A stretch of 64,000 bases of DNA from Phytomonas francai (Eukaryota; Euglenozoa; Kinetoplastea; Trypanosomatida; Trypanosomatidae). The stretch spans positions 408,123-472,122 of the forward strand of contig MJCC01000012.1 of assembly GCA_001766655.1 (NCBI GenBank), in the 5' to 3' direction. The position numbers were made by a program, and so were the translations under genes. Every line of letters starts with the position of its first letter. The first letter of the stretch is position 1. The notes beneath the pieces are model-generated. The model saw only the letters and a list, made by a program, of their open reading frames with translations. It was not told where the DNA came from and did no database searches. Positions 1 through 64,000 of the stretch are shown here, piece after piece.

Positions 1-939
1 GTCGCCGTCGGGGTCGTCCGGGGCGGCCTGCAGGCCGCGCTCGCGCAGCGCCGCTTTGGGCTCGTCCTCGCCTACACGCGGCGGCTGCGCGCCGCGGCCG
101 AGACGATCCAGCGCGCCTGGCGCCGTTTCCACGCCGGCCGCGAGCGGTGGTACCTCCGCGCCCTCCAGCGGACCGCCCTGCGGGAGCGGGTCGCCGCGGA
201 GGCCCGGGTCTACGCCGCGGCGCGCCGCCTGCAGGCGTTTGGCCGGATGGTGCTCGCGAAGGTCGGGATGCGGCGCCGGCGCGCGGGGGTCGGCCGCGCC
301 GTCCTCGACGCCTTTCGGCTCCTCGCCCGCCTCGGACGGGGCTACCTCGCGCGGCGGTCGCTTGGCCAGCGGCGATCCGACGAGGCCGAGGCCCGCGCGC
401 GGGCCGCGGACGAACAGATCGCCCACCAAACCCACGCCGCGAACCGCATCCAGCAGTTTATTCGAGCCCGGCAGAGCCGCTCCCTCGCGGAGCAGCGGCG
501 CCGGCGGAAGGACCTGGAGACGGGTCGGCTTCGGGCGATTGTGCGGCAGGAGCTCCGGCGCGACGCCGCCGCCGCCCGGATCCAACGCGCGATCCGCCGG
601 CGCTGGCGCGAGCGGGCCGAGCGAGAGGCGCGGGTGTGGGTCCTTCGCTACGTTGTCCGGCTCCAGTCCTGGTGGCGAGCCTGTTTGGCCAGGCAGGAAC
701 GCGCTTCCCGCCGCGCGCGGGTCGAGCGGATCTGCCGAAAACGTCTCGAACTCGAGGACGTGCGTCTTCTCCTCGAGGAGGAGTTGGGGGAGAGAGGGGC
801 TCAGCACTTGTTCTACTACCACGAAGGCAGGCGCACAGGTGACTTACCCATCACCCATCACGATGAGGTGGAGGAGGAAGTCGAAGAAGTCGAGGATTCT
901 TGGGCGAAGATTTACGAGGATGATGAGATCGAGTTTTAG
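1..939 (+). CDS. IQ-motif protein, 3' end only
   Basis: The reading frame is open from the first base, so the true start lies outside the window. The visible 312 residues are Arg/Ala-rich and helical, with recurrent IQ-like motifs of the type IQxxxRxxxxR. Clear examples are ETIQRAWRRF (near residue 35), NRIQQFIRARQSR (about 150), ARIQRAIRRRWRER (about 195) and VRLQSWWRACLARQ (about 222). IQ motifs typically bind calmodulin or myosin-type light chains; arrays of this kind occur in flagellar and cytoskeletal proteins, but nothing here fixes the location. The C-terminus becomes acidic (runs of E and D) and ends at TAG 937-939. The first 700 bases are extremely GC-rich and the last 200 are not. 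The IQ assignment is well supported; the role is unknown. Confidence 0.75.
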   Translation, partial: VAVGVVRGGLQAALAQRRFGLVLAYTRRLRAAAETIQRAWRRFHAGRERWYLRALQRTALRERVAAEARVYAAARRLQAFGRMVLAKVGMRRRRAGVGRAVLDAFRLLARLGRGYLARRSLGQRRSDEAEARARAADEQIAHQTHAANRIQQFIRARQSRSLAEQRRRRKDLETGRLRAIVRQELRRDAAAARIQRAIRRRWRERAEREARVWVLRYVVRLQSWWRACLARQERASRRARVERICRKRLELEDVRLLLEEELGERGAQHLFYYHEGRRTGDLPITHHDEVEEEVEEVEDSWAKIYEDDEIEF

Positions 940-1641
940 CGCCGCCGTGTGGATGAAATGATGGTAAATTTGGGGTGGGGTCGGGCAACGTCCATGCGTA
1001 CCGTCCTCCTTCTTCTCTTTACCACGATCTAGTTTGCTTAAGCTTTAGTTATTTTTATCATGTACAAATTCGGAATCTCTCTATATATCTCTCTTTCCCT
1101 CTCTCTCTCTCTATATATATATGCATACATTTATGTACTTCGCTTCTTCAGTGCGCATGCGTGGGGTGCGGAGATGGTGGTGGTAGTGGTAGTATTTTGG
1201 GAGCAAAAGGTGTCTTTGGGGTTTGAAAAGTGAGCCCCTCCACGCATTAATCTTAAGTACAGCAGCTTCCACTGTGTATGTAAACGGTCGAAGTAGCATC
1301 TATGTAACTCTCCTTCCTACTGCTTTAGATTGCAAGATTCCGAAAGGGTTTACTTGTTTCCTTTGCTTTCCTTACCGCTGCGGTGGAAGCGCTCTGACCG
1401 GGCGACTTACAGTGCATTAGGGTGCAATAGAAATCGTTGAGGTCATTTCTAGATGCATGTTTTCAATGCTTCACTTTTTTGCCCTACCTTCTCGAGGATT
1501 TGCGAAGGGGTATGAGAGACACTGCCTCGATCAATAAATTCTTTTCTGTCTTCCCTTCCTTTTTCTTTCACAGATATACCTCTAAGGAATCTACCATAAC
1601 AAGTCGAATAGGATACAATAACTAAAAAAAAAAAAAGCAAT
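940..1641 (+). other. Intergenic region with trans-splice signal
   Basis: No gene is supported. A CT/TA-rich simple-sequence stretch lies near 1077-1122. The downstream part carries the polypyrimidine-AG signal of the FKBP gene, and an A-rich run directly precedes its ATG. Confidence 0.6.
1541..1573 (+). promoter_or_regulatory. Predicted spliced-leader acceptor for the FKBP gene
   Basis: A pyrimidine-rich run (1541-1569) is followed at once by CAG ending at 1573. The first ATG downstream is the FKBP start at 1642, which would give a 5' UTR of about 68 nt. This is the usual kinetoplastid architecture. It is inferred, since no transcript data are available. Confidence 0.5.
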
Positions 1642-2115
1642 ATGTCAGCTATTGAAGCAGGTGCCCAGTTCCTACAGGACGTGGACCAGAGCCCGAATGT
1701 GCATCGCCTCCCTAGTGGGATGAGGTTCAAGATCATCACGAAGCCTGGGGACGCGAACAACTTCAAGTCCCCGACCCTGGCCGACAACTGCTCTGTGCAC
1801 TACCACGGCACCTTAACCAGCGGCAAGGTGTTTGACTCCTCGATGGAGCGAGGCAAGCCCGCGACGTTCGCACCCAACCAGGTCATCAAGGGCTGGACTG
1901 AGGCCCTGCAGTACATGGTGGAAGGTGAGGAGTGGGAGGTGTACCTTCCCCCGAACTTGGCCTATGGTTCCAGCGGCGTAGCGGGCGTTATCCCGCCCAA
2001 TGCCACGTTAATTTTTAAAATACGTCTGCTGAAGGTACTTCAAGGTGGCAAGAAGGGGAGCGTTGCGCACGAAAATCTTGAAAAGGCCATTGGGAAGAGC
2101 TACACGGATTTGTAA
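1642..2115 (+). CDS. FKBP-type peptidyl-prolyl cis-trans isomerase
   Basis: The product is 157 aa with one FKBP domain at about residues 45-132. Hallmarks are VHYHGTL, GKVFDSS, the binding-pocket stretch QVIKGWTEAL, the LAYGSSG loop and IPPNATLIFKIRLL. FKBPs catalyse isomerisation of X-Pro bonds and bind FK506 or rapamycin. There is no signal peptide or membrane segment, so a cytosolic or nuclear location is likely, unlike secreted MIP-type FKBPs. The N-terminal about 40 residues and the C-terminal tail (HENLEKAIGKSY) lie outside the core domain. The start is the first ATG after the predicted splice acceptor, and an A-rich stretch precedes it. The next gene begins about 1 kb downstream. The family call is firm; the exact FKBP class is not. 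Confidence 0.93.
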   Translation: MSAIEAGAQFLQDVDQSPNVHRLPSGMRFKIITKPGDANNFKSPTLADNCSVHYHGTLTSGKVFDSSMERGKPATFAPNQVIKGWTEALQYMVEGEEWEVYLPPNLAYGSSGVAGVIPPNATLIFKIRLLKVLQGGKKGSVAHENLEKAIGKSYTDL

Positions 2116-3143
2116 TACACATATATAGCTCTAAATATGGGAATATTAATACCTCTAATCCGATCCTTTATTTCATGCATTGACAATATATAAAATTTAC
2201 ACCCAGTTTTTGTTTTTGTTTAGCACTTGTGAGAAAAATATGATCAATACGATTCTAATTAACATTATGAATACGCATTTATATTCAATGCTCTGTTTTT
2301 AAGCACTAATGCATATCATGAAAAAACGAGAATACTGATGGCATATAAAACTCGAACGAGTAACAATGGGGCTCCTTTGTATACAAAGTACAAACAGGGA
2401 AGACTGACCACGTGTAAGAAAGCTACAATGTTAACGCAATATCGGCCGAGTTCATACGCTAATGATAGCATCCGTATATGAAGATGGTGCAGAGTATGTT
2501 TTAATATAATAAATCATTACTTATTATTCTCACTCTGTTCTTATCTGTGATTTTCTTTGTTGCTCCTTTCACTTCTATTTTCCTCTCTATATCTTTGTTT
2601 ACTTCTTACTCTCTCCCCATTTGCCTGCTTAGGGATAATCTAAATAAACGTATCAAGCCACAGCGCTCCAAAAGGCTAGCGCCTTACTAGCTGATAGGGG
2701 CCTTCATTTCCGCTTTTCGATTCCTCTCCTATATTGATATAGAAAGGGGGTATAGGTTCTAGCTCACAGTGTATGCCCAATATAACTTATACACACAGTC
2801 ACAAGAATAGGAAAGGCTACATTTCGTAGTTGTGTATGCCTTATTGGTTGGTAGTCCAAAGTTTTTCCTTTTTTTTTTTTTTAAACTGTTGTATTTATTA
2901 ATATATACATAGAAAAGATATATTTGTACTTTTACTAGCCCTTTTTTTTGTTTTTGTAATAATCCTTTCTGGTCACACGTGTTCAATATAGAAGGACTCA
3001 TCTTAGTAAACTCCTTAAAACCGGCATAGTGCATTGCCAAAACTAATATCTCTTCGAAAATTAAACTGAAGACTTGATTGGTAGAGATTTCTTTTTATAC
3101 ACAATCCTGGGCACCTGCTCACTGTGGGAGGCCCATTAAGGGG
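2116..3143 (+). other. Intergenic region, no gene seen
   Basis: AT-rich sequence, presumably the 3' UTR of the FKBP gene and the 5' UTR of the next. It includes a T run near 2868-2882. The ORFs here are short, on the opposite strand and biased to low-complexity residues. No RNA gene was recognised. Confidence 0.5.
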
Positions 3144-5492
3144 ATGCCTATGCAAGACTCATTTAGTCACTGCCGTGTGCAAGATGCGCTGTTATCTCCT
3201 AGTTCCTTCACACGGCTAAGTAAGAATGATTCATACAATGGTGGTGGTGGTGGTGGTGATGACTGCGATTCTGTTGGAAATCATGAAAAATCAGGGCATC
3301 ACGGAAATCATACGACGGAAAAGATTTATGGCGACGCCGCGTCGAGGGTTCGAACGCTACCTATGGCACAGAAACCGCAGAGTATGGAAAAGAAGGTTGG
3401 TGTGGCCCAAAGAGATGGGCAAATTATTCCAGGTGAAAGAAATAACGACATACTGGGAAGAAAGTGGGTAAATCATGATAAGTTAGGAAGCGCATGCGAG
3501 GGTGTTCAAGGCCCTGCTTCATACTCTTCCTTGGTTCTAAACCAAATTGATACTACTAATAGCAAAGCCGGCGATTTAGAATTGTCGAATCATTCAGATA
3601 CCGATTACAATAGAAGCCCTGGAGTGGCGGATCGTGTAGCGCCAGCGACTTCATCGTGCGGCAAGGACGATAACAGCTGCGGCCTAAGTGGTATTCAAGA
3701 GGACCTAGAGGTTATCCTGGCCCTGCAAACTCAACGACTACGCGCGGCAGAAAAGGTAGCGACTATTGTGTCCACGGCCCCCCGACCCGATTCCTCGGTG
3801 GGCCTCCGTCATGGCTACCAGAAAAGAAACCAAACGTGTCTAAAAGGGGGGCGTCGCTCCTGTTTTGACGTATCTAAGGTCAATCGAATGGACAAACAGC
3901 AGCCTGCTGCTGTGGAATTTGTGGCATCGCCGAGCCGTGCGCTCCGCTCACCAGGGCAGGGGGGGGGGGCGGGGGATTCGCATGGTCCGAAGGACACCCC
4001 GCGTATGCGGTGGACGAACCCCCTGCCAGGGCAGCGGCATGGTGAACCTCGCTCCGACACCGCCCAGTTAGCAAAGGCGCCTCTGCCCAAACACAGCGAC
4101 GCCAACAGCGAGGACTTCTTTCTCGCGCAGGTCTGGCATCAGCAGCGGCAGCACCGCGAGGTGCTCCGGCGCAGGGCCGAGCAGTACCCGGAGTGGTCCC
4201 TCGACGACGTGCGCCTGACCAAGCTCTTTGGCGCCCCCGCGGACGGCTTAAATTTAACGCGCCCAACGCACGGGTGCGACTCCTCGACGGAATCCGCCTC
4301 CGGTCCGAACGTGCGGAAGGGGGATGGTGGGAAGGGGGGGGCGGGCGCGCACGACGGCCCCCGCCGCAAGCGCGGCACGTTTGTCTCGCTGACCCGTCCC
4401 TCCGCGGACCCCACAGGCGTCCCATCGTGGCCGCCCTCCACGAGGCCGCCCGCCCATCCGCCCACCCCACAGCCCGCCCGGTGGATCGCCGCGAAGGCTG
4501 CGCGCGGCGTCGGAGACGAGATCCGGCCGGAGGCGCCGCCCCCCAACCAAGGCGAGGCGGGGGTCGATCGCGAGGTCGCGGAGGCCCTTGGTGGGTCGCG
4601 CGATGGCGTCCCGGCGCCCGTGGAGTCCGCGGGGGCTGCGGCGAAGCTGCTGCCCGCGCCCAGGACGGCCGCCGGCGTGAAGACGCCCTCGCCGGTCGAG
4701 CCCTTCGCCGACGTCCTCTACAAGGACAACCGCCGTGGGGCCGTGGACGCGAGGGTGGCCCCCCCCCCGCGCTGGGTCGCGCCCGACGCCTCGAGCAGCC
4801 TCATGCCGGAGCTCGGCACCGTGACCCCGCACAGCATGCGGACGCACTCCGGCCAGCAGGCGGCCCCGGCCCACCGCCTTGACCTCACGGCAGCCCCGCG
4901 CGACCGCGAGGGGGGGGGCAACGACGAGGACGAGGACAAGGACAAGGACGAGGGCGCGGGGGCGGGACGGGGGGCCCCCCGAAGGGCACACCCCGTCCTC
5001 CTCCCCCTGGCCGGTGACCGGCGGGGGGCCGTGCGGCACGGCCGCCCTGGGAGCCCTCGCGCGTCACGCGGCGTCGGGGTCGGGGGGGGGCTCGGGCTAG
5101 GCGACACGCCGCCGTGGCGGCACCGCGGCCCCCCCTGGAAGGGGCGGGCTAAACGCCATAAACCCCATTTGAACGGGGTGACGAAGGGCACACGGGGGGC
5201 TGCCGGGAATATCGCGCCCATAGCAGAGATACCTGTTGCTTGGAGGGGTAAAGCGGCAGACAGTGCGGTAGGATCCTACTCAAAGGGTAGCAACACCCCC
5301 CGCCGTTCTCGAGCCGGGGCGCTGGTGCCAGCGGAATACAAACGTCTGCAGGAAAAGAAGGCCCAGACGCGTGCCAAGGTTTTGGAAACATTCTTGCCGT
5401 CTATTATTGCCAACGGTCTCGTTGGAGCCGCACTAGCTTACATGCTTTTCACAACCCATAACCGAAAATCAAAACAACCTCGGGGGTTCTGA
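3144..5492 (+). CDS. Large disordered protein with a C-terminal membrane anchor
   Basis: I start this gene at ATG 3144, giving 782 aa; the frame opens earlier only through TTG codons, and a second ATG follows at 3150. Most of the protein is low-complexity and probably disordered, rich in G, P, R, S and D, and residues about 270-700 are encoded by very GC-rich DNA. Two short stretches look more ordered: one around SEDFFLAQVWHQQRQHREV and EWSLDDVRLTKLFGAP (about residues 325-365), and the C-terminus. The last 40 residues contain a single hydrophobic segment (PSIIANGLVGAALAYMLF) followed by a short basic tail, the layout of a tail-anchored protein of the ER, mitochondrial outer membrane or peroxisome. 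There is no signal peptide. I recognise no family. The coding call rests on the long ORF, strand agreement with neighbours and the anchor. Confidence 0.75.
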   Translation: MPMQDSFSHCRVQDALLSPSSFTRLSKNDSYNGGGGGGDDCDSVGNHEKSGHHGNHTTEKIYGDAASRVRTLPMAQKPQSMEKKVGVAQRDGQIIPGERNNDILGRKWVNHDKLGSACEGVQGPASYSSLVLNQIDTTNSKAGDLELSNHSDTDYNRSPGVADRVAPATSSCGKDDNSCGLSGIQEDLEVILALQTQRLRAAEKVATIVSTAPRPDSSVGLRHGYQKRNQTCLKGGRRSCFDVSKVNRMDKQQPAAVEFVASPSRALRSPGQGGGAGDSHGPKDTPRMRWTNPLPGQRHGEPRSDTAQLAKAPLPKHSDANSEDFFLAQVWHQQRQHREVLRRRAEQYPEWSLDDVRLTKLFGAPADGLNLTRPTHGCDSSTESASGPNVRKGDGGKGGAGAHDGPRRKRGTFVSLTRPSADPTGVPSWPPSTRPPAHPPTPQPARWIAAKAARGVGDEIRPEAPPPNQGEAGVDREVAEALGGSRDGVPAPVESAGAAAKLLPAPRTAAGVKTPSPVEPFADVLYKDNRRGAVDARVAPPPRWVAPDASSSLMPELGTVTPHSMRTHSGQQAAPAHRLDLTAAPRDREGGGNDEDEDKDKDEGAGAGRGAPRRAHPVLLPLAGDRRGAVRHGRPGSPRASRGVGVGGGLGLGDTPPWRHRGPPWKGRAKRHKPHLNGVTKGTRGAAGNIAPIAEIPVAWRGKAADSAVGSYSKGSNTPRRSRAGALVPAEYKRLQEKKAQTRAKVLETFLPSIIANGLVGAALAYMLFTTHNRKSKQPRGF

Positions 5493-6299
5493 AGACAAAG
5501 GTCCCTGTCAGATGCTAACATAATATCACTTTGATGGAGCACGAGCCATAACCCAAGAGAAGCCGAGAATAAACAGCGGAGCTCCACACGGACCTTATTG
5601 TGTGTGGGCTGACGCGTTTTGGTTATCAAGCTTGGGGATATAATGGGATGAGAAAATATCAAGGTGGATCTAATTGACAGAAAAGCGTAAGTTTTAATTG
5701 CGTAGATACTAAATCTTCGTATCGTTTCCCTATATCAAAATTTTGACTATTTGATTAAAAACTAGACATATGACAAGGGTGTGAACAGTTGTCTTTATTA
5801 AGCTTTATGACTGAAAATTTGGCACTTTATAGAATTGTAAACCAATTTTTATCTTGCATTTTTTCTTTTATTGTACACTTTTACTTCTACGTACTGATAA
5901 AAAATCAAACAATACCACACTTTCTATAGATATTTTTCCTTTCTGATTGTTTATTCTTGTATACATCGGGAGATGATGATTTGATATGCGACTTGAAAGG
6001 TCACTTGTGTTTGTTTGATCCGTTTCTACCTTTTTGCCTCTTTCTGTGATCGAACTTTTTTGAAAACATTGATTTTGCTATGCACCATGGGAGCTGATAT
6101 TCGGTGTGGGAGCGAGCGAATCGAACTTAACCCAACCACTATTCTGCTAGAAGGATATCTTATTTTATTGGTGACGGAGAATTTGCTGCTGTCATAGATC
6201 CATTGTAAATTGCTAATCTAATAATAATAATAATAATTAGTCATAATATAAGAAATACAGATAAACGTAAATAGTATCGTCTGCTGGTGTACTACAGCT
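5493..6299 (+). other. Intergenic region, no gene seen
   Basis: AT-rich DNA with a pyrimidine-rich stretch at about 6018-6048 that could serve trans-splicing of the Nop16 gene. A short AAT repeat lies at about 6220-6237. Small ORFs on either strand lack coding character. Confidence 0.5.
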
Positions 6300-7058
6300 A
6301 TGGGACGTGTCAAAGTAACGCCGAAGGGCAAGGTAAAGAAGAACATACCCATCACACGCGTTGGGAAAAAACAGTATCTCAAACGTCGATTTGCTCACGT
6401 ACGCGCCGTCGACGTTGCTGGCTCGAACAACAAGTTCACGCGAAAGTACTTTGAAGGAAGCCACACAGCTTCCCAGAGCTTTACGCGACTCGGCCTCGCC
6501 ATCGACCCGAGCGCTTCTAAAAGCGTAGTTGAGGAGCGCAAAAGGAAGATAAAGCCCAACTCTCAACAGAAGCTCGAGGAGGAGGAGGAAATCAAACTGC
6601 AGGCGGAGCAGGCAAGGCGAGATCGCATCGGGCGCCCGGTGAGTGAGCAGGAGGGTAGTACAATTGCCAACCTAATCCACAAGTACGGCACCGACCTTAA
6701 GCGCATGACGTTGGATTTAAAGCTGAACCCATTCCAACTCAATGCTCGGCAGTTGCAACGACAGATTGTGAATTACCTCAGATGGGAGAAGGCGGCGTTC
6801 CCAGGGGCTTTCGCGGAGGCTGAGGCGCAAGGGTGGTTTTCTATCGAGGCCTTCTCAGACCCCAAGCTGCGGTCCGGGCAGCAACCACGTCTTTTAGTCA
6901 CGCAAAAGCGCGAGGAACAGATCGCTACCGACGTCAAGGAGTCTAATCATCGCCCATCGCAGCCTAAGGAGAATGAGAAGAGTGGGGGTAAGAACCCATC
7001 TGCTAAGAATCCGACAGCCCGAGGGGCTTCGAAGCGTAGCAAGGGTCAAAAAATCTAA
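6300..7058 (+). CDS. NOP16: Nucleolar protein 16 (60S ribosome assembly)
   Basis: The 252-aa product shows the Nop16 signature NLIHKYGTDLKRMTLDLKLN followed by PFQLNARQLQRQI (about residues 122-156), matching the family pattern of a histidine and glycine-aspartate helix followed by LNPxQLxxxQLxR. The N-terminus is strongly basic (MGRVKVTPKGKVKKN), as is the C-terminal tail ending in RSKGQKI, as expected for a nucleolar protein binding pre-rRNA. In yeast and animals Nop16 is a constituent of pre-60S particles; the same role is inferred here. A long charged segment (KLEEEEEIKLQAEQARR) separates the N-terminus from the signature. The start is an ATG with no upstream in-frame alternative. Another rRNA-processing gene (MRD1-like) lies 31 kb downstream in the same unit. 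Confidence 0.9.
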   Translation: MGRVKVTPKGKVKKNIPITRVGKKQYLKRRFAHVRAVDVAGSNNKFTRKYFEGSHTASQSFTRLGLAIDPSASKSVVEERKRKIKPNSQQKLEEEEEIKLQAEQARRDRIGRPVSEQEGSTIANLIHKYGTDLKRMTLDLKLNPFQLNARQLQRQIVNYLRWEKAAFPGAFAEAEAQGWFSIEAFSDPKLRSGQQPRLLVTQKREEQIATDVKESNHRPSQPKENEKSGGKNPSAKNPTARGASKRSKGQKI

Positions 7059-7568
7059 CTCCAAGGAAAGCCCGCGGATAGCGATCCTTTTTCTTTTAGC
7101 AAAACAAAAAATCTTCAACTCTCGCGATAACAATAAGGAGTTGTCTATTGTTCTTGGGTAGACTGATATTTGAGGTGGTGAGTTGGGACATCGATAGAAC
7201 CCAGCGGTCTTTCTCTTTCTCTTTGAACCCTACAGAGTTGACCGTGTAACCGATTAAAAAGGTAAAAGCTAAAATCTGAATACGGTACAAGTAGTTCTTC
7301 CGTAAAAGAATGATCTGTTTTTGCATTTTTTCTTATTTTCTCCTTGTTGAGGGGACAGTGAATTCTTTACTTCATCTTTATATTCACTTGAAATACTGAG
7401 CACAAAAGTGATAGACTTTAAGGCTGCAAATTGTGAATTAGGGATTTATTTACCGGGAAAAAGGGTTTTTTTTTTCAAACGAGATTAGATCAGGAGTACA
7501 GAAGTAATATCGATACTATAACTAAATAGAACTTATTTCCTTGATTATTTGAATCGTCACCAGTCATT
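7059..7568 (+). other. Intergenic region, no gene seen
   Basis: AT-rich spacer. A T tract at about 7466-7475 followed by AG at 7482-7488 could be the trans-splice acceptor for NTF2. Nothing else was recognised. Confidence 0.5.
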
Positions 7569-7943
7569 ATGTCCTTCCAAGAAATTGGTGTGCAGTTTGC
7601 GCAGCATTATTACTCCTTCTTTTCGAATCAGCGCGCACAGCTTGCGGGCGTTTACCGCCCTACTACCCTCCTCACATGGCAGAGTGAGCAGTTGCAGGGC
7701 GTTGAGGCGATCACCGCAAGGTTTGCCAACCTTGGCTTCACAGAAGCGCAATTCAAGACGGATAGCATAGATTGCCAGCCCTCGCTGTCGGGAGGCGTGC
7801 TAGTCGTCGTAAACGGCGAGGTTGCTTTGAAGGATGAACGGCACCCTTTGAAGTTCAACGATGTCTTCCACCTGGCTCAGGATAATGGGCAGTTGTACGT
7901 GTCCAACCAAATTTTCAATATTGTCGGTGGCGGTGGCCAGTAA
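7569..7943 (+). CDS. NTF2: Nuclear transport factor 2 (NTF2)
   Basis: At 124 aa this matches the length of stand-alone NTF2. The fold's sequence pattern is clear: an N-terminal helix with FAQHYYSFF, then LAGVYRPTTLLTWQSEQLQGVEAITARFANLGF (a family-typical GxxxIxxxxxxL region), and a C-terminal beta segment with FNDVFHLAQDNGQLYVSNQIFNIV. NTF2 binds Ran-GDP and FxFG nucleoporins and returns Ran to the nucleus. This is a soluble homodimer with no targeting signal. The C-terminus ends in a glycine run. It starts at the first ATG of the frame and contains no odd residues. Confidence 0.93.
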   Translation: MSFQEIGVQFAQHYYSFFSNQRAQLAGVYRPTTLLTWQSEQLQGVEAITARFANLGFTEAQFKTDSIDCQPSLSGGVLVVVNGEVALKDERHPLKFNDVFHLAQDNGQLYVSNQIFNIVGGGGQ

Positions 7944-8553
7944 GTGAGTGGATTGGATGCAGCATACTTTAACTGCTTTGTTTGGCTGTTCATTTGTTCT
8001 TCTTTTCTTCCTTTTTCACTACACCCCACATGAACCTTATTTTTCCATGTGCGTGCGTTTTTTTTTTGTTAAATGTATTTCAGTATGGAAGCTAAAGTAA
8101 CGTAGTGAAATTGATGCATGAGGTCAAATTTAGTTCTGTCGACAGGAATATGGAAGAAAAAGGGAAAGAGATAAATATTTTTGAATAAAGACAGTAAGGA
8201 CACGGGAAGGGGACTGTTTATATATCATTTTCTTTGTAGGTGCAAAAATGACTCTTTTCGCTAATTATTTTATTTTAGATTCGGTACAGTTGGGAAGCGG
8301 TATCTAAAAAAAAAAATGCATCAGTCCAAAGTGACTGTAAAGAATAAGTACAAATGTGTAAGCGTTGGAATGGTGATTAGGTGCATTCAAATGGATTAAG
8401 GTATGCTTCTTTATATTTTTATTTTTTCACTTTGCGTTGATTTTACGAATTCATCAAAATACATATACTATTCCTCTTTAGCTTGTTAATTTGTTGTTGG
8501 TGTTACACACACACACACACACACAGATTGCATGGTAAGAGACGAATTACTAT
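7944..8553 (+). other. Intergenic region with AC repeat
   Basis: AT-rich spacer. An AC dinucleotide repeat lies at about 8504-8525, just upstream of the deaminase start. No gene was seen. Confidence 0.5.
8471..8481 (+). promoter_or_regulatory. Predicted spliced-leader acceptor for the deaminase
   Basis: The short pyrimidine run TTCCTCTTTAG ends in AG at 8480-8481, about 72 nt before the deaminase ATG. It is preceded by other T-rich sequence from about 8405. Inferred from kinetoplastid gene layout. Confidence 0.4.
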
Positions 8554-10887
8554 ATGAAAACACACCCATCTTCATCTATTAATGGTGAGGGCCATCAGCT
8601 CCGCGTGGAGCTTTTCCCTCATGCTCAGGTGGTTGAGGAGATGGCCCACGTTCTGAATCCGGCAAGCTCTTTGGAAAGGTTACTTATGGCGCTTCCCAAA
8701 CTTGACCTGCACTTCCACCTAAATGGGAGCATCTCATCCGTCATTTTGGAGCATATGAGGCGCCTCAGCGCGGCTTCAATCAATGGAGTGAAATCCGAAG
8801 ACTCGATCGATGCTCATAGCGCTGCACCCAAGGATGACCCTTTGTCAGGGCTCAACTCCGCAACGAAATTGTCGAGCGCAGCACTTTCCGGGCAGAATTC
8901 TTCATCGGTTTTGAGCCCGTCTCCACTGATGGCTTGCGTTGGGCTCAAGGACAATGAGTCAAGCTGCATGAGCCCCAAGGTTCGAATGCTAACTTCTTTT
9001 GAGATGTTTGACGAAGTTTACAGGATCATGACCAACTTGATCTTCACACGACTTGCGGTGCAAGACATATTATGGCATGGCGCCGCTGAGAATGTATTGG
9101 TACTTGAGATACGTACGTCGCTGCGGGATAAATTGCGGTGGGGCATTTTTCAGCCGGATCCTGCCGAGGCGAGTCTCGAGAAGGCGACGAATCAGGAAGG
9201 CGAACCCAGTAAGGAGGATTACCTGTGGACGGTTATTAACACCGCTGAGCACGTACTACGAGGTGGGGTTGTCGACCTCCACACCGGCGCGTTTTGTGAA
9301 GCCTTCACGCAGTCCGACCTCCTCGACTACGCCACTTCACTCCGTGAGGACACGACGGACGGGCGCATGGCGCGGTGGTGGAGCTCCTTTGAGGCGCTTT
9401 ATGGCGGCCTACGCTACGCCCCGGTCCGTCCCTCGCCCCGTTCGGCGGCGATCGCGGCCTGCGAAGGTGGGGTGGCGGCGCCCCAGACCGTGCGCCTGCT
9501 CGATCACCTGCACGGGCACCTGTGCGGCCGGATGCACGTGCGCCTGCTCGTCTCCATGAACCGCGGGGCGCCGGCCGCGGGGTCCTGGCAGGCCCTCGAG
9601 CTCGCGGCCCGCATCCAGCGCGCGCAGCTTTGCCGCCTCCACGCGTGGCTGTCCGACGCGCCGGAGGGGGGGGAGGCGTGGGGCCCCCTCCCGGATGCGG
9701 CGGCCTGGGCCCGGGCCCTTCTCCCCCCCGAGGTCGCGCGGCGGCTGCGCACGACCTGCTGGGTCACCGGCCTGGACTTCTCGGGGAACTGCTATAAGGG
9801 GGCCTTCGAGGACTTCCGGCCCGCCCTGCTCGCCGCGCGGGGGCTTGGCCGGGGGAAGGGCGGGACCCCCGTCGAGGGGGCCCTGCGGCCGATCCTCGCG
9901 GTCACCCTTCACGGCGGCGAGAAGCCCGACCCGGTGGAGCTCGCCGCGATGGTGGACTACCACCCCGACCGCTGGGGGCACCTCGTCTTCACCGACCCGG
10001 ACTCCCTGCATCGCATTCTCCTGGCTGGCGACCCGATCGAGCTGTGCATCACTAGCAATATCCTATCCTCCGGCCACCTCGACGTCGGGCAGCACCATTT
10101 TGCCGGCCTGATGGCCCGGGCGCGGCGGCTTCATCGCGGAAGCGCGGACACGGTTGGCCTCGGTAAGGGAGCCACACTGGTGCAGGGGCTGCTCGACGCA
10201 CGGAGCTACGTGGCGGCCCAACACGACCGCCTGGATCGCCGTGGCCGCCGGTATCGCAGCCCGCATCGCGCGCGCCGGTCGCACGCCAGGGATGTTTCGC
10301 TCGAAGAGGGGTCAGCAAACGAGGAGGCTGGGACGGCAGTGTTGGCGACCATACCAAACATCTCCATCCACACCGACGACCGTGGCGTCTTCGATATCAC
10401 CCTCACCCACGAGCTTTGTACGATACTCGAGCATCCTGATGTACTCGGCGATCGCACGACGGCGGAACGGCGTGTGGTGGAAGCCATGTGGCGGTTGGAG
10501 CGCTTGGCTATCACCCATGTATTTGAACTCCCATGGCCCATTTTCCTCATCCTTGTCGCGGCGCGCATGGACGCTTTTCCGGATCCGAAAAGCGGGAGCA
10601 GCGAGGCCTTTTGGTGCAAAAGCGGTGACCCGCTCAAGGCGAACAGCGTGAAATGTGAAGAGTCGGTGTTATTGCGAGTCGTATCCCGAAAGCTCTCCGA
10701 GGTACAAAATTGGTCTGAACTCAAAGAAAATTGGAGCAAGTTTGAGGAGTACATTGTGCTTCAGCAAGAGTCCGAGAATGGGGGTGCAGGGAACCCCTTT
10801 GGCGAGCTTTGGAGCGGTGTGGAGTGGGTGTGGCTGACGCAGTGTTTTGACGATTTTTACACAACCGAAAATATCGTGTACAGCTAA
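8554..10887 (+). CDS. Adenosine deaminase-like metal-dependent deaminase
   Basis: The 777-aa protein has all motifs of the adenosine/AMP deaminase superfamily: DLHFHLNGS (H53, H55), TLHGGE (H453, E456), DRWGH (H476), a TSN motif in CITSNI, and SIHTDDRGVFDITLTHE (D608, D609). These correspond to the zinc ligands, catalytic Glu and His, and paired aspartates of adenosine deaminase. It is about twice the size of ordinary ADA because of long insertions: a Ser-rich block after the first motif (about residues 70-140), a GC-rich insert near residues 290-440, and a basic one near 525-585. Substrate is uncertain: adenosine, N6-modified AMP (ADAL-type) or AMP are all possible. No signal peptide or membrane segment is seen. 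Purine salvage is the plausible context. Confidence 0.85.
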   Translation: MKTHPSSSINGEGHQLRVELFPHAQVVEEMAHVLNPASSLERLLMALPKLDLHFHLNGSISSVILEHMRRLSAASINGVKSEDSIDAHSAAPKDDPLSGLNSATKLSSAALSGQNSSSVLSPSPLMACVGLKDNESSCMSPKVRMLTSFEMFDEVYRIMTNLIFTRLAVQDILWHGAAENVLVLEIRTSLRDKLRWGIFQPDPAEASLEKATNQEGEPSKEDYLWTVINTAEHVLRGGVVDLHTGAFCEAFTQSDLLDYATSLREDTTDGRMARWWSSFEALYGGLRYAPVRPSPRSAAIAACEGGVAAPQTVRLLDHLHGHLCGRMHVRLLVSMNRGAPAAGSWQALELAARIQRAQLCRLHAWLSDAPEGGEAWGPLPDAAAWARALLPPEVARRLRTTCWVTGLDFSGNCYKGAFEDFRPALLAARGLGRGKGGTPVEGALRPILAVTLHGGEKPDPVELAAMVDYHPDRWGHLVFTDPDSLHRILLAGDPIELCITSNILSSGHLDVGQHHFAGLMARARRLHRGSADTVGLGKGATLVQGLLDARSYVAAQHDRLDRRGRRYRSPHRARRSHARDVSLEEGSANEEAGTAVLATIPNISIHTDDRGVFDITLTHELCTILEHPDVLGDRTTAERRVVEAMWRLERLAITHVFELPWPIFLILVAARMDAFPDPKSGSSEAFWCKSGDPLKANSVKCEESVLLRVVSRKLSEVQNWSELKENWSKFEEYIVLQQESENGGAGNPFGELWSGVEWVWLTQCFDDFYTTENIVYS

Positions 10888-12210
10888 CGAGAATGGCGCG
10901 TACCGCACTTGTGAAAAATGAAAAGTGACAAACGGATTGCGTACGAACATTTTAGGATTGTGCTGCCCGACTTTGATGGCATTATATGATACCACACTGT
11001 GCGTGTGTGTGTGGGTGTGTGTGTGTGTCTATGTATCTGAACATTATTCATAGTACGGACATATCGGTTTTAGATAGTGTGCATAAGTGTATACCTTTTG
11101 ACTGATTTGCTTTCATTACTATTTAATTCTATTCGTTGTTTCTCGTTATTTATATATGAATAGATAATGATATGTAAAGGATCTCTAAACGGTTATTTCG
11201 GTAATAATAATATAATTAAGTTGATACATTTCTTAACTAAATCTTCCAACCTGTGGATTATGGTTGACCATAGAAAACATGGATCTTATTTTCTGATTGG
11301 TAAAAAAAAAAATATGCAGCTTACACCGTTATTATAACGGGTTATTACTAAATGTAACACAGAATAGTTGAAACAGTATACAATAAACTAGCTAACTAAA
11401 GAAGAAGGGCTGATAAAAAGTGGAAGAGAGTAACGGAAGTATAGGTTACAGAATAGTTAAGCATCCTTTTTTTTTTCTGTATTCCCTTTTTGATGGTATT
11501 TTATTCAGTGAGGTTCTGGATAGGGATGCATGGGATACCCGTGAACATGTAACACCGCACAAATATACTGAATGAACCAAGCCGTGAATATGTTCATGGT
11601 GAAAAGTTATTATTTGTTTTGATAAAATAAGTTACTTATTTAAACTTAAGCACTCATTGACGCCCTACCGGTCTGCACTCGATCGGGCGACGAGTCCAAG
11701 AATAAAATATTAAGGAAAAGTTAAAAGGAAGCGACAGAAGATGCTGCATGATGCAGTAATCTAAACAATAGATGAATGCTAAAGCATTTAGAGAGGTGCT
11801 CCTTTTTCCCTCTCATTATCCTAACTTTTTCCCGTTAAGTGTTGGCTAAACATTCCACCACTTTTTCCCAACTTCGGCTGTTATTTTGGCGTCGCTTGCA
11901 GTTGTCTCGAGCTAATCCCAAAGGAGTAGAGAAAATTTGTCATTTGGGATTCTGTTCATCGATAGAAAAGGAGACTTTTAGATTCACATTTATTTCAAAC
12001 GCATTTGTCAAGTTTCCATTTCAAACGTATATAGACATCCTGCACTTGTGTAAGGTGGCGCGTTGTGGTAGATATAAGCCTTACACCGTAGCGCCGTGTG
12101 AGGAGAGGATCCAAAGGAGAAGATAACATAAAATATATTTACCGCCTTCTTGTTCCCCGATCCCATATTATTTCTCCTAACACTTGAACGTGCAGACAAA
12201 CACGCAGGGG
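10888..12210 (+). other. Intergenic region with GT repeat
   Basis: About 1.3 kb of AT-rich DNA without a supported gene. A GT-rich microsatellite lies at about 10999-11030. A pyrimidine-rich stretch at about 11799-11834 followed by AG at 11838-11839 is a candidate trans-splice acceptor for the kinase gene. Confidence 0.5.
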
Positions 12211-15200
12211 ATGCCCTTAAGGAGGAAAAAAGCCTCGCTGCCATCCTGCGGAGAAGCGGGTAAAGTGGATTCGACAGCGAGGGCAAGAATTCCACTTCCA
12301 GGGAGAGCTCTAGAAACCCGACTCCCCAACTCGAGAACCACAACGCACGGGAAGAATAGTACTAGTACGGTTAGAAAAGACAGAACTTTAGCAAACGGGA
12401 TCAATACACCACTAAAGGCATTTGTTCCACAAAAGCGAAGACAAAGTAGGCACCAAACTCCATCTTTTTCATGTAAAAGGTCTAAAAAGGTTTGCTTGGA
12501 GGGCCAAACTGTGGGGGCACGACGGGTGGCAGAAAGTTCAGCCTTTCTGAAAGCACGCGCGACCCGCACACGAGCCGAGGAGCAGGATCCCTTAGAAACG
12601 GTAGGTCCTTCCTCTTCCTCCTCTTCCTCGTCTTCATCGTTTACGTGGAGTGATCACGGGGTCTTTTCGCGAACCCCGAGCGAGGACGGGACGCCGCGGC
12701 GGGAAATCAGCCCCACGCGCTTGACGACTGCTCGCCTGAACGGCAGCAGTGAGAGGCGTTGGCTTTCTCAACCGACTCCTCTGCAGGAGGAGATCGAAAA
12801 CCTACCGCCGCCGTGGCCAGAGATGCAAAAAGGGGGGGGTTTCAAGGAATTTGAGGAGGCAACTGGAGGGGAGGTCGAGCTCTTCGTGGATGGCGATACC
12901 CTCGTCCAGAATGGCGAAAACACGCGCGGTACGACGATGTTTCGCGCTGCGCAAGAGGATGCGGGGGCGCCAAGCGAGCCCGCCGCGCGTGAAGCGGTGC
13001 GGGTGCTGAACTACAAGGACGATTTTCATACCCCTTTGGGTGGTAGATTGGGGGGCTGCGCTCATGAAAACGGTTCGAATGCAATTCAAAGGCCGCTCGG
13101 CGGGGATAATGGGTATGCGAGTGCCTCAAACGTCTTGACGTCAACGCCGTTGACGCTCACCATGCGGCTTTCTTGCAGTCTGCTCGACAACGGCTGCCGG
13201 GATGCGCGGTCGGCCTCATTGGACGGAAATTATGGCGGCAAGCGTCAGGCGGATGACGGAAACGAGGAAAGGTTGAATGGGGGCGGGTATGGTGGTAGAA
13301 GTAGTAGTGAGCTGAATTGCTCCACGAGACCTGCTGTTGGGATCGGGGGAGGCGGGGCCGCCGCGGCCTCGTCGACGCCGCCGCTTTCCGGCGTGCAGCG
13401 AATTCTCGTGAGCCCGGAGAGGGTTCCCAACCCCGGAGGAGGGGGGCGGGTTTCCACGCAGCTTATTACGAAAGCCGCGGCAACGCGGCCGACGATGTCG
13501 CCTGAAACGTTATGGATTCGCCTTGACGACGACGACGACGACGACGACACCAACGATAAGGAAACCGAGGCCGTCCCGTCGAATCCGACGCTACGCTTCA
13601 CGCGGATGGAGCCGGCGAGGGTGGGAAGGAGCACCTCGCCCCCCCACCCCAGTACGAAAGCCCCGCGGCGGGAGGTAAGTGAGGGGAGGGATTTGAGCGG
13701 CGTGAAATGCTCCGCGCCCAACGGTACGCTGGAGAGTGAGCCGATTAGTCAGGTGCTCTCGCCGACCTTTCGACCGCGCCGGAGAGGCTTCCGGCCGACG
13801 TCGACCAGCTCCTTTATCCACCTCGACGACAACGACGACGACGACGACGACGAGGAAAAGGGGGGGGAGGATGCGCAGGGGGGGCGTGGGGTGAGGCCGG
13901 ACGGGGAGGCCGAGGCGCGAGCGAGCGCTGCGGGGCCTCGTGCGCGGGATGGGGGGCCCGCGGGGCAGGGGAGCCCGGCCCGCCCCCCCGCGCGGGGTGG
14001 GTTCTACCCCCACATCCTCGACGACGACGACCCCGACGAAGTGCAGGACGGCGGCGTTGGGGACGGGCGCGGCGCGGGGCCGGGCTCCGGGGCTCGGTCG
14101 CCCCCCCCGGAGGCGTCCCCCCCGGCGAGCCCCTTGCGGAGCGTCCGCGATTTCCTCTTCCCCGCGTCCGGCGCGGTCTTTCCGTCGGCGGGGGTGGGGA
14201 GGGGGGGAGGGCGTGGGCGGGGCGGGGAAAGCCGCCCGGTGGACGCGCTCCGCGGGCTCTTCCCGGCGCGCGCGACGCGGGCGGCCTTCCGCGCGGCGGC
14301 CGCGGGGGTGCTGCCGGCGGCGCACTTCCTCTCGCCGGACGACTTCTGGCCCGCCTTCGCCACCGCGGAGTTCCTCGGGGAGGGGAGTTTTGGCCTCGTC
14401 TGGCGCTGCCGGACGGTCGACGGCGACGCCGTCGCCGTGAAGTCGTGCCCGGTCAGCCTCGCGACGCGCGCCGGCGTCGAGGACGGCCTGACGACGCTGC
14501 GCGAGGTCGCGACGATGCGGCTGCTCGCGGCGGCCGGCGCGCCGTACGTCCTCCCCCTCCACAGCGCCTTCCTCGTCGGGGGCGCGCGCGGGCTGCCNNN
14601 NNNNNNNNNNNNNNNNNNNNNNNNNNNNNNNNNNNNNNNNNNNNNNNNNNNNNNNNNNNNNNNNNNNNNNNNNNNNNNNNNNNNNNNNNNNNNNNNNCGA
14701 GCTCCGCGCGCGGCGGGCGCGCGAGGACGCCGGGGCGGCCGCGCTCCGCGCGCGGATGGCCGCCGTTGCCCTCCCGCGCTTCCTCTCGATCACGGAGGAG
14801 GACGTGCTCGGCGCCGACGTCACCGTCTTCCTCGTGACCGAGCTCTGCGATGGCGACCTCGAGGCCATCCCGCGCGCGGAGGCCGTCGCCGCGGGCGCCG
14901 CGTACTGCGTGAGCGCCGCCCTCGCCGCGATGCACCGCATCGGCCTCCTGCACCTCGACCTCAAGCCGAGCAATATCCTCTTCGCCTACGAGCCCCGGCC
15001 CCCGCCCGCCCCGCCGGCCGTCAAATTCTACCTCTCGGACTTCGGGAACTGCCGGATCGTCGGCCCGAACCCGCGGGACACCGTCGCGGACGCCTACGGC
15101 ACCTTCGAGTACATGGACCTCCCCGCCTTAAAAGACGCCGTCTGCGGCCGCCCGACGGACCTCTTCAGCCTCGGCTCCTCTCTCTACGAGATCGTCTTCG

Positions 15201-15589
15201 GACGGAGGGTCTACGCGAAGTGCGCGAACCCGAAGTGCCTGCGCGACGCGCACACCCGCGCCTGCTTCGTCGCGGCGGCAAAACAGCCCATTTTGCTCCC
15301 GATTGGGGGGGACTCGGCCGAGGGCGAGGGCGAGGGCGAGGGGGCCGGCGGCATTCCAATCACGACGGTGCTCAAGAATAAACATTTGCCCTTGACCGCC
15401 CTGCATCGGCTCATCGCCGCGTTGCTTAACCAGAGCACGGAGGAGCGAATCACCGCGGCCGAGTGCCACGAGTTCGTCGTCAAGGCTTTCCACTTTACTC
15501 AGACCAACGGCAGCGAAGAAGAAGAAGGGAAAAAAAAAGGGGGCGGGGGGGTAAAGAGATCTGCCGAAACCGTGCAAATTCGCGACTAG
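12211..15589 (+). CDS. Wee1-like protein kinase, interrupted by a 100-N gap
   Basis: The first ATG is 12211; the frame upstream uses only TTG. The N-terminal about 700 residues are low-complexity, with Ser runs and three acidic motifs of the type LDD(D)n near 13510-13548, 13810-13855 and 14005-14045. The kinase domain begins with the glycine loop GEGSFG (about residue 723) and the ATP-binding Lys in VAVKSC (K744). After the gap the domain continues in another frame: HLDLKPSNIL (catalytic Asp at 14957), SDFGNC (Asp at 15038), then GTFEYMDLP in place of the usual APE. HLDxKPSNI rather than HRDLKPxN is typical of Wee1/Myt1-like kinases, which phosphorylate CDK tyrosines; that specificity is inferred. 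The frame change is explained by the placeholder gap, not by a mutation. The tail ends in a K/G-rich stretch. Confidence 0.75.
14598..14697. other. Assembly gap of exactly 100 N
   Basis: One hundred consecutive N interrupt the kinase domain between the N-lobe (after VLPLHSAFLVGG) and the alpha-C/hinge side of the C-lobe. The flanks are extremely GC-rich, a likely cause of the gap. A round 100 usually means unknown length, so the frame relation across it carries no information. Confidence 0.95.
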
Positions 15590-16731
15590 GACCGCCATAT
15601 AAAAGAGGCTTCCAAGAAAGAGAAGATAATGAAGATTTTCGTTTTGTTGTGCTTTCTTTTTTTTTTATGTGTGTGTGTGCGTGTGCGTGTTGATGGGGGA
15701 TGCGAAGGGAGAGGACAGGGGATTCTTTTTACTTCTGATTCTTGAGACGCCTACGTGCAGAATGCTTTCTTTTGCTGTTACTCATCCTGCGTAGAAAGCC
15801 CTATATCTGTGTATTTTCTTATTCATCCTGAAATCAAGGAAACGGGTTAATCCTTTTTTCTTCGGTTTTTTTTTTTTTTGGGGGGGGGGGGGGAGTATTG
15901 AGATTTTGATTATGTGCCCATTTAATTAACAAAAGCCTTATTTATTATGTACCCACCCTTCTACCTGTCTCCCTCCCCTCCCTTTTCCCCGCCTCCCAGT
16001 GCGGACTTAGTGCTCTACTAAATGCGGATACGTTTTTGATGCAATGAATTGAGTCCATTTTTTTTCTTAATTAGTAGACCTTGGTGCTTTCTTAAGACTC
16101 AAGGAAAGTTCGTCAAAACGAATATTGCTTCAAACACTGCAATTGGTATCCGCTTTTCTGTCTAATCACTTTCTTCATTAAGGTGTGGAGAGGAGGCAAT
16201 ACATTGTCGACCTTTACAGTGGTCCCACAAATTTATTGAAAATCCTTAAATCTTGCTTTTACATCCTTATTTCCAGAAGAAGTAAAAGACTTAGAGCGAA
16301 TAACAGGTATTAAGAGAGCCAAAGGCACTTTCTTGACCGAGTTCGTCTTTTCCTGCACTAAATCCGTGCGCAATACGGTATTTGCCTCGTTATCTCTGCG
16401 TATTTTCCTTATGTCTTTCCCTTAAATGCATATAAATGTTGCAATCTCTTTTTTCATTATTTCGTATCCTCTTTTATCAGTGAATATATAATTATATATA
16501 TAAATAAATATATATAAATATATATTAACACATGTTGAAATCCCCCTTTCGTTGAAAATCGATATTAGCAGGCTAAGTTCATCCTTTCTTTCCTCCTCGG
16601 AAGAGAGCGGAGGTATTTTACAGACAATAAGCATCTCCTCTCTCCCCCCACCCCTCTCCCGGGGAAAAAAAAAGGAAAAAAAGGACCAGATAATAGGGTG
16701 AACAAAAAGAACACACAAACAAGAGCGAAAC
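15590..16731 (+). other. Intergenic region with T14G14 tract and AT repeat
   Basis: No gene was seen. A run of 14 T at 15866-15879 abuts 14 G at 15880-15893. A TA-rich repeat spans about 16487-16525. Pyrimidine-rich stretches at 16579-16600 and 16632-16660 precede the next gene and could direct trans-splicing. Confidence 0.5.
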
Positions 16732-18192
16732 ATGCGTCGGCTGATCGAGTCCGGCCTTGTGCGCGACCTCTTGCCAGGCTTCGCAGCCCCGATGGCCCTC
16801 CTCTCCCGGTGTGGTTTTTACCAGCGCACCTGCCCCGCCCTAAACGCGGGTAAGTCGACCGCGACAGGCGAGGATTCTTCATCCGCCTCATCATTTTCGT
16901 CTTCTTCGTCTTCTTCTGGGCAAGGGGGCCCTCGCTTTTCGCCGCACGGCTCCTCTCTGGCGAGTCTGCACCCTCCGGCGCGGCCGTCGATGACGACCCC
17001 GGCGGCGACCCCCGGCGGCGTCGACTACAGCCAAAAACTCCGAAAGGCCGCCGACGACGCGCGCCGTCGGCAGCGCGAGCACCCGCGCGCCTCCGACGCC
17101 CAGCGAGGCGGCCAGGAGCCCGCCCTCGCGGACCATTTAAAACCCGAAAGCGAGCGCTGGTGGCCGCCGGAAAATCAAAACTGGTCCGGCGGCATGTTCG
17201 GCTCGCCCTACGACAAGAACAAGAAGCGGCTGGATGGGATGTACGTGCCGGAGTTGAAGGAGGTGATGCGCCCGGATAGGCCGGAGGAGATCAGCTACGG
17301 AGGGGATAACTTCTTCATTAACTCGGACTGGCATATGGCGGACGAGGCCCTTGACAACACGCGCCGCTTTGTGCCACCGCCAAGCTTCGACCCTGCCATC
17401 GACGCGATCGATGAGGAGGGCTTTATGGATCAAAAAGTCATGCTCGAAATTCAAAAGGCCGTGGAGGAGGATAAACGACTCCTCGAGGCGTTTGGGAACC
17501 CGATACTCGTCGAGGATCAGGTCGACTACCTCCTCGCTCCACAGCGGGAGGGGCAGGAAGATGTTCAGCAGCGGCAGGAGTTTAACGGGTTTGCGCACTG
17601 GGGCCTCCTCCACGGGGCGCACATGATTCTGGAGGAAAACCACGATATCAAGAGGGCGCACGAGTTTGTGAACCGCTATATGCGTGATATCGACCTCTTT
17701 CAGAAGTGGCTCGAGCACCCAAAGGTGCGCGCGCACATCCAGAAGAAATTCGGAATCGACATGCATGCGAAGTTTGACAAGCTCATGGGGCTCACCATGG
17801 CGATGTACACCCGCTCCAAGATCCAGGTCTACGAAGATGACCCGGCCGGCGCCCTGAAGTCCCTCACCGCCTGCATGAGCTTTATCTCGGGAGGTGCAGA
17901 TATGCGCAAGGAGGGGCACCGAAAGGCCTTGGGGGCGGTGCTCGTCGCGCGCGGGATGGTATACTGCAAGCTGAAGTCCTTTGAGCGCGCCGATGACGAT
18001 CTCACACGGGCATTGGCGTATGTGAAAGCGGATCGTTCGCCGACGCTTTTTCAGCTCCGTGCGGAGGCCCGCGAGGCGTTGGGCCGCATCGACGAGGCCC
18101 GCGCCGACGAGGAGAAGGCGGCAGAGATATGGGAAAAGTCCGAGGTCATCACGCCTGGTATGGGGGGAAAGCCACATAAATTTGTTGTTTAG
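16732..18192 (+). CDS. Probable mitochondrial protein with C-terminal TPR-like helices
   Basis: The 486-aa protein begins with a positively charged amphipathic stretch (MRRLIESGLVRDLLPGF) typical of a mitochondrial presequence, followed by a Ser-rich disordered region to about residue 75. The middle contains an aromatic-rich segment (ERWWPPENQNWSGGMFGSPYDKNKKRLDGMY) and several helices. The last about 140 residues look like tetratricopeptide-type helix pairs: MYTRSKIQVYEDDPAGALKSL, then KALGAVLVARGMVYCKLKSFERADDDLTRAL and PTLFQLRAEAREALGRIDEA. TPR proteins act as scaffolds. I do not recognise a specific kinetoplastid orthologue; a mitoribosome or complex-assembly role is only a guess. It starts at the first ATG after the pyrimidine-rich leader. 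Composition becomes GC-rich around residues 80-140. Confidence 0.75.
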   Translation: MRRLIESGLVRDLLPGFAAPMALLSRCGFYQRTCPALNAGKSTATGEDSSSASSFSSSSSSSGQGGPRFSPHGSSLASLHPPARPSMTTPAATPGGVDYSQKLRKAADDARRRQREHPRASDAQRGGQEPALADHLKPESERWWPPENQNWSGGMFGSPYDKNKKRLDGMYVPELKEVMRPDRPEEISYGGDNFFINSDWHMADEALDNTRRFVPPPSFDPAIDAIDEEGFMDQKVMLEIQKAVEEDKRLLEAFGNPILVEDQVDYLLAPQREGQEDVQQRQEFNGFAHWGLLHGAHMILEENHDIKRAHEFVNRYMRDIDLFQKWLEHPKVRAHIQKKFGIDMHAKFDKLMGLTMAMYTRSKIQVYEDDPAGALKSLTACMSFISGGADMRKEGHRKALGAVLVARGMVYCKLKSFERADDDLTRALAYVKADRSPTLFQLRAEAREALGRIDEARADEEKAAEIWEKSEVITPGMGGKPHKFVV

Positions 18193-18928
18193 TTCGTGTT
18201 GTTCCGTTGTTGTTGCTTTGTATCGTAGCAGAGGGGTATACTAGTGAAGAAAAGATAGTCTGGATGTGAGTCCATGGCATGGCAAACGCTTTAGCACCTT
18301 TTAGTCATCTTTATATGAAAAAGCGATATCCTTCCTTGTTACAGGGAGAATATGTCGGATGTTTTTGGTCATCGACACAAAGTGTTCTGCGTTCCCCATC
18401 CTTACTGCGCATTATTTCCACTTTTCTTTCTATCCCCATATGTGACCGCTGTTTCCTCAATAGCAGCGTAACTTAAACGAAAGGGGAAGAAGTAGATTTT
18501 TTATTTAATTTTTTTTGTTGATTTTTTTTTTGTTGGCTGTGATCTTCCCCCTAGTAATAGTACTACAATAATTAAGTTAAGAGAAACACTAGGATACTGA
18601 GAAAATAAAGGGGAGGGGTGACACGCACGATAAACGCGTTCGAGTGCAAAAAAAGGCTACGCTTTGTATCCATTTACACATATTCTGGGATTACGTCCTC
18701 GATCGATCGAGTTTCCAAGTTTCTGTGCGTGCATGTGTGTTTCCGAAAAGAGGAAAACCTATTCTACAAGCGGAAATTCCATCTACATCACACGACCAGA
18801 AAAGGTGGGTTCCGAAACCAACATCAAGCGGTCACGCCTGGCCACTCCCGTACGCCATCTTTTTTTCGTTTTTGCTTAAGCAAACAAAACTACAAAAAAA
18901 ACCCACAATATATATCTATCTATATATA

Positions 18929-18959
<31 letters not shown>

Positions 18960-18964
18960 AGAAT
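18193..18964 (+). other. Intergenic region with TA repeats
   Basis: AT-rich spacer. A TA/TAGA-type repeat at about 18908-18960 runs directly up to the start of the next gene. No gene was recognised. Confidence 0.5.
18857..18880 (+). promoter_or_regulatory. Predicted spliced-leader acceptor for the ATPase gene
   Basis: A T-rich tract ends in TTAAG at 18880. The next ATG in any frame is the gene start at 18965, which supports that start. Inferred. Confidence 0.45.
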
Positions 18965-21900
18965 ATGCTTCGCCGTCGCGTCCTTAGAGTACGCATGGCG
19001 TGCTGGAGCGTCCCGCGCTCGGCGCTGTCGCAGTCGCGGCGCGGGGCCGTCCTCGACCGCACCACGGCCTCCCTCCAGGCCTACCACCCCCCCGGAAGCC
19101 AGGACCTGAACCTGCCCTGGTACCGCGGCCCCGCCCCCGACGTCCCCGCCGACGCCCTCCCGCTGTCAACCGCCGGTGTAGCTGTGGCGTCACCCCCCGC
19201 CCCCCCCTCCTCCCCCGTGGGCGCGGAGGCCGGGACGACGGCACCCCCGCCCGCCCCGCAGCCCGCGGCGTCCGGGCACGCGCGGGACGGCGTCCTGCGC
19301 GCGACGCCCGCGTGCCGCATGCCGGCCTCCCCCGGCCCCTTGCTCGACATCCGCATTGAGGACATCCTCAAGGTCGAGGCCACGCTCGCGTCGGAGCCGC
19401 TGCCCAAGGTGGTGCAGCTCCTGATCGACCCGAACGTGGAGGGCGTCGAGCGGATCACGGTGTCCGACTTCGCCGCGATGCAGCCGAAGCGGCAGCTCAC
19501 CGCGCTTGGTGGGAAGAAGGCGTGGCTGGAGTTCCTACTAGAAAGCCCGTACTACAAACAGGTCGTGCGGTTGTCAGCGGAGTCGCCCGCGTACGACCTG
19601 CGCGCACTACAGCAGGCAGGGATTCACACCCTCCACCAGTGGGCCGAGCGTCCGGCTACGGTGAGGGTGTCGGACCGCACCCGAAGCGCCCTCGAAGCGG
19701 CCATGGAGCAGAGCGTCTCAGCTTACATGAAGGAGGTTGTGCAGGTCGTGCGCATTAGCAATCAACACCGAGATCTACTCAACCAGTGGCTCTCGGATAT
19801 CATTGGGAAGTTTATTTTAGACTCTCTGAAGATCTCCGTTGAGTCTGCCTCCGCCGCGCTGCACAAACGTCGGAGTCAAAGCACAGGTGGGATCGAGCGC
19901 AAGGTAGGTGGAAGCGAAAGGTTAACCGATAGGGCGTCGCTATTCTCACCCAAAGGCGACGGTGGAGGTGAACTCAGTGCGCTCAATCTTCTCTTTGAAA
20001 GTGCTCATGAAGAGAGCCGTCGAAAACTCGCGAAGAGCCCCAGTGCAAACAGCAGTTCTGGAAGCAGCAGCCCAGTGCTACGTCCGGGAGAAGCCTGCAC
20101 GTTGGAGCACTACCACTTCTTCTTCCAGAAGGTTCTACAGAGTATGCAGCAGGACTATGCCTCCCAGCACGCCGGTGCTGGGGACTCACAAAGTGAAGCC
20201 GAGGTCCTCGAGGGGACCAACACCATCATAGCCACCGCCCTCACGCGGCTTCTCGAGCAGGCGGTCCAGCAAAACATCCCCGACGAGCTGAGGTTTCTAG
20301 AGGAAAACGGCTACCTTGCGCTAGATCGAGTTCCCGGGCTTCTGCGGCTGGCCGCGTCTTACCTACAGCTGCGCAGTATACCCGTCCGGCTTTTTGTTTT
20401 CCACAGCACCACAGAGGCGAGCACGCACGCGGCCGCGATGCTACCCGCCGCGTCAGAACGTAGCGGGACGGCAGGCGCGGAGGAGCCCTCGGCGAACCGT
20501 TCCATTTCCTTGGACGTGCCGGCCCCGACGTTCGCGCCAGGTACCTTTCTCTGCGGCTCTGAAAAAATGAACGTGACGCTGGGGCAGTGGACCGGCATGC
20601 CGGAACCACAGAGCTCGACCACGCCACAGTCCACGCCGGCCGCAGACCCAGTTGAGCAGGAGTACTTTTCCGTCCTCCGTCGCATGCGGCATCATATGGA
20701 TCAGCTGTCCATGATGTCCATAGACGATGTTCTCCAGAGGGCTGAGTGGCACGGGGCGAATGGATTCAGCGCGACGGAGGCGCTTGGTATGCGCCAGCTC
20801 TTTGGTCCTGCAAAACTCGTCGAGGATCGTTTGGTATCTCTGCTGCACTACAAACCCGCCTCTTCCGAGAACTCAATACATTTTATCGAGGCCGGGTACA
20901 ACTCCGGGAAGTCCGCGCTCTTGGAGCGTCTTAGTGGACGAATGCGTGCTGGGGAGAGGGCCGTTATTATTCGCTACAGCAGCACCGCGACGCCTTTTAT
21001 TCCGGACTTGGACGATCATCCTGTTGCCTTCGCGTCGCGCTTTTGGTTTCGCGTCGCATTGGCACTCTGCCCGTACCTCATCCGTACCGAGGGGCTGTTT
21101 AGCCGCGCACCGCGATGTGTGTTTTGGTGGGGAAATGCGAATAACTGGTCCTGGGAAGCCATTCAGCGTTTAATTCCGTCGGTCGGTCACTCTGGGTGGG
21201 TCCGGCGTGGCGGTGGTGAACATGCAGAGGCTGCCAAGCGGTTGTTGATGGAGCTTGGCGATGAGCCACAGCTTGGCGCGATTCTCGTCGATGATATGGA
21301 CCGTGTTCTTGATGCGATAGAGGCGAAGTGGGGGCCGCTGTGCGAGCAAGACTCATCTTTATCCGCCATATCCTTTGAGGAAGAGTTCACGGAGGCTGCG
21401 GACACCGCCGAGGACGAAGTGAGGCCCCGCAAGAGAGGCAAGACAAGCAGCAACGACGACAACGGCGAGGACAGCGGGGCGGTAGAGGGGAGGCGCGGCG
21501 CCACGAAGGCTCAGACCACCGAGGAGACCAGGATCGTGACCGAAGCACGTCGGCTGGCTCTCACAGAGGCTGAGCAGCAGCGGCGGCGGGAGTTGACCCT
21601 TGGGCTTAGCGGGGGGAGCAGCCTCGCGGGGACCGCCGTGGGAGATATGGTGACCTCGGCGCTAAGCAGGGTTACCACTGCGCTGGGCCAGGTCGATCTG
21701 GTTTTCACTGGGTCCCGCCTGAGCGCGTTCTTCCAAATCAGGTGCCCGGTCCCGGTCTTGCGCTACTTCGTCCCGATCGCAAATGGCGTGGGACTGCAGC
21801 AGCGGCTGCGCGTACTCCCGTTGTTGGCGGTCCTCCACGCCCTGCACCTGCGCTCGCGACTGGAGATGCCCGGCCTGCTGTACGAAGTGGTAAAGAACTG

Positions 21901-24367
21901 CCCTGGATTGATTGGCAGGGCGTTGGATCTTTTCCTGCTAGGGCGCGCGGCTCTACTTGACCTGCACCGTGGTCCCCCGCGCTTTTCGACACGCATGGTG
22001 GCGGCTTCGAGCGGTGGCCCTGTCAATACGACGTTAGGGGCCTCGCTGCTTCACAGTTACCTGCCGCAGGACCTTTTTGCCGAGCTTCCTATGCGCAACC
22101 ACCTCCTCCGCAACCCCCGACACGCACGGCGGCGTCTGGTAGAGTTGCTCCAGTCCCAGCTTAGCAGCCCAAGCGGCTACCTTAGCACGGGTATCGACAC
22201 AACCGCGCAGGATGAGCACGATGGCCTAGTGACCCGGCACAACCACACCGTCTCGCAGGTGCACCCCTTTGCCTTGCTTACCATCTTTGCTTACCAAGAC
22301 GCGCTCATGGACTCCTCGGCGACTTCGGCGGCGTCAAATCTTGGCGGCGGCGCTGCCACTTCAGCCCCATACGCGAACGAATCAAAGTTGGTCCGGGCCT
22401 GGGCTGAGGTCTGGGCTGAATACCGCAGCGTTGTTGGTGAGATCGCCACCACACCGGTGCGCAAACGTGACGCGATGCGGGTATTACTGCATGGCGCCCT
22501 CCTCCTGCGCTCCGCCGCCCTCGACGTCGCGCAGCTCGACCTCAACCTGAAGCTCCCCCCGTACGGCTTTCCCCTGCTAGCGACGCCTGTTCGTCTGAAA
22601 GGTAAGCACGCCCATGCCCCCGCGCCCGGCGGCGCGAACGGTGTGGACGTTGGTGCGGCGACGTCCGAGAGCGTCAAGAAGGCCGTCGCCGCGTACAAGT
22701 CCTTCTTCGCTCAGCACGGCGCACGACAGCGGGTGTACCCTTTTCGCCCGATGGTGGGGCTCAACCTGGGCTGCGAGGTGGTCCTCATGGCAGGCGCCAC
22801 GATGGGGCTCTACGACCTCGTGACAACCCCGGCGGAGCTGCGCGCCGCCGTCGGCCGCTTCGCCGAGGCCCTGCTCGGGGTGCTGCACCTCCTCGAGCGG
22901 CAGGTCCTGGCCCCGGAGAAGCTGCGACACGTGCAGTACGTCTCGGTCGTCTCCATGGATCAGCCCAAGGCGGCGGTGCCGAGCCTGGTCCCGATGCCTT
23001 TGTCGTTCCCCGCGGCCGAGATCACGGTGCCCTACTTCCTCGACTACCACGCCGTCTTCGAGGACGGCTTGATGGACCGGCTCCAGCGTCTGCAGGAGCC
23101 GCTCGGGATCACGAAAAAGTTCCGGACGCTGCACGACCTGATTGATGAGCTGGAGCGCCGTTATCAGGTCTCGGTGGTGCAGGAGGTAGTCGCCTCACAC
23201 GAGGAGCTGGAGTCGTTGTTCTCACCGACGCTGCTTCAATTAGTGCCAGACGCAACAGTTCTGCCGGCGTACAAGTCACCTGTAATCTCTGTAGATGATC
23301 TCATGGCAGAAGCCATGCTGAAGACCCATGACCGCGACGATGTTGCTGACAGAGATATACAGGTCAGTCTTCTCAACGCTGACGATGAAGATGACGACGT
23401 GCAAGAAGCGCTGCAGGATGAGGAGGCCCAGTCGGGCGCAGAGGTCGACGACATTGCTAGTGATCGACTTCTCTCGACCGATAGTCGCGCCTCATCACGT
23501 ATCCAGCAAGAGGTTCTGCTAGCTGATAATGAGGGCTTGCACGAGTCCGCGGAGCTGCTCGATGCGCTGCTAAACGATCAACTCGATGAGCTTATGGATA
23601 AGAGTCAGCAGAAGGCCGCCATGGCCACCACCGCGCAGGAGCTCCATCAGGACCTTCTCACCGAAAACGCCCTCAACTATAACCCAGCCCCGTCCTCCGC
23701 CTTCGGCACGGCGGCGAGCGGCAAAACGGGAGGCGCCCCCGCGGCGGGGTCGACCCTCAACCACCCCGCTAACAATCGGGGCCGAAGTGACATGGACGCC
23801 CTCGCGTGGCTGCACGATATCATCACCCCAGAGTCCCCTCTCACAGGTCTGGGTGGCGGCGCCACGCCAGCAAGCACCGCGCCTGCGGAGGCGGCGGCCA
23901 CCACCACCATAGCGCCAGACGGGCCCAACGGCCGCCCGGAGGCGGTTGAAAAGGGGAACCCCGCGGACGGTGAAGGGGGCCACGACGGAGAGGAGGAAAA
24001 GGGCTGGGCCGAGGCCCTGGCGGCCGGCGGCGTGGAGAACACCATGAATGAGGTCTTCCCGGTGACCGCGGCGAAGCGGAGGGCCCAGGTTGCCCGCCGC
24101 GCTGCCACCCCACACCGGGCCGCCAAGCGTCGCGCGCGCGACGAGGTCGCCCTGGATATTCAAAAGCTATTCAAACAAGCCGTGAATCGTCGGAACCAGT
24201 TGCGTAAAGAGACCATTAGCGCCGGCGCGAAGTCGTCTAAGTCCAAAAAAACCCTCCCGGGAAAGGGTGAGGAGAATAGTGGTGGTCGCCGGAAAGTAGC
24301 AGCAATGGGTGTAGCAAAAGGTAGGCCTCCCAAAAAAGTAGCAGCTGCTACCCGACGCAAACGCTAA
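18965..24367 (+). CDS. Large P-loop ATPase-core protein, paralogue A of a tandem pair
   Basis: The 1800-aa protein starts with MLRRRVLRVRMACWSV, a likely mitochondrial presequence and the first ATG after the predicted acceptor. An N-terminal module (about residues 140-290) contains DFAAMQPKRQLTALGG and an armadillo-like helical run. The core has a Walker A motif EAGYNSGKSALL (K649), a Walker B motif AILVDDMDRV (D776, D777) and a sensor-like strand VDLVFTGSRLSAF (about 910). This resembles AAA/STAND/ORC-type ATPases, though no family is certain. A C-terminal module (about 1150-1440) contains LLHGALLLRSAALD, YGFPLL and FSPTLLQLVPD. Long acidic and disordered stretches follow. The C-terminus is very basic and includes an AT-hook-like KGRPPKK. 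The next gene is its paralogue, which lacks the ATPase core. Function unknown; a mitochondrial nucleic-acid role is an inference. Confidence 0.85.
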   Translation: MLRRRVLRVRMACWSVPRSALSQSRRGAVLDRTTASLQAYHPPGSQDLNLPWYRGPAPDVPADALPLSTAGVAVASPPAPPSSPVGAEAGTTAPPPAPQPAASGHARDGVLRATPACRMPASPGPLLDIRIEDILKVEATLASEPLPKVVQLLIDPNVEGVERITVSDFAAMQPKRQLTALGGKKAWLEFLLESPYYKQVVRLSAESPAYDLRALQQAGIHTLHQWAERPATVRVSDRTRSALEAAMEQSVSAYMKEVVQVVRISNQHRDLLNQWLSDIIGKFILDSLKISVESASAALHKRRSQSTGGIERKVGGSERLTDRASLFSPKGDGGGELSALNLLFESAHEESRRKLAKSPSANSSSGSSSPVLRPGEACTLEHYHFFFQKVLQSMQQDYASQHAGAGDSQSEAEVLEGTNTIIATALTRLLEQAVQQNIPDELRFLEENGYLALDRVPGLLRLAASYLQLRSIPVRLFVFHSTTEASTHAAAMLPAASERSGTAGAEEPSANRSISLDVPAPTFAPGTFLCGSEKMNVTLGQWTGMPEPQSSTTPQSTPAADPVEQEYFSVLRRMRHHMDQLSMMSIDDVLQRAEWHGANGFSATEALGMRQLFGPAKLVEDRLVSLLHYKPASSENSIHFIEAGYNSGKSALLERLSGRMRAGERAVIIRYSSTATPFIPDLDDHPVAFASRFWFRVALALCPYLIRTEGLFSRAPRCVFWWGNANNWSWEAIQRLIPSVGHSGWVRRGGGEHAEAAKRLLMELGDEPQLGAILVDDMDRVLDAIEAKWGPLCEQDSSLSAISFEEEFTEAADTAEDEVRPRKRGKTSSNDDNGEDSGAVEGRRGATKAQTTEETRIVTEARRLALTEAEQQRRRELTLGLSGGSSLAGTAVGDMVTSALSRVTTALGQVDLVFTGSRLSAFFQIRCPVPVLRYFVPIANGVGLQQRLRVLPLLAVLHALHLRSRLEMPGLLYEVVKNCPGLIGRALDLFLLGRAALLDLHRGPPRFSTRMVAASSGGPVNTTLGASLLHSYLPQDLFAELPMRNHLLRNPRHARRRLVELLQSQLSSPSGYLSTGIDTTAQDEHDGLVTRHNHTVSQVHPFALLTIFAYQDALMDSSATSAASNLGGGAATSAPYANESKLVRAWAEVWAEYRSVVGEIATTPVRKRDAMRVLLHGALLLRSAALDVAQLDLNLKLPPYGFPLLATPVRLKGKHAHAPAPGGANGVDVGAATSESVKKAVAAYKSFFAQHGARQRVYPFRPMVGLNLGCEVVLMAGATMGLYDLVTTPAELRAAVGRFAEALLGVLHLLERQVLAPEKLRHVQYVSVVSMDQPKAAVPSLVPMPLSFPAAEITVPYFLDYHAVFEDGLMDRLQRLQEPLGITKKFRTLHDLIDELERRYQVSVVQEVVASHEELESLFSPTLLQLVPDATVLPAYKSPVISVDDLMAEAMLKTHDRDDVADRDIQVSLLNADDEDDDVQEALQDEEAQSGAEVDDIASDRLLSTDSRASSRIQQEVLLADNEGLHESAELLDALLNDQLDELMDKSQQKAAMATTAQELHQDLLTENALNYNPAPSSAFGTAASGKTGGAPAAGSTLNHPANNRGRSDMDALAWLHDIITPESPLTGLGGGATPASTAPAEAAATTTIAPDGPNGRPEAVEKGNPADGEGGHDGEEEKGWAEALAAGGVENTMNEVFPVTAAKRRAQVARRAATPHRAAKRRARDEVALDIQKLFKQAVNRRNQLRKETISAGAKSSKSKKTLPGKGEENSGGRRKVAAMGVAKGRPPKKVAAATRRKR

Positions 24368-25560
24368 AGAGTTCATACAGGGAAGCCGGGAAGAAAGGGG
24401 ACGCACGATACCTCTTCGTTTGTGTACCAGTTTACTAAACGATAAAGTACATCCATAGGACGTTATTGAGCCCTATTGGATACACCCTTAGGAGGTGTAT
24501 CTGTTTCCTCCGTGATTAACCCTATTTTCTCTTTTAGTTCCTTTCTCTCTTTGCACTTGCTACCAAACGGGGCGGGTGGGAGGGAAGGTCATGCTCCTTA
24601 TTACCTTATGCTCTGGTTTCAAATCCATATGGAATTGCTATAGAAGCACTTCTCCACACCAAAAATTAACTCTCCCTTTTGTAAGGGAGACTAGGGCGGA
24701 ATTGTTGGATGATTTATCAAAGTATATTTTTTAGTTATCTATTTGTAACTTCGTTTAGCTTGTGTCATATGTGCAGCTGCTGGGGTGAGGGTGGGGGGCA
24801 TAGAAACAAAAGGAAGGGTTCATAATAAATGAGATTGTATCAAATAAAAATAGTCTGTATCGTGCCTTTTTTACTTTTGGAGGGTTGTTAGTTGGTTTAT
24901 TGTATGATTTATGTGTGTTCTTTTACTTCCCCCGTCCCCCCCCCCCTCTCTCTCCACCCTGCTTCAAGAAGTTTTTCCATGATATGGATCTTAACTCTGT
25001 CGTTACCATATCCTACCATATTCCCCATGAGCAATATCATTAGATATATTTGTAACCTTATAGAATTAGAAAGGAGGATTTGAGGCGTGCAAGATCAATA
25101 TTTTGTGAGACATGAGCCGCTATTGGCTATGGGTAGGTCTCTCAAGTCTTGTGTTTTTTTTCCCTAAATCATATTTTGATTTGTTATCATGTCACGTTAC
25201 TTGGCTCCTCCCCTCTGTTAACTACTACATTAGTTGCTCATAAGAGGGGTAAAAATCCTACACATAGAGAAATAAATTCTACGGTATAATTCGTTGAGAA
25301 CAATTTATGTATCTCTTTCTTTCGGTATAACACCGAAAAAGAAAAAGATAGAGGTAAGAGGAAAAGTGTCAAGCACTTTTTCAGTATTTTTAGATACTTT
25401 GCTTGGGGAAGAGGCTAGCGTCCTTGATCATCTTTTGAAATGTAGTCTGCCGAGTAAATGAAACGCACCCCACCCTTTTTTCCACCCCTTGTGTAGATAT
25501 TGTAGATTTTGGAAGCACAGCACACACATACACACGCATATATATAGGGAAGGAGGAAGC
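24368..25560 (+). other. Intergenic region between the ATPase-family paralogues
   Basis: About 1.2 kb of AT-rich DNA with C- and T-rich stretches near 24930-24960. No gene or sequence shared with the paralogues was noticed. A TA/CA-rich simple sequence precedes the next start. Confidence 0.5.
25466..25496 (+). promoter_or_regulatory. Predicted spliced-leader acceptor for paralogue B
   Basis: A C/T-rich tract ends in GTGTAG at 25496. The first ATG after it is 25561, the MLRRRV start shared with the upstream paralogue. This supports 25561 over the internal ATG at 25778. Inferred. Confidence 0.5.
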
Positions 25561-28500
25561 ATGCTTCGTCGTCGCGTGCACAATGTCGCTATTAGTAAGC
25601 ACCCTATTCATCATTGGGGGCCCTTCGCTAGCTCGGTGACGCCACCCACAACGGGGGCGACGCGGGGCCTGTTCCTCCCGTTGCGCAGGACCGCGGCGCT
25701 TTTTTCCTGCACCCCCTCGCTACGGGCCCCGTTGCAGTTCCCCAAAGCCCGCCTCGCCCCCTCCAAAGTCGGCAGGGATGTCCCCAGTCGCGCGGAGACG
25801 ACGCCCCCCCCCCCCCCCCGCGGCCTCGTCTTCGGTAACGACGGGCCGGCCCGCCGCGCTGCCGGCAAACCCGTACGAGTGCCCTGTCGACGCTGTGCTC
25901 GAGCCCAACCTCGCCGGGACGACCGGTGCCCCGCCGTCCACGCTGCGGGAGCTCGTGCATCTCTTGTTGGATCCCTCGGCGGCGGGGGTGGAGGAGGTCG
26001 GCCTCGGCGCCTTTGCCGCGATGGTGCCAAAGCGACAGCTCGCCGCTGTGGGGGGGTGCAAGGAGTGGCTGGAGGTGCTCCTCGGGAGCGAGCACTACCA
26101 GGCCTCCAAGGACGCCCGCGCGTTGCGCCTGGCCGGGATTGTTTCCCTCGGACAGTGGGAGGCGCATCGAGACCGCGTGGCGATATCCGCGTACTCGCGG
26201 GGCCTGCTAGAGCAGGCATACTACACCATCACGCGGAGCCCCAAACAGCAGCAAGGGAATGAAGTGCTGGAGTGGCTCTCCAAGACTATTCACCGCGCAA
26301 TCGTTGAGGAGCTCATGCCTTCATTGTCTGGTGAAGCCTCCTCGAAGGGGTTATCGGGTAGCCAACAGCAGCTCGTAATGCCACTCCTGACCGCGGCAGC
26401 CTCGATCACGGGAGCGGGGGAGGGAAAAGGAGCCGGCACGGGAAGCGTGACTCCTCCCGTAGAAGGGGCTGCCGTAGAAGAAAGCATTAACAACACAAGT
26501 GGAAACAGTGTGGAAGTGTCAAAGCCAGTTGAAAATATTGAACAAGGCCCCAAACTCCACAAAAAGCATAGCCCTACTGTTGGGAAAGGATTATCCGAAC
26601 CTCATGACGTGACGGAGGAGTCAGCCCCACTCGCACCACGTCGGGGAAAGAAGAGGCATGCGAGAGCGTCCTACAACAAGATGAAGGAGCTGACAGTGGA
26701 AAACACACCTCAGGGTAAGGAGGACCATCGTCCTCCCGTTGAAGTGGGGGAGGAGGAGGGGGCTACCGATAACGTTTCAAAGAAAAGTCGGGCAGCGGCG
26801 TCAGCGTCAGCGCTAGCAGATCCACCTACCGCCGCAGGTGATCAAGATGATATCGATGTGCAAGAAGAGGAGGAGTACGAAGAGGTCGAAGAGGAGATTG
26901 AAGAGGAAGTCTCAGATCAGGATCTCAAGGTGGCATACGAGGGGGAAGAAGGAAGAGATACCCCGGCGGCGGCGTCTTCTGCGGGTGAGCCCAGTGCTGA
27001 TCCCAAGGCAGAGATGAAGTTGGCAAGACTAGCGGAGCTGATGCTCAGCCAATTCAACAGCGCTGACGGTTACTTGCATCTACCCGAGAAGGAGATACGG
27101 ACCGATGAAAAGAACGGGTATGTTGTGGTCATCGATGAGGACACCGCACAGGTCGATCCTCTGGGTCTTTTCAGCTCATACCACGCCGTCGAAGTCTCCG
27201 AGGAGAGCCCGATCGAAGTGCGGGCTCTCAAACAGACCTGGTCTGCCTTCAACTACCACCAGATAGCGATGGAGGAGGCAAAAGATGAGGCCACGATGAA
27301 TTTTCATCGGCAGAAAGGGGTCGATGTGCTCGTACACGGGGCGCTTCTGATGCGTGCGATCTCGCGCGGCGGCGAGATTGACCTGAACTACGCCTCTTCT
27401 CTCCCGTCCTACGGCTTTCCTTTGCTCTCCTCCGACCCGCGCCCCTTTGGAGCGAAGCGCCCACGCAGCTCACCGCACACCGATATGACATTCATGTCGG
27501 TCGACGCCGCCGGGCTGGCCTTCAAGAAGTACTTTGCAAAGAAAGAGGTCCGGGCGACGCCGTTCCGACCAAAGGTGGACTTCAACGCCGGCTGTGGGGT
27601 AGCCCAGCTTGTGGGATCCGCACTTCACCTGTACGAAACCTCGCTTAAGGAAAGCGTACAGGAGGGGGAGGTGCGGCCGCGCTTCGCGGAGGCGATGCTA
27701 GGGGTGTTGAACCTCGTGCGCAGCAAGGTCCTGCCGCGTCTGAGTTTGGTGGAGTACCACGTGATCGTGACCTCCTTGCCGGCAACGGCGGCCGGGGAGG
27801 AGTACGTGGACAACAACGAGATCATGTCGCCCACCACGATCGTGAGTATCGACCTCACGGGGCCCTTCACGAGTGCCGAACGCGCGCGCCTCGAGGCCTT
27901 GGGCGAGCCGCTTGGATTCAACGCCGAACAAATCCACGAGTTCACGTGTGTGGAGGACATCATCTCTGAGCTCGAGCACGCCGGCGTGTCCGTCGTGCAT
28001 GACCTGCTGCAAAACCGCGATGATCTGGAGTCTTTGTTAACGCCTACTCTCGTCGAGCTGCTTCCGGATGAAAACGCCTCCGATAACAACGAGGCTGCAG
28101 CCGAAGCTGAGGACGAGGAACCAGCTCCGGAGGAAGAGGAGGAAGAGGTCGAGGAGGAGGAGGAGGCGGAGGAGGAGGAAGAGGAGGAAGAAGACGCGAC
28201 CCCCACAGCGCCGCCGGCCGTGGCGGCGGGTAAAAAAGAGCACGCCTTCACGACAAGCTCCGGCAATCACCACAACGCGAACAACAGACAGCGAAAGGGT
28301 AGTGGGCCCGTCGCCGCCGCGCCGCCGAGCGCGGCGCACGAGCCCATCGACGAACTCACCCAGGAGGAGGACGAGCTTTACCGCCGCATGCTGGAGGAGG
28401 AGCTGGAGGAGACCCCTGAGGGGAGGGGGGCGGCGGGGAAGAAGGAGCCCACGCCTGCCCCCCGTGCAGGCCCCGTCCAAGTGAAAGGGCCCGCATCGGT

Positions 28501-28978
28501 CACCGCCGCCGAGGAAGAGGAGGAGGAAGAGGTGGTGCGGGCGCCCGTCCTCCCGAAGGCCGCGCCTGGTCGAAAGGCCGTCCCGATCCTCGCCACGGCG
28601 TCCGCGCGGCGCCTGGGGCGGGCCCCCGTGAGGACGGGCGTGAGCAAAGTCGACGAGGTAGGCGAAAAAAGCGCGCCCTCGACGGCTCCGCGGTCCGAAC
28701 TGGCCCTGCCGAAGCGTTCGATCGGAGGAGGGCTCGGCGCCCAGCCTCTGGAGGGGGCTGTCACGCAGGATGGGTTCCCACATCGCCCGCCCCCGCGCTC
28801 AGGGGGCCCCCTGAAAGAGGAGGGAAGGGAAGGGTCTTACCATGGCTCGAATAGCGCTGTAAACCCGCCGATTGAGAAAGTTGCGCACGCAAAGGACGCC
28901 CACGCCGCGCGGCCAGTCCCCATCGAGAACCAAGAGCAGTGGTTTAAGAAGAAACCGAAGCGGCGCCACTTCCCCTAA
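25561..28978 (+). CDS. ATPase-less paralogue B, with an apparent frameshift in a C16 tract
   Basis: The start at 25561 encodes MLRRRVHNVAIS, matching the first residues of the upstream paralogue. The frame then runs into 16 consecutive C (25804-25819), and the long downstream frame is shifted by one base; a tract of 15 C would make one continuous ORF of about 1138 codons. Downstream, the N-terminal module (AFAAMVPKRQLAAVGG) and the C-terminal module (VLVHGALLMRAIS, YGFPLL, LTPTLVELLPDE) align clearly with paralogue A. The roughly 600-residue ATPase core is absent and replaced by acidic, disordered sequence with long Glu runs. The tail ends in a basic KKKPKRRHFP. The break may be a sequencing error, a polymorphic tract or a real inactivation. 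An internal ATG at 25778 would give 1066 aa without the presequence. Confidence 0.8.
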
Positions 28979-29491
28979 GGTGTACAAAATAGCTCTTCAG
29001 GCCCTTGTCATGCATCATTCTGAGGGAATGAGAGGAAGGGCATGACAACCGTTTTCTAGCATAGAGATATAGAATCTAGTGAATAACGATTATTAAATTA
29101 TTGATAGAGACAAGAGAGTACAAGGCGCATAGATTTTTTTGTGTTTTTGCCATTTATTTGGGAAAAAAGTGGGGTTAGGCGAATATATCTCAATAGTGTG
29201 GACTTTTATGGTTTGTTTCTTAATGTCCTTTCTTCCTCGGATAATGTACAATTTGAATTGACAAAATTCACTCTTTCCTCTCGTTTTCGTTCTCTCTCTC
29301 TCTCTATCGCTCTATCTCGATCTGGCGGAAGCAAAATCAATCAATCAAAAATATTACCACTAATAAGCAAAGGATTCCATCCACTTTATTATCTATCTAT
29401 AGCGAGCATTAGCGTTCAGCCTGCTAGTGCTTACTTTACCATCGCGAGCGCAGAGGGGGGTGCCTGACAGGTCTCACACGAGCGTGCAACG
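28979..29491 (+). other. Intergenic region, no gene seen
   Basis: AT-rich spacer. A CT-rich simple sequence at about 29275-29320 may act in trans-splicing of the next gene. The plus-strand ORF here starts without support and is low-complexity. Confidence 0.5.
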
Positions 29492-30169
29492 ATGCCACCG
29501 GGGAAGAAATCCGAGCAAAAGCGGAAGGAAAAGATCATCGAGGACAAGACGTTTGGACTGAAGAACAAGAACCGCAGCTCGAAGGTGCAGGCCTACGTGC
29601 AGCAGGTGCAGAAGACCGTGAATCAGCGAAACCCGAACGACCGCAAGGCCGCCAACGATGCCGAGGAGCGGCGCCGCGCGAAGGAGGAGAAGAAGGCGCG
29701 CGAGGCCGAGCTAGCGAAGCTCTTCCACGACATCGACCAGCAGCAGCGCCGGCGGAAGGAAGATGGCGAGGAAGGAGAGGGGGAGGGGGAGGGGGAGGGG
29801 GAGGCCTATATCTACGACCCCGACGCCTACCTCTTCCGCCCCGAGGACTTCGACGAGGTCGAGCACGACGCGCGGCGGCTGGAGGAGCGGCTGGAGGCCG
29901 AGCGCGAGGCCCTGCAGGGGCGGACCGACCTCACCCCGATCACGGAGGCGAGCTTTCAGGCCTGGAAGCGGGCGAAGCGGGAGGAGGCGCGCGCGAAGGA
30001 GGCCGCGCGGGTCTCGCGGGCGCGGGCCGGCCACGGCGCCCTCCGCGGCTGGGACCTCTGGCAGATGGACCAGAACCTCTTCGTCGACGACGAACAGGCC
30101 GACGAGACCTACGAGCGCGAGGTCTTCGAGGAGGGGGATGAGCAGGAGGAGGCGTACGATCTGTCCTAA
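29492..30169 (+). CDS. DFRP1/ZC3H15 (Tma46)-like protein lacking the CCCH fingers
   Basis: The 225-aa protein begins with MPPGKKSEQKRKEKIIEDKTFGLKNKN, the diagnostic N-terminus of the DRG-family regulatory protein DFRP1 (ZC3H15 in animals, Tma46 in yeast). The C-terminal part also matches the family: an acidic helix (LEERLEAEREAL), then LTPITEASFQAWKRAKREE, and a WDLWQMDQNLFVDDEQADE segment equivalent to the DRG-binding tail. The two CCCH zinc fingers normally found between these blocks are missing; only an acidic GEGEGEGE linker encoded by a GGGGAG repeat (about 29777-29805) lies there. Family members bind and stabilise the GTPase DRG1 and associate with ribosomes. Whether loss of the fingers is general in this lineage cannot be judged from one window. 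Start is the first ATG. Confidence 0.8.
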   Translation: MPPGKKSEQKRKEKIIEDKTFGLKNKNRSSKVQAYVQQVQKTVNQRNPNDRKAANDAEERRRAKEEKKAREAELAKLFHDIDQQQRRRKEDGEEGEGEGEGEGEAYIYDPDAYLFRPEDFDEVEHDARRLEERLEAEREALQGRTDLTPITEASFQAWKRAKREEARAKEAARVSRARAGHGALRGWDLWQMDQNLFVDDEQADETYEREVFEEGDEQEEAYDLS

Positions 30170-30974
30170 CCCCCCGCCTCGCCTCTTCGCCCCTATGCGC
30201 GGATCCGTTGACGGGCGAGCCCGTGTCGTAGCGGTTGGGAAGGGGGGTGGTAGTGTGGTGGTATCACTGTTATTTTGGATTTCACGTGTTGGGGTGTGCG
30301 TGTGTGGGTTGGGCAAATCATACAATATGTAAGCAGATGAATATCTGTTGGGTAAATATAAAAAAGGAAAAAAGAAAAACAACCGTATAAGCCAATTCGT
30401 AGTCGCCTGGTAATTGATCTCTAGGGCAGCGACGAGGAAGCAGATTTGATAACTCTTTTGATCCAAATATGTCACGACATGTGGATGGGTTCGGAAGCGG
30501 GAAAAATTCCCCGTATCTTCTGTGAAAATGTCTTTTTCAACGCGCGCGTCTAAGGAAAAAAATAAATACACGCTGTTAAGTGCGATGAACAAACTGACAT
30601 CAGATATTTTTAAAGAGATACTTTGCCCTTACAAGTACTAGGCAGGAAATACAGACAAACATACGGATGGTATACTTATGTTTCTTTTTGCTGTATTTTT
30701 TTTCGTGCGTGCGCGATTAAGAAGGGGGAAAAGTTCATACGCATATATATATATATAATCTGGATTCCATGTACTTTACCAGTATTAGAGGGCTTTTGCC
30801 GTACACTCCTTTCTTCTGTGTCCAATCCCTATTTTTTTTTATCGGTCTGCCTTACATTATTAAGATTCTGCGTAGAGAGAGAGAAAGAGAGAAGAACAAG
30901 AAGCCCTTTTGCAAACCAGTGCAGTAAATAATAATAGCATTATATTATTTATTATTTTTTAATCAAACTATCAC
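30170..30974 (+). other. Intergenic region, no gene seen
   Basis: AT-rich DNA with a TA stretch near 30744-30757 and purine-rich sequence near 30870-30905. The long minus-strand ORF across it is a shadow of the DFRP1-like gene. Confidence 0.5.
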
Positions 30975-31454
30975 ATGAAGAAGTCATCCTTTCGCGGTTA
31001 CGGAAATGAAACGGGTGATTCCCAGAATGTGAACAACCTACTCGGTAGCCGGCCCTGTGTCCGTCAAAGTCGCCTTTATCGTGAGGGTTGCAGTGGGAAC
31101 GCGATGAAGGATATTCTGGGGCAGGCGGACCTCAAGTGGGACACCACCCGCACTCAGGGCTGCTATCAGGGTGGGCATGTTTACGATCATAACACCCAAA
31201 ACAACCTCGCGGTTCAGGATGAGGGGGAGGAGCCGGTTCCACAAGACCGACCGGCCCCGGCCGAGGCCGAGGACGAGGAAATTGAAGTAGAAGTTGTCGG
31301 CAACGAGTCCTCTGCACCGGATCTGAATCAAGAGGCAAAAGAACAGCCGAAAGCGGAGGCCCCTCCTCGAGTTTCAGCGAGCACTGGCAGAGGCTTCCGC
31401 CCCTGCTCAGGGATGGCTAACCAACAGACATACAATATATTCACGGGAGAATAG
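30975..31454 (+). CDS. Small unknown protein with paired RPC motifs
   Basis: The 159-aa product starts at an ATG preceded by AT-rich leader and agrees in strand with all neighbours. I recognise no family. Two similar short elements flank an acidic middle: SRPCVRQSRLYREG near residue 25 and FRPCSGMANQQTYNIFTG at the C-terminus. The middle (about 75-130) is rich in E, P and A and likely disordered. There is no signal peptide or membrane segment. The composition, with Gly/Arg/Cys-containing repeats separated by disorder, resembles small cytoskeleton-associated proteins, but that is only an impression. Coding potential is supported by codon usage and an ORF longer than expected in this AT-rich spacer. 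Confidence 0.6.
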   Translation: MKKSSFRGYGNETGDSQNVNNLLGSRPCVRQSRLYREGCSGNAMKDILGQADLKWDTTRTQGCYQGGHVYDHNTQNNLAVQDEGEEPVPQDRPAPAEAEDEEIEVEVVGNESSAPDLNQEAKEQPKAEAPPRVSASTGRGFRPCSGMANQQTYNIFTGE

Positions 31455-32847
31455 CTTAGAAGAAAGAAGCGTGCAGCCCGAATTACGCTTCCGCAATTTT
31501 GCTTCTGCGGTGATATACAACCTTAAGTATATGCCGCCTATTCGGAGAACTTTAGACAAAAAAGATAAAGGATAAGGGAAGCTTGGCCGCTGAGGTAAAA
31601 AATGTGGAAACATTTTTTTGTCAAGGTAACAACACTCTAGAATTGAACCCAGGCTCAAAATGTGGGGAAAGTGAAGTAATTTGTAGTAATAATCTTTTTG
31701 CGAAGGTGTGTCGTATATATATATATATATATTGAAGAACGTTTTTTTCAGTAATTGCTTAATCAGAAACACAGATCGGGACTCTTCCATATCGAGTGGG
31801 TGTTGTTGTTATCTTGCTTGTCGTATTAAGTTCTATCGATGGTTTCATTAATATGACATTATCTCAGCTTACCTTTCTACCCTTTGTCGTGTTTGGTAGA
31901 AATGAAGTGTAGAAAAACATGTTTCTATGAATTACCAATGAGATTTGATTGTAGGCAAATAAGAAACTACGTTCTTGCCATTGCTGCTCATCTTGTATAT
32001 GTGTGTGTGTATTTACTGTCGAACCTGATGCGTTTGACTGGAGTCTCATGCGTATACCTTGAACACACCGGGTTTTTTTTTTTGCAAAGTAAACGTTTGC
32101 CCTCAGGTTTACATGCATGTATGTATTCGGTAGGTTGTGGTAAATTTTAGTTAAAAATCTGATACCTTTGATAAAAACGAGATATTTGGGTCGGGCAAAA
32201 TTATTTACTTTCGTGGAAAAATTGTAAAGGGAAAAAGTTGTATCGCAATATAGCTAGCCATTTTTTTTTTATTTTGCTCACAATCTTGGAGTAAAACAGG
32301 AAAAGCGTTGATAAATGCTTTGAGAATGAATATATGCCTGATTGTACTTTAACCTTTTCACATGTACATCTCATTTTTTATTTTTTACCTCAGAATTTTT
32401 GAACATTTTTGCGCATATCCAGTTGTTCCTCTCCTAATTTGATCAAATGGGGGAAAAAGATAGTTAAACCCCTGTATCAGCTATATTAAATCGTTTCAGA
32501 ATCAGACTCTATTCAAGAGAGATGCCGGAAATCCTTAGCCCTTCTCTTGTTTGTTGTCTTGTGAAATGCGTGCTACTACCCTTTAGATAGCCTATACTTC
32601 CACATAAAAATGTGATAAAAAGGAAAAATAAAACAATGATACGCCAAGCATTATGTTTTTTCCCGCCTTTTGTAACACATTTGTATTAATTATAACGACG
32701 ACGATACCTCTGCAATGAACATGTTTTTTATTATGATTTATTTAACATTCTCATTTCAGTATTTATGACTTTTTCCCCTCTTCTAATGGATGTATATAGA
32801 TATATAAGACCGAATAAAAGGTCGTATAGTATCTAAGTTCCATAGGA
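31455..32847 (+). other. Intergenic region, no gene seen
   Basis: About 1.4 kb of AT-rich DNA with a TA repeat at about 31715-31732 and several T runs. No RNA gene or convincing ORF. An AATAAA-like stretch and TATA-like runs just before the next gene carry no clear meaning in kinetoplastids. Confidence 0.5.
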
Positions 32848-33720
32848 ATGCACTCTCCTCCTACTGAGGATGATATCGCTTCGATCCCCTATGTTGACGA
32901 TTTCATGCTAGAAGCCCTAAAGGAGGCCCAGTGCGCCCTGGAAGAAGAAGAGGTTCCTGTTGGTGCAGTAATCGTCCCCCTCTCCACGCATCAACAGTAC
33001 TGGGAATATGCTATGAGGGAAAGAGGCTGTTCAATGACAGACAAAGACAAACAGGATGGGCATCTTCCGCAGACCATGGGCACCCGTAAAACAGGTCTGA
33101 GTGCTTCTGGTTCGTCCCTGTCTATCCGCGATGGGAGGTGTGCGATTTCACGGGGCCGGAACGCCACGAACCGTCTGCACCACGCACTTGCGCATGCCGA
33201 ATTTATCTGCGTGGAGGACCTTCTACGGGCATCACGGTGCGGGGAGGAGGGTGGGGTTGGGCAGGACCCCCCTCGCGAGCTCGATTTCGCTGGTGAACAC
33301 TGGGAAAACGGCATCACGGATCTCTCAAAATATGTCCTGTACGTGACGGTGGAGCCCTGTATTATGTGCGCTGCATTTCTCCGCTACAACCGCATTGCGA
33401 AAGTGTTCTTTGGATGTCCAAACGTGCGATTCGGCGGCAACGGGTCGGTATTGTCTCTCCAAGAGCCCAACCCTGGCTCTGGGAATCCCAAGGGTATGGC
33501 TAGCGGCCTGAACGGAGGTGAGGAGTGTGGGGATGGGGAGGGTATGTCAGAAATGAACTCCACTTTACAGACGCTGGGTTATTTTAGTGAGGGTGATCAC
33601 CGTGCGCAGGAGGCGATCGAGCTTCTACAGAAATTCTACATGAAAGAGAATCCAAATGCTCCCGATTTAAAGAGAAAACGGAAGTCCGCAGCTCCTTCGC
33701 CCCACCCCCTTTTACACTAG
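32848..33720 (+). CDS. ADAT2: tRNA-specific adenosine deaminase subunit ADAT2
   Basis: The 290-aa protein belongs to the TadA/ADAT2 family, which with ADAT3 converts wobble adenosine 34 of tRNAs to inosine. The zinc/catalytic motifs are intact: LAHAEF (H116, E118) and EPCIMC (C171, C174). An N-terminal helix and strand (LEEEEVPVGAVIV) fit the deaminase fold. Residues about 50-105 form a family-atypical insertion, and a Gly-rich insert follows the second motif near residues 205-230. The C-terminus has FYMKENPNAPDLKRKRKS; a basic KR-rich tail of this kind is known from trypanosome ADAT2, where it contributes to tRNA binding. The start is the first ATG of the frame. The partner ADAT3 is not in the window. 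A strong call. Confidence 0.93.
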   Translation: MHSPPTEDDIASIPYVDDFMLEALKEAQCALEEEEVPVGAVIVPLSTHQQYWEYAMRERGCSMTDKDKQDGHLPQTMGTRKTGLSASGSSLSIRDGRCAISRGRNATNRLHHALAHAEFICVEDLLRASRCGEEGGVGQDPPRELDFAGEHWENGITDLSKYVLYVTVEPCIMCAAFLRYNRIAKVFFGCPNVRFGGNGSVLSLQEPNPGSGNPKGMASGLNGGEECGDGEGMSEMNSTLQTLGYFSEGDHRAQEAIELLQKFYMKENPNAPDLKRKRKSAAPSPHPLLH

Positions 33721-33960
33721 ATGCATAAACTATAAAAAAGAGGCACTATTAGGGGTGGGGAGCAGCACCTGCTTTTTTTTTTAGGCATGATATTATAAAT
33801 ATGAATACGTGGATGAATTATTGATTTGCATATGAATTTATTAGTTGGGTAAAACAAGAAACAATTGTGTCTCTGAACTTTTCCCCCTTTTTTGACCTGA
33901 AGTATCCAAAATAAGTAAAAAGCTAGTAGAAAACGTACACAAGCGCCAAGTATTCCAAGA

Positions 33961-34152
33961 ATGAGTCCAATGGGTATAGGCATGTTCAGCATGAAGGTAC
34001 TGCTTGTTCTTTTTCTTCTTAACTTCTTTTTTTACACGGCGCGGTTGTGCTGCTGTGTAACTTTCACAGCTGTGAACCCGAAAACTAGAGGCGCATTCCT
34101 TTTCAATTCGCGGTACATGCTAGAGGTGAAGGAGTGTTTGAGACGGTACTGA
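33961..34152 (+). CDS. Possible small single-span membrane protein
   Basis: A 63-codon ATG-started ORF on the coding strand sits between ADAT2 and the permease. It has one hydrophobic segment (VLLVLFLLNFFFYTA, about residues 13-27), then a Cys cluster and a polar tail ending in EVKECLRRY. A pyrimidine-rich run at about 33877-33894 followed by AG fits a trans-splice acceptor upstream, and the ATG is the first one after it. A minus-strand ORF overlaps the start region. It could be chance; homologues in relatives would decide. Confidence 0.35.
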   Translation: MSPMGIGMFSMKVLLVLFLLNFFFYTARLCCCVTFTAVNPKTRGAFLFNSRYMLEVKECLRRY

Positions 34153-34254
34153 GACAAAGGCAACGACGCAGCAGGGACAGGCTTATTGGGCCTTGACAAG
34201 CATACCAAAGGACTGGCAATGGTTAGAACGCAACATAAAGTTTGCATGAACCCC

Positions 34255-34285
<31 letters not shown>

Positions 34286-34680
34286 ACTACCTCTGATGCC
34301 GAACACTGGATACTCGGTCGATGGGATCTGTTTAGGTCCTGTCTCTCATCACGGTTGATAGTGCCGCAGTTTTACCTCTTGCTGGCGTAGCATCTGCCTA
34401 TTATTCACTTTTGTCGTGCCAATGCTTGCTTTTGGTACAGCTTCGATTACTTTGATGAGATGGGATGACATTTTACCCGTGTTGTTTGTTTTCCTTGATG
34501 TACTTCCTGCGTAATACAAATGGTGAGTTTTACATTGAACATTAGATTGGTTTATTGCTCGTATTTGCTGTGAATCAATACCATATTGCACACTGCCTTT
34601 TTCTCTCTCTTTCTGTGCATGTGAAATAGTGAATTGCGTTCGTCACTTCACGTTGAAATGCTCAACAAATTTCCTCATTT

Positions 34681-34721
34681 CATTTGCTTTTCATTTTCGT
34701 TCATTTTGTCTTTTCATAAAG
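34681..34721 (+). promoter_or_regulatory. Predicted spliced-leader acceptor for the permease
   Basis: A long T-rich, C-containing tract ends in AAAG at 34721. The first ATG downstream is the permease start at 34826. Inferred. Confidence 0.5.
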
Positions 34722-34825
34722 ATATAGCTCAGGAATAATTCTCCCCATTCTTTTCCGACACATACACAACTTTTATATTCGATCAAAGTGAGAGAAGCAA
34801 AATATTAGGGACTATATTCGTCAAA

Positions 34826-36289
34826 ATGAGCAGCTTACCAGAACGCGAGTCCCCTAATGGATCGCCAGAGGCTGGAACTAATCAAGGAGTAAACTCTGAA
34901 GGCAAAGTGCCATACAGCTTTAGCAAAAGTGAAGCTAATGGCAAAGAGTTCATGGATATGGATGCTGATAACACCCCATATTCTCAGGAATCAGAAGGCT
35001 ATGATATTACAAGACCTGAAAAACTTCAGGCTGGAGAACTCCAAGAAAATACCAATATAATAAAATCCGCTTTCCATGTGTTCAAGGCCAACGTCGGCAC
35101 CGGTGTATTCATGCTACCCAACTTTTACCAAGATGCCGGCTTCGCTGGATCTGTCTTTTTCGCGCTGACGATTGGTGCGATTGTGGTCGACTGCACGCAG
35201 CTGCTACTACAGACAAAGCTGAAGATCAATCGGAACGACACGACGACCTACTCCAGTATTTCGCGATACGTGTATGGGCCCGGGATGGGTTGGTTTCTCT
35301 TCTCTGCGCTTTGCCTGTCACAATTTGGCTTCTGTCTGATGTACTCTCAGCTCTTCTCCGTTACCATGAATGAATTGATTAGCTTTAAGAATTCAGGCTT
35401 TGTGTGGCCAAGTCTGATTTTGCTTTTTGGCTTTCCTATGACATGCTTTTCGCACAACCTTTCCTTGCTCTCCGCGGCCTCGGTCCCAGCAACTATAGGA
35501 GTCACTTATGCGTTAGTGTGCTGCATTGTACGGAGTGGTATTGTAATCCATAATAACCACGGCAGGGTCCATCCTACGTCTAATGCATTCGGTCGAAATG
35601 TTCCGATTGGGTGGTTTAATAATCTAGCCAATAACATGATGGTACTGGAGGGGATCGGTATCGTATTGCCTGTTCACGCCGCATGTAAGCAAAAGAGATT
35701 GGTTCCCAATATGACCATTGTGGTGCTGTCATTGGTCATTGGTGTTTATTTGCTTATCGGCGTCATAGGGTACGCTGCGTTTGGAAACGATTTGGAGACT
35801 TCGCTCGTGACTGGCATGCAGCACGACGCCTGGGGCACCAGCATCCGAATTTTTTTCCTTATCAACATCTTCTTTACATACCCCGTCCAGTTTATGTCCG
35901 CCATGCAGTTGATTGATCAGGTGGTTAAAAGTAAACCGACCAGCCGACTTGGATTGGGCCTCCGCTTTGCCATCAATTTCGCAATTTGGGGTGCTTCGGT
36001 TGGTGTGGGTGGAAAAGCTGTGAATATTGTTGTTGCCTTTATCGGCGCTATACCTTCAACTTGCATGGTGCTGATCATTCCAAGCATGGTGCGTGCCCAT
36101 GTTGACTATGCCGTGGAGCACCCGGACGAGAATCGCGCAACTCTGAAATACTGGAAAATCGCACTCTTAGGTGTTCCTGGGAAGCGTTTTACCTGGTTGC
36201 GCATTCGATGTATATTTTATTTGATACTAGCAGGATTGATTATGGTAATTGGTTCATACAGTATTTTTGTCAAGAGTATTTTTGTTTGA
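34826..36289 (+). CDS. Amino acid permease of the AAAP family
   Basis: The 487-aa protein is a polytopic membrane protein with about 11 hydrophobic spans starting near residue 77 after a polar N-terminal cytosolic tail. The first span has the AAAP (amino acid/auxin permease) signature: SAFHVFKANVGTGVFMLP, with the GTG bend used for substrate binding. Later features include QFGFCLMYSQ, LEGIGIVLPVH and the IGYAAFGND loop, all typical of kinetoplastid amino acid transporters. It likely sits in the plasma membrane and symports or exchanges amino acids; the substrate (arginine, lysine, glutamate or other) cannot be told from sequence. Codon use is moderate in GC, without the GC-rich blocks of many neighbours. 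A 115-bp element shared with the EndoG 3' flank lies about 480 bases after its stop. Confidence 0.92.
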   Translation: MSSLPERESPNGSPEAGTNQGVNSEGKVPYSFSKSEANGKEFMDMDADNTPYSQESEGYDITRPEKLQAGELQENTNIIKSAFHVFKANVGTGVFMLPNFYQDAGFAGSVFFALTIGAIVVDCTQLLLQTKLKINRNDTTTYSSISRYVYGPGMGWFLFSALCLSQFGFCLMYSQLFSVTMNELISFKNSGFVWPSLILLFGFPMTCFSHNLSLLSAASVPATIGVTYALVCCIVRSGIVIHNNHGRVHPTSNAFGRNVPIGWFNNLANNMMVLEGIGIVLPVHAACKQKRLVPNMTIVVLSLVIGVYLLIGVIGYAAFGNDLETSLVTGMQHDAWGTSIRIFFLINIFFTYPVQFMSAMQLIDQVVKSKPTSRLGLGLRFAINFAIWGASVGVGGKAVNIVVAFIGAIPSTCMVLIIPSMVRAHVDYAVEHPDENRATLKYWKIALLGVPGKRFTWLRIRCIFYLILAGLIMVIGSYSIFVKSIFV

Positions 36290-38485
36290 TTAATGAAATA
36301 AAATTATAATGCCAGAATGGGATATACACATAAAAGGGAAAAAATCGTTTAGAAAAGGGAAAATAAAATGGCGTAGAGAATAAGATGGTAAAGGATCAAG
36401 CCTAGTAAATAAAAAGGCTCAAATTGCATCCTTTTATTTTATTACTTTCTGCGCTTGTTGAATTCCTTATAATGATTGTTTTTAGCATATAGAATTACCT
36501 TGATATATTATGTTTCTTATCTATAGTTGAAACCGAAAGAATTGTCAGGGCACCATGATAAAATTTCTATTTACTATTACTATTTCGTGAAAAACAGTTC
36601 AGAGGGAGTGGGGTGAACATATAAAAATGAGCTCAAGGATCACTCCCCTGAAATAACATGGATAAAAAGGAGTATTGTGCAGTTTATACTTTAAGAAAAA
36701 AAAAGTTATATAATAAATAAATGTAGTTTACATCTTTTTTACAGAAATTCTTCTCCTATTTCTCACATATAAACGTTGATAACTATGCATTTAGTGTCAG
36801 CATCCAATTCGGAGTTAATGGGAGTTTGTGAAAGTAAAAATATGCTTGATGTCGTTTCTTTTATGGAAGCAATGCGAGGGGTAAGGAAGGAGTGGACCCC
36901 TAACCCTAGCATAACTTTTCCACTTATGTGCGAGCATCAACCATGCAGGCATTGAAAATCTAACCTCATACCCCTTTAGTCTTTGGTTAATCTCTTAATA
37001 TAGAGAGATTCTGAAAAGTATATACTTCCCCTTGGCTCCAAATTGATAGCCAAGCCCAAATATAATGAAACAGTATAGGTATTTAAATGTCTAGTAGAAG
37101 TGATGCTCTAGCGAGCCCGGTGACCCCATCGCGATCCAAAGGCTCCACTCCCTCCGGTTGTTAAGCGGAAAGGGACTAGAATATGTGGAATGAGGGCTAA
37201 GACGCGATTGCGAGGTCTAAGGTGATCGGTACCAATACTGCCCCATGCCCCTCCCCTCCCCCACAATGTATTATTTGCCTATACCTTCTTAATAAATAAA
37301 GGATTTCTGCTTTTTTTTTTCACGGATGATTCTTTTTTCACTCATTGTGCGCACTCGCAAAGGTGGGGCGTATGTCCTCTTGTGCTGTGTCCCCGTATGC
37401 GTCTGCTTTCCACATAAAACATATACGCAATCCTTGGCTTACATCTTTTAGGCCGCAAGGCACGCCCATTTTAATGACACAAGAGATGCCATTTAGGGTG
37501 CAGGGAAGGGGGGAGGACCTAGGCAGGCGCAATGGCAGGTGGAAGAGAGGAATCTTTCCGAGAGGGCCGCGGGGATGGGCGTGGCGTTTCCGATTCGAAA
37601 AGGGGAGTGGGGGACCAATAGTCGTGCGCAGCGCAAGGCAGGGAATTTCTCCGGATGGGGTCCTGCGGGGGATCATCGGCATATTTGAGGAGTATGAGAC
37701 ATAGTGCGGAGGGAGGGGAGGAGGGAGGGGGGTGGGGGGGGCTTGGGATTGGGGAAGGATGGTCGACCGCCCTTTCATGAGGGCTATGGGTTGCTCAGGT
37801 TTTGAACCTCCTGCCTCCTTTTTTTTCCCCATCGACTGAACATCGAGGTGTTTCCCATGTTTTAGATTTTCTGACATGTGAAACTGTTTCCCGACTTCTC
37901 CCACCAAAGGGCCAGACATCCTCTTGACCTTGAACTCGAATATTATGGAATCGGGGTTGAACCGGATTCCAGGTTTATCAGGGATCTTTTTTTACGTGAA
38001 TAGAAATTTCAATCACTTTTTCCACAGCTCGCATCAAAGCCGCTAATGGGACTCTATCAGCATTTTCAAAAGGATGGCTAGTGACTAGGCAGTAAAACAT
38101 GAAAAGAGGGAGCGAGGGAGGGAAACAGGTTAGGGTTATGCGCCAATGGCATTGAGACCCTGTTCTTGGTACAAGTTCTTTTTTGATTATTACTTTGACT
38201 ATTTCCTCACAATTCCGAAGTGATACTAACCATTTAAATATAATAAATTATGGTTATCTACATGGGAGGTTTTGTTTATTTAGGACATTCTATTTGAATT
38301 GTTTGGAAAGTTAATATAAATGTTGTATGCCTATTGCCAATAGTTAGTGCTGTTATTAACTTCCGTAAATATCATCCGATTGTCTACGGAGCTTGCATTA
38401 TTATATGAATTATTTCAGATCTTTTCTATCTTTTTTATTTTCAATTTTTAAAGTAAAAAAAGGGTAGAAGTTGATCTAAGCAAGC
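36290..38485 (+). other. Long intergenic region with shared element and GC island
   Basis: Contains copy A of the 115-bp repeat (36771-36885) and a GC-richer stretch from about 37080 to 37930 that has ORFs on both strands but no convincing gene. The rest is AT-rich. No tRNA, 5S or spliced-leader gene was recognised in the GC island. T-rich sequence at about 38419-38455 precedes the MRD1-like gene. Confidence 0.5.
36771..36885 (+). repeat. 115-bp dispersed element, copy A
   Basis: This stretch matches 63084-63198 in direct orientation with only four differences, all transitions. Similarity stops abruptly after a shared GGGGTAAG. It sits about 480 bases downstream of the permease stop, probably in its 3' UTR. 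It contains an ATG-led 56-codon ORF, but three of the differences between copies would change amino acids, so coding conservation is unlikely. The element type is unknown. Confidence 0.85.
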
Positions 38486-41098
38486 ATGTCTAGAGTTCGT
38501 ATTTTGAACTTACCAAATGATTGTACCGAGCAACAATTACGGGATTTTATAGTCAAAGACCTTCCCTTCGGATCCCCCTCTGTCGAGATTACTGATGTTG
38601 TCATAAAGCGGACCAATCCCCCTTCACGTGCAGTTGGAAGGAGGGGCAAGTTAAATGAGAAGAAACAGTCTTCCCTTGGAAAAATACGGATGACCTTCGT
38701 AGGGTTTAAAACTTCTGCCGCAGGGCGCTTTATTGTTAAGCACTTTCATAACTCTTATTTTCGAAGTAGTCGGATCCACGTCGAGTTAGCAAAAGGCTTG
38801 AATGATCCCGAACTGGCAGCTAATGCAAAAAAGAGGTCAGCACCCCCAGAGCAGGGTTCCACACCGAAGAATGAGGGCCTTGAAACCACATCTACGACGA
38901 AGCGTCGACGAGACGACGATGCAGATGGGAAAATGGCCTCATCAACAAAAGCGCGAAAAACGGACGCGGAAAAAAACAGCGATCAAGAAATGCGTGTCCT
39001 CAACGAGAGGAAAGATGCCCGTAAAGAGGAGTTTGTGGATGAGCGCACAAAAGCAACAGCGGGTCCGTCGTGGGCGGCGGAGGTTCTCGTTCCTAGCACC
39101 GGCAGCGGATGGGCCGAAAACCCGCTTGGCGATACGACCATCGCCGACGGGGTTCACATCGCGGGCGTCGATTCCTTAGAGGCCATCGAGGCCGAACGGC
39201 GAGCGCTGGAAAGGCAGCAAGCGCTGGGCGATGTGGGGGATACGGACTTTCTGAACACTCTCACCGCACCCGATTCTTCTCAGCCCCCTTTCGAGCCATC
39301 GAAGTCGGAGGAGGCGGGGGAGGGCGGATTGGACGAAGACGCCCCGCAGGGCGCTCGCGTCGCCGACGCCGAGGCGGAGGCGAGCGACGATGGCGAGGCC
39401 GACGTCGTGCGGAAGTCGCGCCGCGTGCGGATCGCCAACGTGCCGTACGCGGCCACGGAGGAGAACGTGAAGCAGTTCGCGTCCTCGCTGGTGGGCCCCG
39501 TCGAGGCCGTGCACATCCCGCTCACCAAAGACACCCGGCAGAGCAAGGGCGCCGCCTTTGTGCGCTTTTCCCGCGCCGAGGACGCGCTGCGGGCGCTGCG
39601 TTTGTGCGCGGGGGCGATTTTTATGGGCCGGCTTCTGCGGGTCAGCGGGGCCGCGGAGGATCCGCATGGGGGGCAGGTGGCGAAGCGCGAGGAGGGCCCC
39701 GCCACCCGCCTCGGGAGCTCCTCTTTTAAGGTCGAAAAGGAGAGGGCGCGGCAGCAAACGGGGACGTCGGCCGCCGAGGCGGCGATTTCCTGGAACGCGA
39801 CGTACATGAGCGCGCACACGGCGGTGGATGCCATGGCCCAGCGTATCGGGGTTCAGGCCGAGGACATCGTCGGGGTGGGGAGTAAAGGGGCGGCGGTGCG
39901 CGCGGCGATTGCAGAGGCCCATCTCACGAATGAGGTCCGCCAGATCTTCGGTGATGAAGGCGTCAACTTTGACCTCCTCGAGTCCTCCCAGCAGAACCTC
40001 CTGAAGCCACGCAGCAACACCACCATCCTGGTCAAAAACTTGAGTCTGAAGCAACCACAGGATGCCGTGGAGCTCTCGCAGCTTTTCCTTAAGTTCGGCG
40101 CGTTGGAGGCAACCGTCTTTCCATCCTCTGGAGCCTTTGCCTTGTTTCGATACCTCCACCCACAGGATGCCCGGATTGCCTTTTCTCGGTTGTCCTTCAA
40201 GCTATTCCGAAACGCACCGTTGTTTTTGGAATGGGCGCAGATTGGCAGTATTGTAGAAGATGCGGACGAGGCGGAGGGGGATCCCAATTCTGAGGCGATG
40301 CACGGCGGGGAGATCGGGAAAGGTGACGAGGAGGGTAACGCGGATGCTACCGCCTCCAATGCCCAGATGCTATCCGCGAAGACGACCGTGTACACCCTCT
40401 TTATCACGAATATTTCATTTAACGCGACCGAAGATGATCTTCGCGACTTCCTCGTGGACACTTGCCCACGTCTAGCCAGGCGTACCACGGAGCTCATACA
40501 GCGCCTCATACACCAGCGGGAACTCGGACGTGCCTTCTTGACAGTTCCAGATGCACGCACTTTTGCCTATTGCTTGGCTAAACTAAATGGAAGTATCTTC
40601 GATGGGCGTACCTTGTCGTGCGTCGCGAGCAAGCAATCATCCCTTAATCTCGGAAAAGGACATACGGGTAATGTTGAATCGTACCGAGGCGCGGGTGGCA
40701 AAGCTATGGGATCTGATGGTGCTAACGAAAAGGATCCAGAACACGACCTTTCAAAGGCAAAATCCGTCATCGCACCCCGCACAACCGAACACTCTCGCAG
40801 TGGAAGTGGTGGATCCAAGGTTCCGCCCGGTTGCGACCCGTGCAAGATTGTCGTGAAGAATCTTCCCTTTGAAGCCACCGAAAAGGATGTTCGCGAGCTC
40901 TTTTCAGCATTTTCGGAGGTCCGTAGTGTGCGTGTGCCTCGAAAGAGTAACAACTTTACGTCGCACCGTGAGAACAATCACCGTGGGTTTGCCTTTGTTG
41001 AATTCCTGTCTGAAGCTGAGGCCGCGCGTGCATTCGTGTTAGGCTCTACGCATTTGTACGGAAGACATCTGGTGCTTCAGTATGCGAAAATGGAGTAG
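38486..41098 (+). CDS. MRD1: Multiple-RRM protein MRD1/RBM19 (pre-rRNA processing)
   Basis: The 870-aa protein has five RNA-recognition motifs: residues 1-100 (SRVRILNLPNDCTEQQLRDF), about 312-390 (VRIANVPYAATEENVKQF), about 511-590 (TTILVKNLSL), about 632-715 (TLFITNISFNATEDDLRDFL) and about 786-868 (KIVVKNLPFEATEKDVRELF, later HRGFAFVEFL and HLYGRHLVLQYA). Number, spacing and the last-RRM signature match yeast Mrd1 and animal RBM19, which bind pre-rRNA and the U3 system and are needed for early 18S rRNA cleavages in the nucleolus. The segment between RRM1 and RRM2 is charged and disordered. A GC-rich block covers about 39350-39730. The start is the first ATG after a T-rich leader. Confidence 0.92.
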   Translation: MSRVRILNLPNDCTEQQLRDFIVKDLPFGSPSVEITDVVIKRTNPPSRAVGRRGKLNEKKQSSLGKIRMTFVGFKTSAAGRFIVKHFHNSYFRSSRIHVELAKGLNDPELAANAKKRSAPPEQGSTPKNEGLETTSTTKRRRDDDADGKMASSTKARKTDAEKNSDQEMRVLNERKDARKEEFVDERTKATAGPSWAAEVLVPSTGSGWAENPLGDTTIADGVHIAGVDSLEAIEAERRALERQQALGDVGDTDFLNTLTAPDSSQPPFEPSKSEEAGEGGLDEDAPQGARVADAEAEASDDGEADVVRKSRRVRIANVPYAATEENVKQFASSLVGPVEAVHIPLTKDTRQSKGAAFVRFSRAEDALRALRLCAGAIFMGRLLRVSGAAEDPHGGQVAKREEGPATRLGSSSFKVEKERARQQTGTSAAEAAISWNATYMSAHTAVDAMAQRIGVQAEDIVGVGSKGAAVRAAIAEAHLTNEVRQIFGDEGVNFDLLESSQQNLLKPRSNTTILVKNLSLKQPQDAVELSQLFLKFGALEATVFPSSGAFALFRYLHPQDARIAFSRLSFKLFRNAPLFLEWAQIGSIVEDADEAEGDPNSEAMHGGEIGKGDEEGNADATASNAQMLSAKTTVYTLFITNISFNATEDDLRDFLVDTCPRLARRTTELIQRLIHQRELGRAFLTVPDARTFAYCLAKLNGSIFDGRTLSCVASKQSSLNLGKGHTGNVESYRGAGGKAMGSDGANEKDPEHDLSKAKSVIAPRTTEHSRSGSGGSKVPPGCDPCKIVVKNLPFEATEKDVRELFSAFSEVRSVRVPRKSNNFTSHRENNHRGFAFVEFLSEAEAARAFVLGSTHLYGRHLVLQYAKME

Positions 41099-41670
41099 GA
41101 TTGAAAGCGGCGCGGAAACGATTCGCCTTGTGTAGCAAGAGGGTATATATGATTAGGCATTTCATTTTTTATAATCTAAAGACGTGAGAAACCCTAATAT
41201 TAAGAGTAATCGTTTAAGAACTTGGACCCCAATTTATATCTTAATTCTATTTTTGAGTCTGTTGCCCCACCTCCAACATCATTGACATAATGATGAACTG
41301 AGATGTGCTTCGATGGCCTAGTCAGTGCATCCCCCCAAAAAACGAACAGACGAAACCTGAGGTCTAATCACCACAATCTTTACATCTTCTTTCTTTTCAA
41401 CTTCTTTCCTAACCTTTTATCGTCACAGTGTGTTAGCCTATGCGTAGTTCGCAGAGAGTTCTTAGCGTCACACATTAGTTGTCCTTTCCGCCGTATCGAT
41501 ATATCCTCCCCCCCCTCCCCTGTGCGCGTGTAACGTGGCTATTTAAATATCTCTTTATATATATATATATATAACGGTCTTTGGATATCGCACCGGACCT
41601 TGCGTCGAGTCCCAACAGTTACTGTGGCCTGCCAACCCCCCCCCCCCCCCCTTTCCACACCTGCAAGGCC
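41099..41670 (+). other. Intergenic region with C16 tract
   Basis: AT-rich spacer. A CT-rich run at about 41505-41521 with AG at 41608 or 41617 may be the trans-splice signal of the next gene. A TA repeat lies near 41555-41572. Sixteen C at 41636-41651 sit just upstream of the ATG. Confidence 0.5.
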
Positions 41671-44600
41671 ATGGAGGCCCACGCCGGGGGGCTGGCGATG
41701 CTGGAGGACCTCGTCTCCGCGCCGGACGACGCCGAGGCCGCGTCTGCGCTGCTGCTGCTGCTGCCGACGTTCTGCCGCGGCCTCGGGGCGGCGGCGGCGC
41801 TGGTGGGGCTGCGGGGCTGCCTGCGGGAGGACGCGGCCGGCCTCGGCCTGGCCGCCGGGGTCGCGCTGGCGGGGCTTCCGCGGCCGAGGCCCGACGAGGG
41901 CGGGCTCGCGGCCACGCGCGACGTCCTCGCGGGGCTCGCCGGGAGCCGCGCGCGGGGGGTGCGGCGATTCGCGGCGGCGGTGGTCCTCCCCCGGCTCGGC
42001 TTCGGCGCCGGCCTGGAGCGGGTGGTCTCGCTGGAGGGGTGGGGGCGTCGCTACCTCGCGCCGGCATCTCCCGGCGGGGCCGCGGCGGATCGCGCCCGGC
42101 TCGAGGAAGAGCTCAACTTCATACAGGACGATGGGTTCATAGGCCTGCCCCATCGCTCTCGCGGGCACCCCCACGCGGGCGGCGACGACGGATTCAGCCG
42201 GCAAAGCGCCGCGGCGGCGCACCGACAGCAGAGCGCGTGCGCGGGCCCGTCTCGTACCCGTCCCTTTGGTGATGTTCCACTGGAGCTGTATGGGGCTTCC
42301 TACGCGTCCGCACTCCCCGCAGACGCTGTGATCGATCCCTTTTTCCTAAATCTTCGGGCTCGCTCGCTGGTGGGCGAAATCGAAACCTGGGTTACTGGCT
42401 TCATGACGGCGGAAAGGCAACGAGGGCCCTCTCGGGAAGTCTCCCCTTTCTTGAATGAACTTCTGGCCAACAATCACGGTGACAATATTGCCAACCTAAA
42501 TAGCAGTCAAGCAGTCGATTCCTCTCCTGCGAAGCCGCTTCAGCCCCTACGGTATCAACTGAGCGTGGCTGATTACCTCGGGGGCGACTCTGCACAACGT
42601 AAGGCTCTGGGGCAACACTGGGAGGACTTCCAGGGGCTGCTTCAGTATCTTTTAGATTCACCTTATCCTGGACCGGTCGCGGTGGCGGTGGAAATGGTCA
42701 GTGGGCTACTTCACGTAGTCCAGAGCGCCCTTGCCGAGGGACCAAGCAGCAACGCGCTATTGAGCTCTGGAAGTATGGTCAGCATCGCCTTGCCCCAAAA
42801 GCCGCTTTGCACGGCAGCGGAGCTGCGTCATTTCATCGCCAAAGTGACCCGCCGCAACGTGCTCATGGTGCTCGCCGCGGCCACTTCATCAAGGGCGGCC
42901 CCAAGCACCGCTTCAGAAACGGTTTCTCTAGTTCAAGAAGCACTCATTGAGGTGCGGGGTGTCTTATGGTCCATTCTAATCAAGCATCATCTGTTGACTT
43001 TTATGCCAAGCAATGCATCTTTGAGTGGTTGCGATGGGGGGCGGTTTCGGTTCGGTCCGGGACCGCACAGGCTTCGAATAGCTTCATCGTCTGCCTGGGA
43101 TGCAAGTTTCGGTTTGAGTGGTCCAAACAGTATCCCGCGCCTCCTCGTCGAACCCCCTGATGTTTTAGATAACGACAATAGCGACTGCTATCGCAACGCA
43201 CAACTCCGATTCGGGGAGAATAACTTTTCCTCGCCGTTGCCTCGACTTCACCGCATCGTACATCTTGCTATGCTAGACTCACTACCCTTCCTCGTTGATT
43301 TCGGTACTGTATTCGGTACCGCTTTAGACACTTCAACAAGTACGGGAAATACCAATAGCGGTTTGGATGCGTTGTCGCCCATTACAATAAGGACTTTTGT
43401 CGCGATATTTATGCAGCTTCTAGTGCCTGCCTCCGAGACACCAGAGCTATTCTTCCTGTTCGCTGAAATGACGAACACTAAGAATGGCACCAAGACGACC
43501 TACCGCACCGCTCAGTCCGAGGCCAATCCCAAACGTACTGGCCCTAATCCCGAGCCAAACCTTAGTAGCTTGTATCATTCAATGGGGGAGACGCTTGCTT
43601 CGCTAGATTTTGACATGGTGAAAACGGCGCTAGAAGCAGCCCATCGATTTTTTGTTGAAGTTGCCATTGCACTGCCCATGCTTCTTCGTAAAGCATACCG
43701 CAAGGGGACCTCGGCTTCTCTATACTCACCCAGTGATGCTGCCGAGTACAATAAAATCAACACACAGGTAAACGACTTACTAAGTTGCTTGTTGATGGTA
43801 TACTACATGTGCGCTAAGTACGTCGCTTTTTATCATTCCTGGAGGGCTCGGTGGCTGGTGGCAAAGAAACTGCCTGGCCTCACTGCGGCCTTTGTTTATG
43901 TCTTGCGGTGTCTCAAACATGCGATCGCTACCATTGCGGATGCCACAAATGAGAAGAGTATTTCATTCCCTGTGGTAAATGCATTACTTTTTCATTGTAA
44001 ATTGTGCAAGCTTCTAACAGAACACTGGTCAACGGAGGGGGGTGCGGCCCACCCACTTGGTGGTTGGGTAGACGATGACGAAGCGGAGGTGCGTGCCGTG
44101 GCGTTGCCATGCGCCGCAGATATTTTTTACGTTATGGTTCAAGGGTTTGTTGATCTCTGTCATGGCGAGATAGAGAGGCTTGGCGCTAAGCCCAACCAAC
44201 AGGTTGAAACTGTAGCCGCCCTGGGATGGGAAAATGACCATCCGTCTGAGATGCTGTTGACGCTTCTTGAGGTGATCTTACGCGTATCGCAGTTCAGTCT
44301 TCACGACGGTAACGCAGAAGTGCGGGTCGCCGCTCCAGCAGCTCTGACCTTGCTTTCTAGCTCGTTGTGGGTCATGGTTGGGAGTGTGATTTGGCCTAAA
44401 CAAAATGATAGGTTTTTATGGAACCGAACCTTAGTGGGCAGAGCCCTGCACAGCAGAAGCGGGGTGAGGTCGCTAATAGAGGCAGACGCTCTAGTGCATC
44501 TTGTGGACGACCCGAGCCCATTGGTCCGGCTAGCGGCAGCTTCAGGGCTTGCGGACTCCATCGCCAACTTCACAAAGCGACACGGCAAGATTCGGGAGAT

Positions 44601-45633
44601 TACAGAAAACGCCGACACCGTCTCTAAAGCCCAGTGTAGGGGTTTGCTTTCGTGTCTAGAGAACCTCTCTAAACATGAAGTATGGCGCTTTCGCGAGAGG
44701 TACTCCGCCTTGTTAGGTGAGGTATGCTTTGAATTTCTTGCACCGACGTATCCCCAGAACCTCGAGGTGTGCAATCGGGTCATTGCGAGTTCAAAGGAGT
44801 CACAGGAGCAACAGGGAAACGATGACTGTGTTACTGGGGACCGCGATCGGTACAACCTTCCTCTTCTGATATATACAAAGCTTCTGCCTATGCTCGTTGA
44901 GACTCTCTTCGACAAGGCTAACGCCGTACGCGAAGCTGCACTTGGCCACGTATCGTATCTCTGCACCAAACTGGCTTCGCTTCACACGCACCAGCGATGC
45001 CCACGGACGAGGTCTACGCCGTTCTGTGGAGCCACAGGGCCACAGGGGAACGACTTGAGGTCAACTGGCCACAGGAAAGAGACGGTGCTGCCAATGGAGG
45101 ATAGGTTTGTGGGTAGCGTTTTGTGGCCTCTGATTACCAGCCATCCAGAAGCTTGGCGTACCTATTTGAATCGTAGCGCTCTACTTTGCGTTGCTGTACG
45201 CCTAGGTGTCGACGTGGAGACAATTTTATTGCCTCTACTACATAAATTAGCACGGGATTCGGTTCCCAACGTGCGCTCAATGGTGGCCAAAATCATTCTC
45301 GAACTCCTCCTCAACGGCACGAGACGATCCACGCACATCGGGAGTAAAGGGAGTTGCTCATGCCAAGGCAATCTTAGAACTAGACACGACATCACCCAAA
45401 GGGATGGTATCGATTCATTCCCGAACTTTTCTTCCAGAAACGCGGAAAAAAATGAACAGTGCCTGAGTTGTACTGCGATCAATACGTCTGATGGAGTCAC
45501 ACCATTAGCACCGCTAATTTTTACCGATGAGGACAAAAATGGTGTTGTGCTACTGATTTTGAGGCAGCTACTGGAAGACACCTCGGTTGATGTTCGAAAT
45601 CAAGCAGCCGAGGCGCTCCGAGTATGTTTCTAG
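41671..45633 (+). CDS. HEAT-repeat protein, PP2A-A/PP4R1-like
   Basis: I start at ATG 41671 (1320 aa); the frame further upstream has only TTG and runs through a C16 tract. The protein is built of helical repeats. The C-terminal third shows typical HEAT patterns: SPLVRLAAASGLADSIANF, NAVREAALGHVSYLCTKL, SVPNVRSMVAKIILELLL and TSVDVRNQAAEALRVCF, with D/N-x-V-R at the turns. Such solenoids act as scaffolds, for example the PP2A A subunit or the PP4 regulatory subunit 1; orthology is not certain. The first about 150 residues are Ala/Leu/Gly-rich and encoded by extremely GC-rich DNA, in sharp contrast with the rest of the gene. No membrane segment or signal was recognised. The last HEAT unit runs to the stop codon. 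Confidence 0.8.
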   Translation: MEAHAGGLAMLEDLVSAPDDAEAASALLLLLPTFCRGLGAAAALVGLRGCLREDAAGLGLAAGVALAGLPRPRPDEGGLAATRDVLAGLAGSRARGVRRFAAAVVLPRLGFGAGLERVVSLEGWGRRYLAPASPGGAAADRARLEEELNFIQDDGFIGLPHRSRGHPHAGGDDGFSRQSAAAAHRQQSACAGPSRTRPFGDVPLELYGASYASALPADAVIDPFFLNLRARSLVGEIETWVTGFMTAERQRGPSREVSPFLNELLANNHGDNIANLNSSQAVDSSPAKPLQPLRYQLSVADYLGGDSAQRKALGQHWEDFQGLLQYLLDSPYPGPVAVAVEMVSGLLHVVQSALAEGPSSNALLSSGSMVSIALPQKPLCTAAELRHFIAKVTRRNVLMVLAAATSSRAAPSTASETVSLVQEALIEVRGVLWSILIKHHLLTFMPSNASLSGCDGGRFRFGPGPHRLRIASSSAWDASFGLSGPNSIPRLLVEPPDVLDNDNSDCYRNAQLRFGENNFSSPLPRLHRIVHLAMLDSLPFLVDFGTVFGTALDTSTSTGNTNSGLDALSPITIRTFVAIFMQLLVPASETPELFFLFAEMTNTKNGTKTTYRTAQSEANPKRTGPNPEPNLSSLYHSMGETLASLDFDMVKTALEAAHRFFVEVAIALPMLLRKAYRKGTSASLYSPSDAAEYNKINTQVNDLLSCLLMVYYMCAKYVAFYHSWRARWLVAKKLPGLTAAFVYVLRCLKHAIATIADATNEKSISFPVVNALLFHCKLCKLLTEHWSTEGGAAHPLGGWVDDDEAEVRAVALPCAADIFYVMVQGFVDLCHGEIERLGAKPNQQVETVAALGWENDHPSEMLLTLLEVILRVSQFSLHDGNAEVRVAAPAALTLLSSSLWVMVGSVIWPKQNDRFLWNRTLVGRALHSRSGVRSLIEADALVHLVDDPSPLVRLAAASGLADSIANFTKRHGKIREITENADTVSKAQCRGLLSCLENLSKHEVWRFRERYSALLGEVCFEFLAPTYPQNLEVCNRVIASSKESQEQQGNDDCVTGDRDRYNLPLLIYTKLLPMLVETLFDKANAVREAALGHVSYLCTKLASLHTHQRCPRTRSTPFCGATGPQGNDLRSTGHRKETVLPMEDRFVGSVLWPLITSHPEAWRTYLNRSALLCVAVRLGVDVETILLPLLHKLARDSVPNVRSMVAKIILELLLNGTRRSTHIGSKGSCSCQGNLRTRHDITQRDGIDSFPNFSSRNAEKNEQCLSCTAINTSDGVTPLAPLIFTDEDKNGVVLLILRQLLEDTSVDVRNQAAEALRVCF

Positions 45634-46326
45634 AAACTAATCAGAGGAAGTGGACCAGTAAATTTTATGCTGTGCGACAGAAGTCTTTTTCACGCATATA
45701 TATATATATATATATATACAAATACACAGGAGGGAAAAATAACGCTTCTTGTGGATGCCCATAGGCTTGCTTAAAATTCATAAATATGCGTAAGAAAATG
45801 TTTATGAAACACGTCTAGAAGATTATAGTACTTCCTTTTGGGTAGTAGCAGATTTAACGCTAATTCCTCACAACGCTGCATTAGTCTACTTCTTCAATTT
45901 GCTGGTCATACTTTCTATTCCTATTGCTGTTAGTGTGACTGAGGGGATGGAATTTCCTCTATGGGCACTCTCCTCATCCCAAAATAAAAATCGAAAATGA
46001 TCTAAAAGCTCGATGGAACTATATGGCAAACGAACGCATCGTCGATTGGTGTTTTTTTTTCGGTTGTTTGCGTTCATAGGACCAAAATCAGGAAGAGTCG
46101 GGAGGGTAACAAGCATACGTTTTGGGAAAAAACGAACTTTCTTTGGAGGGATCCTGTTGTATTTTTCCCTTTCTTAATCCTAATGCATATCCGTGTATTA
46201 CATTATATTGATGGTGCAGCCTCTCGTTTGATTCATTTGTCCGTTTGTCTTAAACTCACCAAGCTTATAAAAATCGAAGTACACCTTCAGAGTAATAATA
46301 ATCTCTAAGTTTGCCTCATCGTATAA
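45634..46326 (+). other. Intergenic region with TA repeat
   Basis: AT-rich spacer with a TA repeat at about 45696-45718. Only short ORFs without coding character. No RNA gene was recognised. Confidence 0.5.
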
Positions 46327-47523
46327 ATGTTCTGCATTCGTTGCGCGCCATTGGCGTCGTGTGCAACACTTTGCAAACGTGTCGCACACCCTTTATCCTC
46401 CGACAGGGCCATTCAAGCCTTCGCGGTGTCTCCTTACATGCGTAACTGCAGCACGTTTACCGCTAATGGGCTGAAAAAATACTGCGGAGCTGCGCTCATG
46501 GACACCGGCAGCACAGCCAAGTCCGTGCTAAAGCGTGGCTGTGCGAAGCGCTTCTTCATGGCGGCGCCGCTTGTCTCGAATAGCGGCAGTCCTACGGTAG
46601 TCGCGGACCGTGGGATGGGCACGGGTGCACCGCGCCCACCCTTCCCTTTTGTGATGCGCCCATCACAGGGGCGTAGCTTTATCAGTGGGTGTTGCCTTAG
46701 TCACCGCGCGGGTGCTACAGGGAGCGCGTTATGCCGTGTCTCATTTCGTGCTATGCATGCGCGTGGTAAAACGCCCGACGCCGAAAAAGGAAATAGTGAT
46801 CCCAACGGCGCTGAACGCGAGCAGGAGCAAGGTGAAGACAGCAAAAAGGAGGACGGGAAGAAGGCCAGGGGCCGGCGGCAGGCTAAAGCTCGCACCTTCC
46901 GAGATCACATTCGAGGCCTCAAAGAGGATTACATGAAATTTCCTGACATCTATAACAGCGCCAACGCTATCAACTTCATCATATTCACCGTCTTTTGTCT
47001 CTGCAGCACGGGTAGCAACACCGAGGAAAAGTGGTGGATGGATCGATGGGGTCTGGACAACACGTTTCAGCCGTCGGCCTGGCTGCTCCACTCATTTCTT
47101 TGCCAAAATTTCCTATCCATGACATACGCCATGATGCTGTTGCACACCATGTGCCACGCTATGCTGCCAACTATTGGATCAAGAGGATTACTAATCTATG
47201 TCAGTGCCACCGCGGCTATATCAGGACTCATCGTGTGGCTTGGCAATCTTCTGTACTATGGTTCATGGAAACCGGCTCCGGAGAAGCAGTTCGGGCCTTG
47301 GGATGTGGTGTCTGCCTTGTTTGTGATGGAGTATCTTCACTACGGTGTTACTCCTGTAGCAATTCTTAACAGTTTTAACAGCTGGATTCGCTACGCAGTG
47401 TGGGTAGGAGAGGTCTGCATTTTATATTTTGATTGGCAGACGACAGTTGTGGGTACAGTTGTCGGATTGGCACTTTGTAAAGGAGTTCCTCGCTTCCGGG
47501 TCGGAAAGGTCAAGGGTGTATAA
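46327..47523 (+). CDS. Mitochondrial rhomboid-like pseudoprotease (TimRhom-like)
   Basis: The 398-aa protein has a long N-terminal region (about 190 residues) rich in Arg, Ser and Ala and poor in acidic residues at first, consistent with a mitochondrial presequence, followed by a charged linker (KKEDGKKARGRRQAKARTF). The C-terminal about 200 residues carry around six hydrophobic spans with a rhomboid-like layout: a conserved-type GLDNTFQPSAWLLHSFLCQNFL, a HTMCHAMLPTIGS span with H-x3-H where rhomboids have H-x3-N, and FGPWDVVSALF at the GxSx position, so no nucleophilic Ser is seen. Trypanosome mitochondria use inactive rhomboids (TimRhom I and II) in their TIM complex, and this is a plausible orthologue. 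An alternative is a divergent DER-like protein. Confidence 0.65.
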   Translation: MFCIRCAPLASCATLCKRVAHPLSSDRAIQAFAVSPYMRNCSTFTANGLKKYCGAALMDTGSTAKSVLKRGCAKRFFMAAPLVSNSGSPTVVADRGMGTGAPRPPFPFVMRPSQGRSFISGCCLSHRAGATGSALCRVSFRAMHARGKTPDAEKGNSDPNGAEREQEQGEDSKKEDGKKARGRRQAKARTFRDHIRGLKEDYMKFPDIYNSANAINFIIFTVFCLCSTGSNTEEKWWMDRWGLDNTFQPSAWLLHSFLCQNFLSMTYAMMLLHTMCHAMLPTIGSRGLLIYVSATAAISGLIVWLGNLLYYGSWKPAPEKQFGPWDVVSALFVMEYLHYGVTPVAILNSFNSWIRYAVWVGEVCILYFDWQTTVVGTVVGLALCKGVPRFRVGKVKGV

Positions 47524-48392
47524 TGTTAAAAGCAGTAAAATGATGTCTCTGTGGGGTTAAGGAGAGATATAGCGCTGGGGATGGGTGAGATAGGCGGTTT
47601 TGTTAAAAAACTCGTACTGAATTCCCTTTCTGGTTATTGTCCGCTATTTCGAAACACTCATTGGTTGTTGGTACTTTTTTTTTTAGTAAGTTGCGGATCA
47701 CATTAATTGAGCTGCATTCTACCCTCGTATTGCCACATATGGTGAAAGGGGGTTTTAGTGATGAATGGGTTTCTTTTATTACTAATTTAAATTGATTCAT
47801 TACAGTAACTTGCACCTTCCTCTTTTCCCACTTACGCCACGCTTTATCTCCTGTTGTTTTTAAGCTGTACGTTTTTAAAAGTACTGCAGGGCACATAATA
47901 AGCGTTTCTGATATCGAGTGCTATGATGATGATTCGTCATTTTTAAAGTTTCTATTTATTCAATGCTTGTGGCGGACAAATGGACTTTATACAAGCATAA
48001 CGGTGCCTTAAAATCTCATATTGACTTTCTCTTTACTTCCTGCCTTTTTTTTTAGTATAGCTTATCCAAGAGCTGCTTTAGAGCTATACTTGTACGTAGT
48101 CGCAAGGAAAGCAAACAATGAGACTCTAGATATAGCTAATAATTTATTTATCTTTCTTTTACATTGTACTCAGTACTTTGATATTTAAACCTGGCGCGTG
48201 AATTACTTATAGCACGCTTCTAGACTTATTTTCGTTTATTTTGTGGTTAGATATCTTTATTCCTACATATCATTCCTTCAAATTACCATTTCACGTTCTC
48301 CCCCTCGGTAATCCAGACTGCCTAGTCTAATAAATTGGATATTTGTACTGCTAATACTTGCTTTATTGTTTTTTCTCGGAAAATTAGCAATA
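47524..48392 (+). other. Intergenic region, no gene seen
   Basis: AT-rich spacer of about 870 bases. The minus-strand ORF near 47603-47896 has no support. No repeats were recognised beyond T runs. Confidence 0.5.
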
Positions 48393-51347
48393 ATGTACCA
48401 ACTGATGGAGGTGACAATGCTCGAGGCGTCGTTATTGTCCAATTATAACAACAGTCCTGGGGTCTCATCAATTGGCTCCTCCATCACTACCTATCACCGA
48501 CGGCATATCAGGCAGCAAAATTGTATCCATCACGAAGCACACTTGTTAGAAGTTGAAGAGCAGGGAAACCCTTTGCGAGTAAATGAGCGCGAAGGAGGCC
48601 TGTCGACGCAGTCCCCACCGCTGTCCCCCAACACCCTCCCTGAAGGAGGGCAAACCCCTGTCCTCAGTTGCCCTATACGAGTTTGTGAAAATGAGGACAC
48701 TGTACTCACCACGGTGGTGGTACCAGTGCCGCAGCTCACCACCAGTCCCCTGAATTACCCACATTTGATCTTTAATTATTACCGAGTGCAGCAGCAATTG
48801 TCATTGGGTAGTTATTTCACTCACCAGCCACAGCAGCTCTCTTCGAAATGCATTGGGAGCGCTTCACCCACCGTGGCTGAATCGCGGGTAGGGTTTGATG
48901 CCATCTACGGGACCTTGAGAAGCGAAGAGGCACGTTTGGGTGCAGAATCCTTACACGCCCCGATGCACAACAACGACATCAGACAAGAAAGTTTTCACTC
49001 ACGCTACTCTTCAACTGAAACCTCGCTCTCCAACATCTCCACCATCAATATGGAGCCCCTTGGGGATCTCAGTGGCAGCGTGAGCCCCCTGCTGAGCCAT
49101 ACAACTTTATACCAAGCTACAGAGATGCTAGCTGGGTCGGGTGCATCCTCATCGCCGTCGATAGTCGACACACAACCACCATCTCCTTACGCACGTTATG
49201 ATCTCAGCGCTGAAGGAAATCACAGCTCCATGACCCGCATTAATGAGTTGCCGTCGATCCTCGCTGCCCTACCGTCGCGCTCGCTTTCTATGGTGCGGGG
49301 CTCTTCGTATTCATCGCAACTATGCCCACTGGAGGTGTCTACCTTGGCGAAGCACTCCCATCGACGGTTGCGGGAACGCAATACTGCATACTCTTGGACC
49401 AGGGAAAGCATCGGTAGTCCTGTCCCGCCCGACTACCGACCCTGCACGATGTCCGTTCCCAACACACCACACCAATGTCGAGATGCACGTATGACGAGTA
49501 CGGCCAAGAAGGGCTCCCTTCCTAGGTCCTATAGTGAAAGCGAGTGGGATCTGCGCCAGCGCGAGAATCTATCATCCCCATCTTGCGTCCGTTCCAGCCG
49601 GTGGGCGCCGTGTGGAGTGAACCGTTCCTTGGGTTCCGGCTGCCTTCACTATTCTAGTCCCGCTCCGTCCCAGAGAGGACCGCGGCGGAATGAACTCCCT
49701 AGCACCTATCGTGGCTCGTTCTTGAATACATTTATTTGTACGCGGCGGGACTCGGGAAGCCCTAAAGATGAACGAAGTGTGTGGCAAATAAGAGAGGGCA
49801 GTTTTTCGAACACATGTCACTGCACCAGGGCAACAGAGACCCCATCACCCGTTGTGAACTATCATTCATCGATTATGCGTACTAGTATTTTATACGACGA
49901 ACTGACAGAGGCGTCTTTCGTTTTGCCACCGCCTAGATTAGTCAACCCAGTTCCGAAGCAGACGATGGTCACCGTAGCGGACGATCATGCGGGCGGGCAG
50001 AAACAACGGAATGAGTTCGCATTTCCCGTCCATTGCGAGCTAGACTCCAGCGGTAGAAGCATAGACGACGGTGAACACAACGAAAGCGATATGCATCAGG
50101 GCGTAATGCTAGGACCCTTTCAGTCGTCGTTTAGTTGTCACGTGGAAATCATGCACGGCAACGATTGCCAAGAGGCCGTAGGAAGTGCCGTAATGGTGCC
50201 CAATCCACAGAGCCATCTCATTGATAGTGGCGTTGTTTCTTATCAAGAAACACCTAAAGACAAGGTGGTAACACTAATGTGCAATAGGGAAGAACAGGAA
50301 ATCGCCGGGATAGATGCAAATCATAAAATGACCTATAGTCAGGGTGGCAGTGCTCCTCTAGGGGAGTTTCCGTCACTACGACAATCGATATTGCTACGAT
50401 GCAGTGCGGATGGCGGTGTGCATACTGAATGCATGCCACCCCCATCCCAAGCGCCATCACACCGCCTCTCTAATTACTTTTTTCGTAGGGTGCAAGATCA
50501 TAGCACCAGGAGTAGCAACGGCTTTGAATACAAAAAGGGGGCATCCGAGAGTAACTTGGAGGAATTTGGCAATCCCTTCCTATGTCTGTACAGCGAGCGC
50601 GTGTGGGGTCGTCGGTGCCATCAAACCGAGAAATACCAGGACCCTTTAAAAACGATGAATGAATGCTCATCAGCTTCAGAATCATTTAGTTTTTTCCATA
50701 AAGCTTCATCTGTTAAAGGATCGAATGACATCATGACAGCCGTACAATTAATGCCAGGGGCCGAAAACAAACGGTCATTATCAAGGACACCGTCGCCATC
50801 CCCTCGAGATTTCGCTTCCCCAATGTCAATGCTGGTCACGCCCCCGGCTTTTAGCAAAGGGGAAGCGGTGGCAACGCGTGAACACGAGGAGTCTGCCATT
50901 GTTTTATCTCCCTCTGCATCGACGGAGCGTAGTGATGGATTAGCTCTTATCCGATCGCGCCACGTTTCCCTTCTCCGCTATTATGCCTCCTTCATGGAAG
51001 ATCATCTGCTCAGGGCTAGCGGCAGCGTTAGTAGGCAGCGATCATCATGGGCCCCAAGGAAACATAATCGCTCTGCGGCTCATTCCCTCTTCTGGCCTCA
51101 GCAGAGCAACGGTGGGAGGTCTTCCGCTGCTTCCCCCCGCCCACCCTTTGCACAGCAGCTGTTCGAGGACACCAGCGACTGCAATTCGCAGGCGTCTTCC
51201 GTGAGGCGCTGGTCTGCCTCAAAGTGCGCGCTAGTGACCCCAGCCGCAGCCGATAGCGCCGCGGGGAGTGGCGCATTACGCCGCACTACTTTTAACTTAA
51301 TGCGGAATATGGAAGCGCAGACGACTTCCGTGTGGTGGAAGGAGTAG
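48393..51347 (+). CDS. Large Ser-rich protein of unknown function
   Basis: ATG 48393 is the first usable start (984 aa; further ATGs at 48405 and 48417); the frame opens upstream only through TTG. The protein is rich in S, P, T and R, mostly disordered, with no signal peptide, membrane span or recognised domain. Many RxxS-type sites (KGSLPRSYSES, RSLSMVRGSS, KRSLSRTPSPSPRD) suggest phosphorylation and possibly 14-3-3 binding. An internal duplication pairs GSFLNTFICTR (about 49713-49745) with GSFSNTCHCTR (about 49797-49829). The DNA is balanced in composition, unlike the GC-rich blocks of neighbours. Coding status rests on the nearly 1000-codon ORF on the shared strand. Confidence 0.75.
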   Translation: MYQLMEVTMLEASLLSNYNNSPGVSSIGSSITTYHRRHIRQQNCIHHEAHLLEVEEQGNPLRVNEREGGLSTQSPPLSPNTLPEGGQTPVLSCPIRVCENEDTVLTTVVVPVPQLTTSPLNYPHLIFNYYRVQQQLSLGSYFTHQPQQLSSKCIGSASPTVAESRVGFDAIYGTLRSEEARLGAESLHAPMHNNDIRQESFHSRYSSTETSLSNISTINMEPLGDLSGSVSPLLSHTTLYQATEMLAGSGASSSPSIVDTQPPSPYARYDLSAEGNHSSMTRINELPSILAALPSRSLSMVRGSSYSSQLCPLEVSTLAKHSHRRLRERNTAYSWTRESIGSPVPPDYRPCTMSVPNTPHQCRDARMTSTAKKGSLPRSYSESEWDLRQRENLSSPSCVRSSRWAPCGVNRSLGSGCLHYSSPAPSQRGPRRNELPSTYRGSFLNTFICTRRDSGSPKDERSVWQIREGSFSNTCHCTRATETPSPVVNYHSSIMRTSILYDELTEASFVLPPPRLVNPVPKQTMVTVADDHAGGQKQRNEFAFPVHCELDSSGRSIDDGEHNESDMHQGVMLGPFQSSFSCHVEIMHGNDCQEAVGSAVMVPNPQSHLIDSGVVSYQETPKDKVVTLMCNREEQEIAGIDANHKMTYSQGGSAPLGEFPSLRQSILLRCSADGGVHTECMPPPSQAPSHRLSNYFFRRVQDHSTRSSNGFEYKKGASESNLEEFGNPFLCLYSERVWGRRCHQTEKYQDPLKTMNECSSASESFSFFHKASSVKGSNDIMTAVQLMPGAENKRSLSRTPSPSPRDFASPMSMLVTPPAFSKGEAVATREHEESAIVLSPSASTERSDGLALIRSRHVSLLRYYASFMEDHLLRASGSVSRQRSSWAPRKHNRSAAHSLFWPQQSNGGRSSAASPRPPFAQQLFEDTSDCNSQASSVRRWSASKCALVTPAAADSAAGSGALRRTTFNLMRNMEAQTTSVWWKE

Positions 51348-51416
51348 GCCCGGTGCCTTTGATAATATCGCCTGCTTTAACGTTTTTCTTGCCACCCTGT
51401 GGTTGCCTCCCCTTCA

Positions 51417-52484
51417 TGTCGGGCGATCTCGACGATGACGACGACATTCTGTGTTATGTTGTGGTCCATCATGCTGAGGAAGAGCCCGTAGGGGGATACC
51501 GCAACGTCAACTAATGGCGTGCCTGCAGTAGGAAGTAGCGCGGCGATTGCGGGCTTTTCCTCAACACAGGCCCCACAGCAGGCCATGGATTCGTCGTGTC
51601 AGCACGACTTTACCCCTATCTTGCAAAAAAAAAAAAATGCGTTAACTCTTTCTTTACAAATCAAACACTGAGGTTAGCTCTGTCTCCGGATTACCGCGAT
51701 GACGAGGTTCATGGTGTGCTTAGAATTCCAAGGAATAAATACGATGGGTCTTGGAAGCTGCTCCGCGGCAAAAACCCCGAGAGACTGACGATTCCGATGC
51801 GAATTCGGATCAGAAAGGTGGAAATCACGGTCGAAGAAGCGCCACAAGGTCCCAACTTGGTGCGATATGCCAACTCGCTCCACCACATTGACAGAAGGAC
51901 CCGTATTGCACCTCCTCAACGACCTCCAACGTTGCCTAGCAGGGCTACACGCAGAACACCCATAAACCTCGTCGAAATTGAAGGTCGATTGTATTAGGTG
52001 GTGAATCCGCATCTCTGTAGATACCAGCGTCGGTGAATGGGTCTTAAGCCTCACCGAAATTATGATTGTTGCGGCTTGCACGGCAAACTCCTCCGTTTCA
52101 AACAATGAGTTTGGCGGACTACAAGTATTGATTGAAAAATTGAGGAATTCCAGTGCCGGCCCAAAGGTTCTGAGGGAGCGGCATCGAGTGCTTTGAGTGT
52201 GTATCTACTATCACATTGTTCAACTAGAGTGGAGTAAGGAATGACGATAAGGATGTCTGTTCTGAGCACTCATATTTGAAGCCCGTAGGAAAGAGAGCAG
52301 ATGGAAACCCCCTGCTTGTTGCAGACCGTGCTCTTGAATACCGGCCTTGTCTGTGCAGCAAGAGTCATTCTCGTGGGAAGCTCCAGATTGTGGAAGTGAA
52401 TATGAAATCGTCCTAGTGGAAGAGGAAGTGGCGGCAGCATTTTCCAAAGTAGCACTACCGCAAGAATTCGATAAAAGTCTTTAA
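51417..52484 (+). pseudogene. Possible frame-broken gene remnant
   Basis: No single frame is open across this interval. Three segments look coding-like: 51417-51513 (SGDLDDDDDILCYVVVHH), 51640-51997 (including ERLTIPMRIRIRKVEITVEE) and 52339-52484 (SEYEIVLVEEEVAAAFSKV, ending TAA). The first and last lie in the same frame class, the middle one in another. I do not recognise the ancestor. Chance open frames are the main alternative. Confidence 0.25.
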
Positions 52485-52942
52485 ATGGACGGCAGTGGTG
52501 CTGAAGCTGAGGTGAATGAGGCTCAAAAGAAGATGGATTTCTATATTTAATATTTACTGTGTTTTACCGATCTCTCTCTCTCTCTCTCTCTTTGCATGTA
52601 TGTGTGTATGTGCATTGTATGCAGTTATCTATAGCCCTCTCGAGAGTTCATTTTGTAGTTTCTTTTGTACATAATACCCCTTTTTTCTTATTTTTCAGGT
52701 TCACATACACGCACTTATGCAAATCGTAGCAAGAGTAATGGGCATATATTGCTTAAAATTTTGTTCTTGGTATGCCATATATCCATTAGGAGTTATCTGC
52801 CGTATTTTCTTACTACAGACGAATAAAATTATTGAAATACGATTTCGCCCTAACAAAGCTTTCAATTGTAGCCCTTTACATATGCTTGCTTATCTTTTTA
52901 CATCGGTAATACATATATAACCAGTCGACTTATTATTTCAGA

Positions 52943-52976
52943 CTTCTTTTCATTTTCCCCTTTCCTTCTTGCTTAG
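52943..52976 (+). promoter_or_regulatory. Predicted spliced-leader acceptor for the 409-aa coiled-coil gene
   Basis: A long uninterrupted C/T tract ends in GCTTAG at 52976, the clearest such signal in the window. A short upstream ORF (ATG 52995) precedes the main start at 53086. Inferred. Confidence 0.55.
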
Positions 52977-53085
52977 GTTGGGTGTTGTACTCCAATGATA
53001 GCACGCAAAGGGAAAAAGGTTGTATTATAAACCCAACCCACACGAATTTTTCATACTTCTTTCTGTACCCGACCTTTCGGTCATT

Positions 53086-54315
53086 ATGAGTGATCTTGAG
53101 CACTACAATCCTGAAGAGAATCAATGGCTTGCAACAGAGTCAGTGAATCGCTTAAGAAATGTAAATGCAACGCCATATGTGTCGGGTAATCTATGCAATC
53201 AACAACACGGAGAGAGTCCATGTGCTCTTGACAATAGTTGTGACGCCAAGGATTCACAGGAAAATTACACCGATCAGATTTTAAAAGAAGGGAAAATGGC
53301 ATTACTCCGTGAAGATTCCTGTTCAGTAGATAAAGACAAAACCTTCACAATTCACATCAACGGTCTTCCCACACTAGTCTCGAGCGCGGAGCCGTTTGTG
53401 AATCCACAGCGACTATTCCCTCAGCCCGGTTTGCTATTCTTGGATGTCACCTCTCAGATACTGGTGAAGAAGGTATCCGAGTCCCAAAGACAAGAATATA
53501 CAAAATTGCTGACAGATAATGAAGCTGAGCGAGAACGGTTGCGTAAAAAACTAAAAATTTATAGATTTAGGATGAGTCAATCGGCTCGCACCACTGGGAA
53601 ACGCCGAAAAGGAGAACATGACGGCACGACAATGGAAGACGCGGAATCTACCGAGAGGTGTGCTGTCGATAAGGGAGAGACTACAACTTTCTCGACGCCG
53701 CTTTCTGAACTCTCTATAGCTGATAAAATGTTGGCAACCGCTACCTCAGGAAGCAGCAACCTGAAAGGCTATGATGCTGATAAAAATAGCATCGCTTCTG
53801 AAGAAATCGCAACAGCCGTAAATGAGATCGCATTGCTGACCCAGCAAATTGCAGGTCTAAGGAAAAAGATAGAAAATTTATCGTCACTGTCGCCACCGCC
53901 TGTACTATTGTTGCCCTCTCCGTCTAATGGTTGTGTGCGCGTCTACGCGAACCACTATTACCATACTGTGAAATTTATAGGCGAGCATTTGTGTCTAACA
54001 GGACGGCTTGAATCCTTTTTTGTTGCACCGCACTCCAGTAAAACCGATTCACTTTCGCATCAACCTTGTGAAGACTTGAATGGTGTATCTGAAGAGGACC
54101 TGATCAATAGAAATGAAAAAGGCAGCAAAGACGCTTCAAGTAATCTGAAAGCACAAAAAACGAATAGCAATCACCAGGAAAGTGAAAACGAATGGATTGA
54201 GTTAGAGATGGTTGGCATTCGTAATTACTTGAAAAATCATCCCGGTGCCGTTGCAGAAGAATTTTTCAAACTTCCAACGGAGGAAAGAGCAGCCTATACC
54301 ACAAGGACGCTTTAA
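53086..54315 (+). CDS. Unknown protein with a predicted coiled coil
   Basis: ATG 53086 gives 409 aa; the frame upstream has no earlier ATG, only TTG. No known domain was recognised. The segment around residues 150-185 (RQEYTKLLTDNEAERERLRKKLKIYRFRM) is strongly helical and charged, likely a short coiled coil, followed by a basic GKRRKGEHDG stretch. A second helical region near residue 250 (VNEIALLTQQIAGLRKKIENL) has heptad spacing. The part HYYHTVKFIGEHLCLTGRLESFF looks ordered. The C-terminus (VGIRNYLKNHPGAVAEEFFKLPTEERAAYT) is conserved-looking and may be a binding motif. The DNA is AT-richer than most neighbours. Function unknown. Confidence 0.7.
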   Translation: MSDLEHYNPEENQWLATESVNRLRNVNATPYVSGNLCNQQHGESPCALDNSCDAKDSQENYTDQILKEGKMALLREDSCSVDKDKTFTIHINGLPTLVSSAEPFVNPQRLFPQPGLLFLDVTSQILVKKVSESQRQEYTKLLTDNEAERERLRKKLKIYRFRMSQSARTTGKRRKGEHDGTTMEDAESTERCAVDKGETTTFSTPLSELSIADKMLATATSGSSNLKGYDADKNSIASEEIATAVNEIALLTQQIAGLRKKIENLSSLSPPPVLLLPSPSNGCVRVYANHYYHTVKFIGEHLCLTGRLESFFVAPHSSKTDSLSHQPCEDLNGVSEEDLINRNEKGSKDASSNLKAQKTNSNHQESENEWIELEMVGIRNYLKNHPGAVAEEFFKLPTEERAAYTTRTL

Positions 54316-54455
54316 ATTGGTATGTGAATCAGGTGTAGTGATTCCCGTTTGATAAGTCTCCTGTGTTTTCGTTCTCTTATCGAAGTTTTGATCTATTTTT
54401 TACTCTTCATGGTTATTATAACCTTCACCATTGTTAGCACCATAGTTCTCTCCCC

Positions 54456-54489
<34 letters not shown>

Positions 54490-54675
54490 TGTGTGTGTGT
54501 GTGTGTGTGCTATTGCAAGTCATTGTATGGGAGAGGCTTAGTGATGATGCAAATGACGCATTTCTGATATCAACTTGTATCCTTCCGCGGGACAATGGGG
54601 CTAACCTGTCTTTAAAATGTAAGCAGCAAAAGTAAACACGTGAGTTGTCATTTCTTAGAAAGAAGGAAAATTCAA
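54316..54675 (+). other. Intergenic region with TA and GT repeats
   Basis: Short AT-rich spacer. A TA repeat (about 54460-54486) is followed by a GT repeat (about 54489-54509). No gene was seen. Confidence 0.5.
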
Positions 54676-55389
54676 ATGGTATTGACAGAACCGACTGCCC
54701 CCAAAGGTTCATCGCCACATCTCAGCAACACCGATTATTCTGGGCCTAGGAGCGCGACGCATCTTTATAACTACATTGTGGAACGTGCCGCGCCTAGCAA
54801 GCTGTGCCAAATGCGGCATGTTCAGCCGAGGCCATACACGCCGCTCTACCCCGACATCATCGCGCGTGTCACGCAGTCCAACGATTACACCCTGCGCCCC
54901 CCGCCCTACGTTGTTCAGCAGACCCTAATGGAATTTTACCGCGCCTGCAACGGTCACTATGGCATTCACTGTGAGGTCCCCAGCTCGATGGAGCTGCTTA
55001 CGATGCAGGGTTATCATAACAATGCTGGTCAAAGCAAGGCTGGCGGCCTACAAGGCGCGTCGTCGTCGTCGCCTTCTTTATCGGTATGCACATCAAGGGC
55101 TAACATTTCAGCAACGCCAAACAAACCAGTCACTAATTCAAAGGATGGGAAATATGATGCGAATGATGAGAAAGAATCGAGGACAGATGACTTCACGAAA
55201 GTCTTGAATGACTACCGAATTACACAACTCCGCAGAAATGCCCAGCATCAAGATACGTATAACGGCAGAAGGCTGTGCATGTACTTCAATACGCGTGAGG
55301 GGTGCCGCCGGGGGCCCTATTGTGAATTCCTTCATGTAGATCGGAACGGTGCATTGGCGCAGAGTCGCCGTGTGGAAAATGATACATAA
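54676..55389 (+). CDS. CCCH zinc-finger protein, probable RNA-binding regulator
   Basis: ATG 54676 (237 aa) is the first in-frame Met; the frame upstream begins with GTG. A single CCCH finger lies near the C-terminus: C201-x8-C210-x5-C216-x3-H220 in LCMYFNTREGCRRGPYCEFLH. CCCH proteins bind AU-rich or other mRNA elements, and in trypanosomatids, which lack transcriptional control of individual genes, they are major post-transcriptional regulators. The N-terminal half has a compact segment (SATHLYNYIVERAAPSKL, then YTPLYPDIIARVTQSNDYTLRPPPYVVQQTLMEFY), and the middle is Ser-rich and disordered. I cannot assign it to a named ZC3H or ZFP orthologue. Confidence 0.85.
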   Translation: MVLTEPTAPKGSSPHLSNTDYSGPRSATHLYNYIVERAAPSKLCQMRHVQPRPYTPLYPDIIARVTQSNDYTLRPPPYVVQQTLMEFYRACNGHYGIHCEVPSSMELLTMQGYHNNAGQSKAGGLQGASSSSPSLSVCTSRANISATPNKPVTNSKDGKYDANDEKESRTDDFTKVLNDYRITQLRRNAQHQDTYNGRRLCMYFNTREGCRRGPYCEFLHVDRNGALAQSRRVENDT

Positions 55390-55830
55390 ATACAGGATAG
55401 AGAGCACCCTTCTTCAGTTGAGTATAGCAAGGGAAAGGAATCAAGGGGAAAATGAAGAAATAAATAAATAAATAAATATCACTGAAATGATATTGATGAA
55501 ACAGACCGAAGACATGCTTGCCATATAGCACCATTAAGCTATTATTATTGGCCTCTTTCTGTTGATTAAGGGTTCTTATTGTTTCTGATACAAAGCACGA
55601 GGACTTAAAATTCGCTGTTGGAGAGGATTTTGTGGGTGTGTATGTGCGTCGGGGTTGTTGTTTGGATTTCATCGCCATCAGACTACCACACTTTACGCTT
55701 CTTTCTTTTTGAGCGCTCTATTGAAATGACAATACCTTTATTGTTATTATTATTAATCGAATAAGGTTTGCATAGTTTATCCAAAGGAGTCGACATCTGA
55801 GCTTTATCATCCAAACAGCACACTAGCTTA
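55390..55830 (+). other. Intergenic region, no gene seen
   Basis: AT-rich spacer with an AAAT repeat near 55457-55478 and a TTA-rich run near 55738-55755. The minus-strand ORFs are shadows. Confidence 0.5.
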
Positions 55831-57528
55831 ATGTCCATATTCTGCCAAAATAGGAAAGTATTACGGGCTAGTCGTCTGTCTTCACTACTTGCCGTATTGC
55901 TAATTTTCAGCGTTTTCCACTGCCAACTGTGCCTTTCTGATGTTTTTGATGACCCGGTTATCATTGATGGTCTGTATTACTACTCTATTTTTATTAGCAG
56001 CAATGAAGCAAATGTCACAGATGGCCCCTCTCATGTTGGCAAGATGTGTTTCCCTTCTTTTGCTTCTGCACAATATGGCAAGGAAAGTGTTGTCTTCAAT
56101 GACATGTGCAAAGGCGGGTCGTCAATTCGAATAGTCAATGTAAGTGGCATATTTACTCTGACTGGATCGCTAACAGAAAGGGGCTTCGTGGATGGGTTAC
56201 CTGATGTCGCACGTTTTCAAGGCCATGACGAAGGCTCGGCATTACTGAACGGTCTCAGTGTTATTCAGAACAATATTTTCATTGCTGACACACAAAATAA
56301 TGCGGTGCGCCTTATTTCACCGGATGACCGCGTACAGACGTTGCTTGATTCTGATTCAAAATATGATGATAGAGGGATCTACCTCCCAAGACATGTCGTA
56401 CCATGTCTCGAATCAAGTAGTTACTCGAGCATCATTATATCAGATTATGGCAACAAACGCCTTCTTTTGGCAACTCTTACGGTCCCCAAAGCCTCAGTTA
56501 TCACCTTACTCGCGCAGGATGTTCAACCAGACCAGTTGTTTATAACGAAGGACAATAAGCTACTTTACTACAGCTTGGGATCGACATCCAACAAGTTAAG
56601 AGTTATGAATTTGGTGACTCGAACGATGTGGAATATCGGTAATTCTAGCTGCTTAGGATACAAAAATTCTCTTGCTTTATCCATTGATGAGAAGGAACTG
56701 CTGTATTACGGAGATGTGAGCAACAAATTTGGGGTGTATTCCATCAGCACAGAGACCACCCCTGAAGTGGCACCAACACTGTGCCCGAAGCTGAAATTCA
56801 GCTGGCCAACGGAATTCGGAAAATTTTATAACTTGGTAGTACGCGATGATACCTCTTGGTGGGTGCTGACACGGACGTCGCTGTTTTTGGTTTCGACAAC
56901 CCCGCTGAGTCCGAGTAGCAGCAGCAGCAGCAGTAGTGGAGGCAGCAAACACGGGGATCGCAATCGCGCCGTGGCGGCATTTCCCAGCGACGCCCTACCG
57001 CTCAAAGATAGCTGCCTCATGTCACAGTTCTTCTACTGGGTCCGCAAGGACGTCACGGTCGCGTACAAAACGGATGACTATCTCACACAGTTTGAGCCTC
57101 TCGATGACCCCAGAATGTTGATTCCTGGTTCGCTTAACGTGTCAGGGTGGTGCAGCAAAATTTCCGCCAGTAAAAGTAAGGATGGGACGATCACTTTTCT
57201 TAAATTTTGGGGTCCGCCAACGCTTTCACCGGAGGATACTCAAAGTGCACTAACAAATTCAGATTGGGCTTACACCACAAAATTTCTCAATGATTTGGGG
57301 GCGGAGGAGTTGCCTTTCTGTTTTATCTACTGCGGTAATGAATGCGAAAACACCTCCTTTACTTCACAAATGTGTGTAGGATACAAGAGTTCATCATGTG
57401 ATGGAGTGTGTAAAGGAATGATTGCCTCAACAGCGGTTATGGGAGCTTGTGTCGTGGCTCTTTTTGCACTCATGATCCTGAGCCCTAGCAATATACTTAC
57501 AGCTTTGACAATGATTCCTATCCTTTAA
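55831..57528 (+). CDS. Secreted/surface beta-propeller-like protein 1
   Basis: The 565-aa protein has an N-terminal signal sequence (hydrophobic core SLLAVLLIFSVFHCQLCLS, about residues 18-36). Residues about 100-330 carry NHL-type propeller blades: RGFVDGLPDVARFQGHDEGSALLNGLSVIQNNIFIADTQNNAVRLI is the classic blade pattern, and SIIISDYGNKRLLL a second. Cys residues in the C-terminal part (FCFIYCGNECENTS and SQMCVGYKSSSCDGVCKG) suggest disulfides. The last about 35 residues are hydrophobic without a basic tail, compatible with a GPI-anchor signal or a C-terminal membrane span. A Ser run (AGC repeats near 56918-56940) interrupts a loop. Several N-glycosylation sequons occur. It is followed by a similar propeller protein, so the two may form a small surface family. 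Ligand unknown. Confidence 0.75.
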   Translation: MSIFCQNRKVLRASRLSSLLAVLLIFSVFHCQLCLSDVFDDPVIIDGLYYYSIFISSNEANVTDGPSHVGKMCFPSFASAQYGKESVVFNDMCKGGSSIRIVNVSGIFTLTGSLTERGFVDGLPDVARFQGHDEGSALLNGLSVIQNNIFIADTQNNAVRLISPDDRVQTLLDSDSKYDDRGIYLPRHVVPCLESSSYSSIIISDYGNKRLLLATLTVPKASVITLLAQDVQPDQLFITKDNKLLYYSLGSTSNKLRVMNLVTRTMWNIGNSSCLGYKNSLALSIDEKELLYYGDVSNKFGVYSISTETTPEVAPTLCPKLKFSWPTEFGKFYNLVVRDDTSWWVLTRTSLFLVSTTPLSPSSSSSSSSGGSKHGDRNRAVAAFPSDALPLKDSCLMSQFFYWVRKDVTVAYKTDDYLTQFEPLDDPRMLIPGSLNVSGWCSKISASKSKDGTITFLKFWGPPTLSPEDTQSALTNSDWAYTTKFLNDLGAEELPFCFIYCGNECENTSFTSQMCVGYKSSSCDGVCKGMIASTAVMGACVVALFALMILSPSNILTALTMIPIL

Positions 57529-58505
57529 AAAGTAAACGTAAATAAGTTACACCAGTGAATGAGCCCAATGGTCTTCCGCATCTACTCGGCCTTTAAATAG
57601 ATCTGATGCTAATAAATGGCAAACAACATTTTTTTTTGAAACGCTACTTTCGAAAGTAAGTGTGCGTATGCGTGGGGTTAAAAACCAAAGGTAATAAGAA
57701 GGGTGACAAATATTTAAATATCCAAAGAGCACATATTCGTAAGCGTTATAAATCGAAAAGGATGTATATATTGAGCTGCCAGATCCCCCTCTCCTCTGAA
57801 ATTCTCCTTCGCCGCCTCCAGTTGTAAGAAATTAGACAAACACATTGCATTGAATGAAAATGAAAGGTATCCAGAGTAAAACGGTGCCTTTTTCTCGTAG
57901 AGATTTATTTTATAGAAATATGAATATTTATTGAGCATTTATAGCTTTCCTATTTCCCGTGTACTGCTCGACATAATGCACAAAAGAGGGGGGTAAGCTG
58001 CAAGTCTTTTTTTTTTCTTTTTGGAAAGAAGAGGGTACCCGTTCTTGCAGTCTGTGAGCATTCTTTTTTTAAATACTAACCGTATTCGAAATATTTTTGA
58101 AGTATTCGGATTATTCTGAAGAAATTGCCCAGAAATAAATATATTAAGTCCCATAAAAGAACAGATAATCGGGAAAAAGATGCGGCTGCCTATGCTCTGT
58201 TTTGCATGTCCCTCCCGTTGGTCTTCATCTGTACATTACCTGATTTGTTTTAGAATGGATGTAAACATTATGAACAAGAAGAGCATGTATATTAAAATAC
58301 GAGATATACAGCAGGAGAGGAATAAAAATGAATCCCTATATATGTATTATTATTATTTGAAATGATAATAATATTTTTGTCTCTATTTGAGAACACGAAA
58401 ACAACATCTTGAACTGACTCTAAGATTTGCTTTGCATCCTTTCAGCCTTTTTAGACGCATACTTGTTCATCACGCATGCATTAGTGATAGCTACCAAGTT
58501 GGAAA
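57529..58505 (+). other. Intergenic region, no gene seen
   Basis: AT-rich spacer between the two surface-protein genes. A T-rich tract with TTTCAG at 58445 is a possible trans-splice acceptor for the downstream gene, and a minimal ATG-CAT-TAG uORF lies just before its start. Confidence 0.5.
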
Positions 58506-60626
58506 ATGGGAAAACTAACACTTCGCTCATGCGTTATCTTATTCGCGGCAGCTTTCGTTTTTTTTTCATCCATTCAAACTACTGCCAAGGTTGTGTTGAC
58601 GCCGGAATCTTCGCTCGTCGCAGGTGGAAGTGATTTACTCGGTAACAAGGATGGCTACCCCGATATGAGTAGCATCACAGAGCCATGCGGAATGTGTCCA
58701 TTCGGTGATCCTAAAACGGACAACGTACTGGCTATCGCATCATTTTCTCGATTTCGATTGCTTAATGCTACTAATTACCTGGCAACATGGTTCGGCAAGA
58801 ACCCGTCTCACGGCAAAGGAAACGAGGATGGCCCCATCGATGATGTGTACCTCTCCAATCCCAAAGGCTGCGCCCGTTTTCTGCACACCACTGCGCCCAA
58901 AAAAGGGGCCACTTATTACGTAGACGGTAAAAACGTTCTGAGATGGGTGAAGGACGACATTGTGAAATCGCAATATCTAAACGTCTATGATCATCTCGTA
59001 GGGGTTGCCATAAACGATTACGATCTGTTTGCAGTTAGTATGAATTGTAAATTGTTTCAATATACCATCAGCTCTGAAAACGGGAATCTTAGGTACCGCA
59101 ACATGTTCCCACTCGAAGGCCTACACGATGGCGATTGTGACGGGCTCGATATCGTAGCCACCAACGATGGCATTTTTGTCTCCTTCGGTAATGGTCTGCA
59201 TAGGTATGCTTCCAACGGTACGTTACTGAATTATAACCATGATCGTCCCATAAATGCTGTGAGCTATGATGCATATACAAATACATTGTGGGCTGCTACG
59301 TCGTCAGCTGTGTACAGCATGAGTCTACCCCTCCTAGATAATACAAAAATACGTTTAGATCTCTTTGCAGGTACCGAAAATGCATCGTGCGTTTATTCTG
59401 ACATCAAAGATGGTGTCAATCCAAAGTTTTGCGGTATTCATCGTTTGTACGCTAAAAACTCGGATCAAATCTATCTATCTTTTAAATATGCCGTACGCGC
59501 AGTGGTGCTTCCCCCAAAGGTTGTCGAGATTTTTTTCCCAGGGAAGCCTTTCCCGATCAACATGACAGGCGCTGAGAAGAATCTTGACGAGTTGTACGAT
59601 CTATTGGATAACTCTGTCAATGGCAAACTGGGAACCCAGGACGTTCGTGTGAACCGCTCCGAGGGTATAGTTTTTAGTAATTGGACAACGAAACTCCGCT
59701 TGATTATTCGACAGCGCGAGTTTGATGACGAGAAGACGGAATCTGAGATACAAAAAATGACCTTCCCGGAGGTGATAAGTACACTTGCAGCATACTATAA
59801 CGAGACTAATGAGGTGGTGTATAGTGATACTACCCTTCTTCCAGTTTGTGAGCCCTCCAAAATGGATGCTATCGAGCACACCATCGCGGATCATACGAGG
59901 AAGGTCCTGAACTACCAACTGATCTACGTGAATCCCTTTCAGACAGCTTCTATCGATGCGAGCCAAAATATCACCTCTGCAAAACTTTTGATGCCGGACT
60001 CTTTTGCCAATCAAACCACCCGCGACCTTCTGTCCAAGGTCCAATTCTCGGAGGTTCTGTTGGACGCCATGCGGGGACTCTACCCCCCGGACCACACCTA
60101 CACGGTGAAGTTTCCGATGGCGATCTACCACTTCGATCGGCTCTCCGTCGCTCAGGAGCAGGAGGCGCGCCAGATGATTCTTGGCCTCCTTGAGGCCCAA
60201 CTGCGCGCGTGCCAGTCGCAAACCACCCGTGCCGCGAACGAGCCCAGCCCCCCTGCCCCCCCCCCTGCGGGCCCCTCCTGCGCCCCTCAGGTCCGTCTCA
60301 GCAACCGCACCTTCGTCTCGTGGGTGGGCGCCTCGGCGGGGGTGAGCCTGTTCGAGGCCTTCGTGCCGGCCGACCCCGTCTACCCCTTCAGCATCGCAAA
60401 ATGTCTGACGGAGACGGACTGGGACGGGCTGCGGCGGTGGATCGACCACGCGGCGACCCCCGTCGCCTCGCCCGCGGCGTGCGGGACGGGGTGCCTTGTG
60501 GGCGTCGCCATCGCCGTCGCGGTGGGCGTCGCCGTCGTGATCATCCTCATCGTGGTGTGCATCTCGAAACGCCGGCGTCTGGCCACGGTGGTCGTGACAA
60601 AGTCCCCGAATGTCCTGAACGTGTGA
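58506..60626 (+). CDS. Type I membrane surface protein, beta-propeller-like, 2
   Basis: The 706-aa protein has a signal peptide (about residues 1-28), an ectodomain with propeller-like repeats and a C-terminal membrane span (residues 662-686, CLVGVAIAVAVGVAVVIILIVVCIS) followed by a basic cytosolic tail (KRRRLATVVVTK). The repeat region includes VYLSNPKGCARFLH, VGVAINDYDLFAVSMNCKLFQY and LDIVATNDGIFVSFGNGLHRY. Many NxT/S sequons (for example LNATNY, PINMTG, FANQTT) suggest glycosylation. Residues after about 520 are encoded by clearly more GC-rich DNA than the first two thirds. The overall layout matches the preceding gene except that the anchor is a span plus basic tail. Function unknown; a surface receptor or adhesion role is only a guess. 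Confidence 0.75.
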   Translation: MGKLTLRSCVILFAAAFVFFSSIQTTAKVVLTPESSLVAGGSDLLGNKDGYPDMSSITEPCGMCPFGDPKTDNVLAIASFSRFRLLNATNYLATWFGKNPSHGKGNEDGPIDDVYLSNPKGCARFLHTTAPKKGATYYVDGKNVLRWVKDDIVKSQYLNVYDHLVGVAINDYDLFAVSMNCKLFQYTISSENGNLRYRNMFPLEGLHDGDCDGLDIVATNDGIFVSFGNGLHRYASNGTLLNYNHDRPINAVSYDAYTNTLWAATSSAVYSMSLPLLDNTKIRLDLFAGTENASCVYSDIKDGVNPKFCGIHRLYAKNSDQIYLSFKYAVRAVVLPPKVVEIFFPGKPFPINMTGAEKNLDELYDLLDNSVNGKLGTQDVRVNRSEGIVFSNWTTKLRLIIRQREFDDEKTESEIQKMTFPEVISTLAAYYNETNEVVYSDTTLLPVCEPSKMDAIEHTIADHTRKVLNYQLIYVNPFQTASIDASQNITSAKLLMPDSFANQTTRDLLSKVQFSEVLLDAMRGLYPPDHTYTVKFPMAIYHFDRLSVAQEQEARQMILGLLEAQLRACQSQTTRAANEPSPPAPPPAGPSCAPQVRLSNRTFVSWVGASAGVSLFEAFVPADPVYPFSIAKCLTETDWDGLRRWIDHAATPVASPAACGTGCLVGVAIAVAVGVAVVIILIVVCISKRRRLATVVVTKSPNVLNV

Positions 60627-61558
60627 TTTGTGGGGGGNGGGGGAGGGACGGGAAAGGGAAAGGGAAAATGGTGTGTGTGTGTGTGTGTGTGGGAAGGGGG
60701 GAGGGGAGCATCGTACGAAGTGAGGGCAAGAAGAGCATGCGATCCAAATGTAATATACAGTATTTATTTAAAAGTGGTGTGGTAAATCGCATGGCTATAT
60801 GTGGATCAAGGGCATCATCTTGCCGGCTTAGTCATGCTGAAATATTGTCGGAAAATGCCATTCAAGCGTACTGGCTATTATCTTCAAGTGAAAATATGTT
60901 ACCCGTTTGTGATTACTTTAGAGATATTCTCTGGGGAACAGAATGGCATCGATGTATTAGAATTATTCTGAGCACACTTATGGAAGCAGGAAAAGAGTGT
61001 GGTCAAACAGCATTCGCTATTTTTTTTTTCATGTATTTCTTCCGATTATTAATTAGAAAAATAAATAAATTTAATAGGCTATGCCACAAAGCGTTTTAAT
61101 ACTTAAATCACTTACTGACCCAAACAAACTCCTATTCCGTTTCAGATCCTGATTACTGGGATTCAAAGTGAAAAGTACTAACATCAGAGAAGTCGTACTA
61201 GTATTAATTCAGAATTAGACTACCTAAGCGTGAATATGTTTGATTTGAGTAGTCTGCGGATATGTTTTATGTTTGTCTTGTATCTTTTATCATTGCTTGT
61301 TCCTTTATATTTTATCTAGAAGTAAAACAGAATGTACATATGTAGAGTGGATGTTTGACGAAAAAGCATACCTCAAAGCTTCAGCAGCGCACAGCAACAT
61401 TCATTGACCCTTTTGATTGATGCTAAATTACCTATCTTGCATTACCTTATCCTTTCGCGTACGTATTGTCTATGATAAACATCTTTTAGTAAAGATAAGC
61501 ATAGTAATGTTTTAAGCGCTATATATTTATTAGATAGCATTGTTGATTCAAAACGAAA
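60627..61558 (+). other. Intergenic region with ambiguous base and GT repeat
   Basis: A G-rich stretch contains the single N at 60639 and is followed by a GT repeat at about 60671-60690. The rest is AT-rich with no gene. No ATG occurs between 61510 and 61627, which matters for the next gene. Confidence 0.55.
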
Positions 61559-62758
61559 CTGAGCAATATTGGGAGGGCCTTTACGCTTGCGGCAGCCGCC
61601 TGCCTTGGCACCGCTTGCTACTTGGTTTATGGTAGCCATAACGCGCCATACTGGATTCGCACCCCGCTATTTATTCCTGAGAAGCGTTCTGAATGCGCGA
61701 AATTCAGCAATATAGATTCGTTATCGGAAAATATTCCGGCCTTTTCCGTGGTGCTGCCACCAAATGTCCCGCCGGAGCGAAGGGCGGCCGTCGCCGAAGC
61801 GTTTATGGTGCGGTGTAAGGAGGCCAGTGCGCTGGGGCTTCCCTCAAATGGGGAGGTACGCTGCTATGGTGGCTACCTGGCCAGCCTCAATTATGAGCGG
61901 AGAATTCCTAACTGGGTCCTCGAAGTCGTCGACTACCACCACCTTCGCGGGCCCTACGGGGAGATATCCCGCAGGGAACAACGGGTGGAGCGGCAAGGCA
62001 ACGGAAACAAGAAAGAGAGGGAGGAGGACGGCGTAGTTTCGCGAAAACGGAGCGCTTTCTACGCGGACAGCACCGTTCCGAGCGCGTTCCGTGTACGACC
62101 CTCGGATTACACGACCGATGGCCTCCATCGTGGGCATCTCGCGGCCGCGCAGCTACACAAAACCTCGCAGGAGGAACTGGATAATACGTTCAGCATGAAC
62201 GCAAACATCATTCCCCAGGACGGGACCTTGAATACGGGGGAATGGCTACGTCTGGAAAACCTCACTCGCAAGCTGATCTGCGAGATGGGTGGGGGTGAGA
62301 GGCACCCTCAAAACGACATTTCACACGGCGGAAGCGTGGGAAAAACGGCGGGGAAGCTGTACGTTGTAAGTGGTCCCGTATTTCTCCCGATAGACGTCGT
62401 CGTCGAACGCCCAGAGGACGGGGAGGTTGGACTCGTACCTGGGGTTCGCGCGCCCACCCCTTACGTACGCAAACAAATTGTCCAGTATGAGTTAACCGGG
62501 AAAGGCCATCAGCTGGTGGCGGTGCCCACGCACCTCTTCAAGGTATTCCTGGCAGAGATTTACACTAGAAAGGGGGGGGTGCACTATGCGAGAGCGGCTT
62601 TTCTTTTCCCCAACAAGCCGATCATCGAGGAGATGCCGCTCACGCGGTATCAAGTACCTATTGAAAAGCTCGAACACGCGACGGGGCTTTTATTTTTCCC
62701 GCATCTTGATCCTTCTCAGGTCAGTGATCTTTGTCGTTCACACCATTGCGATTCATGA
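61559..62758 (+). CDS. Mitochondrial endonuclease G, start codon uncertain
   Basis: A betabetaalpha-metal DNA/RNA non-specific nuclease. The core motif is TTDGLHRGHLAAAQ (general-base His193 if counted from 61559), followed by NANIIPQDGTLNTGEWLRLE with the metal-binding Asn, and RYQVPIEKLEHATGLLFF near the end, all typical of EndoG. The usual Asp of DRGH is replaced by His (HRGH). A hydrophobic N-terminal segment (AFTLAAAACLGTACYLVYG) expected for EndoG targeting lies upstream of any ATG; the nearest in-frame ATG is deep inside the fold. I place the start at CTG 61559 (A at -3), the first near-cognate codon before that segment; ATT 61568 or an upstream exon are alternatives. The in-frame upstream stop is at 61544. 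EndoG acts in mitochondria and in death-associated DNA degradation. Confidence 0.75.
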   Translation: MSNIGRAFTLAAAACLGTACYLVYGSHNAPYWIRTPLFIPEKRSECAKFSNIDSLSENIPAFSVVLPPNVPPERRAAVAEAFMVRCKEASALGLPSNGEVRCYGGYLASLNYERRIPNWVLEVVDYHHLRGPYGEISRREQRVERQGNGNKKEREEDGVVSRKRSAFYADSTVPSAFRVRPSDYTTDGLHRGHLAAAQLHKTSQEELDNTFSMNANIIPQDGTLNTGEWLRLENLTRKLICEMGGGERHPQNDISHGGSVGKTAGKLYVVSGPVFLPIDVVVERPEDGEVGLVPGVRAPTPYVRKQIVQYELTGKGHQLVAVPTHLFKVFLAEIYTRKGGVHYARAAFLFPNKPIIEEMPLTRYQVPIEKLEHATGLLFFPHLDPSQVSDLCRSHHCDS

Positions 62759-63083
62759 TTGAAACCCTTTCTCTGGCGGTACTAACAGGTTATCAGTCAA
62801 CAACGCGCGGAAAGTATATTGGAGTTTTGGCACTTCTATGCTCATCTTAAGCCCGAGAGCTTCCAGAAAACGGAAGCGGAGTGGACACCGCGATCTAGTG
62901 TGAGTGCAAAAGAAGCGTAAACGAGTTGGCGGCTCAGACAGTTTCTCGCATCGATAAATCTTAGTATTTGACTAGGTATATCTGCATTTTTTTCGCACAT
63001 TGAGGTCGCAAGCTGCGTTTGGAATTCGCCCCTTGAGGATTGTGTTGGGATGTGCTTTTCATTCGGTTTGGTTTTTCAAATAC

Positions 63084-63198
63084 AAACGTTGGTAACTATG
63101 TATTTAGTGTCAGCATCCAATTCGGAGTTAATGGGAGTTTGTGAAAGTAAAAATACGCCTGATGTCGTTTCTTTTATGGAAGCAATGCGAGGGGTAAG
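63084..63198 (+). repeat. 115-bp dispersed element, copy B
   Basis: Direct-orientation partner of 36771-36885, with four transition differences. It begins about 325 bases after the EndoG stop and ends at GGGGTAAG, after which the two loci diverge. A 67-codon ORF overlaps it but is not conserved at amino-acid level between the copies. Confidence 0.85.
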
Positions 63199-63269
63199 CG
63201 GGGGGGGGGGATATCTACCCGGGTTTCTTTCAGGTTCCAGCGCAGCTGCGTGATTTTCCGCGCACCATA

Positions 63270-63710
63270 ATGTGTTTTCCTAACGATGTGTGGTGCAGGC
63301 TTTACAAGGGTGTGTGTGTGGTCCCATGGTGTCTTTTGCAGGGGAAAAAGGTATTCAAAAAGATCACTCATGTGAGCCCTGATGATTGGTGGGGGAAGAT
63401 GATTTTGTATTGCAATACGGTTGCTTTGAATCCCCCAACAACCCAGGCCGCATCGGCGGCAGGTTGTAAGATCAAACGATGGGGTGCAAACGAAAGCAAA
63501 AAAAGAAAAGCGGTAACTTACATAAAAAGAGACTCCCTCATATCCAGACCAGCACGGCAAAGCCAAGATGGACAAATCTATGAGTCCACCACGAGGAGAA
63601 TCTTAGACTACGTACGGAGACGCTCCACATGTGGACTTTACATCATTTGGTATATGTATGCGCTTAGGATTTATACCTACTGCTGCATATTAGCTCACAA
63701 CTTTTCTTGA
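63270..63710 (+). CDS. Weak candidate ORF of unknown nature
   Basis: An ATG-started 146-codon ORF on the coding strand. The middle (PDDWWGKMILYCNTVALNPPTTQAASAAGCKIKR) reads plausibly, but both ends are low in coding character and rich in Cys, Tyr and Arg. No domain, signal or family was recognised and no trans-splice signal is clear. It could be chance or a remnant. Confidence 0.2.
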   Translation: MCFPNDVWCRLYKGVCVVPWCLLQGKKVFKKITHVSPDDWWGKMILYCNTVALNPPTTQAASAAGCKIKRWGANESKKRKAVTYIKRDSLISRPARQSQDGQIYESTTRRILDYVRRRSTCGLYIIWYMYALRIYTYCCILAHNFS

Positions 63711-64000
63711 TGCTATGTTTAAGCAGTCAAATTTTCTTCAAATGTGCAATTGGTATTTTCCTTTTTCCAATTGAATTGTGAAATTCAAGGAGTGATTACG
63801 ATAATATTTAGCATGAGATAAAGCATCGTAGGTTTGTACATTTTTGCTTAGAATTTCAAATACACTGTTTTTTCTTCCTAGATATGACATAATTAATATA
63901 GATAGATAGCCGCACCCATAAATAGATGAATCTAGCATTATAGCATTAATATATGACTACTTTATACTCAGTCACCCGGCATTCGTCTCTTTCTTTTAAA

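Follow-up and report, generated by a model that had tools for sequence, protein, structure and literature searches.

Two adjacent genes in a 64,000-nucleotide stretch of the Phytomonas francai genome (the window) are, by sequence comparison, orthologous to the T. brucei genes Tb927.8.4240 and Tb927.8.4230. The pair is real and is largely known already in outline; its mechanism is only proposed. Probably both proteins serve kDNA replication, gene 1 as an ASCE ATPase at the disc edge and gene 2 as an engine-less adapter, with docking modules common to both. Added here are the exact Walker residues with their conservation, an AlphaFold2 model of the core for which all listed VIA rows are ASCE ATPases, the size of the deficit in gene 2 (about 730 residues), and a nuclease-like hint in the shared C-terminal module.

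Gene layout and orthologues

The ORF listing of the window places the two genes head-to-tail on the same strand.

18965..24367, + strand: gene 1, a single ORF of 1800 aa; orthologue of T. brucei Tb927.8.4240
25778..28978, + strand: gene 2, an ORF of 1066 aa; orthologue of T. brucei Tb927.8.4230

A protein search in which the best 7989 candidates were scored yielded at least 23 homologues of gene 1 (E from 0 to 1.3e-184) and at least 18 homologues of gene 2 (E from 1.9e-195 to 3.7e-110). For both genes, all homologues with a named organism among these candidates belong to Trypanosoma, Leishmania, Porcisia, Leptomonas or Novymonas. Four named genomes carry the two orthologues under adjacent locus tags. 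P0022, from T. b. gambiense, is a gene 1 homologue of 1689 aa and 183.9 kDa and matches the published Tb927.8.4240 (184 kDa, C-terminus at 1689; PMC13191291). For gene 2, P0031 from T. equiperdum (119.0 kDa, pI 5.4) matches the published Tb927.8.4230 (119 kDa, pI 5.4; PMC7314023). Gene 1 shares the module order, the Walker residues and the tandem partner with Tb927.8.4240, whose published mass and length are those of P0022; gene 1 itself has 1800 aa. Gene 2 resembles Tb927.8.4230 in being acidic, in having two modules and in adjoining gene 1. It differs in that the window ORF has 1066 aa from the first in-frame ATG, with the likely presequence in the other frame. TAP110 (Tb927.11.7590), a kinetoplast-associated protein of 110 kDa with no detectable domains, was considered as gene 2 and ruled out by its locus on another chromosome and by its charge (basic pI 8 versus pI 4.9 for gene 2).

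The P. francai assembly (17.4 Mb, 37 contigs) contains one copy of each gene. Each finds only itself and its partner there, and no third relative was found among the best candidates scored. The search with the gene 1 alignment as a query returned 21 proteins, all seen before, with no new relative among the best candidates scored. P0019 and P0023, known from the first gene 1 search, were absent from this result, and thus such best-candidate searches miss relatives. The plasmid records searched gave no match. The core alone, used as a query against prokaryote contigs in a mode finding close relatives only, gave none.

Alignment A1 comprises the window protein of gene 1 and 17 of its 23 homologues (P0004, P0005, P0008, P0009, P0010 and P0015 omitted), and alignment A2 the window protein of gene 2 and 17 of its 18 homologues (P0026 omitted). 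Alignment A3 contains the window protein and 20 of the 23 homologues (P0005, P0008 and P0009 omitted), and A4 all 23.

The gene 2 orthologues P0026, P0027 and P0033, from T. cruzi, T. grayi and T. rangeli, are publicly named "putative glutamic acid rich protein", and because of this name their link to Tb927.8.4230 is hidden. The protein P0041 (jgi, 698 aa, on a contig of 2412 bases) starts within the gene 2 C-terminal module, and its tail resembles the C-terminus of gene 1 (VFPVTAAKR...). Such a chimaera could stem from recombination between the paralogues or from a join made in the assembly.

The initial annotation had both proteins starting with MLRRRV. This holds for gene 1; in gene 2 MLRRRV and the modules are in different frames.

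25489..26262, + strand: ORF in the other frame, with the MLRRRV start (ATG at 25561), presequence-like
25804..25819, + strand: 16 consecutive C within the N-terminal part of gene 2, in the overlap of the two frames

The module-bearing frame of gene 2 opens at 25640, and its first ATG is at 25778. An MLRRR start in a single frame was observed in 10 of the 17 aligned gene 2 homologues (P0024, P0025, P0027 and P0033-P0039), and therefore the length of the C run in the assembly is likely to be wrong. Gene 2 was analysed as assembled, with the run unaltered. Other long runs in the window are 34251-34271 (21 C), 41636-41651 (16 C) and 15880-15893 (14 G).

Shared modules and the region replaced in gene 2

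The two proteins have homologous modules near the N-terminus and in the C-terminal part.

19382..19915, + strand: N-terminal module of gene 1, residues 140-317 (hhalign block)
25925..26410, + strand: N-terminal module of gene 2, residues 50-211 (hhalign block)
22112..23269, + strand: C-terminal module of gene 1, residues 1050-1435, common to gene 2; PD-(D/E)XK-like fold suggested in the second half
27005..28087, + strand: C-terminal module of gene 2, residues 410-770 (hhalign blocks)

BLASTP of the window proteins gives 138 bits (E 1e-36) for the C-terminal module, residues 1057-1429 of gene 1 against 417-764 of gene 2, and 82 bits (E 1e-19) for the N-terminal one. The family profiles compared by hhalign give E 4.6e-57 over the C-terminal module. 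With the window proteins as the reference, hhalign produces one alignment covering residues 140-1505 of gene 1 and 50-828 of gene 2. Identity is 30-33% in the well-matched blocks 140-317/50-211 (33%), 1050-1109/410-469 and 1132-1435/470-770, and 4-12% between them, except for three short blocks of 6, 7 and 11 pairs. Both proteins have long low-complexity tails, and unrelated genes might share motifs by chance or through low-complexity similarity. However, the gene 2 modules, shuffled 200 times each, reached at most 24.6 and 24.3 bits, compared to 76.6 and 132 bits for the real ones. Moreover, each gene finds only itself and the other in its own genome among the best candidates scored. Taken with the profile E-value, the alignments already refute unrelatedness, and the probability left to it is negligible. 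Thus BLASTP, shuffles and hhalign agree on the homology of both modules, as the initial annotation had claimed.

In the tree of the C-terminal module, all 24 gene 1 rows are separated from all 19 gene 2 rows by one branch with support 100/100. Therefore the duplication predates the sampled pairs. The loss of the core cannot be dated from this tree, because it has no outgroup, is rooted at the midpoint and contains the P0023 branch of length 2.15. P0023 (2006 aa) is a highly divergent gene 1 relative with 36% identity in the alignment, in which the Walker residues are kept; its branch may reflect an early position or merely fast evolution.

Where gene 1 has the core, gene 2 has an acidic linker, and a second acidic region forms its tail.

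26411..27004, + strand: acidic linker of gene 2, approximately residues 212-409, replacing about 730 residues of gene 1
28088..28975, + strand: acidic low-complexity tail of gene 2, 21% D+E in residues 770-1066

In the hhalign alignment the gene 1 stretch from roughly 320 to 1049, some 730 residues, stands opposite about 200 residues of the linker. This part of gene 1 holds the core and a further conserved block, 374-480, with 25% of columns invariant. The gene 2 region 175-411 contains 20% D+E versus 10% K+R. No counterpart of the gene 1 core was found in gene 2 by hhalign. The Walker A pattern is absent from the window gene 2 and from 16 of the 18 homologues; its hits in the family are AVTDAGKT in the linker of two near-identical T. 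cruzi sequences. The Walker-B-like string VVVIDE at residue 449 of the window gene 2 belongs to the C-terminal module and is distant from any P-loop. Such strings occur in this module in 10 of the 18 homologues, and two also have one in the tail. Alignment and motif patterns thus uphold the assignment of the P-loop core to gene 1 only and of the acidic linker to gene 2. What gene 2 appears to lack is some 730 residues, more than a motif, and we infer that the core was lost from it after the duplication rather than never gained.

The fold of the shared C-terminal module gives a weak hint of similarity to PD-(D/E)XK nucleases, with the catalytic residues missing. In the alignments, the lysine of the E-x-K motif is absent at that place from both paralogues. 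Gene 1 has Y-D/N-L/I/M-V/A there, whereas gene 2 has Y-E/Y-T-S/A, with a lysine displaced by two places towards the C-terminus (16 of 18 sequences). Where the second strand begins, gene 1 has the acid (D/E), and gene 2 has S/G instead.

The candidate ATPase core of gene 1

The core is assigned by the AlphaFold2 model and VIA, and its motifs are placed as follows.

20762..21964, + strand: P-loop ATPase core (predicted), approximately residues 600-1000, with no counterpart in gene 2
20891..20914, + strand: Walker A, AGYNSGKS, residues 643-650 with K649
21278..21295, + strand: Walker B, AILVDD, residues 772-777 with D776/D777
21332..21649, + strand: charged insert of variable sequence, residues 790-895, which separates the Walker B strand from the sensor-1 strand
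21695..21712, + strand: sensor-1-like strand, DLVFTG, residues 911-916; hydrophobic VFTG is 913-916

The residue numbers given earlier for K649, D776/D777 and the sensor-like strand are right. In the alignment of the window protein with 17 of the 23 homologues, which are 36-52% identical to it, positions A643, G648, K649, L774, V775, D776 and D777 are invariant in all 18 sequences, and residue 650 is always S or T. The Walker A pattern [AG]xxxxGK[ST] followed by LVDD occurs in all 23 homologues. The third strand fits the Walker B pattern hhhhD[DE], with DD in 18 of 18; it is modelled as strand 200-207, with pLDDT in the block from 61 to 91. The sensor-1-like strand is modelled at 341-347 with pLDDT about 90. 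G916 is present in all 18 sequences, and position 915 is T in 12 and A in 6. The charged insert has no invariant column in 790-895, contains 21% D+E in 786-895 and is mostly of low pLDDT. R947 and R949 are invariant in the candidate lid, and K, Y, R or S occurs at the sensor-2-like position 985.

The AlphaFold2 model of the core (m409bb7b6bd19) has mean pLDDT 56.6, with the key strands at approximately 75-91. All 50 listed VIA rows are ASCE P-loop ATPases; 17 of them are TnsC, MuB, ORC/Orc1/Cdc6 or RFC, and one is Avs3. DnaA is not among the rows listed, which is uninformative. For the whole 921-residue model Foldseek gave no match at E <= 0.001, MenB crotonases being first. Neither window protein has a Pfam match at E <= 1. 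No P-loop Pfam family, including AAA+, and no RHS profile (PF07999) matches any of the 18 gene 1 members at E <= 10. What Pfam returned for the window proteins and the 18 gene 1 members, and what PDB returned by phmmer and by profile, were low-complexity or chance matches only; the best profile match (E 0.0018) was rejected, as it lies past the C-terminal module, in the acidic tail. The ATPase_2 family has three weak matches elsewhere in the P. francai genome and none in gene 1 or gene 2. At the superfamily level, the core of gene 1 is predicted to be a P-loop ASCE ATPase, with putative hydrolysis.

Within this superfamily, gene 1 would most likely belong to AAA+ or to its STAND relatives. Walker B usually ends in DE in AAA+ ATPases, including those of the TnsC/MuB/ORC-Cdc6 type, whereas gene 1 has DD. 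It also differs from the latter in having no sequence-profile match to them and in the insert of about 100 residues. STAND NTPases (NLRC4, Apaf-1, Avs3) have an hhhhDD Walker B and a GLPL motif; gene 1 has the former, and its stretch KNCPGL recalls the latter. Avs3, NLRC4 and Apaf-1 are present in the fold lists for gene 1, STAND proteins making up 1 of the 50 listed VIA rows. However, no effector or repeat-domain layout of this class is seen in gene 1.

One could also assume that gene 1 binds nucleotide and does not hydrolyse it, the P-loop being structural and both paralogues being structural parts of the antipodal sites. The substitutions at positions 915 and 985, the long variable insert between Walker B and sensor 1, and the only partial loss of kDNA in the published knockdown are consistent with such a scaffold. 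However, K649, S/T650, D776 and D777 are kept in all 18 sequences, despite the divergence of the 17 homologues, and the second Walker B carboxylate would be expected to drift were hydrolysis dispensable. We consider this explanation fairly unlikely.

Published data on T. brucei and the proposed function

The initial annotation knew of no described system with such a layout. This is not supported, since the pair is in print for T. brucei (PMC7314023, PMC13191291), where Tb927.8.4240 and Tb927.8.4230 are termed adjacent paralogues (Miskinyte et al. 2026, PMC13191291). According to the available text of these papers, Tb927.8.4230 is the only putative BioID partner of LigK-beta, enriched more than 100-fold, and is restricted to the antipodal sites (Pyrih et al. 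2020, PMC7314023). The neighbouring homologous protein Tb927.8.4240 was placed near the disc, most likely outside the antipodal sites (PMC7314023), and, by expansion microscopy, at the antipodal sites, rings and nabelschnur (PMC13191291). The positions of the two proteins around the kDNA disc are thus overlapping and not identical (PMC7314023, PMC13191291). As to the single mitochondrial complex that the initial annotation suggested, no co-purification of the two was found in the available text of either paper. The mitochondrial location suggested for the window proteins follows from these orthologues, and solely through them.

Tb927.8.4240 is needed for kDNA maintenance. Its knockdown leads to kDNA loss and shrinkage, growth is rescued in a kDNA-independent line, TAC102 is little affected, and the authors read the phenotype as one of replication and not of segregation (PMC13191291). 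The protein was reported to have no recognisable domain, with residues 575-1000 resembling ATPases, including DnaA, by AlphaFold3 and Foldseek (PMC13191291). The main text of that paper uses none of the terms Walker, P-loop or AAA, and in this the published ATPase-like fold differs from the description of gene 1 given here. Paratrypanosoma has an orthologue of Tb927.8.4240 only, Bodo has neither, and both genes are annotated as pseudogenes in T. congolense (PMC13191291).

Under the preferred reading, both genes would encode nuclear-encoded mitochondrial proteins of kDNA replication. The ATPase of gene 1 may use ATP to switch the state of DNA or of a partner where replication takes place at the disc edge. 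The N- and C-terminal modules common to both proteins may dock to the kDNA machinery or to DNA. Gene 2 may be an acidic protein of the antipodal sites that serves as scaffold or adapter close to the DNA ligase LigK-beta; this location and proximity are published for T. brucei. The partial knockdown phenotype, the T. congolense pseudogenes and the modest support of the model weigh against this mechanism.

A special case of this reading is that gene 1 is the missing AAA+ initiator, similar to DnaA or ORC, that opens or marks minicircle origins. The 17 TnsC, MuB, ORC/Orc1/Cdc6 or RFC rows among the 50 listed by VIA agree with it, as do the DnaA match and the replication phenotype reported for T. 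brucei (PMC13191291). We nevertheless regard it as quite unlikely. In the available text of a review of kDNA replication, UMSBP and RBP38 are named as the origin-binding candidates; its main text uses neither the word ATPase nor the word AAA.

A more speculative scheme, doubtful at present, joins an AAA+/STAND-type DNA-remodelling ATPase in gene 1 to a catalysis-dead PD-(D/E)XK module that would bind DNA, with gene 2 as an engine-stripped duplicate keeping only the docking modules. Their source could be an NTPase-plus-nuclease ancestor of the type known from transposons, RHS proteins and anti-phage systems, and their origin would roughly coincide with that of the catenated kDNA network. Gene 1 might then act as a mitochondrial initiator or a minicircle-handling switch with a dead partner.

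kDNA replication is peculiar to these protists. An active/inactive pair that arose together with the kDNA network would bear on the evolution of the latter. The conservation of K649, D776 and D777 in all 18 sequences turns the published fold hint for Tb927.8.4240 into a testable need for ATP hydrolysis in kDNA replication. It also raises the question whether the engine-less paralogue regulates this protein.

Domain matches were also obtained elsewhere in the window. A cytidine/deoxycytidylate deaminase zinc-binding domain (E 6.1e-15) is encoded at 32848-33720, approximately 4 kb past gene 2. The similarity to adenosine deaminase at 8554-10887 is weak and falls below the threshold (E 9.2e-05, 22.1 bits, cut-off 27). 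The region 61622-62758 encodes a DNA/RNA non-specific endonuclease domain (Endonuclease_NS, E 9.6e-42), the domain of EndoG.
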